From: a virus
IMG/VR virus record: IMGVR_UViG_3300009176_000051
Coordinates: 1 to 39,410 of that record
Reading direction: 5' to 3' (one strand)
Length of the DNA: 39,410 nucleotides
Below the pieces are notes generated by a model. It was given only the letters and a program-made list of their open reading frames with translations, did not search any database and had not been told where the DNA came from. Both the position numbers and the translations under genes were made by a program. Numbering within the stretch: the stretch's first letter is position 1; every line of letters starts with the position of its first letter. Of the stretch, positions 1-39,410 are shown piece by piece.

Positions 1-1059
1 CCCGTGTTTGTTCCCCCGCTTGCGTCGGGACGTCGCCGATTCCGTCCCACCCGTCGGCGTCTTCGGCGTCGGGAGCAGAGGCTCGAGCGCCTCCGGGAGC
101 GTCACCGAGCGTCGGCCCCTGTCCCCTTCGTGGCGGCGCGAGTCGATCCTCGTCTGGTCGATCGCGCTCGACGACGGACGACGGCCGAGCCACGCTTCTG
201 GCGTCGGCAGCAATGCCTGGGGGAGCGACTGGCCGCCCTCGCGACTGGCGAGATCCCTGCCCTTCCAGTCTCTGGCCGCCGGGGTCGGAAGTTGGCGGAT
301 CGTCTGGTTCAGCGAGTCCGGCTGGCCCCTGTGGTTGCCCGCGTCGAACCCCTCCGTCCTCGGCGTCGGCAACGTCCGGCCCTTGTTCGGTCTCCCGCGG
401 GAATCCACGCCCGTTCCGTTCCGCCGACTGGGACCGAGCGTGATCTGCGCTCTCAGTTCCCCGCCCGCCCCTGGATTCGCTGGGTTCGCCATCGGCGTCC
501 TGAGCGAGGATGAAGATTCGCTCGCGGCGGTGGGGCGCTCCGACATCGGAAGCGCGAACGCTTGTCCACGTCGCGTCATACCCGAGGTCGGCCAGCGTTC
601 CCAAGACCTCGGAAAACGCTCGTCCTCCGTTGACAGTAAGGAGACCTGTGACGTTCTCCACGAGGACAAGGCTGGGTCGTAGCTCGCCAACGATACGGGC
701 GAAGGCAGGCCAAAGCCAGCGGTCGTCGTCGGTGCCCCGCCGGCCTCCTGCTTGACTGGCTGGCTGGCAGGGGAATCCTCCGATGATGAGGTCAACTCTC
801 GCACCACCACTCCGAGCGGTTCCCCCGCTCCGTTGCCGTTGATCCCCTTCGCCTTCAGGATCTGCTGACGCGCTCGCCAGGTGGACGGATCGTCGTAGTT
901 CGTCGCTCCCGCGTTCGGTGTCGGCAAGAGTCTGTCCGCTCGCACCACGTCCGTCAGGCTCGTGCCGGGATGCGCTCCCGACCCCGGCAGGTTGCGGGAT
1001 CCCGATGACTTCCCGTCGCCCGCTGTCGGCGTAGGAAGCAGCGGTGAAGTCGTGGACAT
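1..1059 (-). CDS. Overlapping same-strand frame with LPTP repeats (candidate second product)
   Basis: The +1 frame of the methyltransferase gene is open for all 353 codons from ATG 1059 to the window edge; an in-frame ATG at 1116 is an alternative start. It encodes seven spaced copies of a (L)LPTP-like motif, for example LLPTPTAGDGKS, LLPTPNAG, LPTPRTEGFD and LPTPAARDWKG, plus a segment reading SWRTSQ followed by WPTSGM. Each LPTP copy (CTG CCG ACG CCG) is read as Ala-Asp-Ala or similar in the methyltransferase frame. Third positions in the repeat regions are mostly G/C in this frame and much less so in the methyltransferase frame, which argues that this frame is or was translated there. From memory, such LPTP proteins occur next to or fused with phage C5 methyltransferases. 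It could be a separate protein, the result of a frameshift, or the true C-terminal half of the enzyme. Confidence 0.45.
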   Translation of the reverse strand, partial: MSTTSPLLPTPTAGDGKSSGSRNLPGSGAHPGTSLTDVVRADRLLPTPNAGATNYDDPSTWRARQQILKAKGINGNGAGEPLGVVVRELTSSSEDSPASQPVKQEAGGAPTTTAGFGLPSPVSLASYDPALSSWRTSQVSLLSTEDERFPRSWERWPTSGMTRRGQAFALPMSERPTAASESSSSLRTPMANPANPGAGGELRAQITLGPSRRNGTGVDSRGRPNKGRTLPTPRTEGFDAGNHRGQPDSLNQTIRQLPTPAARDWKGRDLASREGGQSLPQALLPTPEAWLGRRPSSSAIDQTRIDSRRHEGDRGRRSVTLPEALEPLLPTPKTPTGGTESATSRRKRGNKHG

Positions 1060-1210
1060 CTCTCCATCGTCGGACGGACGGCCAGTGTCGCTCGAGGACC
1101 CGGGAGCAGTGGTCATCGTTCTCGACCTGACCGACGCAGCGGTAGCCGAGAGACTCGACCGCGAGATCCAGACCGCCGATCCCGCTGAACAGACTGAGGT
1201 ACGTCGGCAT
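1..1210 (-). CDS. C5-cytosine DNA methyltransferase, 3' end cut by window edge
   Basis: This protein would methylate cytosine at C5 in DNA, probably to protect phage DNA from host restriction. The visible 403 codons contain motif I LFSGIGGLD (residues 7-15), the catalytic motif IV GGFPCQ (144-149, Cys148), motif VI ENV (185-187) and motif VIII HRRERIF (227-233). ATG at 1210 is preceded by AGGAGG six bases upstream, which fixes the start. Two low-complexity inserts break the fold: residues about 60-138, and everything after about 237, where the target-recognition domain should be. Motifs IX and X lie beyond the left edge or are absent. In both inserts the +1 frame has the more phage-like codon usage (see the overlapping entry). 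It is the last visible gene of the early leftward operon. The family is certain from the motifs; specificity cannot be read. Confidence 0.9.
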   Translation of the reverse strand, partial: MPTYLSLFSGIGGLDLAVESLGYRCVGQVENDDHCSRVLERHWPSVRRWRDVHDFTAASYADSGRREVIGIPQPAGVGSASRHEPDGRGASGQTLADTERGSDELRRSVHLASASADPEGEGDQRQRSGGTARSGGARVDLIIGGFPCQPASQAGGRRGTDDDRWLWPAFARIVGELRPSLVLVENVTGLLTVNGGRAFSEVLGTLADLGYDATWTSVRASDVGAPHRRERIFILAQDADGEPSESRGGRGTESADHARSQSAERNGRGFPRETEQGPDVADAEDGGVRRGQPQGPAGLAEPDDPPTSDPGGQRLEGQGSRQSRGRPVAPPGIAADARSVARPSSVVERDRPDEDRLAPPRRGQGPTLGDAPGGARASAPDAEDADGWDGIGDVPTQAGEQTR

Positions 1211-1301
1211 GCACTTCCTCCTGGTCATCGTTGTCGTTGAGCCACAGGCCGGTGAGGTACAGGAATCGTTCCGCCGGCGTCAGCCGGTAGAGATCCCTCA
1301 T
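1113..1301 (-). CDS. Hypothetical 62-residue protein
   Basis: ATG at 1301 overlaps the stop of the upstream gene in an ATGA junction, which is the usual gene join in this operon. The first 30 residues (start MRDLYRLTPAERFLYLTG) look like a normal folded protein. The last half is Arg-rich and overlaps the start of the methyltransferase by 98 bases, so its tail may be only the shadow of that gene. No family recognised. Confidence 0.55.
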   Translation of the reverse strand: MRDLYRLTPAERFLYLTGLWLNDNDDQEEVHADVPQSVQRDRRSGSRGRVSRLPLRRSGRER

Positions 1302-1495
1302 TCGTCGTCGACCTCGCGCGCGTAGCAGTCCCAGCACACGATGCGACCGTCATCGAGGCGACGGAACTCGCTCTCCAGAGCCATCCAGACCGCCGAGTCT
1401 TCGGACTCCCAAGCGATCGTCTCGCCTCCATCGAAGGCATCCTTGTTGCAGATGTCGCAGTGGACCGTGTACATCGTCACCGGCTGAACGCTCAT
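1298..1495 (-). CDS. Small Cys-pair (zinc-ribbon-like) protein, 65 aa
   Basis: The ATG at 1495 forms an ATGA overlap with the preceding gene. The protein has two Cys pairs, HCDIC near the N-terminus and CWDC near the C-terminus, about 45 residues apart, with an acidic middle. This is the pattern of a four-cysteine zinc-binding mini-domain. Phage early operons commonly carry such proteins; the partner, whether nucleic acid or protein, cannot be read. The longer upstream extension of this frame was rejected because it overlaps the neighbouring gene completely. Confidence 0.7.
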   Translation of the reverse strand: MSVQPVTMYTVHCDICNKDAFDGGETIAWESEDSAVWMALESEFRRLDDGRIVCWDCYAREVDDE

Positions 1496-1695
1496 CCGTC
1501 CTCCGTGATCGCCTTGCCGACGGGACAGACCTCGATGTCTCCGTCGAAGCTGAAGCCCTGTTGGAGCGCGGCCTGCTCTGCCACACGCACGGCATCGGAT
1601 GCGTAGCGCGCCACGATCTCCACCGACCACCATCGCTGGTTGCCGATCCGGCCTTGGATAGGCGTCATGACCCTCCAAACCACGGTGGGTTTCAT
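1492..1695 (-). CDS. Hypothetical 67-residue protein
   Basis: A compact protein starting MKPTVVWRVMTPIQG, with basic and aromatic residues at the front and an Ala-rich predicted helix (ASDAVRVAEQAALQQG) followed by a short acidic tail. It overlaps both neighbours by four bases, so it is translationally coupled within the early operon. The layout (strand, helix, strand) looks like a small alpha/beta fold, but no family is recognised. Confidence 0.65.
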   Translation of the reverse strand: MKPTVVWRVMTPIQGRIGNQRWWSVEIVARYASDAVRVAEQAALQQGFSFDGDIEVCPVGKAITEDG

Positions 1696-2564
1696 CGAGG
1701 CTCCGTCTCGTAATTCCGTGGCGACCAGTCCGGTGTGTCTGAGTCCTTCGCCACGAGGTCTACTTCGTGGTTCTGGCCTGTGCCGCTGGTCCGAGGTTGC
1801 TTCGTCTGGTCGGTGATGTGCGGTGTGTCTGAGTCCTTCGCCACCTCACGGCTACGTGTCTTGCTGATTCCTTCCAGCCATTCCCGGTCGACGTGCTGCG
1901 GGTCAGGTCCGGGGTCTACGTATTCGTCCTCCTTCGGTGAAGATGCTTGTAGGGCGTGCCTCACAACGTCGTGCGCGGCGAGCGTGGTTGCCCATTGAAG
2001 CTCCTCATACACGAAGCCAAGCTCGCGGTCTGCGACCTCCAACGCCTCCCGGTATCGCTCCCTCTCCGCTCGTAGCTCCCGTCTCTCTTGGTCAGCGCCG
2101 ATGAACCGAAGCTGAAACTCCCGCATCCCGGCGTAGTCCTTCTGTTGCTCCGCTCGTAGGGACTCGACCTCATCCCATGCTTGCTCCTGCATGGACTTCT
2201 GCTTCTCGACCTCAGCCTCCAACCGCTCGTTCTCGGCGCGAGCGTCCAGGATGGTTGTCAGTTCTGCCTTCTCCCACGCCTCGACCTCGGCAATCTTGTC
2301 CTGCGCCTTGTCGCGCCATTCGCGTTCGGAGAATCGGAGCGCCGAGACGGTTGCGTTCCGCTCGTCCACGATGTCAGCCACCAGCGCGTCGTGGTTGTCG
2401 AGGAACGTCTGCTTCTCCTCCTTCAACTGCTGGATGATGGGTTCGAGTTCGTCGAGGTCATCATGCGTCACACCGATGACCCCATGCCCAGCCTCGGGAT
2501 GCCAGAAGCCACGACCTCGTTTCTCCGTTACCCACGATTCGAGAGCTTCTAGGGGATCGGTCAC
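1692..2564 (-). CDS. Coiled-coil protein, 290 aa
   Basis: The chosen start is GTG 2564, which overlaps the upstream stop (GTGA); a longer reading to 2669 would overlap that gene heavily. Residues about 40-210 are almost entirely charged, helical heptad sequence (for example RRELRAERERYREAL), predicting a long coiled coil. The C-terminal 60 residues are polar and disordered and contain the peptide VAKDSDTP twice, encoded by an exact 24-base direct repeat. It sits in the early operon between two small proteins. It may be a scaffold or an oligomeric host-interaction protein; no enzymatic motif is seen. Confidence 0.75.
   Translation of the reverse strand: MTDPLEALESWVTEKRGRGFWHPEAGHGVIGVTHDDLDELEPIIQQLKEEKQTFLDNHDALVADIVDERNATVSALRFSEREWRDKAQDKIAEVEAWEKAELTTILDARAENERLEAEVEKQKSMQEQAWDEVESLRAEQQKDYAGMREFQLRFIGADQERRELRAERERYREALEVADRELGFVYEELQWATTLAAHDVVRHALQASSPKEDEYVDPGPDPQHVDREWLEGISKTRSREVAKDSDTPHITDQTKQPRTSGTGQNHEVDLVAKDSDTPDWSPRNYETEPR
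1731..1844 (-). repeat. Exact 24-bp direct repeat, 90-bp period
   Basis: Positions 1731-1754 and 1821-1844 are identical. The 90-base period keeps the coiled-coil gene in frame and gives two copies of VAKDSDTP in its disordered C-terminus. Synonymous sites are also identical, which suggests a recent duplication or DNA-level constraint. Confidence 0.85.
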
Positions 2565-2752
2565 CCGATAGCCGATCTGATGCCCGGGGAGAGCTTCACG
2601 ACGGCGCCGCCGCAGCCGTGTTCCCAGACGCAGTCGCGCATGATCGGTGAGCAGAAGTTCTTGCGGCACTTCTCGCAGGGCCGGCGGACCTCACCGAGCT
2701 CGAGTTTGCAGAGCGCGCATGTCGGGACGCGGTACTTCTTCACCGGCTTCAT
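2561..2752 (-). CDS. Cys-rich zinc-finger-like protein, 63 aa
   Basis: ATG at 2752 overlaps the upstream stop by four bases (ATGA). The protein contains CALC, CEKC, then single Cys residues and a final HGC: seven Cys and one His within about 40 residues. This would fit two zinc sites of a RING- or treble-clef-like mini-domain. The spacing CxxC-x(10)-CxxC-x4-C is clear in the sequence; the function is not. It is transcribed with the SLOG-domain gene directly upstream. Confidence 0.75.
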   Translation of the reverse strand: MKPVKKYRVPTCALCKLELGEVRRPCEKCRKNFCSPIMRDCVWEHGCGGAVVKLSPGIRSAIG

Positions 2753-3108
2753 ACGAAGAAGACCTCCAGGTCTTTGTGATGCTCCAGCGCGAGATCGATG
2801 GTGAGCTTCGTGCCCAGGCTCTGGCCGTCCCAGAACGCCGTGACGTGGTCGGCGTGCTTGACCATCGCCTTGTTCCGCAGGAAGCCCGCCTGCTTGCCGT
2901 CTCGCTCCCAGTCGGCGTCGAAGCGGATGAACGGGATCTCGTTGGTCTTCGCTGCCTCCTCGGCGGCACGGTCGACGCCGCGAGCGCCACCGGAGATGAT
3001 GCAGTCGGGAGCGTGACCCTCCCTGACGAGGTACGCCACGTAATTCCACACCATCGCTGCGGCTGCGTCGGTGATGTCCCGCGTCCCCACGATCGCGACG
3101 GTCTTCAT
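2749..3108 (-). CDS. SLOG-superfamily (DUF2493/YspA-like) nucleotide-binding protein
   Basis: This 119-residue Rossmann-like protein starts MKTVAIVGTRDI, with a first strand and phosphate-binding loop (VGTRD). It has the SLOG signature ISGGARGVDRAAEEAA and a C-terminal GFLRNKAMVKHADHV segment followed by FWDG. These match DUF2493 proteins common in phages. The SLOG superfamily binds nucleotides or nucleotide-derived ligands and includes DprA and LOG hydrolases. In defence systems SLOG domains sense signal nucleotides, so a phage copy could act on nucleotide metabolism or on such signals; that role is inference. It overlaps both neighbours by four bases. Confidence 0.85.
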   Translation of the reverse strand: MKTVAIVGTRDITDAAAAMVWNYVAYLVREGHAPDCIISGGARGVDRAAEEAAKTNEIPFIRFDADWERDGKQAGFLRNKAMVKHADHVTAFWDGQSLGTKLTIDLALEHHKDLEVFFV

Positions 3109-3314
3109 GCGGGCTGCTGCTTCATCAGAGAGTCGAACAACGTCATCGCGTCGAACAGAGCGAGCGCAGCATCAACCGCTTCCTGCGCGCTATTCTCGTC
3201 CTCCTCTTCGTAGACCTCTTCCTCCCAGGAGTCGAGGAACCGATAGCACGCCTCGACCGTGACTGCTACATGGGCGTTCACCTGATCGGCCCAAGCCTTC
3301 ATCGCCGTGTTCAT
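3105..3314 (-). CDS. Acidic hypothetical protein, 69 aa
   Basis: This small protein has a central run of acidic residues (WEEEVYEEEDENSAQ) between two predicted helices. It is joined to both neighbours by four-base overlaps, lying between the helicase-loader candidate and the SLOG gene. Strong acidity is seen in DNA-mimic proteins, but 69 residues with one short acidic run is too little to claim this. Confidence 0.65.
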   Translation of the reverse strand: MNTAMKAWADQVNAHVAVTVEACYRFLDSWEEEVYEEEDENSAQEAVDAALALFDAMTLFDSLMKQQPA

Positions 3315-3706
3315 TCGACCTCGTCCAACGCGTGCAGGCCAGTGAGTCCGAACTTCTTCTTCAGGCGAGGAGACACCTTGGCGACGATGGCGCGCTCTTT
3401 GTTCGTCGCGACGTTCGCCAGCCAGTCCTGGAACGACATCGGCTGGTTCGCACCGAGGAGTTGCGGTCGCTTCTCGTCGTCGAGTTCCTTCTGCTTACGC
3501 TCCTTGCGGTGAGGCTCCGACATCTCCTTGATCCGCTGTGCCGTCGGGGGGTAGCCGCCGACCGCCGCGATCTCGTCGATGGCCGCCATGGCATCCTCGA
3601 TCTCGACCCCCTCGAGGACGCGGTCGAAGATCAGCAATTCCCCGTCATCGAGTTCGCCACGGAACGTGCCAACCCAGTACGCCGCGATCGCCCTGCTGTT
3701 CTTCAT
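3311..3706 (-). CDS. Candidate helicase-loader / G39P-like replication protein
   Basis: This 131-residue protein has an N-terminal helical domain of the pattern AYWVGTFR, then a block ending in AIDEIAAVGGYPPTAQRI. The layout of aromatic, spacer helix, Ala-rich helix and PPTA-type turn is that of the phage G39P N-terminal family (helicase loader/inhibitor). The C-terminal half is basic and polar. It starts immediately after the winged-helix initiator gene (TGATG overlap), which is where SPP1-like phages place the loader. The assignment is from pattern recall and context, not an alignment. If correct, it would deliver the host DnaB-type helicase, because no phage helicase is seen here. Confidence 0.5.
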   Translation of the reverse strand: MKNSRAIAAYWVGTFRGELDDGELLIFDRVLEGVEIEDAMAAIDEIAAVGGYPPTAQRIKEMSEPHRKERKQKELDDEKRPQLLGANQPMSFQDWLANVATNKERAIVAKVSPRLKKKFGLTGLHALDEVE

Positions 3707-4404
3707 CAGCCCTCCACCGCCTGTCTCATCAGTTCGCCCATCTGGCTGACGCGTTTGGGTCGACTGCGTCTCACCGGAAGCGGATCATCGTTCCAGCGTT
3801 CCTGGTTCAGCCACGTCGTGGGGTGAAGCGTGAACCCGTCCTCGCGGTTGGGGTCGTCGCGGTAACGGATCGCCCCGGCCACGATGGTCTCGAGGTCGGT
3901 CTTCCGAAGCGCCTTATCCAAGGCCTTGGTGGCCCTCGCACGGTCCTGGTGTCGGGGGTACACACTCCAGAACATGTCGAAGAATGTGACCTCGCTCAGA
4001 ATGCTTTTCTCTCGTTCAACTGGCTCTAGTTCTAATGGCTCTAGTTCTTGGTGCCGCATCTGTGCGGCCCCCCCCGCCGCATCCATGCCCCTACCCCCCG
4101 CCGCATCTGTGCGGCCCCCCGGCCGCAGGATGTAGTCATTCGACGTTTGGCGGTCGTCCTCGACATGCCGGTGTTTCACCTCCACGGCACCGATCTCCAC
4201 GAGTTCCTTGAGCGAGCGGTCGATGGTGTCGGGTGAGCATCGGAGTCGCTTGGCGAGCGCGCGTCGGCTTGGGTGCGCGTGCTGTGTGTCCTTGTCCGCG
4301 TACCGGTGAAGGACGCAGTAGAGCCGGACGGCCTGAGCGGACACATCCGAGTCCAGGAGCCACTCAGGGACGATGGCGAACGGTAGGGAGTTGCGGATCG
4401 TCAT
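3706..4404 (-). CDS. Winged-helix replication initiator (DnaD/O-like)
   Basis: This 232-residue protein has an N-terminal winged helix (residues about 10-95) with HTH signature RRALAKRLRCSPDTIDRSLK. Then comes a low-complexity linker (GGRTDAAGGRGMDAAGGAA, then ELEPLELEPVE) and a C-terminal domain containing FFDMFWSVYPRHQDRARATK and HPTTWLNQERW. The latter two are hallmarks of phage replisome-organiser/DnaD-type proteins. The linker is encoded by iteron-like DNA repeats, so origin recognition could take place inside its own gene, as with lambda O. It lies just upstream of the loader candidate. The ATG at 4404 overlaps the upstream stop. Confidence 0.8.
   Translation of the reverse strand: MTIRNSLPFAIVPEWLLDSDVSAQAVRLYCVLHRYADKDTQHAHPSRRALAKRLRCSPDTIDRSLKELVEIGAVEVKHRHVEDDRQTSNDYILRPGGRTDAAGGRGMDAAGGAAQMRHQELEPLELEPVEREKSILSEVTFFDMFWSVYPRHQDRARATKALDKALRKTDLETIVAGAIRYRDDPNREDGFTLHPTTWLNQERWNDDPLPVRRSRPKRVSQMGELMRQAVEG
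4021..4048. repeat. Tandem 13-bp repeat TGGCTCTAGTTCT, A/T-richer patch
   Basis: TGGCTCTAGTTCT occurs at 4021-4033 and 4036-4048. It encodes the repeated ELEP of the initiator linker. It is richer in A/T than its surroundings and directly adjoins the GC-rich iteron block, the arrangement expected of an unwinding element next to initiator-binding sites. Confidence 0.6.
4053..4130. repeat. Iteron-like array inside the initiator gene (candidate replication origin)
   Basis: GCCGCATC begins at 4053, 4076 and 4100, and a degenerate copy (GCCGCAGG) at 4122, giving spacings of 23, 24 and 22 bp, about two helical turns. The first and third copies extend to a perfect 21-bp repeat (4053-4073 and 4100-4120). 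This contains the small palindrome CCGCA-TCTG-TGCGG followed by a C-run. Regular spacing, an internal palindrome and placement within the winged-helix initiator gene match iteron origins of the lambda O type. Binding is inferred. Confidence 0.55.
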
Positions 4405-4589
4405 GCTTCACCCTCTGCGGGGGCCAACGAACGGATCATCTCTGCAGCGTGATTGATGCAGAGATGAAACTCCTCCATGGTGTCTATCCCCGCATCGATA
4501 GCCTGCCCATTGGTGATGAGCGCATGCGGTACCAACGAGATCTCGCAGATGATATCCGCCCGCTCCTTGCACTTATCGCAGACGATCAC
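4401..4589 (-). CDS. Small Cys-containing protein, 62 aa
   Basis: GTG 4589 overlaps the upstream stop (GTGA), and the gene ends overlapping the initiator ATG (ATGA). The protein begins VIVCDKCKERADIICEIS, with a CxxC pair, a further Cys, and HLCINHAAE near the C-terminus, so a C-C-C-H or four-Cys metal site is possible. No family recognised. Longer upstream readings of this frame overlap the secreted-protein gene and were rejected. Confidence 0.65.
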   Translation of the reverse strand: MIVCDKCKERADIICEISLVPHALITNGQAIDAGIDTMEEFHLCINHAAEMIRSLAPAEGEA

Positions 4590-4909
4590 AGCGCGACCAC
4601 CCAGGTCTCGAGGACCGGGGGGTCGCCGTGGGGGTGGGCGATGTTCCAGCCGACGGCACGGACGTGACACGACGTGGCTCCCGGCAGCGACTGGGGGATC
4701 CGCCGGCGGACAGGGACCACGGCACGGAACTCGCCGTGTGTCTCGCGGGCGATGCCTCCGTTCGAACACGAGACGCGCCAGCGGACCCGGACGGTCGTGC
4801 CGACGGGATCGGTCACGGCCACCCCGATGCGGAACGTCGGCGCGCCAGCCTCGGCGGCAACAGGGAGCAGGAGCAGTGCGGCGAGCGCCAGCGTCACGAG
4901 CTTCTTCAT
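4586..4909 (-). CDS. Secreted protein with signal peptide, 107 aa
   Basis: The start at ATG 4909 is supported by AAGGAGGG seven bases upstream and by an immediate signal peptide: MKKLVTLALAALLLLP, then an AEA-G site predicted to be cleaved near residue 21. The mature protein is about 85 residues, probably beta-rich, with two Cys (SCSNGG and ATSCHVR) that could form a disulfide once exported. An exported protein in an early replication operon is unusual. It may act at the host envelope, for example in superinfection exclusion, but this is inference. Confidence 0.75.
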   Translation of the reverse strand: MKKLVTLALAALLLLPVAAEAGAPTFRIGVAVTDPVGTTVRVRWRVSCSNGGIARETHGEFRAVVPVRRRIPQSLPGATSCHVRAVGWNIAHPHGDPPVLETWVVAL

Positions 4910-5064
4910 CGTCCCTCCTTCTCGCGCCGTTGGCGCTCCAGCCATGCATCCGACATCCGGTCTTCGTGCTTGCTGTGGCCCTTCATCAGCCACAGGATCG
5001 TGGTGATACCCCAGGCCCACAGGGCGCCGAGGGTAAACCACCCGAGGCCACCCATGGCGGTCAC
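4906..5064 (-). CDS. Small membrane protein, 52 aa
   Basis: The start is GTG 5064 (GTGA overlap with the upstream stop), or ATG three codons later. One transmembrane helix is evident (GWFTLGALWAWGITTILWLM), followed by a charged, likely cytoplasmic tail ending KEGR. The stop overlaps the start of the secreted protein. It is too small to classify; early phage membrane peptides often target host envelope processes. Confidence 0.65.
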   Translation of the reverse strand: MTAMGGLGWFTLGALWAWGITTILWLMKGHSKHEDRMSDAWLERQRREKEGR

Positions 5065-5315
5065 GCTTCACCTCTTGCTCTAGCGAGGAGGGATCGAGCG
5101 CGGTCGTGCATACACCATTGAGGGTCGAACGCCATGCCGCAGCACCGTTCCTGCATCCCTGCCACGCCGCGAGCAAACTCAGCCATCTCAGGGGCGAGGG
5201 CGGCGAGGCGAAGGTTGGCGGCAAGCTCCTCGCCCGATACGAACCGTCCCTCCTCGGCGGTGAGCGTCCAGCCGTCTTGCACTTTCCACGGTCCAGGTGT
5301 CCACGGCTCGCTCAC
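5061..5315 (-). CDS. Conserved-type phage protein with ALAPEM motif, 84 aa
   Basis: It starts MSEPWTPGPWKV and contains AANLRLAALAPEM. This combination (PGPW near the N-terminus, then ANxRLxAxAPEM) is recalled as a small hypothetical family widespread in phages and prophages, usually near recombination genes. Two Cys follow (RCCG) and a third near the end. Function unknown. It directly follows the ERF recombinase gene, overlapping it by four bases. Confidence 0.7.
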   Translation of the reverse strand: MSEPWTPGPWKVQDGWTLTAEEGRFVSGEELAANLRLAALAPEMAEFARGVAGMQERCCGMAFDPQWCMHDRARSLLARARGEA

Positions 5316-6037
5316 GCGACCTCACCGTCCAACATCCTCTGACCCTCTGCCTCGGTGAGTTGCCCGAGCGAGGTGACGCGGAACCCCATGCGGCGCGCGG
5401 CGGCGAGTCCTTTGTCCACGCCGTACCGCTCAACGATCTTCGCGAGCGTCGTATCTTCAAGGGTGTCGGAGAGATCCGGCTGCGCGCCTTCCCCATACGC
5501 GCCACTCAGGGGGGTGTTGTCCTGGGCACCGGACCCCTCCGACGATCCAGACTCCGGGGGGGCGCTGACAGCAGCCACTGCTTCGGGCCACGCCTCGGAC
5601 CGGGAATGCGACCGGCCCCCGGAGTCCTGGCTCTTCTTGCTCTTCGTCGCCTTCGCTGCGTCGTCGTCCTCGTCGGCGGCGATGCCGAGCGCGGTCGTCC
5701 ACGCGTAGCGGCGTGCATAGGTGATGGCGGATCCGTAGGACTGCGCGTCGAGTGCGGTCGGCAGGAACAGCGGGTCGTACTCGATCCACTCACCCGACGT
5801 GTGGATCAGCCGTGTCCCACATCCCGCGTATCCCTCGTCCGCCTTGGCCTCCTGGATCAACGCGAGGCCGTGCTTGCGGAGAACGGCGCGCGTCTCGGAG
5901 ACGATCTCCGGGAGCGGAGCGAAGTTGTAGCTCCGTCTACCGGCCTCCACCTTCTGCGACTTCGTCGGGTTGCTGAGATCCTCGTTCGCCGCGATCAACG
6001 CCGCGAAGATCTCCTTGGTGCTGTCTGATGTCTTCAC
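5312..6037 (-). CDS. erf: ERF-family single-strand DNA annealing protein
   Basis: This recombinase would anneal complementary single strands in phage recombination and in repair of replicating DNA. The family core is clear: PLPEIVSETRAVLRKHGLAL, a glycine-rich strand, then DAQSYGSAITYARRYAW and LGIAADEDDDA, the last being the strongest ERF signature. A disordered Ser/Gly/Glu linker leads to a small C-terminal helical domain ending GQLTEAEGQRML. GTG 6037 was chosen because GGAGGG sits six to seven bases upstream; the open frame extends to GTG 6067 without a better site. No exonuclease partner is seen nearby, so it may act alone or with host nucleases. Confidence 0.88.
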   Translation of the reverse strand: MKTSDSTKEIFAALIAANEDLSNPTKSQKVEAGRRSYNFAPLPEIVSETRAVLRKHGLALIQEAKADEGYAGCGTRLIHTSGEWIEYDPLFLPTALDAQSYGSAITYARRYAWTTALGIAADEDDDAAKATKSKKSQDSGGRSHSRSEAWPEAVAAVSAPPESGSSEGSGAQDNTPLSGAYGEGAQPDLSDTLEDTTLAKIVERYGVDKGLAAARRMGFRVTSLGQLTEAEGQRMLDGEVA

Positions 6038-6054
6038 CTTGGCCCTCCGGTCAT

Positions 6055-6369
6055 CTAGGTCACCCACGCCAGGTGGACGGGGATCAGGCGGTACGTGTCG
6101 CGGTTAACCCCGTAGTAGTTCCCCTTCACCTCCACTACGCGTGTCGCCCACGACGGCGGGAACGCACCGACGGGGGTCGTCACGACCGCAGGGATCCGGT
6201 CGGTGATGTGCTTGCGCTTCATCCGGCGCTTGTCGAACTCGTCGAAGACGAACTTCATCTCGCCGGGGGTCAACTCGACATCTGCGGTTCTCGCCATCAG
6301 CGCGGTGTTCGCTTCCTCGGCAGCGTCGATGGCGTCGAGTTGCCTCAAGATCTCGTCGTCACCGGGCAA
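6055..6369 (-). CDS. Hypothetical 104-residue protein
   Basis: This gene opens with TTG 6369, 11 bases inside the end of the upstream gene, with GGAGGAG upstream. The N-terminal half is helical and acidic (LRQLDAIDAAEEANTALMA), followed by a KRRMKRKH basic patch and a probable beta-rich C-terminus. It lies immediately before the ERF gene and may assist it; no family is recognised. Confidence 0.6.
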   Translation of the reverse strand: MPGDDEILRQLDAIDAAEEANTALMARTADVELTPGEMKFVFDEFDKRRMKRKHITDRIPAVVTTPVGAFPPSWATRVVEVKGNYYGVNRDTYRLIPVHLAWVT

Positions 6370-6787
6370 GGCGCATCTCCTCCCGCACCGTCGAGGACAG
6401 CGACTGTCCGGCGTTCAGTTGCGCGAGCTTCGTCTGCCACGCGGCCTTGGCCGAATCCTTCAACGCCTCGGCGAGCTTCTCGGCGTAGATCGCTTCCTCT
6501 GCAGCCTGTTCGGCCTTCGCCTTTCGGATGTCTGCGTTGCGTCCCTCGGCGACGACGATCGCGGAGTTGTAGGCGAGACGCTTGCGTCGGTCAGCCTCCG
6601 GGTACTCGGCGATGCGCTTGATGTACTCGGCCGCTGCGTCGTCGAGTTCCTTGCTCTTGGCGAGCATGAACTCCTGCACCGCGTGCGGCGTCAGCAGATC
6701 GGGCGGTGCCATCCCAGCAGCACGGCGTCGGGCGTTGACGGTGCCTCCGCCGGGACGATCTGGGGGATTCGAGTCGTATTCGCTCAT
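6359..6787 (-). CDS. Helical hypothetical protein, 142 aa
   Basis: The start is ATG 6787 (ATGA overlap). After a Pro/Gly-rich N-terminus (PPDRPGGGTVNARRR), residues about 35-140 form a long Ala/Glu/Lys-rich helical segment, for example AEQAAEEAIYAEKLAEAL. Similar helical proteins next to ERF or RecT genes occur in several phages as uncharacterised recombination-module members. That context is suggestive only. Confidence 0.65.
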   Translation of the reverse strand: MSEYDSNPPDRPGGGTVNARRRAAGMAPPDLLTPHAVQEFMLAKSKELDDAAAEYIKRIAEYPEADRRKRLAYNSAIVVAEGRNADIRKAKAEQAAEEAIYAEKLAEALKDSAKAAWQTKLAQLNAGQSLSSTVREEMRLAR

Positions 6788-7026
6788 GGCTTGATTCCTC
6801 CGAACAGGATGCGGTTCGCGTACTTGACGGACCACCAGATCGCGAGGAACACGCCGCCGAAGATCAACGGGATCGGCCAGAGCAGCACGGCCAAGAAGAC
6901 GAACAGCCCGTCGTCGCCATGGGGATCGAACCCTCCGTCCTGCTCGAAAAAGTGCATGACGATGGCACCAGCGACCACGCCAATGGCGAAGTACAACACG
7001 ACGAAGAACAGCACGAGATCAGTCAT
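6784..7026 (-). CDS. Two-helix membrane protein, 80 aa
   Basis: Starts at ATG 7026. Two transmembrane helices are visible: LVLFFVVLYFAIGVVAGAIVM at the N-terminus and a second covering LFVFLAVLLWPIPLIFGGVF, joined by an acidic loop (EQDGGFDPHGDDG). The C-terminus is basic. Two helices with a short loop resemble small holins, but its place in the early operon argues against lysis. Confidence 0.65.
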   Translation of the reverse strand: MTDLVLFFVVLYFAIGVVAGAIVMHFFEQDGGFDPHGDDGLFVFLAVLLWPIPLIFGGVFLAIWWSVKYANRILFGGIKP

Positions 7027-7552
7027 CGCGGTCCATCCACATCTCGGTGTAGGAGTCTTCCAGCAGCAGCCAGGTGCATCGCTGACACACCGTCCCCTCG
7101 CGCTCACGCGCTGCCACGAGGCACGCGGGGTGCGGCACGTTGACCGGCAGCAACTCAGGCCGGCGGGGGATGCGGAGCGCGGTGCGCGAGTCTTCGGCGT
7201 GGTGCGCGAGGCTGAGGCGGTGGCGCATCTTAGCCGCCGTCGCCTCGGTCGAGAGGTAGTGCATCTTGCGGAGAGATCGCACGGGGGGGAGCGCCGGTTC
7301 TTGGGAGTCATCCGCAATCGGCGTCAGCGGCAAAGCCATCGCCGATTGAACCTCCGTCGCCTGCCCACTCCCCACCCGCACGTCATCGACGATCGCCTGC
7401 AGCGCGGCGGTCGTGACCCGACCGTCCAGCACGAAGCGGATCGCCACGATGTTCAAGTCGTCATCGGAGATGCCGTCCAGATCCACGCGAAGCTCGCCGG
7501 CGAGCAGCCGCAGGTGCTTGCGTGCTTCCGTCGATGCGGCGTTCGGACTCAT
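7019..7552 (-). CDS. Hypothetical 177-residue protein
   Basis: Starts at ATG 7552, the first Met after the upstream gene, and overlaps the following membrane gene by eight bases. The N-terminal ~65 residues look helical (EARKHLRLLAGELRVDL); a proline-rich linker follows. The C-terminal part carries an isolated CLVA and CQRC, suggesting a small metal site. No family is recognised. Confidence 0.55.
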   Translation of the reverse strand: MSPNAASTEARKHLRLLAGELRVDLDGISDDDLNIVAIRFVLDGRVTTAALQAIVDDVRVGSGQATEVQSAMALPLTPIADDSQEPALPPVRSLRKMHYLSTEATAAKMRHRLSLAHHAEDSRTALRIPRRPELLPVNVPHPACLVAAREREGTVCQRCTWLLLEDSYTEMWMDRDD

Positions 7553-7716
7553 CGTTCCGCCTTCGTGGCGACGAAGACCTCGACACTGCCACGCTGCTCG
7601 ATCTCGGCCCACGTCTCCTTGGGGAACGCGATGGTACCCCGGCGTCCGTCGCAGAAGACGTTGACCAACACATCGGTCTTCGTCTCCGGACCACGTTCGA
7701 ACACGATGCTCACCAT
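7549..7716 (-). CDS. Hypothetical 55-residue protein
   Basis: Starts at ATG 7716, seven bases within the preceding gene's end, and ends in an ATGA overlap. The sequence (MVSIVFERGPETKTDVLV, then GTIAFPKETWAEI) suggests a small beta-barrel-like fold of alternating strands. Function unknown. Confidence 0.5.
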   Translation of the reverse strand: MVSIVFERGPETKTDVLVNVFCDGRRGTIAFPKETWAEIEQRGSVEVFVATKAER

Positions 7717-7814
7717 GTGTTCACCGCCTCCAGCGCGTACCACAGCAGCGCAGCGCCGACGAGGAAGACGAAGGTGGCGAACACGAGCCATCCCCACTCC
7801 ACCGGCTCCCTCAC
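7710..7814 (-). CDS. Tiny membrane protein, 34 aa
   Basis: GTG 7814 overlaps the upstream stop (GTGA). The 34 residues consist of an acidic start (VREPVEWGW), one transmembrane helix (LVFATFVFLVGAALLWYAL) and a short polar end. The coupled start and clear hydrophobic helix support it as real despite its size. Confidence 0.5.
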   Translation of the reverse strand: MREPVEWGWLVFATFVFLVGAALLWYALEAVNTW

Positions 7815-8293
7815 GACGCCCCCAGTTGCTTGCGACCCTGTTCGGTCAGCCGCCACACGGCAGCCTGCGCGCCCGTGATCGTCGCACGGCGCTCGCCGGA
7901 ATCCTCTATCCATCCGTCCTCCATCAACTCCACGCGCCGGGGCCGGATCGTGTTCGGACTGCCGTGCAGCGCGGAGATCAACCCGTCATCGGTCCGGGGA
8001 TACTCTGCGACGGCCAGCAGCACCTTCGAGCGCCACGACCCGGTGCGGGGTTCGACGAGCGCCGCCGCTGCCCTCGAGGTATCGCGAGCGTCGATGCGGA
8101 CGAGGCCCGGACGGTTCTCATCCGGCGCGGGCAACGGGATGTCGATGTCGAACATCGTCGACTGCACGACCGGCTCGCGGGAGTCGAACGGACACTCGCA
8201 GAGCGAGTAGCTTGCGCCGTCGGGTGAGGAATCCACCGGGATGTTGCAGTGAAAGCCGGGGTGGGGACGGTGTCCGCAGATCTCACACTTCAT
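7811..8293 (-). CDS. Winged-helix protein with N-terminal Cys/His cluster, 160 aa
   Basis: The N-terminus has CEICGHRPHPGFHCN followed by CEC, a likely zinc knuckle. After an acidic spacer, residues about 65-158 read SWRSKVLLAVAEYPRTDDGL, then NTIRPRRVELMEDGWI and a WRLTEQGRKQL end. This is the outline of a MarR-like winged helix of the kind many phages use in small regulators. It could regulate the early operon or host genes. It has no obvious operator near its own start. Confidence 0.65.
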   Translation of the reverse strand: MKCEICGHRPHPGFHCNIPVDSSPDGASYSLCECPFDSREPVVQSTMFDIDIPLPAPDENRPGLVRIDARDTSRAAAALVEPRTGSWRSKVLLAVAEYPRTDDGLISALHGSPNTIRPRRVELMEDGWIEDSGERRATITGAQAAVWRLTEQGRKQLGAS

Positions 8294-8514
8294 GTCATGT
8301 CCCGACGCATCTGCTGAACGTGAGCGACGATCTTCCGTGCCGCTGGTGAGTCGGTGTTGAGAACCGTCCAGGCGGGGCTGTCGAAGCGGTCCCAGAAGTC
8401 ATCCCAATCCACGCGGGGTTCGTTCGAGTACCACATCTCCTCGACCTCTTCCGCCCACTCCAGCACTTCGACGGACACGTCGTCGCGCTCGACCAGTATC
8501 TTCTGCTCGCTCAT
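8290..8514 (-). CDS. Acidic hypothetical protein, 74 aa
   Basis: ATG 8514 overlaps the stop of the tiny membrane gene upstream (ATGA). The first 50 residues are strongly acidic and aromatic (EWAEEVEEMWYSNEP, then DWDDFWDRFD), the last 15 basic. Such charge-polarised small early proteins may bind host factors, but no family is recognised. Confidence 0.6.
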   Translation of the reverse strand: MSEQKILVERDDVSVEVLEWAEEVEEMWYSNEPRVDWDDFWDRFDSPAWTVLNTDSPAARKIVAHVQQMRRDMT

Positions 8515-8630
8515 CGGCTCTCGTACCAATCCATCATGATCGCGACGAGGAGCGTGAGTCCGACGGCAACGAACACGAACGCGAGGAACCCCATCGCGAG
8601 CGCCTCCCAGTTCGGCATCGGCAGGCCCAT
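8511..8630 (-). CDS. Tiny membrane protein, 39 aa
   Basis: One transmembrane helix (MGFLAFVFVAVGLTLLVAIM) fills most of this peptide, which ends DWYESR and overlaps the next gene's ATG. ATG 8630 or ATG 8618 could be the start. It is the first gene after the regulator in the early operon, behind a 125-base gap with a hairpin. Confidence 0.5.
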   Translation of the reverse strand: MGLPMPNWEALAMGFLAFVFVAVGLTLLVAIMMDWYESR

Positions 8631-8654
8631 CAGATCGCAGTCCTCTCCGACGGC

Positions 8655-8678
8655 CTCGGAGGGAGCGACCCCTCCGAG
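8655..8678. other. Perfect 9-bp stem hairpin between regulator and early operon
   Basis: CTCGGAGGG (8655-8663) pairs exactly with CCCTCCGAG (8670-8678) around a six-base loop. Neither strand has a T-run after it, so it is not a classical terminator. Its place in the leader between the HTH gene and the rest of the leftward operon could make it an attenuator, a protein-binding site or an mRNA-stability element. Confidence 0.5.
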
Positions 8679-8755
8679 AAAGCCCGTCGGACGCCGGGAG
8701 CAACCCGACTACCGCAGTTGAGACGTGCGGCTCCGTCGGACAGGACTGCGACCAT

Positions 8756-8944
8756 CTACGCGGTCTTCTTGCTCTTCGGGTTATCGGAAGGGGGAAGCTC
8801 GCCGAGCTGGCGGGCGCGTTCGATGTGCTGGTACACGCGCTGGCGGCTCATGTTGAGTTCCAGCATGATCTCGCGCGGCGGCTTGCCCTTCTTGAACATC
8901 TTCACTACGGCGGATCGGGCGGGTGCTTCGTATGTATTCGGCAT
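8756..8944 (-). CDS. Small helix-turn-helix regulator, 62 aa
   Basis: The start chosen is ATG 8944 (MPNTYEAPARSAVVKMF), because a well-formed promoter ends seven bases before it, which implies a leaderless mRNA. A longer frame to TTG 9004 would read through the operators and was rejected. The HTH spans about residues 18-45: KKGKPPREIMLELNMSRQRVY, then QHIERARQLGEL. It resembles sigma region 4-type or small phage regulators. The C-terminus is basic. As the first gene of the early operon, divergent from a secreted-protein gene, it is the obvious candidate to bind the palindromes at 8969-9004 and autoregulate. Confidence 0.75.
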   Translation of the reverse strand: MPNTYEAPARSAVVKMFKKGKPPREIMLELNMSRQRVYQHIERARQLGELPPSDNPKSKKTA

Positions 8945-8951
8945 GAGGCGC

Positions 8952-8980
8952 AGAGTACTCCCGGGGGATGACATCGTCAA
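8952..8980 (-). promoter_or_regulatory. Leftward promoter of the early operon
   Basis: On the minus strand, TTGACG (8980-8975) is followed after exactly 17 bases by TACTCT (8957-8952). Transcription would begin at or next to the ATG at 8944, giving a leaderless transcript. The -35 box lies inside one of the two palindromes. Confidence 0.65.
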
Positions 8981-9004
8981 GCTGGGCGGTTGACATTCTG
9001 TCAA
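8969..9004. promoter_or_regulatory. Two operator-like palindromes with TTGAC/GTCAA half-sites
   Basis: TGAC-ATC-GTCA (8969-8979) covers the leftward -35 box, and TTGACA-TTC-TGTCAA (8990-9004) covers the rightward -35 box. Their centres are 23 bp apart, so they sit on the same face of the helix. Occupancy by a dimeric regulator would block both promoters. The right half-site reads TGTCAAG, the core of the stoperators known in cluster A mycobacteriophages, although the flanks differ. Confidence 0.6.
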
Positions 9005-9018
9005 GCAACCCCTATCTT
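8990..9018 (+). promoter_or_regulatory. Rightward sigma70-type promoter
   Basis: A consensus TTGACA (8990-8995), a 17-base spacer and TATCTT (9013-9018) lead into a roughly 20-base leader with GAGGAGG just before ATG 9046. It drives the plus-strand secreted protein and overlaps an operator-like palindrome. Confidence 0.75.
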
Positions 9019-9045
9019 CTCGCCAACGAACGAGAGGAGGTACCG

Positions 9046-9492
9046 ATGAAGAAGGCGATCCTGTTGGGGTTGGTGATCCTGATCCTGGGTGCCACCGCCG
9101 CCTACGCCGCGACGAGCGAGTCGAAGGTGCGCGTGGACCGCAGCGCCCGTGTCACCCAGAGCAAGGTTCTCAGCCCCTTGAAGTCGGTCGCGAAGGGACT
9201 GGGTGACCTTTCCGACGCGAAGCGCACCCGCAACTGTGGGGTCAACCCGACCGAGGCGGTGATGCGGTGCCTGAACAACCAGATCAAGTACCTGGGGCAG
9301 CGCACCGACCGCGCCACGGCCGTGCTGGGGACGATGCTGGAGTGCATGGGGATCGCCCCGGTGAACCAGTACGTCGGCTACATCTACACGCTCGACGGGA
9401 CGACCGTGTTCCCGACGACCGCGCTCGACTTCCGCGAGGAGGCCGACACGCTAGAGCCGGACGTGTGGATGCTGGGCTGGCTCTGCGACTAG
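9046..9492 (+). CDS. Secreted protein on the opposite strand (moron candidate), 148 aa
   Basis: ATG 9046 follows AGAGGAGG and gives a textbook signal peptide: MKKAILLGLVILILGATAAY, cleaved near AYAA. The mature protein (about 126 residues) has four Cys (NCGVN, RCLNN, LECMG, WLCD) that could form two disulfides, a basic N-terminal half and an acidic C-terminal half. It has its own promoter and terminator and faces against all its neighbours, so it is an autonomous transcription unit. Its promoter carries the operator palindrome, so expression may be tied to the phage's regulatory state. A surface-acting role such as exclusion is inference; no homologous family is recognised. Confidence 0.8.
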   Translation: MKKAILLGLVILILGATAAYAATSESKVRVDRSARVTQSKVLSPLKSVAKGLGDLSDAKRTRNCGVNPTEAVMRCLNNQIKYLGQRTDRATAVLGTMLECMGIAPVNQYVGYIYTLDGTTVFPTTALDFREEADTLEPDVWMLGWLCD

Positions 9493-9509
9493 TCTCTCCG
9501 AACGAACGG

Positions 9510-9545
9510 AACCCCCTCGGTCCAGCCCCGGGGGGGTTTCGTTTT
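9510..9545 (+). terminator. Rho-independent terminator after the secreted-protein gene
   Basis: AACCCCC (9510-9516) pairs with GGGGGTT (9532-9538) around a C/G-rich loop and is followed by a broken T-run (TTTCGTTTT). It begins 18 bases after the stop of the plus-strand gene. Confidence 0.8.
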
Positions 9546-9548
9546 GCG

Positions 9549-9755
9549 TCGAAGCATGATTCAATCCGCGCAGAGGGGTATCTGGTGAGCCTCTCGGCGA
9601 CCCGAACCTGAATCGCCCGAGCCTGAGGCCAGCGTAGGGATAGGGCGGACCCGCCTTGCTAGCGGGATAGGGACAGGGGCTTTCTGGACCGGATCCCAAA
9701 CCAGAGCTTTAGAACGACACTACGGGATGAAGCCCTCCGGGCAACTGGGGGGCTT
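9549..9755. other. Non-coding gap; no gene seen
   Basis: No credible gene is visible here. It holds a repeated GGGATAGGG-like octamer (GGATAGGG near 9637 and 9665) flanking the small inverted repeat CCCGC/GCGGG. At its left end is a hairpin, GAAGCCC (9729-9735) with GGGCTTC (9750-9756), which overlaps the stop of the minus-strand zinc-ribbon gene and may end that transcript. A tRNA fold was looked for and not found. Confidence 0.4.
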
Positions 9756-9911
9756 CTACCGTTTCATCGCCCGGAGTACCCGGTGGAGCTTTCGGGCGGC
9801 AAGCTCGCAGAGCGTGCAGCGGTCGCGGTCGTGGGGGAGATCGCAGTGCGGACAGATCACGCCGTGAAGCGGCGACAGGCAGTACCTACAGGTCCCGGTG
9901 GTCGTTTCCAT
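9756..9911 (-). CDS. Zinc-ribbon mini-protein, 51 aa
   Basis: This ORF begins at ATG 9911 (METTTGTCRYCLSPLHG) and carries three CxxC pairs (CRYC, CPHC, CTLC) within 40 residues, followed by a basic helix ending RKLHRVLRAMKR. The regular CxxC spacing is strong evidence of a real metal-binding protein. It lies downstream of the late-operon terminator; a weak -10-like TACGAT (9933-9928) could start it separately. A role in nucleic-acid binding is likely from the fold type but unproven. Confidence 0.65.
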   Translation of the reverse strand: METTTGTCRYCLSPLHGVICPHCDLPHDRDRCTLCELAARKLHRVLRAMKR

Positions 9912-9952
9912 GTCGGATCACCGGGCTATCGTAACCGGCCCATCGATGGACG

Positions 9953-9985
9953 AAACCCCCCACAGCCCGAAGGCCGCAGGGGGTT
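9953..9985 (-). terminator. Hairpin terminator closing the late operon
   Basis: On the minus strand, AACCCCC with an adjacent GC stem folds around a TTCG tetraloop with GGGGGTT and is followed by TTTCG. It comes about 25 bases after the stop of the last lysis gene. The same inverted repeat also reads AAACCCCC on the plus strand, so it may work in both directions. Confidence 0.65.
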
Positions 9986-10008
9986 CCGCTGCTCCCCGCG
10001 AGAGGAGT

Positions 10009-10452
10009 TTATCGAGTCTTCGGTGGAGCGGAGGAGGTGATCTTCTTCGGGTCCGCCGTGGTGACGGCGTTCGCCTTGGACTCCGCAGCCCTCGAGGACT
10101 TCAGCTTCATGTTGTTGTGCCAGTAGCTCGCCATCCCCGCCATGCCTGCTCCGGTGAATACGGAGCCGACCCAGCCCTCCAGTGCGGTGGATCCCTGGAA
10201 CGCCGGGACCGATGCGATCAGCGCATCCGCGACGTTGATCTCGAACCCGAGACACACGCCGATCGCGACGACGAACGCGGTCAAGATCCAGACCCAGTCC
10301 GGCCACGGTGAGTCCGGGGTGGTGTCGACGATGGAGCGGATCCCGTCCACGAGCTTCGTCAGCCCGAGAGCCAACGGGCCGAACGTCACGACCAGTCCCG
10401 CGATGAGCGCGAAGACCGGCGCGAGTTGATCTGCCGTTCCCTGTGCCAGCAT
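10009..10452 (-). CDS. Holin-like membrane protein, 147 aa
   Basis: Starts at ATG 10452 behind a GGGGG ribosome-binding site. Two strong transmembrane helices (LAPVFALIAGLVVTFGPLAL and VWILTAFVVAIGVCLGFEI) and a third, weaker Gly/Ala-rich one (VGSVFTGAGMAGMASYW) are followed by a charged, disordered tail ending DPKKITSS. Membrane topology, size and location three genes after the endolysin make it the best holin candidate. It is the last gene before the terminator. Confidence 0.65.
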   Translation of the reverse strand: MLAQGTADQLAPVFALIAGLVVTFGPLALGLTKLVDGIRSIVDTTPDSPWPDWVWILTAFVVAIGVCLGFEINVADALIASVPAFQGSTALEGWVGSVFTGAGMAGMASYWHNNMKLKSSRAAESKANAVTTADPKKITSSAPPKTR

Positions 10453-10460
10453 CGTTCCCC

Positions 10461-10790
10461 CTAACTGCCTCCCGTGGGCGGCGTCGGTGATATGTCCGGG
10501 TAGAGCGGCGGTTGCAGGTTCTCGACGAGGCACCAGTTCGTGGTCCCCGCAGATCGGTCGTCGATGTTGACCCCGGTGATGCAGACCTGAGCGCGGCCGA
10601 TGTTCACGAGGTCGACGTTCGTCTCCACCACCTTGTTCTGGAGCCGGACCAACTCCTCGACGGTGTTGCTGTTCGTCGAGACGGCGACGACGACCGTGAT
10701 GAAGAAGAACAGCAGCACCAGCACGAGCAGCGCCGCTGGAGTGGTGTAGGGCGACGCGAGTATCCGTCGCAGGCTAATCCGGTGCAGCAA
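10461..10790 (-). CDS. Single-pass membrane protein of the lysis module, 109 aa
   Basis: TTG 10790 with GGAGGG upstream. A basic N-terminus (LHRISLRRIL) precedes one long hydrophobic helix (AALLVLVLLFFFITVVVAV). The remaining 70 residues are probably extracytoplasmic and contain two Cys (VCITG and WCLVEN) that could be disulfide-bonded. It may be an accessory holin or antiholin; no family is assigned. Confidence 0.6.
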   Translation of the reverse strand: MLHRISLRRILASPYTTPAALLVLVLLFFFITVVVAVSTNSNTVEELVRLQNKVVETNVDLVNIGRAQVCITGVNIDDRSAGTTNWCLVENLQPPLYPDISPTPPTGGS

Positions 10791-11109
10791 CAGGCCCTCC
10801 TTCCGGGAGGTCTTTACCGAAGACCTTGAAGTACATCAGGCGCGCGTTGTCCTCCAGGATCGAACGTCTCGCTTCCTCGCACGCCAGGAGACGAAGGTTC
10901 TGACTCGACAGGTCTTCCTCCAGCCGGTCGTTGCGCTTGACCTCAGCGTCGAGGCGCTTCTCCAACTGCTGCACGTACACGAGGTCGGCGGACGCGTTGC
11001 GGTCCTTCTGCCGCCCGATGGTGGTCACGAGCAGCCCCGCCGTCGCGATGATGAGCGCGGACAGCGGGATCGCCGCCGCGCTCCAGTCGATCGCGAACAC
11101 GATCAGCAA
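10774..11109 (-). CDS. Membrane-anchored coiled-coil protein of the lysis module, 111 aa
   Basis: One N-terminal transmembrane helix (AAAIPLSALIIATAGLLVTTI) is followed by a coiled coil of about 60 residues (YVQQLEKRLDAEVKRNDRL onward). This is the layout of an inner-membrane spanin or Rz-like protein, and it overlaps the endolysin and the next membrane gene. A spanin would suggest a host with an outer layer, such as an outer membrane or mycolate, but the sequence alone cannot prove that role. The TTG start at 11109 is the most plausible. Confidence 0.55.
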   Translation of the reverse strand: MLIVFAIDWSAAAIPLSALIIATAGLLVTTIGRQKDRNASADLVYVQQLEKRLDAEVKRNDRLEEDLSSQNLRLLACEEARRSILEDNARLMYFKVFGKDLPEGGPVAAPD

Positions 11110-11843
11110 TGCAACGATGAGCCATCGAAGGGGCGTCCCGGGTTGAAGTCCGCGTGGACGTGATCGGAGTGGTTCGACCCGCCCGACGGGACGTTGTAGA
11201 CGTGGACGCCGCCGCCCTCGTTCCAGATCAACGGTGTCGGCGATCCGAGCGGCCAGTGGATCAGGTTGCAGATGTCGAAGTCGTCCGCGTGCGCCAGACC
11301 GAACTCCCAGATCTTCTTCATCACCGCGCGGGAGTGTGCGATGTCGATCGCGTTCCCGCCGGCGCTCGATGCTCCGGAGGAGAAGCGGTTCGACTTCGCC
11401 GTCGATGAGGACAGCGGCCCCCAGTTCGAATGCTGCGACGGCGTGGACGTGGAGCCGATGGACTTACACACCAGAGCTCCGACGTTGATCAGACCTGGAG
11501 AGAACTCCGCCTGCAGGACGTGGAACCACTCGTCGACCTTCTCGTTGCCGGTCGTCACCGAGGCAGGGGTGACCACGTCCACGACCCGGCACAGGATCCC
11601 CTTTCCCGCCTTGTTGCGGACCTCGAGGGCGAGGCCGACCGCGCCGTGCAGCACCGCAGCGGTGGCCTTGTCCACGGCCTCCTCGCGTTGGCGCCACGGT
11701 CCCGGGCTGTCGCCATGGCGACGCAGACGGAACGGCGCATCGAACGGCCGCAGCCGCGAGGCGATGGCCTTCCGCACACCGGAATCCGAGCCGACCGGCT
11801 TGGACGGTGGCTTGTCGTTCGTCTTGAACGTGTACGCGCGCAA
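11103..11843 (-). CDS. Endolysin, M15-like (VanY/D,D-carboxypeptidase type) peptidase
   Basis: This 246-residue enzyme would cut peptide bonds of host peptidoglycan at lysis. The zinc-site pattern of M15/LAS peptidases is visible: SQHS (His138), GGNAIDIAH (Asp167) and SDHVHADF (His228/His230), in the right order and spacing. The N-terminal 90 residues are basic and could bind the wall; no signal peptide is seen, so release depends on the membrane proteins that follow. TTG 11843 has GGGGGGAAG upstream. It begins the lysis cassette right after the tail genes. Confidence 0.75.
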   Translation of the reverse strand: MRAYTFKTNDKPPSKPVGSDSGVRKAIASRLRPFDAPFRLRRHGDSPGPWRQREEAVDKATAAVLHGAVGLALEVRNKAGKGILCRVVDVVTPASVTTGNEKVDEWFHVLQAEFSPGLINVGALVCKSIGSTSTPSQHSNWGPLSSSTAKSNRFSSGASSAGGNAIDIAHSRAVMKKIWEFGLAHADDFDICNLIHWPLGSPTPLIWNEGGGVHVYNVPSGGSNHSDHVHADFNPGRPFDGSSLHC

Positions 11844-11852
11844 TCTTCCCCC

Positions 11853-13052
11853 CTATCCTGCTTGTCTCACCCGAGTCATCGGTGGTACCACACCGGCACC
11901 GGAGAACCCGGGATCCGGGTTGGTCCCCACGACGAATGGCACGGCGCTCGTGGCTGTTCCTTGGGGAGTCGTGACCGTGACAGCACCCGTAACGGCCAGG
12001 GCCGGCACGACCGCATCGATCCGCGTGGCGCTGTTGATCCCAAACGTCGCCGCCACACCGCCGAACCTCACTGCCGTCGCTCCGGTGAAGTTCGTGCCGA
12101 AGATCGTCACCGTGATCGAAGGCAGCCCGGTCGTGGGGGAGAAGCTCGAGATCGTCGGCACGGTCGGCGTGACCGAGGTCTGGGAGAACTGGTAGAACGC
12201 CGCGAGCGACGCCGGTTCCGGTGGATGATCGCCACCGGAGATCGCCCAGTCCGGGACGTTGCCGTCCGACGAGTCGTGGTCGTAGTACGCCACGTACTCG
12301 ATGCCCGGGAGGTTCCGGACATTGTTCGCGACCGCCAGGAGCCAGTTGGCGCGCTTCACGGCGTAGTTCGGATCGACGTTCGGATCGGTGATCGCGCATC
12401 CGAGTTCGGGGATCGTCAGCGTGACACCGTGCCCCTGCGCGAACGGGTACGGAGCTTGCCGGCCGGACTGACGCGGGACCGTCAGCAGCGTGGTCGGCTC
12501 GTCCGGTGCGGTCGACGGGGTCGCGTACTGCGAAGCACCGTCGGCCGCACCGCGCCGGTTGTACGTGTCGCAGCCGACGTTATCCACCCCCGGCGTCCAC
12601 CACGGGTCGGGACCGCCACCGTTGCCGAACCAGAACGTTCCGCCGACGTAGACGTTGCTCGATCTCCACGCCGACGCGAGCGGCTTGATGATGTTCATGA
12701 ACCGCGTGAACGCCGCGACGTAATCAGACGCCGTGCCGTTGCCCTGCGGCTCGTGGTGGAACGAGAACCAGCCTGCGGGAGTGATACCGGCGAGACGGTT
12801 GCCGATGTTCTGCGCGCGAACGTCGTCGCTCCCACCCGCGATCGCGGCCCACGAGCTGCTCGACTTCCACGAGACGTGGACCCGCAGACCCATGCTCGCG
12901 TATGTCTGCACGAGGTTCCACTTCGACCCGAGCGTGTTCCCGGAGAAGGCTTCACCCGCCGTCATGAACAGACGCACGACCTGCACCGGATGTCCAAGTT
13001 GGGTCTGGAACCGGGACAGCTTGTCCTCGTGAACGCCGAGCAGGATCGCCAA
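11853..13052 (-). CDS. GH26-like glycosidase with C-terminal IPT/TIG domain (399 aa)
   Basis: The N-terminal ~275 residues look like a TIM-barrel glycosidase. FSFHHEPQGNG provides a candidate acid/base (Glu101), LTIPELGC a candidate nucleophile (Glu216), and AYYDHDS (about 256-261) sits where the last barrel strand would be. The C-terminal ~90 residues form an IPT/TIG immunoglobulin-like domain (PTISSFSPTTGLP, then VRFGGVAA and TPQGTATS). The gene at 36433-37470 has the same catalytic landmarks. Position at the end of the tail genes suggests a virion-bound enzyme degrading a host surface polysaccharide. TTG 13052 directly follows the previous stop. Confidence 0.65.
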   Translation of the reverse strand: MAILLGVHEDKLSRFQTQLGHPVQVVRLFMTAGEAFSGNTLGSKWNLVQTYASMGLRVHVSWKSSSSWAAIAGGSDDVRAQNIGNRLAGITPAGWFSFHHEPQGNGTASDYVAAFTRFMNIIKPLASAWRSSNVYVGGTFWFGNGGGPDPWWTPGVDNVGCDTYNRRGAADGASQYATPSTAPDEPTTLLTVPRQSGRQAPYPFAQGHGVTLTIPELGCAITDPNVDPNYAVKRANWLLAVANNVRNLPGIEYVAYYDHDSSDGNVPDWAISGGDHPPEPASLAAFYQFSQTSVTPTVPTISSFSPTTGLPSITVTIFGTNFTGATAVRFGGVAATFGINSATRIDAVVPALAVTGAVTVTTPQGTATSAVPFVVGTNPDPGFSGAGVVPPMTRVRQAG

Positions 13053-15383
13053 CTAGACCGCCTGACCTAGCTCAGTCGCGACGAAGCCCCAGTTGATCGC
13101 GCCACCTGTCCACGAGACCGACGGCGTCTGGTCGTACACCGCACCCGAGATCGCCGAGTACATCTGGCGCGCGGGAGTCGAACCCATGCCGGTCGAGTTC
13201 ACGACCGTGAGTCCGGACTCCGGAGTGATGGTGCCGATGGTCGCCAAGGAAGCGTTCCAGGCGGCCAGTGCGTAGACCTTGCTCCCGCCACCGGGTGAGG
13301 CCAGTGGGTCGTTCGCGAGTCCCGCCGGCCCGGACGCCGACTCCGATGCGTCGAGGTAGCGCCTGACCTTCGTCGTGGACTGCGCGAGCGCGAACACCGT
13401 CGCGTCCGTGGTGGGGGTCCTCACGAGTTGGATCTGGATGCCGGTGGTCGCCTGCGCCGAGACGCCAACCACGAGCGGCGCCGCCGCAGCGGCGGTTGCC
13501 TGCCAGCCGATGAACCGCGTGAGGCGTGAGCGGTTCGTCGAGGTCCCGAGGATGACGGATCCCTCGTTGCTCCACGACGTGATGCTCCCGCCCGAAAGCG
13601 TCGGGACACCCGGATCCACCGACGTGCCGGTGGTCGTGATCACGTCGCAGATCGCCATGCGGTTGTTGCCGATCAGCACCGAAGCACCCGAGCCGACGGA
13701 TGCCGAGAACCCGGATGCGCTCGTGTCGTAGTCGGCGGTCTGATCGGTCGTGTCGAATCCCATCAGCACCGCCTCGACGGTGATGGTCGGGATGCCCGGA
13801 GGCGGTGGGGTGAAGACTCCCGGCTGCTCCAGTTCCGACGCGATCGCCAGCCAGATAGCGGTCGGGGAGATCGCCGCCGACGGAGACGTGTCGTAGGTCG
13901 TCGGGTTCCACATCTCGTTCACATGGATCGTCGGGGCGGACATGTTCGACTGCGCTCCGATGAGCGAGTACCCAGCTTCCGGAGTGACGACGGTCCCGGC
14001 AGCACCGGAGTCCGCGACGACCATCAGCGTCCTGTCCGCCGCATCCTGCGCCGCCGCGAGCGTCGTCTTGGCGGTGGTGCCGAGTTCCCCGCCGTCCGTG
14101 TTGCAGCGAACGGTCGTGTTGGCGAGCGCCAGCGAGACGAACGTCGACTGCACGATGCCGGCAGTCTTGACGCCACGCGTCACACACCCCGAGTGAGAGG
14201 CCGCAGAGTCCGGCAATCCAACGGTCAGCGGAGAGGCAGCTGCGGAGATGGCGTCCCTCGCGATGTAGCGGGTGATGCGCCTGCGGACCGTCGCGACCTG
14301 TCCGTCGATCTTCGTCCCGACCAACGTCCACGCGACCACACCGCCACCCGCGAGTGATGGGACCGGCGGGGCCTGCGAGTTGTCGGTGGTCGTGATGATG
14401 TCCACGATGCCGCCGATCTTGTTCCCGAGTTGCGCGGCGGCGCCCATGATGTAGGTGTTCACCCCGGCGCGCGCCGACGAGTCCACAGCCGAGACTTCCG
14501 TCCACGGGACGAGATCCAGCGTCCCGTACACATCCGGCGGCGGCACGATGATCGGCGGCTCGTCGCCGGTTCCGGCTCCCGGTGCGTATCCGATCCACAC
14601 GCCGTTGACCTGATCGAAGCTCACGACGTTGAGGTCGTCCACGGCCGTCCCGAGGACCGGCGGAAGACCGTCGGTGAGCGCCCACGAGGTGTTGGCCCAA
14701 GTGACGACGTTCGTGCCGCTGCCGCCCTGCGTGAGTCGGATGGTGATCGCGGACACAGGTCGTCCCGAGGAGTCATCGAGCGTGAACGTCGTGTTACCCG
14801 TCAGCGTGATCGCATAGTACGAAGCCTCGCCAGCGTCAAGCGTCACGGCCCCCGAGACATCGGTGAGCGTGATGAGCGCCTCCTGGCTTGGCCCCGGAGG
14901 TCCGGTCTGCCCGATGGGACCGGTGTCGCCTTGGCTCCCATCGACGCCGTCCACCCCATCCTCACCGGCTGGCGCGAAGACCTCCCAGTTCGCCGTGTCG
15001 GCGGGCGTTATGTCGGGTTCGGAGTTCGAGTTCGTGAGCAGGCAGAGGAAGACGCTCCCGCCGTGTCGCACCAATTCGTACTGGTCGTTGACGCTGACCG
15101 CGTGATACGTCGTGCCCGAGTCCCAGTCGCCGAGGTAGAGGAACCCGACGCCCGTGTCTCCCTGCGGACCAGGCGATCCGGAGATGGCAGGGTCGATCGC
15201 GGTCCACAGTTGCGTCGAGTCGTTCCAGAAGAACACCGCGCCGTCGGGCGGATCCCCGTCGTCGAAGAGGTTGACGAACTCATGCACGATGTCGTGGTGC
15301 TGCTGGTGGATCTTGACATCGGGATGAGACGCGTCGTCCGCGTATGCGGGATCGATGTTCTCCGGTAGTCCTCTGCTTGGCAC
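13053..15383 (-). CDS. Tail fibre with collagen-like stretch and duplicated domain (776 aa)
   Basis: The N-terminal region has a chitin-binding/carbohydrate-type segment (FLYLGDWDSGTTYHAVSVND). Short collagen-like runs (SGPSPQGDTG-type, GPIGQTGPPGPS) follow, then two related ~230-residue C-terminal domains. The repeats align at IVDIITTTDNSQAPPVPSL with CDVITTTGTSVDPGVPTL, and each ends with PSAAISPTAIWLAIASEL or its equivalent. Collagen-like triplets trimerise phage fibres, so this is the likely receptor-binding fibre. GTG 15383 has GGGAG upstream. Confidence 0.75.
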   Translation of the reverse strand: MPSRGLPENIDPAYADDASHPDVKIHQQHHDIVHEFVNLFDDGDPPDGAVFFWNDSTQLWTAIDPAISGSPGPQGDTGVGFLYLGDWDSGTTYHAVSVNDQYELVRHGGSVFLCLLTNSNSEPDITPADTANWEVFAPAGEDGVDGVDGSQGDTGPIGQTGPPGPSQEALITLTDVSGAVTLDAGEASYYAITLTGNTTFTLDDSSGRPVSAITIRLTQGGSGTNVVTWANTSWALTDGLPPVLGTAVDDLNVVSFDQVNGVWIGYAPGAGTGDEPPIIVPPPDVYGTLDLVPWTEVSAVDSSARAGVNTYIMGAAAQLGNKIGGIVDIITTTDNSQAPPVPSLAGGGVVAWTLVGTKIDGQVATVRRRITRYIARDAISAAASPLTVGLPDSAASHSGCVTRGVKTAGIVQSTFVSLALANTTVRCNTDGGELGTTAKTTLAAAQDAADRTLMVVADSGAAGTVVTPEAGYSLIGAQSNMSAPTIHVNEMWNPTTYDTSPSAAISPTAIWLAIASELEQPGVFTPPPPGIPTITVEAVLMGFDTTDQTADYDTSASGFSASVGSGASVLIGNNRMAICDVITTTGTSVDPGVPTLSGGSITSWSNEGSVILGTSTNRSRLTRFIGWQATAAAAAPLVVGVSAQATTGIQIQLVRTPTTDATVFALAQSTTKVRRYLDASESASGPAGLANDPLASPGGGSKVYALAAWNASLATIGTITPESGLTVVNSTGMGSTPARQMYSAISGAVYDQTPSVSWTGGAINWGFVATELGQAV

Positions 15384-15385
15384 CG

Positions 15386-17410
15386 CTAGGCTCCCCTCTT
15401 CAGCGACACTTCATCCACGAACAACCCGGCCTTGCCCGACCCGGCGTTCTTCACCCGCAACTGCACGAATGCCGCAGCGTTCGGTGCGCGAGCATCGACC
15501 TTCACGGTCGTCCATCCGGTGATCGGAAGGCCCGTCACGGAGGTGGCTGTGCCGATGCTCTTGGACAGGAAGACCATGTTCGCGTCGTACCAGTCCAACT
15601 CTAGCGTCACGGTACGGGTGGTCGTGACAGACGGGGTCGCGGGATTCGTCTCGGACGGCACACCGCCGGCGAGGCCGAAACGCACCATCCGCACCTGCGC
15701 CTTGCCGATGTACACCTGGCGATGTTCGATGGGCACGACCGGCGCGAGCGCGGAGTTGGTTCCGGTCGACGATGCCTCCATCTGCAGCACCCACGCGCCA
15801 CGCGAGGCGTAGACGTACTGGATGTCATACGTGTAGGTGAACGTGGGATCGAAGTGGCCCTTGCGGATCCGCGTCTCTTCCAACTGCACGTCCTGGGCGA
15901 GGATCGTGCAGTTCGTCTCCGCCGTCCAACTGCCCGTGGATCCGAGCGCGACATCACTGAGCGCGTCGAACCCTTCGAAGCTGTAGTCGTTGGGACCGAG
16001 CAGGTTCGGGAACACCGGCAGCGAGAGCCACCACGCGAGGTTCCACAGGTTCCTCGAGGGCGTGGAGATCTCGATCCCCTCGATCATCGACCGCTGCTCC
16101 ACCACGTCGCCGTTCGGCAGCACCACCTCGACCGTCACGATGTCCCACAGGTCGGCGGTGAGCATCTTCTTCCAGTCGGTGACGAGGTTCGACATGTCGA
16201 GCTTCGCCAGGTAGACCTGAGGCTCGCGGTAACGCAGCAAGATGTTCTCGGCACGAGAGTCGAGGTGTTCCTGGTAGAACAGCCCGATCTCAGGCGTCGG
16301 CCATTCACGCCGCAGGTAGCGAGCCTGCGAACCCTTGTCCTCAAGGATCGCGTACGGCGGTCCGGGATCCACACCGAACGGTGGGGGTGTGTGTCCGCTC
16401 CCGGTGAGATGGACGTAGTTGTAGATCAGCGTCTCGTCCAGCACGCGATCCATGTCGGCGAACTTCTCCGCGTCGACAGCGACACGGATCTCCCCGGCCG
16501 GCCTGAGCGGCCAGTCGTGATCTCGGTACGTGCAGATGCCGCCACGGCTGATGTAGAAGTTCCCGCCGTCGGCCTGCGCGATGTCGTCCACGGCCGCGCG
16601 CACAGGTTGTCCCTGATACGTGCCGAGCCAGAGGATGTATGCAGGGTTCCCGGCGCTCGTGGTGGTCGAGAATCTGTCTCCCACGTCGCGGTTGCCACCC
16701 TGCGTCGTGCCGTAGGGATAGCCCTCCACGGGATCCACCACTCCGGAGCGACCGGTGTACGGGCGATAGTTCAGCGCGAGGTTCATCGCCGCCGGGGGGG
16801 CGAAGAAGTTGATGCCGATGGTTCCGCTGAGTTCGTCCTTCGCCATCACGCCGAGGAGATCCATGCACTTGATCGTGGCGATGGCGTCGTTGCCGAGCGC
16901 GGGGTAGTCGAACTCGATGCTCTCGATCACACCGTCGTAGATCGGTTCCCAGACCGTGGTCGCCCCGCCGCCGACGAGATCTGTCCCCCCGACCTTCGAC
17001 GAGCCGACCTTGAACGCAGACGTGGTCCGAGCGAACCCTGCCTCGAAGCGGATCCTTCGCATCAACGGGCTGATCGCGAACGCGTTGTCTGCCTCCGGGT
17101 CGAACCCTCGATCCCAGTTGTCCAACACGACGGTGGCGGTCCCGGTTTCGTTGCGGTCCAGCGGGCGCTCCCGCCCTCGTCGGATGCCGGTGATCCCCGA
17201 TCCTCCGCGCACACGATCCGTGACATCCGTCCAGATCGGCTCGTTCGAGACGGAGGAGAATTCCTGGGGGGTCTGGGGGTAGATGTCGTTGACGAAGTCG
17301 ATCAGCACCCGCAGATCCGGTGTCTTCGGTGGCGTGCCGCTGGGGAACGGCGGTGGAACGAACGGCAGTTCGTACCCTGACGTATAGCCGAGGGCGTAAT
17401 GGTCGACCAT
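15386..17410 (-). CDS. Minor tail protein, baseplate-hub-like (674 aa)
   Basis: Starts at ATG 17410 (TGATG overlap). Early motifs such as TDVTDRVRGGSGITGIRRGR and TATVVLDNWDRGFDP are typical of siphovirus minor tail proteins that follow the tape measure in actinophages. The C-terminal ~170 residues look like a carbohydrate-binding beta-sandwich (TVTLELDWYDANMVFLSK, ending KAGLFVDEVSLKRGA). It probably forms part of the tail tip and binds the surface glycan. No protease or lysozyme motif is seen. Confidence 0.7.
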   Translation of the reverse strand: MVDHYALGYTSGYELPFVPPPFPSGTPPKTPDLRVLIDFVNDIYPQTPQEFSSVSNEPIWTDVTDRVRGGSGITGIRRGRERPLDRNETGTATVVLDNWDRGFDPEADNAFAISPLMRRIRFEAGFARTTSAFKVGSSKVGGTDLVGGGATTVWEPIYDGVIESIEFDYPALGNDAIATIKCMDLLGVMAKDELSGTIGINFFAPPAAMNLALNYRPYTGRSGVVDPVEGYPYGTTQGGNRDVGDRFSTTTSAGNPAYILWLGTYQGQPVRAAVDDIAQADGGNFYISRGGICTYRDHDWPLRPAGEIRVAVDAEKFADMDRVLDETLIYNYVHLTGSGHTPPPFGVDPGPPYAILEDKGSQARYLRREWPTPEIGLFYQEHLDSRAENILLRYREPQVYLAKLDMSNLVTDWKKMLTADLWDIVTVEVVLPNGDVVEQRSMIEGIEISTPSRNLWNLAWWLSLPVFPNLLGPNDYSFEGFDALSDVALGSTGSWTAETNCTILAQDVQLEETRIRKGHFDPTFTYTYDIQYVYASRGAWVLQMEASSTGTNSALAPVVPIEHRQVYIGKAQVRMVRFGLAGGVPSETNPATPSVTTTRTVTLELDWYDANMVFLSKSIGTATSVTGLPITGWTTVKVDARAPNAAAFVQLRVKNAGSGKAGLFVDEVSLKRGA

Positions 17411-18375
17411 CAGACCGAGGAGTACTCGAGATAGGACCCGGCCATGCGAGTGATCGTCGTCGCGCTGGACGCCACGAGTTGCGACCACCACGGAGCGAAC
17501 GACCCGCTGTTCGATCCGTTATGCACGAGGACTTCGATCTCGATAGGGATGGCGTAGTTCGCCGCGCTGAACACCGGGTACGTCGAGAGGTTCCCGGCCG
17601 CGAGGCCGGTGGTGGTGTTGTAGACGCCGAACCCACCGAAGAAGTCGTTGGCATTCATCATGAAGTTCCCCGGTGGTATCCCGCCACGGATCCGCATCGA
17701 TCCCATGAGATGCGTCGGTGAAGCCGGTCCACCGACACCGAGCTTCAAGGTCGTGCTTGCCGACCCGGCCGTCATCTTGAACCAGATCACTCCACGGATG
17801 CGGTACTTCGTGTTCGCGGCCATGACGAACGTGAGCTCCGAATCGGCGGCGAGCGTGGCGGTGTTGGAACGCGACAGGTCCGAATTCGCGGGCAGAGTCG
17901 TCCACCCGACGTTCGGGACCGTGGGATCGCGGACGGGGACGAGCTTCGGCACGATGAGGTTCTGCTCGATCGCGGTGGCGCCGACCGGCACGAAGATCGA
18001 CGCCAGCGCGACGGACCCCGGAACCTCCAGCGGCGACGGCAACAGCGGAGCCGCGTCCGCGACCCCTTGGATCACGTCGACCGTGTCGATGTCTCTGGCG
18101 ATGACGAGGTCGAAGCGCGGATCGGCTTCCGGGTCCGAGATCGAGATGTCCCCACCCGAGATCGCGATCGCCACACCGTCCGACGCGATGGCACCCGAAG
18201 GAACGGTCACGACCATCGACACCGGGGAGTCGGGGACCACCTCGCACCCAGAGATGACGCCGTTCAGCCCGCCGATCGCGGCCTGCAGGATGTCGTAGTC
18301 GGCTTGGAAGATGCGGGACTGGAATTCGGTATCGAAGTATGCCGGGTCACCATCGTTCGGAATGGTCAAGGTCAC
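17410..18375 (-). CDS. Minor tail protein with beta-rich C-terminus (321 aa)
   Basis: It begins at GTG 18375 overlapping the tape-measure stop (GTGA). The first 130 residues contain VVPDSPVSMVVTVPSGAIA and DPRFDLVIARD, patterns found in phage tail-appendage proteins. The remainder is a beta-sandwich-like region (LPANSDLSRSNTATLAADS, TKYRIRGVIWFKMTAG). It sits between the tape measure and the hub-like protein, so it is probably a tail-tip or fibre-attachment component. Confidence 0.6.
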   Translation of the reverse strand: MTLTIPNDGDPAYFDTEFQSRIFQADYDILQAAIGGLNGVISGCEVVPDSPVSMVVTVPSGAIASDGVAIAISGGDISISDPEADPRFDLVIARDIDTVDVIQGVADAAPLLPSPLEVPGSVALASIFVPVGATAIEQNLIVPKLVPVRDPTVPNVGWTTLPANSDLSRSNTATLAADSELTFVMAANTKYRIRGVIWFKMTAGSASTTLKLGVGGPASPTHLMGSMRIRGGIPPGNFMMNANDFFGGFGVYNTTTGLAAGNLSTYPVFSAANYAIPIEIEVLVHNGSNSGSFAPWWSQLVASSATTITRMAGSYLEYSSV

Positions 18376-21300
18376 AAGCCAGTCCCCCCATTGTTGCGGC
18401 CGATCCGCAGAAGCTCTTCACGCACCGCACGAGCTGTCTCCTCGCCACCCGCGCCGAAGACGTTCACCGTCACTCCGCCACGGCCGTTGTTGCCGTTGCC
18501 ACCCCCGCCGCCGATCTGACCAGTGGCGTTGTTGATCGCGTTGATCAGGTGATCGAGCGCGTCCACGAACTCCCGGTTCTTATCGTTGATCTTCTCCGGA
18601 TGCAAGCCATCGAGGAAGTGGTTCAGACGCTCAAGGAGCGTGTCGAGCGCCGACGACATCTTCAGGAGCTTCTCCCCGAAGGCCGCCTGGGTCATCTGGT
18701 CGGCGGTCTTCTGGGTGATCCTCGCGATCGACTCCTGCGCGTTGTTCAACTGATCGATCAGCGCCGGGTCGTTCAGCAGCGCCTGGGCGATGGGGATCGC
18801 ACCCGCGCCCTGTCCGGCCAGATCCGTAAGGTTCGCGACGTTCAAGCCCTCGGATTGCAACTGCTTCAACAGCTTGGCGAGTTGGGACGCCTGGTTCACT
18901 TGGTTCTGGATCAACGCCTGGATGTTGACGGCCTCAGGCGCGACCTGCCCCGGCTCCAGCGTTCCCTCGGCCTGCGCCTGGAGGAAGTCCTCCTGCTCCT
19001 GGCGGAACCTCTCAAGCTCGTCGCCGATGGTCCCGATCAGATCCGCCGAGTCGGTGAACGCGCCCTTGATCGCATCGCGGAAGTCGGTCGCCTTCGTCTT
19101 CAGCCGGTCGAACTGCTTCTCCAGCTTGTTCAGGTCGCGAGAGAACGCGCGCGCCTGATCGGCCGCACCCTCGCCAGCCGCCGCACGGATCAGCGGGATC
19201 AGCGTCTCCAGTCGAGACTTCACATGCTCGAAGTTGGAGGTGACCTCGATGATCGTCTTCATGAAGAACGCCTCGCCGCCGCCGCTGCTACCGCCGGCGC
19301 GCTTCTGGAACCCGATGCTCCTCAGACCGTCCTCGATGACCTCCCACGGCCACGGTGAGTTCGGCCTGGTGTGAACCAGGACGGAGGCGTTCATCTGCCA
19401 CTCGCCGCCCTGCGTCTGGTGGAAGCCCAACCCGCGCATCTTCGTATTGAGCGCATCGAGCGCAGCGGTTTCGGCTTTGGTCGTGACCTCGACGTGCCAC
19501 TTCTTGTCGGAGATCTCCTTCAAGCGAGTACGCAGGAGTTTCAGCGCACCCTGGAAATCACCGACCTTGATCAGGTTGCTGACCATGTCCCGGTCGGTCT
19601 GACTGAGCGCGATACCGAGATTGCCGTATCCGGTGACGATCGCGTCGAGGTTCCTCGCGTGACCCCTCGAGAGATCCCCGGACTTCACCAGATCGTTCAA
19701 CCAGGCATGGGTCGCGATGTTCGCACCCTCCTGTGCTGCCTTCACCTGTTCGATGATCGCCGCCACTTCTTCGGCCGACGCACCGGTCGCCAGCAGCGCG
19801 GTCGTGAGTTCCCTGCCGGTGAGCGTGCCTCTCGCCAACTGGGTCGCCCAGGCTTCGATGCTTTCCTGACTGACCTTGAGGCTCGTTCCCACCCGACCGA
19901 CATCCTGGCTGATACCGGTCATCACGCCGCCCCAGACCTCCCAGGCGTTGGCGACACCGTTGACGAATCCTTCGAAGTCGCCGTCCTTGAATCGTTGCAA
20001 CTGGTCGAACCCCTGCTTCGCCGCAACCGCGAACGCACCGACACCGACGGCCGCCTCGGCGAACCCCGTACCGATGGCGGTAGCGGTGCTACCGGCGCCA
20101 CCCGCGCTCCCCGCAGCACCGGCCGAAGCGGTGCCGATCTTGGAGATGATGTTGATCACACCTCCGCCGACGCGAAGGATCGATCCGAAGATTGCGAGCA
20201 GCGGACCGAGCGCCGCGACGAGCAGGCCGACCTGGACGATGGTCTTCTTCGTTGAGTCGTCGAGGTTCTTGAACCACTTCGCCGCGTCCTTGATCGCCGG
20301 GACCACGTCATGGACGAGGATCGGGATCAAGATGTTGCCGAGTTCGATCGCGGTTTCCTTCAGGTCCGTGAGCGCCTGGTTGAACTTGAACTGCGGCGTC
20401 TTCTTCATGATGTCGAACGCGTCCTGGAAGTCCGTTGCGGTGTCCTTCGCGGACAGGCCGAGTTCCTCCCAGAGCTTGCGCGCCGACTCCGCAGAGTTGC
20501 CGACGAGCGTGTTCGCGATGACCGCTCCTCGAGCTCCGCCCGTGATCGTGCCCCAGGCTTCCTTGCCCGCGACGGTTGTGAGGTCGAACGTCTTCGCGAT
20601 GTCCTGCATGACCGCGAGCAGCCCGCCGGGTTCGGCGATGCGCGACTGCACGTCCTGGATCGAGATCCCGAAGTCTTCGAACTTCTTCTTCGATTCCTCG
20701 GTCGGGTTCTGCAGCGCCGCCAGGAGGAAGCGCAGACCGGTCGTCGCGCGGCTCGCCTCGACACCTGCGTTGGTGGCCTGAGCGATGGCTGCCGCCACAT
20801 CCTGGAACGACACGCCGAGTTGCGAGGCCAGCGGGATGACGATGCCGATGTTCTCCGCGAAGTCCGCAGGTTCCGCCTTGCCGACCTTGATCGCGCGGGT
20901 GAGGATGTTCATCGCGTTCGTCGCATCCAGCCCGGTGCCCGCGTAGTCGTGCAGGACCGTCGTCAGGAGCTTGGCATTCGTCGCCGCATCCGCCATCCCT
21001 GTGGCAGCAGCCTGAGCCGATGCCCGAACGACCGGGAACACATCCTTGGCGGCGAGGCCGGCGGAGGCCGCGAAGTACATCGCCTCGGCGAGTCCGCCCG
21101 GATCCTGTCCCGTCGCATGCGCGAGATCCAGGACGAATCCCTTGGCCTCCTCGGTGGTGTGACCGATGTCGCCGGCGAGGGCTTCGATCCGAGAGAACGT
21201 CGTGTTGAAGTCCAGCGCGAGCTTCGTCGAGACCGCACCGACGGCGGCCAGCGGAACGGTCAGGAACTTCGTCATCGCGAGGCCGGACGCCTGCAGGCTG

Positions 21301-21407
21301 CGCCCGACGCGCTGTGTCGCGTTCGTGACCGCACCGGAGATGGATGAGGCAAGCGCCGCCCCGTTCGCGACGACGTTGACGACTGCGGTGCCGCCCTGGA
21401 GAACCAC
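18372..21407 (-). CDS. Tape measure protein (1,011 aa)
   Basis: This protein sets tail length and is threaded through the tube. Residues about 50-330 match the phage tail tape-measure core: LDFNTTFSRIEALAGD, FVLDLAHATGQDPGGLAEAM, NIGIVIPLASQLGVSFQDVA. A hydrophobic central segment follows (TIVQVGLLVAALGPLLAIFG), then long helical regions and a Gly/Asn-rich stretch (GGGGGNGNNGRGG) near the C-terminus. At about 0.15 nm per residue, this length predicts a tail near 150 nm. GTG 21407 is preceded by GAGGTAA. It directly follows the chaperone frameshift gene. Confidence 0.95.
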   Translation of the reverse strand: MVLQGGTAVVNVVANGAALASSISGAVTNATQRVGRSLQASGLAMTKFLTVPLAAVGAVSTKLALDFNTTFSRIEALAGDIGHTTEEAKGFVLDLAHATGQDPGGLAEAMYFAASAGLAAKDVFPVVRASAQAAATGMADAATNAKLLTTVLHDYAGTGLDATNAMNILTRAIKVGKAEPADFAENIGIVIPLASQLGVSFQDVAAAIAQATNAGVEASRATTGLRFLLAALQNPTEESKKKFEDFGISIQDVQSRIAEPGGLLAVMQDIAKTFDLTTVAGKEAWGTITGGARGAVIANTLVGNSAESARKLWEELGLSAKDTATDFQDAFDIMKKTPQFKFNQALTDLKETAIELGNILIPILVHDVVPAIKDAAKWFKNLDDSTKKTIVQVGLLVAALGPLLAIFGSILRVGGGVINIISKIGTASAGAAGSAGGAGSTATAIGTGFAEAAVGVGAFAVAAKQGFDQLQRFKDGDFEGFVNGVANAWEVWGGVMTGISQDVGRVGTSLKVSQESIEAWATQLARGTLTGRELTTALLATGASAEEVAAIIEQVKAAQEGANIATHAWLNDLVKSGDLSRGHARNLDAIVTGYGNLGIALSQTDRDMVSNLIKVGDFQGALKLLRTRLKEISDKKWHVEVTTKAETAALDALNTKMRGLGFHQTQGGEWQMNASVLVHTRPNSPWPWEVIEDGLRSIGFQKRAGGSSGGGEAFFMKTIIEVTSNFEHVKSRLETLIPLIRAAAGEGAADQARAFSRDLNKLEKQFDRLKTKATDFRDAIKGAFTDSADLIGTIGDELERFRQEQEDFLQAQAEGTLEPGQVAPEAVNIQALIQNQVNQASQLAKLLKQLQSEGLNVANLTDLAGQGAGAIPIAQALLNDPALIDQLNNAQESIARITQKTADQMTQAAFGEKLLKMSSALDTLLERLNHFLDGLHPEKINDKNREFVDALDHLINAINNATGQIGGGGGNGNNGRGGVTVNVFGAGGEETARAVREELLRIGRNNGGTGL

Positions 21408-21412
21408 TTACC

Positions 21413-22002
21413 TCACCCCCTCAGTTTGAACATCTGCGCGATCTCGTTGATGCTCGCCGCGCGCTTCTTGGGCTTCTCCGGTTCTAACAGCTTCGGTTCC
21501 GCCTGGAAGACGGCACGCCAAAATGCCCCGTCCCCCGGAAGATTGCGGAGGAGGGACACGAGGCGTCCACCATCTAGGCTGTGTTCGTGTGCGGCTCGGC
21601 TGAGGTCGATCCCGTAGAACCGTTGGAAGTCAGCTTCCGCGGCCCCCGAGTGTTCCTCGAACTTCCAGCCGAGCCATCCGATTCCCCCGCCGCCATCCCT
21701 GCGTACTCCTCGCCGATCCAGTTGATCACGGCCATGATCTGTTCCTGGGTCGGCTGCAGACGCATGAACTGCTCGTACTGCTCAGGTCCGAGGCAGTCCT
21801 CGAGAGCCGTGTCCAACGCGACCACGGCCCCCGCACGGACTGCTTCGATGGGCGATGAGATCTCCTTCGCGAACCGGGAGACCTCGACGACGTACTTCCA
21901 GGGCATGTCCGCCGGGATGGTGAACACCTCGCCCTTGAAGTCGATGGGGTGTTCTGCTTCGGTGTTGCGACCGATGACTTCGTCGAGGTTCAGTCGCGTC
22001 AT
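21413..22002 (-). CDS. Tail assembly chaperone, -1 frameshift product (G-T type, ~196 aa)
   Basis: The second frame from about 21685 to 21413 has no good start of its own but encodes a sensible chaperone tail domain: WLGWKFEEHSGAAEADFQRF, YGIDLSR, RLVSLLRNLPGDGAFWRAVF and a basic end KPKKRAAS. Joining it to the upstream frame by a -1 slip near GGGGGAA gives about 106 + 90 residues. Programmed frameshifting here is conserved in long-tailed phages, and the long form recruits the tape measure. The stop lies six bases before the tape-measure start. Confidence 0.75.
21574..22002 (-). CDS. Tail assembly chaperone, short form (142 aa)
   Basis: ATG 22002 overlaps the major-tail-protein stop by four bases. 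The first ~106 residues form the structured domain (MTRLNLDEVIGRN, DFKGEVFTIPADMPWKYVV, QIMAVINWIGEEYAGM). The last 36 residues are low-complexity Ser/Thr/Gly (GSTGSTSAEPHTNTA) because they are the zero-frame reading across the frameshift region. It is the abundant partner of the frameshift product in tail assembly. Confidence 0.8.
   Translation of the reverse strand: MTRLNLDEVIGRNTEAEHPIDFKGEVFTIPADMPWKYVVEVSRFAKEISSPIEAVRAGAVVALDTALEDCLGPEQYEQFMRLQPTQEQIMAVINWIGEEYAGMAAGESDGSAGSSRNTRGPRKLTSNGSTGSTSAEPHTNTA
21682..21688 (-). other. Candidate -1 slippery site GGGGGAA
   Basis: On the minus strand the zero-frame codons are GGG GAA after a G. A -1 slip re-pairs the P-site perfectly (GGG to GGG) but the A-site less well (GAA to GGA). 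It lies exactly where the two chaperone frames must be joined. Confidence 0.55.
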
Positions 22003-22568
22003 GATGCCGCCGCCTGGACACCGATGAGCGTTCCGACCGCACCGGTCGTCTCGTCGGCGAGCAAGGCGAACGTCACTGGCAGCAACGCGGCCTGACCACG
22101 GACCCACTGAGGAGTCACGTCACCCGAGATCGTGGCACGCGTGAACATGAACGCGTGATGCGTATCTCCGTCCTCGACATCGAACATGACCGCGTACTCC
22201 GCGATGGTGTCCGCTGCCGTCGGGAACTCGTACGTGAACGTGTTCCCACCACCGGCCGTCCACGTTCCGCCTCCGAAGGCGGTGACGACGGTTTCCTCCG
22301 ACCACTCCATCAGGTTGACGGTGATCTGGCCGGTACGTGCCGACACCTGGCGCCGAACCGGCGTCTCTGCCTGCCACGCCCTGATGTCGAGCGTCTCCAG
22401 ACCGAACGTCGCCTGGATGCCGTCCTCGGAGAGGTACCCGAGGTCTTTCCAGTCGGCGTCGATGTCGTCTGGCACGTCGTCGATGTCCGTCGGCACAGGC
22501 GTCCCCACCGGAGCGATGAAGATGTGTCCGAACGGAGCAACGACGATCTCGTTGGCATCGAATGCCAT
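21999..22568 (-). CDS. Major tail (tube) protein, 189 aa
   Basis: The protein forms the tail tube. Its sequence shows the common tube-protein outline: APFGHIFIAPVGTPVPTD at the start, DWKDLGYLSEDGIQATFG (the loop typical of this family), LDIRAWQAETPVRRQV, then alternating beta strands and an SGDVTPQWVRGQAALLPVTF end. AGGAGGTGA precedes ATG 22568. Size, order (before the chaperones) and sequence all agree. Confidence 0.88.
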   Translation of the reverse strand: MAFDANEIVVAPFGHIFIAPVGTPVPTDIDDVPDDIDADWKDLGYLSEDGIQATFGLETLDIRAWQAETPVRRQVSARTGQITVNLMEWSEETVVTAFGGGTWTAGGGNTFTYEFPTAADTIAEYAVMFDVEDGDTHHAFMFTRATISGDVTPQWVRGQAALLPVTFALLADETTGAVGTLIGVQAAAS

Positions 22569-22618
22569 CGAGCGTCACCTCCTTCTGGGGCGGTCGCCCC
22601 CTCGTGTCGCGGTCGCGA

Positions 22619-23017
22619 CTAGTTGTGTGCCCATACGCGCATGTTGACCTGATACCTCGGACGGTTGTCCTCCGGTTCAGGCATGCGCCGAACGCCGATC
22701 AACGTCTCGCAGTGGACGACGGCTTGGTCTTGCACGCCGGTCCACGCGGACATCTCGGCCTGGACGGTGCGGGCGAGGAACCGCGCCGACTCGCGCGTGT
22801 CCCCGTAGCAGTCCAGTTGGATCCACGCGCCGGACATGTGCCCCTCGATGGGGACGTTGTCCGACACGAGCAGCACCGTGACGGCGGGAAACGTCGGGCG
22901 AGAAGGAAGCTCGCCGGATACCCGGCCGTCCACGAGGTCATCCACGCTCTGCACGTCCTTGAGGAACTGCACCACGAGCGACTCGACATCCGGCAGGAGG
23001 TGGACGGGCCAACTCAC
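22619..23017 (-). CDS. Tail terminator / completion protein (132 aa)
   Basis: GTG 23017 overlaps the upstream stop (GTGA). The protein begins VSWPVHLLPDVESLVVQFL and contains FPAVTVLLVSDN, WIQLDCYGDTRESARFLARTV and a C-terminal RPRYQVNMRVWAHN. These are features of siphovirus tail-completion proteins (DUF3168-like) that cap the tube and join it to the head. Its place between gp10-like and tube genes supports this. Confidence 0.75.
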   Translation of the reverse strand: MSWPVHLLPDVESLVVQFLKDVQSVDDLVDGRVSGELPSRPTFPAVTVLLVSDNVPIEGHMSGAWIQLDCYGDTRESARFLARTVQAEMSAWTGVQDQAVVHCETLIGVRRMPEPEDNRPRYQVNMRVWAHN

Positions 23018-23313
23018 GGCAACGTGTCCAGGGCCGGCCGCATGTACGGCTGTGCGGGAGTGGTCGATGTGCCGTACTCGACGAAGCCGCCGTAGCGAGC
23101 GGTCGCGCCGATCTCGGCGTTCGCCGTCGTCGTGCCGCCCTCGACGGCCATCTCGATGGAGTCGCGCAGGAAGCCCGTGTCGACGGGGACGAGGGATTGC
23201 GCGGCGGCCTGCACCTTCGCACCCTGCTCCGTGACGCAGCGCAACGCCTCGACGGACAGTTCCCACTCCTTGCCGACGGCCAGGTTGGGGATGAACGTGA
23301 CGGTGGTTGGCAT
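23014..23313 (-). CDS. HK97 gp10-like neck protein (99 aa)
   Basis: The diagnostic stretch VPVDTGFLRDSIEMAVEGG is followed by AEIGATARYGGFVEYGTS and a PYMRPALD end, the signature of the HK97 gp10 head-tail connector family. It would help close the neck after DNA packaging. The length is typical and the order is canonical. Confidence 0.88.
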   Translation of the reverse strand: MPTTVTFIPNLAVGKEWELSVEALRCVTEQGAKVQAAAQSLVPVDTGFLRDSIEMAVEGGTTTANAEIGATARYGGFVEYGTSTTPAQPYMRPALDTLP

Positions 23314-23315
23314 CT

Positions 23316-23675
23316 CTACCCCTCGATGTGCTTTCCCTTGACGAGGACGAACTGGGATCCTGCACCCGGCTTGATCGCCTGCGACGGGATCCCCACGACC
23401 TCGAACGTCCGGCCGTCATGCACGACCCGGTCATACGCCTCGATGTCGGTTCCCGGCGGGAGCATGAACGAGTAGTCCGCCAGCACCTGATCGCGCCCGA
23501 CGATCTCCTCGCTGGTCTCGAGCCACCGGCTGGACGCGATGCCGGCACGACCGACGAACGCGTCAACGGTGTCGATCTGGCTCCAGACCTTCACCTCGTC
23601 GCCCAACGAGTCCTCGGTCGTCGAGGTGTAGCGGTAGATGTCGACCGACTCCGTCATCAGGGCCGCGAGACTCAT
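23316..23675 (-). CDS. Head closure / head-tail adaptor protein (119 aa)
   Basis: The N-terminal MTESVDIYRYTSTTEDSLGD and the central DAFVGRAGIASSRWLETSEE with VLADYSFMLPPGTDIEA fit the SPP1 gp16/HK97 gp9-type stopper fold, a small beta-barrel. It lies between the connector and gp10-like genes, as in other HK97-like phages. Confidence 0.75.
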   Translation of the reverse strand: MSLAALMTESVDIYRYTSTTEDSLGDEVKVWSQIDTVDAFVGRAGIASSRWLETSEEIVGRDQVLADYSFMLPPGTDIEAYDRVVHDGRTFEVVGIPSQAIKPGAGSQFVLVKGKHIEG

Positions 23676-24298
23676 GCAACCCCGGCGAAGCGGTAGAAGT
23701 CCAGCACGAACATCTCTTCGGGAGCGATCACCGTGGAGGCAGCTGCGGAAGAGGCGGTGTCGGCGAGCGTGTACGTGTAGGAGTCCGGCGAGATCGATTC
23801 GGACTTCAGCGCGCCGACCACCGTTCCGGCCGACACGAAGATCCGCTGCGAGAGCGCGAGCGCCACGCGCCGGATGTCGGCGGGCATCCGCTCAGGCTTG
23901 GGCGTGTCGTCGTCCGGGTCGTCTTCCACGTCGTCCTCGTCGAACGCGTAGCCGTGGCTGTACGTCACCGTGATGTTCGCGACCCCGCGCGGCCAGATCG
24001 TCCCGTTCCCTCGGTAGACCAACCCGGCCTTCACGACGTAGACGAAGTCTTCCTCCACCGTCTCATCGACGAGGATCTCGGAGATCGACACGATGGGGAG
24101 CTCCGGCAGCAGCAGTGCCTTTCCCCCGGTGCCGCCCATCGTCACCACGTCGTCTTCGACCCAGTTCAGGTGCTGACCGAGGTAGGACCGGATCATCTCG
24201 CAGGACGAGTCGATCGCGATCGTCGCGAGTTCGCTCGACGACAGGTCTTGGCCCAGGAGGATCCCCAGGTCCGTTACGGACACGAACGGCAGAGTCAT
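23672..24298 (-). CDS. Head-tail connector (HK97 gp6-like adaptor), 208 aa
   Basis: Starts at ATG 24298 (ATGA overlap). The sequence MTLPFVSVTDLGILLGQDLS, then ELATIAIDSSCEMIRSYLGQ, GGKALLLPELPIVSISEILV and VTYSHGY is typical of gp6-like connectors that bind under the portal. A short acidic insert (DEDDVEDDPDDD) lies near residue 130. The C-terminal half includes the helices expected for dodecamer contacts. Confidence 0.8.
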   Translation of the reverse strand: MTLPFVSVTDLGILLGQDLSSSELATIAIDSSCEMIRSYLGQHLNWVEDDVVTMGGTGGKALLLPELPIVSISEILVDETVEEDFVYVVKAGLVYRGNGTIWPRGVANITVTYSHGYAFDEDDVEDDPDDDTPKPERMPADIRRVALALSQRIFVSAGTVVGALKSESISPDSYTYTLADTASSAAASTVIAPEEMFVLDFYRFAGVA

Positions 24299-24543
24299 CG
24301 TCGTAGCTCCCATTCTGTTCCCTTGGAGACGCCCCACGAGCTTCCGCTGGAACCGGCCCACGCCATCACAGGCTCCGCAGGCACCGGCCATTCCTCGCCG
24401 TCTGTCACTGCCCACTCGTCACCGGGATCGACCGGCCACTCCAGCGGGGAGTTGCGGATCACCAGCACCGACACCGGATACGGCAGCGTCGAGTCGATAA
24501 CGATGGTGATGCCGGTGGTTTCTTTCCACAGCAGCAGGATCAT
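24295..24543 (-). CDS. Small head-region protein, paralogue of 27552-27803 (82 aa)
   Basis: It opens MILLLWKETTGITIVIDSTL. The gene at 27552-27803 opens MLLLLWKTPVGGDVEITIDS and also continues STLP, so the two share an N-terminal module of about 22 residues and diverge afterwards. The rest is Trp/Glu/Pro-rich (DEWAVTDGEEWPVPAEPVM). It may be a small virion structural or chaperone-like piece; no family is known to me. Confidence 0.6.
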   Translation of the reverse strand: MILLLWKETTGITIVIDSTLPYPVSVLVIRNSPLEWPVDPGDEWAVTDGEEWPVPAEPVMAWAGSSGSSWGVSKGTEWELRR

Positions 24544-25313
24544 CCGACACCCATCTGAGCGAGTCTCGATGGAGTTTCCTCGAGCGCGGAGACGACCCCG
24601 TAGCGAGTCCCGACCCCGGTGTTCGACGTTTCGACGCGGACGCGCGTGATGAGCTTCGTGGAGAAGGCGTTCACCGCCGAACCAGCGGATCCGGTGATCG
24701 TCACCCCGCCGCCGTGGTTGGCATCCAAACGGCGACCGGAGTTGGACGTGGTGGTGATCGTCGTCGAGGTCCCGTCGATGTAGGTGATGATTAGACTGAG
24801 CGCCGTGCTGGCCGTCACGCTCTGACCGCAGGCAACGGACACAGCCGCCAGATACTTCCCGGCTGCCGCTTGGATATCCGCGACCGTCGTGGCTGGTGTA
24901 CCGGACGCCGACGATCCACCGGCCTGCTTGATCGTGCTGGCTCCCGAGAGTTCTTCCTCCCCCGCGATGGTCGCGTAACGGGTGCCGGTGCCGACCCCGA
25001 GCGTGGCGACCTTCACATCGGTGACTTCCTTCGCGGAGAACGCCGTCACCGCGTCCGCTGCGCCAGCGATGCTCCTGAGGGCACCACCCGCGTTCGCCCG
25101 GATGTCATGCCCCGTTGCCGCCACGGTGTCTACCGTGGTCGTGGTCGCGTCGGCGTAGGTGATCGTGAGACGAAGCTGGGTGCCAGCGGTACTCGTGGTA
25201 GCGCAGAACACCGTCCAGCCGACGAGGTGGCTACCGCCCGCCGCCGTGATCTGCGCGACGACGGTGCCTGGAGTCCCGGACGTGGACGATCCGTTGGCGC
25301 GCTTGGTCGTCAC
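24540..25313 (-). CDS. Duplicated beta-domain virion protein (257 aa)
   Basis: Two related ~115-residue domains lie in tandem. Domain 1 has GSSTSGTPGTVVAQI, LRLTITYADATTTTVDT, AVTAFSAKEVTDVKVATL and VGTGTRYATI. Domain 2 has GSSASGTPATTVADI, LSLIITYIDGTSTTITT, AVNAFSTKLITRVRVETS and VGTRYGVV. The next gene upstream carries a third copy. Ser/Thr/Ala-rich repeated beta domains in a head region suggest capsid decoration or head fibres. The many Ser/Thr residues also make it a possible glycosylation target for the nearby transferases (inference). Confidence 0.65.
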   Translation of the reverse strand: MTTKRANGSSTSGTPGTVVAQITAAGGSHLVGWTVFCATTSTAGTQLRLTITYADATTTTVDTVAATGHDIRANAGGALRSIAGAADAVTAFSAKEVTDVKVATLGVGTGTRYATIAGEEELSGASTIKQAGGSSASGTPATTVADIQAAAGKYLAAVSVACGQSVTASTALSLIITYIDGTSTTITTTSNSGRRLDANHGGGVTITGSAGSAVNAFSTKLITRVRVETSNTGVGTRYGVVSALEETPSRLAQMGVG

Positions 25314-25687
25314 TAGGAGACCTCCGTCGCGCTCACGGTGGCGTAACGCGTGCCGGTGCCGGTGCCGAGGGTGGTGACCTGGAGGCGCGTAACGTCTTTC
25401 GCGGAGAACGCCGTCACGTTGTCCGGGATGCCTGCGGCCATCCTCATGCCGCCACCCGCGTTGGCGAACATCTGGTGGGCCGTCGCCGCCGCCGAATCGA
25501 AGTTAGTCGAAGTGGCGTCAGAGTACGTGACCGTCACCCGCAGGTTCGTGGCGGCCGTGTTCGTCTGCGCGGCGATGAGGAACCACTCGACGAGCCTCTT
25601 TCCGGTCGCCGCCTGGATGTCCACCACGGTCGTTCCCGCCGTGCCGGATGAGGACGAACCAGCGGCGCGGAGGACCTGGCGTCGCAA
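25313..25687 (-). CDS. Single-copy beta-domain virion protein, related to 24540-25313 (124 aa)
   Basis: This gene holds one copy of the same domain: AAGSSSSGTAGTTVVDIQAA, LRVTVTYSDATSTNFDS, NVTAFSAKDVTRLQVTTL and TGTRYATVSATE. TTG 25687 immediately follows the preceding TAA. It probably arose by duplication with its neighbour and may form mixed assemblies with it on the capsid. Confidence 0.6.
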   Translation of the reverse strand: MRRQVLRAAGSSSSGTAGTTVVDIQAATGKRLVEWFLIAAQTNTAATNLRVTVTYSDATSTNFDSAAATAHQMFANAGGGMRMAAGIPDNVTAFSAKDVTRLQVTTLGTGTGTRYATVSATEVS

Positions 25688-27181
25688 TTACTTGTACCAA
25701 GCGACGGCATCGAGAGCCGTGGTTGGAGCGCCGCTTGTCGCCGCCGCTGAGGACGCCGCCCACGACATCGCGGTATCGAACCCGATCCCCGGCGTCCCGA
25801 ACAGGTTCGCCGCCGACCCGGCAGGGATCGCGAGCAGGAACAGCGGGTTCGTCGTTCCGACCGTCACCGAGGCCGCTGCGACGTTGTAGAAGATCACGTA
25901 CTCCGTGACCGTGTTCGGGTTGAAGATGTAGTAGCCGTAGAGCTTCCCCGGCGATCCCTTGATGACCTGCGCGGAGTTCGTCAGCGCGGTCGATCCGTCG
26001 CCGGACGTGGCGTTCATCGTGGAGGCGCCGCCGTTGGCCGATCCGGCTTCGCTCGTCCACATCGCGCCGACCTCGTTGGTGGCGAACGGCTCGTAGTCCC
26101 CGTCCGTCGGGCCGGCGGAGCGTTCGGTCGGAGCAGCCGCGCGCACACCGAGCGCCATAACGCCGACATCCCCGGTGTTGTGCCCCGCGTCCTCAGCCTT
26201 GCCCAGGTTCGTCGCGCCCGTGCCGGGGACGACCGAGGCAACGTCTACGTCTCCGATGTCCACGCCGTTGTTCGCGGCGAGCTTGCCGATCGCGTTCGTC
26301 CCGGCCGGGAGCGCCACGTCGTTCGCCAGCACGACGCGTTGCGTCTTCGCCGACACGTTGCCCGAGTTCCCGTCGACACCGGCCTGACCGACGATGTTGT
26401 TCACCTTGGCGCGGTCGGACTCGTCCCAGTCGTCCATGATCTCGACGGCCGTCTGGATCGCGCTGTTGGATGCCTCCAACCCGTCCACATGACCGTCGAT
26501 CGCGGTCAAGAGCGTCTCGACTCCATCGACCCGGCCGTCGATGGTCGTCAACGTCGAGTTGGTGGTGCCGATCAGCGTCTCCAGGCCGTCCACTCGACCG
26601 TCGATGGTCGTGAGGGTGGAGTTCGTCGTGCCCACGAGGGTCTCGAGGCCATCGACCGAAGTCTCCAGTCCGTCAACGTGCCCGTCGATGGTGGTGAGCA
26701 GCGCCTCCACGCCGTCCACGTCCGCATGGATCGTGTCGAGTTTCGTGTTGGTCGACGCGACCGCCGTCTCCAACCCGTCGACATGGCCGTCGATGGTCCC
26801 GAGGTTCGTGTTGACGGTGTCGAGCTTGGTGTTGGTCGCCGCGATGGCCGTCTCGACCCCGTCGACATGACCGATGACGGTGTCGAGTTTCGTGTTCGTG
26901 GATCCGATGAGTCCCTCGAGGCCGTCGACACCGCTGTTGATCGAGGTGAGTCCGGTGATGACCGTGTCGAGGTCCGTCTCGATTGTCGCCAGTGTCGCCT
27001 CGGTCGCCGCGCCGGTAGGAAGCGGTGAGGATGCGATGGAAACCGGCAACTCATCGACGACGGGAACCGATAGACCGTTCCCGCCGAGGTCGAGCTTGAT
27101 CACTTGGAAGTGGCGGCTTCCCACTTCGTCGGTGGCAACGGCTGGGCCGGTACCTGGAGTGACTTCGATATCGTCTGCCAC
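25688..27181 (-). CDS. Head-fibre-like protein with long repeated coiled coil (497 aa)
   Basis: Residues about 60-250 are a repetitive trimeric-coil-like sequence built from units such as TIDGHVDGLET and STNTKLDTI, about 15 times over. The N-terminus (FQVIKLDLGGNGLSVPVVDE) looks like an attachment region. The C-terminal ~190 residues look like a globular knob (KLYGYYIFNPNTVTEYVIFY, LFLLAIPAGSA). This is the shaft-and-knob design of a fibre. Location among head genes rather than after the tape measure suggests a capsid or neck fibre. Confidence 0.7.
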   Translation of the reverse strand: MADDIEVTPGTGPAVATDEVGSRHFQVIKLDLGGNGLSVPVVDELPVSIASSPLPTGAATEATLATIETDLDTVITGLTSINSGVDGLEGLIGSTNTKLDTVIGHVDGVETAIAATNTKLDTVNTNLGTIDGHVDGLETAVASTNTKLDTIHADVDGVEALLTTIDGHVDGLETSVDGLETLVGTTNSTLTTIDGRVDGLETLIGTTNSTLTTIDGRVDGVETLLTAIDGHVDGLEASNSAIQTAVEIMDDWDESDRAKVNNIVGQAGVDGNSGNVSAKTQRVVLANDVALPAGTNAIGKLAANNGVDIGDVDVASVVPGTGATNLGKAEDAGHNTGDVGVMALGVRAAAPTERSAGPTDGDYEPFATNEVGAMWTSEAGSANGGASTMNATSGDGSTALTNSAQVIKGSPGKLYGYYIFNPNTVTEYVIFYNVAAASVTVGTTNPLFLLAIPAGSAANLFGTPGIGFDTAMSWAASSAAATSGAPTTALDAVAWYK

Positions 27182-27183
27182 GA

Positions 27184-27555
27184 TTAGCTCCCGTCAGGCA
27201 TGGTCAGGGTCCACGAGACGATGCGGACCGATGTTCCGGTGGTGATCGCGGGCGACGACAGGATCATCTCGTCCGAACCGTCGTAGACCGGGATGTCCCC
27301 GGCGGAGTAGGCGCGGAACCATCCGGCCGTGCCGTCGGTGATGCCTGTGGTCTCTGCTCCCGAGACATCGGCGATCACGACACCGTTCGTCGCGGATCCA
27401 AACGCCGGCGTGCCCAGAGGGATGGTCGCCAGGAGTGTGCCGGTCGCCACGTCATCGGGATCCGGCGGGGAGCCTTCTCGGATCTCGACGTAGCCCCCGT
27501 CGAGCATGTCGGCCAGCGACTCGATCATGATCGAGCGCGTCAAGTTCGGGATCAA
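27184..27555 (-). CDS. Hypothetical structural protein (123 aa)
   Basis: TTG 27555 overlaps the upstream stop (TTGA). The sequence GYVEIREGSPPDPDDVATGT, LLATIPLGTPAFG and GTAGWFRAYSAGDIPVYDGS suggests a beta-rich protein of the kind often annotated as a phage structural protein. It sits in the repetitive-protein cluster between the fibre and its small neighbours. Exact role unknown. Confidence 0.55.
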   Translation of the reverse strand: MIPNLTRSIMIESLADMLDGGYVEIREGSPPDPDDVATGTLLATIPLGTPAFGSATNGVVIADVSGAETTGITDGTAGWFRAYSAGDIPVYDGSDEMILSSPAITTGTSVRIVSWTLTMPDGS

Positions 27556-27803
27556 TGAACCTCCTCCAGCAAGATCATCACCGCGAGATCATCGTCATGC
27601 ACACCGACGACGAGTCGCGAGGTCGGCACCGGCAGGATCGAAGCGATGCGGATGTCGATCCTCGCCTGCGGCCACGAGCCGCGATCGAACTGGAGCGGGA
27701 TCCCGCTGTCGATATCGAGCAAGCCCTGGACGGCCGGCAGGGTCGAGTCGATCGTGATCTCGACATCGCCGCCAACCGGGGTCTTCCACAGCAGGAGCAG
27801 CAT
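27552..27803 (-). CDS. Small head-region protein, paralogue of 24295-24543 (83 aa)
   Basis: Its first ~22 residues (MLLLLWKTPVGGDVEITIDS) match the paralogue near 24.5 kb. After that it differs: RIDIRIASILPVPTSRLVVG and an acidic C-terminus. The two copies bracket the decoration and fibre genes. No family recognised. Confidence 0.6.
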   Translation of the reverse strand: MLLLLWKTPVGGDVEITIDSTLPAVQGLLDIDSGIPLQFDRGSWPQARIDIRIASILPVPTSRLVVGVHDDDLAVMILLEEVH

Positions 27804-27815
27804 CAGGTGCCCCCG

Positions 27816-28316
27816 TTATTCGTCGATGACGATCTGCTCGCGCTCCTGAAGGACGCCCGTGATCGCACCCTTCTCATCGCGGACGAGGGTCCGCACGAAG
27901 TCCGGTCCGATCAACGACGCGACCCGGCCGTACTCGTCCCGCACGATCATGGCCGAGGAGAACTCGATGCTGAGTCGTCCGGCGCCGCCGATGGCCTCGA
28001 GGGTGATCGTCTTCTCGTCCCCGGTGGGACCGACGGGACCGGCACCCGTGCCTTGCTGTCCATACCGATCCGGTTCTTCTTCCGGGACCTCCGGGGTCTC
28101 CGGTGTCTCCGGGATGATCTCTGGCTCCGGTTGGGGCACCGGCACAGGATCGGGCACGACATCAGGCTCGACCTCGTCCGGCACGACCTCCAGGACCGGG
28201 ATCTCGAAGCCCTCCAGGCGGGCGATCAGTTCCTCGTGCGTCTCGGCTGCAGGCAGCGGTACGGCGAACTCTGCATCGAGTTCGTCGATCCGTTTGCGGA
28301 GGACTTCGTCGCTCAT
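27816..28316 (-). CDS. Acidic, proline-rich protein with structured C-terminus (166 aa)
   Basis: After a helical N-terminus (MSDEVLRKRIDELDAEFAV), residues about 40-90 are nearly all Pro, Val and Glu in an alternating pattern (PDPVPVPQPEPEIIPETPE). A collagen-like triplet run (GAGPVGPTGDE) follows, then a C-terminal beta region (LSIEFSSAMIVRDEYGRVAS). The extended Pro/Glu rod could be a spacer holding the C-terminal domain off the virion. Likely structural. Confidence 0.6.
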   Translation of the reverse strand: MSDEVLRKRIDELDAEFAVPLPAAETHEELIARLEGFEIPVLEVVPDEVEPDVVPDPVPVPQPEPEIIPETPETPEVPEEEPDRYGQQGTGAGPVGPTGDEKTITLEAIGGAGRLSIEFSSAMIVRDEYGRVASLIGPDFVRTLVRDEKGAITGVLQEREQIVIDE

Positions 28317-29204
28317 CTACTCCATCTCCTCGATAGCGCGCGCGGCTCGTTGTGCTGCTTTGCCATCCATCTCGCCATAGATCGACGCGACTGCCTCGCG
28401 CCGACGTTCGCGGATCTGCGGTGGATCAGCCAAGGCGCGCTCGACGCCCTGCACCAGTTCGGACGGATCATCGACCTCGACCCCGGCGTTGGCGAACTCC
28501 CAGAACCGAAGCCCATGCTCGACGTTGCGTCGGTACCACGGGGCGTTCAGCCACACGACCGGGATGCCGATAGCCATCGCCTCCCAACCTGCGGAGGAGT
28601 TGTCGGTGATGAAGACTCTCGCTCGTTGCATGACCTCCTCGAACGAAGTGACCGGCTCGATCCCCGAGGTTTTGTACGGTTCCCTGAGGCCGTCTCCCCA
28701 TCGGGGGTGCCACGTACCCACCACGGAGCCGTACCAGTCGCTCAGGTCCCTCAGGGCCGCCGCGTAGTGGCTGTACGCCGAGTACGTCTCCGAGACCACC
28801 TTGCACGGCCAGTGGAATCCGATGGCGACCTCTTGGCCCTGCGGGACGACACCGGCCCACCTGTCGAGCTTCGGACATCCGACGACCGCTGCTCGCGCAT
28901 CGGGGTAGCGGGCGCGGTTCGCGTCGGCCACCCGCTTGTTCGGGCAGATGAACAGTCGCACCCGCTCGCGATGATCCCCTCCGGGGTAGGCGGCGAGCCT
29001 CACGCCTCGGTACGTCTGTCCCGCTCCATGCTCGACGAAGACCGCCGGCCTCCTGGCGCGACGAAGATCCCGAGCGGACGCGACGACGATGGTGCCCTCG
29101 CCGTAGGAAGCCTGGATCGAGGAGACCCATGATGTGGCGTCCATCCGCGCGGCGATGGGTTCGAGATGATCGCGGTAGTGCGGCAGCGAGGCGAGGAAGT
29201 CCAT
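28317..29204 (-). CDS. Glycosyl/glycerophosphotransferase-like enzyme (295 aa)
   Basis: Starts at ATG 29204. The pattern FVEHGAGQTYRG, then FICPNKRVADANRARYPDA, WHPRWGDGLREPY and ITDNSSAGWEAMAIGIPVVW matches GT-B-type transferases of the TagB/TagF CDP-glycerol glycerophosphotransferase and related families. The late Asp-Asn-Ser-Ser/Glu-Ala loop binds the nucleotide end of the donor. It is the last gene of a five-gene glycan cassette. The acceptor could be virion protein or its glycan, or a host polymer; the head-gene context favours the virion. Confidence 0.65.
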   Translation of the reverse strand: MDFLASLPHYRDHLEPIAARMDATSWVSSIQASYGEGTIVVASARDLRRARRPAVFVEHGAGQTYRGVRLAAYPGGDHRERVRLFICPNKRVADANRARYPDARAAVVGCPKLDRWAGVVPQGQEVAIGFHWPCKVVSETYSAYSHYAAALRDLSDWYGSVVGTWHPRWGDGLREPYKTSGIEPVTSFEEVMQRARVFITDNSSAGWEAMAIGIPVVWLNAPWYRRNVEHGLRFWEFANAGVEVDDPSELVQGVERALADPPQIRERRREAVASIYGEMDGKAAQRAARAIEEME

Positions 29205-29821
29205 CAGCGTTGCGGAGGACCGTCGGGCAGCCACTGTGCCGCCCAGTGATGCACGCTGTAGCTCTGTTCGGGGTACGGCCCCCCCAGGTCGCGCTTGCGG
29301 GACCAATGCACCGGATAGAACGCGTCGGTGCCGAGCAGGTTCACGTCGTTGCGCTTCTTCCACATCCGCGTCAGGAAGTACGGCCCGGTCTGTCGGTTCG
29401 GCGGGGAGGCCGCGTGCATCCTCGACCAGACCGGAAGCTCGTGGATCAGCTTCTCGATGGCCGGGTGATGCGCCGGGGATCCCATCACCGTCGGGCAGAG
29501 CAGGTTGTGATCCTCCCAACCGGTGAACGCTCGCTCGTCGAGCAGCTCGTCGAATTCGCGGAGCGGCTCGACATCGGTGTCGACGTAGACACCTCCGACC
29601 TCCGCGAGGATCTCGTAGCGCAGGACATCGGAGCGTCCGGCGTGCGTCGTCGCGCGATCGAAGGCTTCACGGTTCTTGATCCACCCGAGCTTCGAGGAGT
29701 CGTTCCACGTCATGAAGTCCCAGTTCGGGTGAAGGATCTGGAACATCCTCCAGTACGTCTGGAACTCTTCGGGGATCTCGTCGTCCAGGAAGATGCGGTG
29801 GAAGATCCTGGGGGTACTCAC
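29204..29821 (-). CDS. GT32-type glycosyltransferase (205 aa)
   Basis: GTG 29821 overlaps the upstream stop. The family signature is plain: PRIFHRIFLDDEIPEEFQ at the start, WNDSSKLGWIKN, then SDVLRYEILAEVGGVYVDTD with DXD at residues 81-83 for metal and sugar-nucleotide binding. GT32 enzymes transfer mannose or related hexoses. The C-terminal part ends with VHHWAAQW, also typical. It belongs to the cassette between capsid and fibre genes. Confidence 0.8.
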   Translation of the reverse strand: MSTPRIFHRIFLDDEIPEEFQTYWRMFQILHPNWDFMTWNDSSKLGWIKNREAFDRATTHAGRSDVLRYEILAEVGGVYVDTDVEPLREFDELLDERAFTGWEDHNLLCPTVMGSPAHHPAIEKLIHELPVWSRMHAASPPNRQTGPYFLTRMWKKRNDVNLLGTDAFYPVHWSRKRDLGGPYPEQSYSVHHWAAQWLPDGPPQR

Positions 29822-30432
29822 TTGCGCTCTCCGACCCACAGCGACCCCGTGACGCCGAGCGGTCTCCAGTCCCCAAGCGCATCGATGGTGTCGATCGCGA
29901 GCTTGCATCCCGGGTAGGAATCGCCGTAGTCGTGCATCGCGAGGTACGACCCCATCGGGATGAACCGCTCCCACGAACCGTAGTCCTGCAGGACCGCCCA
30001 CTCCTCGTGGATCGCGTCGATGAACAGCAGGCCGATCTCCTTCAGCCAGATGTTCGACGCGCCGTGCGAGTCCAGCCTGATCGGTGTGATGAGGTCGCGG
30101 AAGTCGGGGCCGAACGTATCCTGCGTCGTTCCGGCGACGTTGGACATGAACCGCTCGACCACGCCGTCGGGTCCGAGGTTCCACGGGTCGTCGTTGGATC
30201 CTTCGCGCGGCGGCGGCCACGGATCGACCGCAGTGATGTGGGCACCGTTGCCGTACCGTGACCCCGCCGCGAGCCAGCACGTCGACAGACCGGTGTGCGA
30301 ACCGATCTCGACGATCTCGAGCTCCTTCGGAACCATCCCCGCGAGTGTCGCGAGCATGCGGCCTTCGTCCGGCTCCACGAGTCCCTGCGTGTTGTCCAGC
30401 CACGAGGTCAGCCAGCGCGGGATCTTCTTCAC
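29818..30432 (-). CDS. SAM-dependent methyltransferase (class I, Methyltransf_24-like), 204 aa
   Basis: Starts at GTG 30432 (GTGA overlap). Motif I reads VEIGSHTGLSTCWLAAGSR, followed by ITAVDPW, LLFIDAIHEEWAVLQDYGSW (motif IV with the DAxHxY-like segment) and GSYLAMHDY. This is the layout of Methyltransf_24 enzymes, many of which modify sugars. Located among glycosyltransferases, it probably methylates a sugar of the same glycan. Confidence 0.75.
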   Translation of the reverse strand: MKKIPRWLTSWLDNTQGLVEPDEGRMLATLAGMVPKELEIVEIGSHTGLSTCWLAAGSRYGNGAHITAVDPWPPPREGSNDDPWNLGPDGVVERFMSNVAGTTQDTFGPDFRDLITPIRLDSHGASNIWLKEIGLLFIDAIHEEWAVLQDYGSWERFIPMGSYLAMHDYGDSYPGCKLAIDTIDALGDWRPLGVTGSLWVGERK

Positions 30433-31097
30433 AGCACCGCTCCGATGTTCCATCCCCGCAGAGCGGACTGCTCCTCGATCTCGGCGCGGTACTGCTCCTG
30501 AAGCTCGTGCATCATCCGCAGGTTCGCCTGTCGCTCCGGGGTGTCCTTCGGATCCCGGCGGTGCCAGAGGTGCCACGCCTGTCCGGAGATGCGGTCCCAG
30601 TGCGCCTCGACGAGCAGGCGGGTGTTGAGCGCGGAGTCCTCGTGTCCCCACCCGACAAAGCGTTCATCGTGGCCTCCGACCTTCTCCCAGGCTTCTCGCG
30701 CGACGACGAGCAGCCCTCCACCGAGGAGCATGCGGCGCTTCTGACGGTACTTCAGCGCACCGACACCGCGCCGATGTACCTGCGTGGACTCCGCGTGGCT
30801 CAGGTTCCACAGCCGGTCGTGAGGCCGCACCGCGCCGGCGGTGGAGATGACCGTATCCACCGCACGACGCAGCGCGTCTTCCTCGGCGAGCGTGTCCGCA
30901 TCTGCGAAGATCGCTACGTCCCAGTCACCTGCGTCATGAGCAGCCGCGTTACAAGCGGCGGCGCGACTCCAAGGACCCGCACGATCACCGAGGTAGATCG
31001 GGTAGCCGAGTGTTTCCATCCACGGTCTGACGACGTTCCAGTTGAACTCCCGCTGCGGGTCTCCCCCCCGCCAGGGGACGCATATCACAACGTCCAT
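30429..31097 (-). CDS. GT-A glycosyltransferase (GT2/galactosyltransferase-C type), 222 aa
   Basis: It begins VVICVPWRGGDPQREFNW, the donor-site strand, with the DXD in VAIFADADTL (residues 66-68). The acceptor-side motif is VGGHDERFVGWGHEDSALN, typical of the galactosyltransferase C-terminal domain. It aligns by eye with the N-terminal half of the adjacent fusion protein, so the two arose by duplication. It would add a sugar to the cassette's glycan. Confidence 0.8.
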   Translation of the reverse strand: MDVVICVPWRGGDPQREFNWNVVRPWMETLGYPIYLGDRAGPWSRAAACNAAAHDAGDWDVAIFADADTLAEEDALRRAVDTVISTAGAVRPHDRLWNLSHAESTQVHRRGVGALKYRQKRRMLLGGGLLVVAREAWEKVGGHDERFVGWGHEDSALNTRLLVEAHWDRISGQAWHLWHRRDPKDTPERQANLRMMHELQEQYRAEIEEQSALRGWNIGAVL

Positions 31098-32374
31098 GCG
31101 GCGAGAACCTTGCCGGGGTACTGTTCGTGCTGCTCCCAGAACCCGTCGGCGACGGCCCAGATGGGTGTGCCCAACCAGAACGGGGCTTTCGTCAGATCGA
31201 TCTGGTAGTACCCGCCGGTCGGGACATCCTCGTTACTGCCCTGCGTGTACATCGAGGCGATCAGGTACTTCGCTCCCGAGCGGCGGAAGTTGTTGAGCGC
31301 CGTCAGACCGTCGGCGTAGCTCAGGTGCTGCATCACGTCGCGGCACAGGATCGCGTCGGACGGCGGAAGATCGTCCACGCAGATGTCGGCCACGGTGTAG
31401 GTACGGTCCGGGTGGCGCCGACGGGATACCTCGATGGCCCCCGGCACGATGTCGAGGCCGATGTAGTTCGGGAGATCCGGCTGCCAGAGCGAGTCGTTGC
31501 ATCCCGCGTCGGTGACGGAGGTGATGCCGATCTGCTCGCAGAAGCGCGGAAGCTCGCGCTGGATCAGGTCGGTCGCCTTGAGGGAAGATCCGGGGCCGGC
31601 GCGGGTGTCCTCTCCGTTCCACCCGTTCCGCTTGAAGAGCCTTTCGAAGATCGCATCCCGCGTTACGTTCACGGCATCCTTCCGTTCATCCAGGAGCGAC
31701 TGCATCGCCTCCGGTGTGCGCGCGTCACGGTACCTCATGGCAAGTCCCTGCGCTTCGATATAGGTCAGCAGGGAAGGGTTCCGCTCCAGCGAGCGCGCGT
31801 GGTACAGGTGATACACCGGGCCTTCGACCCGTTCAGGCTCTCCGGTCATCACCCGGCACGCCTGCGCGAACGCCACGTCTTCTCCACCCCACCCGATGAA
31901 CCGCTCGTCGAACCCACCGACCTTGTCCCACACCGAGCGCGGGACGACCAGCACCGAAGACTCGTGGCGGCTCGTGCGGTACCGAGATGCGCGCTGCAGC
32001 GTCTGGTCGTCGACGTACTCGTCCAGGAGCTTGTAGGTGATCGCGGCGTTCAGCCCGAAGAACTGGGTGAACGCGAACGTCAGCTTCGTCGATCCCAGAG
32101 CGCGCCACACCTGGCGGGGCGAGCAGATCACATCGGCATCGATGATGACGGCATAATCCCACTCGCCCCGCGCGGCGTCGTTGATCGCGGCCGAACGGTT
32201 GAACGGTCCCGGCGTCGAGCGTCCTTCGACGATCTCGTAGCCGAGCGCCTCCCAGCGCGGTCGCGTGTAGTTCCACAGCCGGTCCCGCCATCCCCCATCG
32301 GATCTTCGCGGGACACAGATGCGAACGCAGGGACCAGACCCGGATCGGGTGTGGTCCGGATCCGGCCCCTGCAT
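31085..32374 (-). CDS. Glycosyltransferase-methyltransferase fusion protein (429 aa)
   Basis: Residues about 16-230 are a GT-A domain (VRICVPRRSDGGWRD; DXD in AVIIDADVICS, residues 79-81; GGFDERFIGWGGEDVAFAQA). Residues about 275-429 form a class I methyltransferase (TSVTDAGCNDSLWQPD, IGLDIVPGAIEVSRRR, ILCRDVMQHLSYADGL). Joining both activities in one chain suggests sequential sugar transfer and methylation. ATG 32374 is four bases past the capsid stop, and its first 16 codons form one arm and loop of a large RNA hairpin. The GT half duplicates its downstream neighbour. Confidence 0.75.
   Translation of the reverse strand: MQGPDPDHTRSGSGPCVRICVPRRSDGGWRDRLWNYTRPRWEALGYEIVEGRSTPGPFNRSAAINDAARGEWDYAVIIDADVICSPRQVWRALGSTKLTFAFTQFFGLNAAITYKLLDEYVDDQTLQRASRYRTSRHESSVLVVPRSVWDKVGGFDERFIGWGGEDVAFAQACRVMTGEPERVEGPVYHLYHARSLERNPSLLTYIEAQGLAMRYRDARTPEAMQSLLDERKDAVNVTRDAIFERLFKRNGWNGEDTRAGPGSSLKATDLIQRELPRFCEQIGITSVTDAGCNDSLWQPDLPNYIGLDIVPGAIEVSRRRHPDRTYTVADICVDDLPPSDAILCRDVMQHLSYADGLTALNNFRRSGAKYLIASMYTQGSNEDVPTGGYYQIDLTKAPFWLGTPIWAVADGFWEQHEQYPGKVLAAWTL
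32327..32372 (-). other. 18-bp hairpin with three G-U pairs at the capsid/glycan-cassette junction
   Basis: Positions 32327-32344 and 32355-32372 pair over 18 bases around a 10-base loop. In the minus-strand RNA the only three non-Watson-Crick positions are all G-U; on the plus strand they would be A-C mismatches. It begins at the G of the next gene's ATG and lies just after the capsid stop. It has no T-run, so mRNA stability or restraint of downstream translation is more likely than termination. Confidence 0.65.
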
Positions 32375-32378
32375 CTCG

Positions 32379-33593
32379 TTACGAACCGATCTCGACCTCG
32401 ACGAAGAACTCCGGGTAGTGAACGCCCAGCACCGACCGGATCTCACTGCGGATCGCGATCAGGTTCCGGCGGAAGTAGTCGAGGTACCCGAAGCTGGCGT
32501 CGGTCCGCAGTCCACCCTTGCGGTACAGGGTGGCGCCACGCGCGAAGTCGCCGACGAGTGCGGTACCTTCCGGCACCGATGTCGTCTGCACCTCACGGAC
32601 GGATCCCCAGAGACCCTGCGCCGGGGGCGCGTAGGGACCACCGGAGAAGTAGCCTCCGTCACCGGCCACGGCCCGCAGTGTCGCCAGACGCGCCCAGTCG
32701 TTCGGGTGGAGCAGGATCACGGTCGGCACGCCGCCCGCCACCCGCACCATGGTCATCGCTTCCAGCACGGCGTCGTAGCCGTTCTCGCCGGACGTGATGC
32801 CCGAGCCGTCCGCCGCCGTGGTGCTGGCGGTGTACAGACCCTGAGCGATGTACGCCTCTTCGGCCTGCAGGACGATGGTGCCGAGTTCGGTGTTGATGTA
32901 GTTCGCGATGACCGGCGCGTCCTGGAACATCTCTTCCGAGGCGGCACCGAACTGCGCGTGCTTCACCAACGTGTTCGTCTCGAAGTCGAACGCGAACTCC
33001 GCACCCGGCTTCTGCTGTGACTCGACGGTCAGCGCCGGCGAGTCGTTACGCGTCTTCACCGTCGGGTAGTTCACGGAGTTACCGGACGTGACCTGGACGA
33101 TGTTCATCACGTCGGCGATCCGGAGCGGGTACTGCAACAGCCCCGGCGCGCGCAGCGTGTTGTCCCAGGTCGGCGCGATGGCGTCCCCGTTGGTGCTGGT
33201 GGACTCCAGCACGGGGTCGCCGGCCGCCTTCAACTCGATGGTCGGCATCCGGAAGTCCGGGAGACCGCCCTCGACCGCCTGCTTCACGATCGCGACGTAC
33301 TCCTTCGACTTGACGAACGCCTCACCGACGGACTTGGCGTTGACCTCGACGGTCTCGACCGTGGCCTCGGCGGTGACGGTTCCGAGGGCCTCGAGTTGCA
33401 GGTCGAGCTTCTCGCGGTCCTCCATCCGCTTGACCTCGATCTTCTGCTCCTCGACCCGGGCCATCCTCGCCTTGATCTCGGATGCCTCTTCCTCGGTGAG
33501 ATCGCGCGCCTCGGAGTCGGCCTTGGCCGTGATGGCCTTGCACTCCTCCAGACGGCGCTTGATCTCGCCGAGCAGGTACTCCTTCGTGTTCAC
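32379..33593 (-). CDS. Major capsid protein, HK97 fold (404 aa)
   Basis: The first ~100 residues are a charged, helical delta domain (YLLGEIKRRLEECKAITAK, ARMARVEEQKIEVKRMED) that acts as scaffold and is removed by the protease. The shell domain contains PGLLQYPLRIADVMNIVQVT, HAQFGAASEEMFQDAPVIAN, VPTVILLHPNDWARLATLRA and a C-terminal AIRSEIRSVLGVHYPEFFVE, the classic HK97 layout. GTG 33593 overlaps the protease stop (TAGTGA) with GAGGAG upstream. Confidence 0.95.
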   Translation of the reverse strand: MNTKEYLLGEIKRRLEECKAITAKADSEARDLTEEEASEIKARMARVEEQKIEVKRMEDREKLDLQLEALGTVTAEATVETVEVNAKSVGEAFVKSKEYVAIVKQAVEGGLPDFRMPTIELKAAGDPVLESTSTNGDAIAPTWDNTLRAPGLLQYPLRIADVMNIVQVTSGNSVNYPTVKTRNDSPALTVESQQKPGAEFAFDFETNTLVKHAQFGAASEEMFQDAPVIANYINTELGTIVLQAEEAYIAQGLYTASTTAADGSGITSGENGYDAVLEAMTMVRVAGGVPTVILLHPNDWARLATLRAVAGDGGYFSGGPYAPPAQGLWGSVREVQTTSVPEGTALVGDFARGATLYRKGGLRTDASFGYLDYFRRNLIAIRSEIRSVLGVHYPEFFVEVEIGS

Positions 33594-34396
33594 TAGGCAC
33601 TCCTCTCCGCCACGAATACCGTGGCTTCGTCGATGACGTTCCGCAGAAGTTCCTTCTCACCGAAGGGCTGCGCTGGCTCCTCCGGGCTTGAACTCGCCTG
33701 CTCGATGTCATCGAGTCCTTCCGTACCGAACTCCGCGAGGAACTCGGTAAGTTGTTTGTGGATCTCGCGCAGCCGTGCCTCGCGCTTCGAGGACAGGGCG
33801 CGTCCGATCTTCTGCTCGATCTCCGGTGTCCACGAGGTCGTGATCGTCTCGGTGATCGAGGCCATCTCGACATCGGGTTCGACGACGGCGTCGGGATCCA
33901 TCTCGAGTGTCGCTTCCTTGACCGCGAGCGTGATCGCATCGGGGTTCATCCCGACGAGCGTGGGACCGAGCTCCAGCAGATCCACCTCGAGGAGATCGCG
34001 CGCGCCGTCCTTCGCGGTCCGCTCCTTCTTGACCTCGTAGCCGAACGACCATCCCGACAGCGATTCGTCCTTGAGCTTGCGGAAGACCGCAAGCGCCTTC
34101 GGGTTGTCCTTGATGTCGAGCTTGCCAGCGACAACCAGGCCCTCGTCCGTTTCCACCATCGACTTCGGGTCGACCGTGCCGATGAAGTGTTCGATGACCT
34201 TCCAGTCGTGGGAGAAGATCACCGGGATCCGCTTCGTCCCCCTCTGCCACTTCTCGATGGTTTTCTTGAACGCACCCTTGATGATGCGATCACCACCACG
34301 ATCGACGTTGCCGAAGGCCGCGACGCGGGCAGCGAACATGCCTTCGTCACCGTCCACCGCCTTGAACTCGACGAGGTCAAACGATGCGACGTTCAT
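33593..34396 (-). CDS. Prohead maturation protease, HK97 family (267 aa)
   Basis: The S78-family fold is evident: AARVAAFGNVDRGGDRIIKG, the catalytic His in PVIFSHDWK (His63), the Ser region in ESLSGWSFGYEVKK (Ser114) and DLLEVDLLELGPTLVGMNP. It would remove the capsid delta domain and itself during maturation. A C-terminal helical, acidic extension (about residues 170-267) may serve as an internal scaffold. It overlaps the portal gene by four bases. Confidence 0.92.
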   Translation of the reverse strand: MNVASFDLVEFKAVDGDEGMFAARVAAFGNVDRGGDRIIKGAFKKTIEKWQRGTKRIPVIFSHDWKVIEHFIGTVDPKSMVETDEGLVVAGKLDIKDNPKALAVFRKLKDESLSGWSFGYEVKKERTAKDGARDLLEVDLLELGPTLVGMNPDAITLAVKEATLEMDPDAVVEPDVEMASITETITTSWTPEIEQKIGRALSSKREARLREIHKQLTEFLAEFGTEGLDDIEQASSSPEEPAQPFGEKELLRNVIDEATVFVAERSA

Positions 34397-35775
34397 GATC
34401 CCTCTCCTTCGGCTTTGGTCGTGAGCAGACGCACCTCGGCCGCGCGGAGCGCCGGCGGGCGGTTGGTGTCCTGCTCTGGCATCGGTGCCTCGCCGGGTTG
34501 TCCGGCGTAGGCGACGTTGAGCGGCTTGATCGGTTCGTCGAACTCCCCACCGAGCGCGGGGAGGTTGAAGAATTTGCGCCCCTCATCGGGCGACATGATC
34601 GGAACACCGACGTAGGCGCGGATCGCGTCGGCCTGCTCTTCGAAGGATCCTCGGAGCTTCTCAGCCACGGTGTGTTCGCAGTACGTGTCGGGGTCCTCGG
34701 TGAACCACCGCAGGACGCCGCGCTCGATCTCGCCCGCGATCATCTGCAGGTACGGGCCGAGCGTGTCCTGGTACAGCGCGCGGTGGAATTCCTTCTGCGA
34801 TGCGAACGTCGCCGACTCCGTGAGGCCCAGCACCGACACCGGCACGTTGTACGCGCGGCACACGGCCTCCAGCACCTGCTTGCGTCCGGCGATGAACTCC
34901 GAGTCCTTCGGCGAGAAGCTCGCGCCGTTCCACGTCATCCCGTCTTCCAGGATCGCGGTCTTGCCCGCTGCGGTCGAGCCGGTGTAGACGTTCTGCCAGT
35001 CTTGGCGGAACCGGTCGCGTTGCGCGTCCCCCCACGGGCCGGCCTCCTTCGGTCGGTAGATCAACCCCTCCATCCGCGCGGCATTCGTCCAGAACCCGCG
35101 ACGGTGCGCGGTGGCGGCGGCGTCCTCGAACAACATCGCCCTCAGCGGCGACAGCGGGGACAGTCCGATCCGCATGTCGACGGGGTTCGGGAACCGGAAG
35201 TGAACGATCCGGTCCGAGGAGTACGTCGTCTTGCGGCTGTCGATGTCGACGGTGTAGCTCGACGCCTGCACGAGGGTGCCGCCGTGAGCGGTGACGGCAT
35301 ACGGCGGGAGCGGCATCAGCGCCCGCGCCTCCCCCTCGCCCATCTTGAGCCAGAATGCGTTGCCGTAGACGCCGAGGTCGGTGACGGTGCCCTGCATCAG
35401 GCGGAAGTACGTCAGCCCCGGTGCCGGTGAGCGCATCAACCTGGCGAACCCCGGATCGGACAATTCGCGACGGTCGCCTTGGGAGACCTTCTCGTATGCC
35501 TTGATGCCGATCTGCGCGAGTTGCCACGCGAGGAAGTCCACGACGGTGTACACCGACGCGCTCGTGCGGTAGAGGCTCGAGAAGTCGAGCATCTGCGCGT
35601 CCTCGCCCCGGATCGCCGACACGAGCCCCGGCGAGAACGAGATCAACGGCATCCCGGCAGAGTCGTACCCGTCGAACGGGAAGTCCCCGATCTCCTTAGT
35701 CTCGAACTCTGCTGACTTCATGTCGGGCGCGAATGTCCGCGCCAACCACGAGCGTTTGGTGTGCTTCCCGGCCAC
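34393..35775 (-). CDS. Portal protein, HK97 family (460 aa)
   Basis: The portal forms the dodecameric DNA entry ring. Landmarks are YRTSASVYTVVDFLAWQLAQ, FRLMQGTVTDLGVYGNAFWL, IVHFRFPNPVDMRIGLSPLS, NVPVSVLGLTESATFASQKE and the C-terminal MSPDEGRKFFNLPALG, all characteristic of HK97-type portals. GTG 35775 has GAGGAG six bases upstream. A plus-strand unit separates it from the terminase genes, which is unusual. Confidence 0.95.
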   Translation of the reverse strand: MAGKHTKRSWLARTFAPDMKSAEFETKEIGDFPFDGYDSAGMPLISFSPGLVSAIRGEDAQMLDFSSLYRTSASVYTVVDFLAWQLAQIGIKAYEKVSQGDRRELSDPGFARLMRSPAPGLTYFRLMQGTVTDLGVYGNAFWLKMGEGEARALMPLPPYAVTAHGGTLVQASSYTVDIDSRKTTYSSDRIVHFRFPNPVDMRIGLSPLSPLRAMLFEDAAATAHRRGFWTNAARMEGLIYRPKEAGPWGDAQRDRFRQDWQNVYTGSTAAGKTAILEDGMTWNGASFSPKDSEFIAGRKQVLEAVCRAYNVPVSVLGLTESATFASQKEFHRALYQDTLGPYLQMIAGEIERGVLRWFTEDPDTYCEHTVAEKLRGSFEEQADAIRAYVGVPIMSPDEGRKFFNLPALGGEFDEPIKPLNVAYAGQPGEAPMPEQDTNRPPALRAAEVRLLTTKAEGEGS

Positions 35776-35937
35776 TTCGGCTCCTCAGCGTCAGAAAGAT
35801 TTCCCGAAATTTCTTTGTGCAGGTCAGAGCGTTGTGCCGGCATGCCGCGAGATGCATAACCGCAGGTCGCGTGCGCCGCAGAGAATCTGCTGTCAACCCC
35901 CGTGCTAGAATGATGTTGACGGAAGGAGGTGAGGCAG
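35776..35937. promoter_or_regulatory. Divergent intergenic region: extended -10 promoter for the plus-strand unit
   Basis: On the plus strand TGC-TAGAAT (-10 at 35906-35911) is an extended -10 element, followed by GGAGGTGA before ATG 35938. Half-sites TGTCAA (35891-35896) and TTGAC (35916-35920) flank the -10 and match the operator half-sites at 9.0 kb. Nearer the portal is an A/T-rich imperfect palindrome (ATTTCCCGAAAT, about 35799-35810). No clear minus-strand promoter for the portal operon was found. Confidence 0.5.
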
Positions 35938-36102
35938 ATGGAGGGATTGAACATGCCGCACATGGTCTGCATGGACTGCGGCAAGGACGTGGAACAGGTT
36001 GAGGGCGGATGGGATCACGTCGACACGCTGGCGGAGAAACCACACGCACCGCAGCCGGTCACCGAGGTGACCTATCGGATGAACATGTTCCTGAGGGGGT
36101 GA
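35938..36102 (+). CDS. Small plus-strand protein with CxxC (54 aa)
   Basis: It begins MEGLNMPHMVCMDCGKDVEQ, with a CMDC pair, and ends RMNMFLRG. The ribosome-binding site GGAGGTGA with eight-base spacing is excellent. With only one Cys pair it might bind metal as a dimer. It is the first gene of a two-gene plus-strand unit and is followed by the next ATG after three bases. Confidence 0.7.
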   Translation: MEGLNMPHMVCMDCGKDVEQVEGGWDHVDTLAEKPHAPQPVTEVTYRMNMFLRG

Positions 36103-36105
36103 CAG

Positions 36106-36390
36106 ATGAGCATGCAAACCAGATGGTTCGTCACGGTGTGGTCTTCACCACCCGGCGAGCATTACCGCGATGCACACCCGGACCACCGCGCCAAGGGTCT
36201 GGACTGCGGCACGGTCGAGTCGGTCGGCAAGGTCTGGGAACGCGAGTACAAGACCAAGGCCGGTGCGGAGCGCGCCTCTCAAGCGGCGATGGACAAGTAC
36301 AGCCGTCCGCCGATCAACTGGTACGTCGAACTCTCACAAGGTGGACGCTTTGTGATCGACGACGACGAACTCCGGGACGCCCTGCGGTAG
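36106..36390 (+). CDS. Plus-strand hypothetical protein (94 aa)
   Basis: ATG 36106 follows AGGGGGTGA. The protein (QTRWFVTVWSSPPGEHYRDA, then VGKVWEREYKTKAGAERASQ and WYVELSQGGRFVIDDDE) looks like a compact alpha/beta domain with Trp-rich strands. It is co-transcribed with the CxxC protein and closed by a strong hairpin. The unit interrupts the head module between portal and terminase, so it is an insertion or moron. Function unknown. Confidence 0.7.
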   Translation: MSMQTRWFVTVWSSPPGEHYRDAHPDHRAKGLDCGTVESVGKVWEREYKTKAGAERASQAAMDKYSRPPINWYVELSQGGRFVIDDDELRDALR

Positions 36391-36393
36391 TTC

Positions 36394-36434
36394 AGAGGGG
36401 GAGCGGGGACGGTGGAGGCACCCGCTCCCCCTCT
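36394..36434. terminator. 14-bp hairpin terminator between convergent genes
   Basis: Positions 36394-36407 (AGAGGGGGAGCGGG) pair perfectly with 36421-36434 around a 13-base loop. It lies between the ends of the plus-strand unit and the minus-strand glycosidase, overlapping the latter's stop. No T-run follows on either side, but the strength and position fit a bidirectional terminator. Confidence 0.7.
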
Positions 36435-37470
36435 AACCCGAGATCGTGTGGATCTGCGCCAGCTTCTCCAGTGCGGCGTCGCGCTCCGTCTGCGTCTTCG
36501 ACAGTTCGGTGATCAGGTTGTCGTTCGCGATCTCCTGGCTCTGCAGCGCGGCCTTGGTCGCGGCCAACTCCTCCTCGGTGGCGGCCAGTTCGGCCTTGAC
36601 CTCGTCGCAGTCATCGGGGGCCGGCGGGACGACGACCTCGTCGTAGAGCTTCGCGAACGAGCGGAAGCATTCGGGCTTGATCAGGCGGGTGTTGGAGGTC
36701 GCGCCGCCCTCGCCCACGTCCCGGTCGTAGTAGATGAAGAACTGTGCGATCTCCGCGAGCGCCGAGTCGGCGAGCGCGTCGAGGAACGTCGCCTGGGATC
36801 CGTCGTCTGTCTGCTTGCGGTTGATGCCCACTTCCGGCAGACCGGCCTTGACGTTCTTCGCGCGGCACCAGTCGTTGTACTGGCGGAACGGCGATGCGGG
36901 GTCGTCCGGATCCACCCACGGCTTGGTCGCCCAGTTCCCCGAGCCACCCGGCTTCTCGTAGAGGTCTGCGTAGACGCGGTCGACGTTGGTACCCGAGATC
37001 GCGGTCTCGATGTTCGCGATCGTCCACGGTGTCCATCCGCGCCAGGTGCCGCCCATGAAGATGAAGCACAGATCCCAGCCCGCAGTGCGGAGCTTCGTCC
37101 GGTAGCGGTTGGAGAAGTACTTCCACATCGCGTTGTAGTCGGCCAGCACGCCGCCGTCGTTCTCCGGTTCGTGGTTGAACGACAGGCACGGCACCCCCTC
37201 GAGCTTGGAGATGTCGAGCTTCACGAGTTCGTCCACGACCTTGTCGAGGCGCACGTTGTTGGATCCGGTCGCCGCCTGCGCCCAGGACCCGGTGAGCTTC
37301 GTCGAGACGATGGGGGTGTGCCCCGCGTTCACCTGCGTGACGACTTCCGTCCACGGCCACGACTGGGTCGCGTAGAAGATGCGCTCCATGTCGAGCGGCA
37401 CGTCCGGGTCGTTCGCGGCGTTGAAGCTGTCGCGGAATCGTGGGTTCGTGTATCCACCGATCAGGGTCAT
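36433..37470 (-). CDS. GH26-like glycosidase with C-terminal coiled coil (345 aa)
   Basis: Residues about 1-280 look like a TIM-barrel glycosidase. CLSFNHEPEND holds a candidate acid/base (Glu101), LPEVGIN a candidate nucleophile (Glu213), and QFFIYYDRDVG sits at the last barrel strand. The protein at 11853-13052 has the same three landmarks with Glu at the same residue number (101). The C-terminal ~55 residues are a coiled coil (ELAATEEELAATKAALQSQ) in place of the paralogue's TIG domain, possibly for oligomerisation. An enzyme gene between terminase and portal is unusual. ATG 37470 has GGAGGCAGGG upstream. Confidence 0.65.
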   Translation of the reverse strand: MTLIGGYTNPRFRDSFNAANDPDVPLDMERIFYATQSWPWTEVVTQVNAGHTPIVSTKLTGSWAQAATGSNNVRLDKVVDELVKLDISKLEGVPCLSFNHEPENDGGVLADYNAMWKYFSNRYRTKLRTAGWDLCFIFMGGTWRGWTPWTIANIETAISGTNVDRVYADLYEKPGGSGNWATKPWVDPDDPASPFRQYNDWCRAKNVKAGLPEVGINRKQTDDGSQATFLDALADSALAEIAQFFIYYDRDVGEGGATSNTRLIKPECFRSFAKLYDEVVVPPAPDDCDEVKAELAATEEELAATKAALQSQEIANDNLITELSKTQTERDAALEKLAQIHTISG

Positions 37471-37480
37471 CCCTGCCTCC

Positions 37481-38761
37481 TTACACGGTCATCAAACCGC
37501 GATCTTGATACGCCGACGTGTTCGCGGCCTGGATCACCGCAGCGGAGAACGTGTCGACGAAGTCGTCGTGCCGGCCTGCAGGGAACGCGAGGAGCTCTTC
37601 CTCGATGTCGCGGAACCACAGCGTCTTCGCCGGCGGGAACCAGACCTTCATCTGCTCCATCCGCGCCGTGGCCGGGAGGGCGCGCGCGACCTTGTCCTTC
37701 TGCACGGTGACCGGCTGGATCGGCAACCCAAGCCGGATCGCCTCCTTGATCACCTCGTTGTCGCGCCACGTCGCCTTCTCCACGTACAGCACCCCGCCGT
37801 ACCGCTCGAAGGCGATGCGGAACTGTGGGATCAGATCCGGGCCTTCGTAGTGGCCCCGGTTCACGTCCACGAGGATCAGGTGGCCCATCGGGGTCGTCGC
37901 CCACGTCGAGATGACCGTGAAGTCGGCGTCCTCGGCCTGGGACCACGCGAGGTCGACGGTGTGGAAGATGACGCAACTTGACTCCGCCACCCCGTTCTGC
38001 CCGAGCATGAAGAACCGCTCTTCGGCCTCGAAGGTGGTGTGGTAGTGCTGGAACCACTCCTGGCGGAACATCCCGGATCCCGCCGAGATGAAGTCCGCCT
38101 CGTACTCCTGGGAGAACATGAGGCTCGACATCGTCAGCCGCGCCTCGTCCACGTCCTCCTTCGGGATGTACGGCGAGACCGTCGAGGGAAACCGCCACCG
38201 GCTCCAGTCAGCTCGTCCGTCGGCGTCGTTGTAGAGGTCGTGGAACCAGTTGATGCCCTTCGGGGTCGAGATGAACAGCGCCTTGCCTCTTCGGACCGAC
38301 AGCGTCGGGCGAAGGATCGGCCACGCTTCGGGCTTGGCCTGGGCGGCCTCGTCGAACACGATCCGGTCCAGGGTCGGGCCACGCAGCGAATCCGGGTTGT
38401 CGGCGGAGCGGAGTTGGATCGATCCGCCCGTCGCGAAGGTGATGCGGAAGATCGGCCGCCCCTCGAATCGGGTGTCGGGGATCTTGCGGCATAAACGGTC
38501 GATGATGTTCCACCCCAACTCGCCGATGGGGAACGACGGCGCGACCCACTGGCACTGCTTGCCCAACAGCGCCTCGCCGACGACGATCGTGGCCCCGAGC
38601 GAGGTCTTGCCCCACTGCCTCCCGCACACCACGACCTGGAACCGTGCGTCGTCGAGGTAGACCTCCCGCTGGGCGGGGTGCAGGTCAGGAAGCTTGACTT
38701 GGCGGCGTTGAACCTGCGGCAGGGAGCTCGAGGACCGTGGCGGCTGCTTCGTCCTGCTCAA
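37481..38761 (-). CDS. terL: Terminase large subunit (426 aa)
   Basis: This motor and nuclease packages DNA into proheads. The ATPase domain shows Walker A GRQWGKTS (residues 47-54), Walker B LDRIVFDEAA (131-140, with Asp137 and Glu138), and the coupling motif ALFISTPKG. The nuclease domain has HTVDLAWSQ (Asp270), ILVDVNRG and the C-terminal HDDFVDTFSAA. TTG 38761 overlaps the small subunit by 77 bases; the first Met-like alternatives inside would remove only the disordered N-terminus. It resembles terminases of HK97-like siphoviruses. Confidence 0.95.
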   Translation of the reverse strand: MSRTKQPPRSSSSLPQVQRRQVKLPDLHPAQREVYLDDARFQVVVCGRQWGKTSLGATIVVGEALLGKQCQWVAPSFPIGELGWNIIDRLCRKIPDTRFEGRPIFRITFATGGSIQLRSADNPDSLRGPTLDRIVFDEAAQAKPEAWPILRPTLSVRRGKALFISTPKGINWFHDLYNDADGRADWSRWRFPSTVSPYIPKEDVDEARLTMSSLMFSQEYEADFISAGSGMFRQEWFQHYHTTFEAEERFFMLGQNGVAESSCVIFHTVDLAWSQAEDADFTVISTWATTPMGHLILVDVNRGHYEGPDLIPQFRIAFERYGGVLYVEKATWRDNEVIKEAIRLGLPIQPVTVQKDKVARALPATARMEQMKVWFPPAKTLWFRDIEEELLAFPAGRHDDFVDTFSAAVIQAANTSAYQDRGLMTV

Positions 38762-39161
38762 CGGCTCTCCCCTCGATGTAGCTCTCCGCGATCGCCGTGC
38801 CGTCGTGGAAGCTCAACTCGATCACCACGGGCTGTGCCACCGCCGCAGGCATGGCTACCGGTGGCGCGAACCCGGACACCCGGCGCTCGATGTACTTCCA
38901 GGCCAGATCCGGGCGGTTCTCCATCTCCCGGTACACGATGCCCAAGGCCCGCATCTTGGGATGGGCCTCGGCCTCCTCGACCTCCAAGACGAAGTCGTGG
39001 AAGCTCCCGGCCGTCTGCTCCCGGCCCTTGGACATCCACTTCGACATCGTCCCCTTGCTGACCCCGGCGACCGCCGCCGCGATCTCCTGGGTGGCGCCGA
39101 CGGTGAGCGCCTCGAGGATCGTCTGCCTCGTCTCGACCGTGAACTTAGTCGGGGTCGGCAT
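38685..39161 (-). CDS. terS: Terminase small subunit (158 aa)
   Basis: The N-terminal DNA-binding part reads TVETRQTILEALTVGATQEI, then AAAVAGVSKGTMSKWMSKGR, a helix-turn-helix typical of small terminases. Residues about 60-95 (EAEAHPKMRALGIVYREMEN, RPDLAWKYIERR) match the oligomerisation region seen after it. The C-terminus is Ala/Glu-rich and disordered and would contact the large subunit encoded next. Confidence 0.85.
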   Translation of the reverse strand: MPTPTKFTVETRQTILEALTVGATQEIAAAVAGVSKGTMSKWMSKGREQTAGSFHDFVLEVEEAEAHPKMRALGIVYREMENRPDLAWKYIERRVSGFAPPVAMPAAVAQPVVIELSFHDGTAIAESYIEGRAVEQDEAAATVLELPAAGSTPPSQAS

Positions 39162-39349
39162 CAGTCGTCCCGATCTTCATATCGCCACACCTCACCGAGG
39201 AACCAGACCGCGAGGCCCAGGAACATCACGACCCCGAACGCCGCCTTCGGATCCCCGTTCTCCAGTCGGATCGACAGCAGACCCGCCGCAGCGAGCGCCA
39301 ACATGGCCCCGAGGAGCCACTTCTGACTCCTCTTCACCACCGCCCCCAT
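39161..39349 (-). CDS. Small two-helix membrane protein (62 aa)
   Basis: A basic N-terminus (GAVVKRSQK) is followed by two short hydrophobic helices (WLLGAMLALAAAGLLSI and AFGVVMFLGLAVWFLGEVW) and a charged end YEDRDD. The stop overlaps the small-terminase ATG (TGATG). Function unknown; it is the right-most gene seen. Confidence 0.65.
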   Translation of the reverse strand: MGAVVKRSQKWLLGAMLALAAAGLLSIRLENGDPKAAFGVVMFLGLAVWFLGEVWRYEDRDD

Positions 39350-39410
39350 TCTGGGCCGATGTTACGCCCTGCGGGTTTCGAATCGCCAGGAGGCCCTCAA
39401 TGTGCGCGCG
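39350..39410. other. Right edge, no gene seen
   Basis: Sixty-one bases upstream of the membrane-protein gene. It contains the palindrome TTCGAA but no promoter, hairpin or gene I can support. The promoter of the late operon is presumably further right. Confidence 0.4.

Follow-up and report, generated by a model that had tools for sequence, protein, structure and literature searches.

A phage C5 cytosine methyltransferase gene and the genes related to it appear to hold a second gene in the +1 frame of the same strand, whose product would be built from LPTP-type cassettes. From sequence comparison, we regard the conservation of this nested gene as close to certain for the family and as well supported for the viral DNA analysed here. 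On this evidence both frames code for protein, and in relatives the nested frame has an internal start and carries methyltransferase motifs IX and X. The methyltransferase frame is called A below and the nested frame B; we think it rather probable, by analogy with known two-polypeptide enzymes, that B is a second subunit, which carries the target-recognition region and is the partner of the catalytic A.

Two open frames in the viral contig

The stretch of DNA analysed, referred to as the window (39,410 nucleotides), is IMGVR_UViG_3300009176_000051, positions 1 to 39,410, a linear viral contig with its left end at base 1, and genes for a portal, a major head protein and a tape measure are among those it carries. 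Frame A runs on the minus strand from 1228 to 2 (409 codons) and is open into the contig edge; because the sequence stops there, at base 1, the window gives no reading of motifs IX and X. Frame B is free of stops from 1224 to the edge (408 codons), which gives 372 codons from the ATG at 1116 and 353 from the ATG at 1059. A first-pass annotation, made from the letters alone, had described A as a C5 methyltransferase with motifs I, IV, VI and VIII and B as a +1 frame open to the edge with seven LPTP-type motifs, and in all of this it was right: A matches PF00145, all four motifs were located, and seven L[PR]TP motifs are found in B, six LPTP and one LRTP, starting at 1038, 927, 504, 372, 291, 210 and 75 (Table 1). 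Separate database searches with the two proteins, a check that the annotation had put forward, lead to PF00145 for A and to phrog_1008 for B. Near the methyltransferase, on the minus strand, are matches to phrog_289 (labelled GTP-binding domain; 2749-3108) and phrog_270 (replication initiation protein; 3706-4404).

Table 1. Features of the two overlapping frames at the left end of the window.
Feature	Position	Strand	Evidence
Frame A, C5 cytosine methyltransferase catalytic part, ATG 1228 or 1210, open at edge	2..1228	-	PF00145 E 2.6e-40; ORF
Motif I (LFSGIGGLD), frame A	1166..1192	-	motif located
Frame A insert between motifs I and IV; two cassettes in frame B	797..1045	-	homologue alignment; third-position G+C, B 0.77 vs A 0.59
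Motif IV (GGFPCQ), frame A	764..781	-	motif located
Motif VI (ENV), frame A	650..658	-	motif located
Motif VIII (HRRERIFIL), frame A	506..532	-	motif located
Frame B, nested cassette protein, +1 to A, open at edge	1..1116	-	phrog_1008 E 2.3e-25; shuffle tests
Frame B candidate start ATG 1059 (uncertain); alternative ATG 1114-1116	1057..1059	-	M at same place in L010, L018; only 2 bases 3' of its GGAG
Cassette 1, frame B	928..1038	-	
Cassette 2, frame B; type shared with cassettes of L057, L214, L246	793..927	-	
Conserved N-terminal block of B proteins (YDPxxSSWRTSQ...WPTSGMTRRG...SSSS); WPTSGMTRRG at 565-594	505..696	-	L010 identity
Cassette 3 (LRTP), frame B	373..504	-	
Cassette 4, frame B; near-identical one in L018	292..372	-	
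Cassette 5, frame B	211..291	-	
Cassette 6, frame B	76..210	-	
Cassette 7, frame B, truncated by contig edge	1..75	-	

Alignment with homologues shows about 80 extra residues in A between motifs I and IV, and two of the cassettes of B lie within this insert; the other five lie past motif VIII. The seven L[PR]TP motifs compare with a mean of 0.3 in 3000 permutations synonymous for A, none of which reached seven. Frame B is as open as observed in only 1.3-1.9% of A-synonymous shuffles (P 0.013-0.019), and frame A in 0.02-0.06% of B-synonymous shuffles (P 0.0002-0.0006). In G+C by codon position, the motif I part has the pattern of A (0.82 at A third positions); the insert, where the first-pass annotation had already seen the G/C-richer third positions of B, and the stretch past motif VIII have that of B (0.84 at B vs 0.64 at A third positions in the latter), and the stretch between motifs IV and VIII is mixed (B 0.71, A 0.67). 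In that IV-VIII overlap, B is identical to the B of its relative L010 at 74 of 98 positions; shuffles of A gave a mean of 40.9 and a maximum of 54 (n=500).

Layouts of related loci

About 250 related loci were gathered from viral contigs and bacterial genomes, using the tail (A4) and core (A3) alignments as search queries; the alignment of whole B had no sufficiently conserved stretch. In several annotated mycobacteriophages and Gordonia phages, the pair takes the form of two overlapping or adjoining 'DNA methylase' genes; genes 69/70 of mycobacteriophage Ovechkin are a split pair. Read in all frames, such split loci have motifs I-VIII in A and the cassettes together with motifs IX and X in B, and in several of them frame A stops soon after motif VIII. 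All motifs stand in one frame in the prophage prophiT49-1. For 198 pairs of core and tail, the two are in the same ORF in 129, B is in +1 in 64 and in +2 in 4, and one has a stop between them; B is thus in +1 in 64 of 68 split loci.

The same-ORF class can be divided into 'fused-A' loci, with the cassettes mostly in +1 and the tail in frame 0, and 'fused-0' loci, with the cassettes mostly in frame 0. Motifs I to X lie in one A ORF in 54 fused-A loci, and B stops there shortly before the tail. L010 belongs to this type and has motifs IX and X in A, and the lineage of the window probably has them there as well, past the contig edge. Many Actinobacteria and their phages carry the cassettes in frame within the enzyme, between motifs VIII and IX, which by its place among the motifs is the position of target recognition. 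The earlier suggestion that the LPTP segments form a modular target-recognition region stands as far as this position goes; that the cassettes would themselves act in recognition is a prediction from it.

Several loci depart from these layouts. The B ORF of L056 and L058 goes on beyond motif X, with a further LPTP cassette after the methyltransferase tail, and L004 (2661-2873), L019 and L025 have an extra cassette of the KGGPNQRGS type in +2, followed by a stop. L031 and L034 carry a different frame A insert between motifs VI and VIII (ADDERSRWNRICALIDSK...), and +1 is still open beside motif VIII. In L105, the +1 frame has no LPTP and has a canonical-looking motif IX (RRLTPVECERLQGLPDGWTDI), apparently another type of split. 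The methyltransferase frame of L018 is broken between VI and VIII and resumes in +1, by decay or sequence error. The methylase gene of Streptococcus phage 5093 (L260, 1303-2262) contains a 143-codon +1 ORF without LPTP, and its A has canonical motifs IX and X.

Selection on both frames

Over the last 60 core codons of 173 loci, the +1 frame has 2 stops vs 230 expected; upstream of the start of B it has 440 vs 411 expected, and the +2 control has 295 vs 370. A further 48 viral C5 methyltransferases have 0 stops in +1 vs 77 expected, and the depletion holds in loci of 41-50% G+C. The two stop tests covered 221 loci, and the nested frame persists in nearly all of them. This share is for these loci; the catalytic core is present in 1557 phage records, and several other C5 methyltransferases have no nested frame. 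No depletion of +1 stops is seen in other C5 methyltransferases, namely an E. coli and a Klebsiella plasmid enzyme and that of Thermus phage P74-26 (6, 8 and 2 stops vs 4.3, 4.2 and 3.5 expected). Among the places opened in plasmids, we found no EcoHK31I-like restriction-modification system with a nested frame, two small plasmid systems were without one, and a search with B likewise gave none. The first-pass annotation had named frequent interruption of B beside an intact A as the pattern that would speak against its proposal; B is seldom interrupted, and it is A that is broken, after motif VIII, in split relatives.

The middle region of frame A has 0 stops vs 115 expected in fused-A loci and 562 vs 554 in split loci; the zero for the fused-A loci is partly built into the definition of the class, yet only one locus with its tail in frame 0 has an intervening stop. 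Four-fold sites at 'LADLG' of A that lie under Pro/Gly of B differ in 3% of comparisons vs ~65% at most other sites, and of 54 fused-A loci, 47 have the highest G+C of the middle region at third positions of B. A recurring LPTPRATDGTKGGPNQRGSSGDLMLPSAV-like cassette is found in relative frames 0, +1 and +2, and in each group examined 60-86% of the differences among its copies are at third positions of the cassette. Because cassettes might have moved between contexts, pairs of the same layout were compared too, and here 60% of the differences between fused-A pairs fall at third positions of B (9 pairs, 16 loci). The cassette types of the insert between motifs I and IV occur after motif VIII in other loci, which supports, for this insert, the proposal of the first-pass annotation that the inserts are an acquired repeat that stays open in both frames.

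The start of frame B

Candidate starts of B cluster at two places, a GTG at 34 codons and an ATG at 41-42 codons ahead of the Pro in 'WP.SG'. With the GTG type, a serine of A is coded by AGT in 31 of 37 G+C-rich loci vs 19 of 347 other core serines, and the arginine of A just upstream by AGA/AGG in 36 of 42 vs a background of 41 of 533; this arginine codon spells AGGGG or AGAGG 7-8 bases before the GTG. With the ATG type, the ATG is at 'DD/ND' of A in 41 of 50 loci, and many have AAAGGA or AAGGGA a few bases upstream. Frame A alone is no explanation for these codon choices. The usual start site holds no ATG in the window, where B must start further upstream, since two of its cassettes sit in the I-IV insert of A; its start is perhaps ATG 1059, which has counterparts in the relatives L010 and L018 but is poorly spaced for a Shine-Dalgarno sequence, its GGAG being only 2 bases away.

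A +1 frame that is almost free of stops from a fixed point, a conserved start with a Shine-Dalgarno-like sequence, and cassettes that vary at the third positions of B together argue that B is a nested, independently started gene. Of the readings offered by the first-pass annotation, the one in which two proteins are made from one stretch is thus well supported, with a conserved B protein that in relatives has its own start and Shine-Dalgarno-like signal and that appears in almost all related loci.

The end of B and its predicted structure

In relatives, the C5 motifs are divided between two polypeptides in more than one way, with IX and X in B in the split loci and an IX-like end of B in another group. 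In this phage group, B ends 'LNPxWVEWLMGFPxGWTDL' and A reads 'RVAHGVPxRVDRLxxLGNAVVPQ' from the same DNA, with motif X in A. Profile comparison links the 'EWLMGFP' end of B with the split-locus tail (E 3e-7); against canonical motif IX, the match of this end is weak (E 0.046), and that of the split tail has E 0.002. In L008, L009 and L013, as in that group, the same DNA gives 'RVADGVPxRVDR...GNAVVPQ' in A and 'EWLMGFPxGWT' in B, as if motif IX had switched frames between groups.

For a fused enzyme, the AlphaFold model is confident over core and tail, and M.HhaI structures rank first among its matches in the PDB; over most of the cassette region of the same enzyme pLDDT is <50, and for a B protein alone the prediction is poor. 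PADLOC gives methyltransferase models for A and none for B. Searches with Pfam-type profiles, PHROG and PADLOC found no match of frame B to nuclease families, including HNH.

Comparison with known systems

The small polypeptide of the methyltransferase M.EcoHK31I is coded in another frame inside the large one. As described in PMC3404938, this enzyme (YGGCCR) has motif IX in the smaller polypeptide and I-VIII and X in the larger, which also holds the predicted recognition domain. Compared by description, the group above, whose A holds motif X and whose B ends in a motif-IX-like sequence, is alike in this division; in contrast, the cassettes here are in B and not in the larger polypeptide. M.AquI (CYCGRG) is likewise given there as a two-polypeptide C5 methyltransferase with motifs divided between the polypeptides, but that description includes no cassette array, and the window type probably keeps IX and X in A. 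An ORF out of frame in a phage methylase is also known from ShiLan, where it encodes an HNH endonuclease and is a patchily distributed insert (PMC11855218); as here, the methylase frame stays open, whereas B is built from cassettes, near-universal in its clade and without a nuclease match. PHROG 1008, labelled DNA methyltransferase, matches frame B of the window and of its relatives, and the label is silent on a nested second frame. Paenibacillus phage Diva has g49/g50 annotated as a DNA-cytosine methyltransferase and a 'g49 internal gene', with no function or family given. Our literature searches found no description of a nested LPTP family, within a limited library; an earlier description is possible.

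A proposed two-polypeptide enzyme and its alternatives

Frame A encodes the catalytic part of a phage C5 methyltransferase, and we suggest that frame B, from its internal start in +1, would give a second polypeptide made of the conserved N-terminal block and the array of LPTP cassettes. In the predicted complex, B would supply A with the recognition region, formed by these cassettes of varying number and type, and the outcome may be a changeable phage methylation pattern, useful for example against host restriction. In the lineage of the window, the cassettes in the I-IV loop would be translated by A too, as a tolerated insert. That B is produced, forms a complex with A and serves recognition by its cassettes, and what purpose this has, we infer from the sequences compared above. 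Two points make the second-subunit reading the best one: many loci have IX, or both IX and X, in B, and M.AquI and M.EcoHK31I divide their motifs similarly.

Several points count against a second subunit: the nested +1 ORF of phage 5093, which has no LPTP and lies beside an A with canonical motif IX; the weak match of the end of B to canonical motif IX; the low confidence of structure prediction over the cassette array; and the poor Shine-Dalgarno spacing at the start of B in the window. A alone might also work, since it keeps IX and X in the 54 fused-A loci and in the probable type of the window. A could then be complete as a methyltransferase, its linker disordered, and B an independent small protein that shares its DNA and has its own job, for example as a regulator or an anti-restriction factor. 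The phage 5093 ORF favors this, as do the fused-A loci, L010 among them, with I to X in one ORF and a B that ends before the tail; however, the same cassettes continue into IX and X within the B of split loci, and elsewhere they stand in frame between VIII and IX. We judge a separate function of B unlikely overall, and it is the main rival for the window's own type.

The remaining explanations have considerably less in their favor. A single polypeptide made by a +1 frameshift from A to B after motif VIII, the fusion that the first-pass annotation had also considered, would fit the +1 position of B in 64 of 68 split loci and the stop of A shortly past VIII in several; it is unsupported, and quite improbable, because B has an internal start with a Shine-Dalgarno-like sequence, lying well before motif VIII, and is conserved and free of stops from there on, and in fused-A loci the shift would drop motifs IX and X. 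Still less probable is an out-of-frame mobile insert of the kind published for ShiLan as a homing element (PMC11855218). The cassettes do have two locations in this lineage, and relative to the core they stand in all three frames, but B is present in nearly all related loci, with methyltransferase motifs in many, and we rejected an HNH homing insert as B has no nuclease family match. Hardly credible, finally, is a chance open frame in G+C-rich DNA with B untranslated: this contig is G+C-rich and has many long alternative frames, but the shuffle tests and the stop depletion in loci of 41-50% G+C led us to reject it, and the codon choice at the start of B is also against it.

Implications

If B is indeed a second subunit, what has been described for very few enzymes (M.AquI, M.EcoHK31I) would turn out to be common across a single large group of methyltransferases from phages and prophages. 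It is possible, though we put this forward tentatively and as short of probable, that many phage C5 methyltransferases draw their specificity from a nested gene of exchangeable cassettes, so that the gain, loss or move of a cassette would retarget methylation and leave the enzyme intact, the other frame of the cassettes being a tolerated linker in the catalytic subunit. Since both frames, where annotated, are often labelled 'DNA methylase', prediction or cloning of one frame could miss half of the enzyme. The loci also offer many testable cases of gene overlap on one strand in which the internal start is conserved, over about 40 to 75% G+C, and their cassette arrays might explain how phages shift their methylation pattern.
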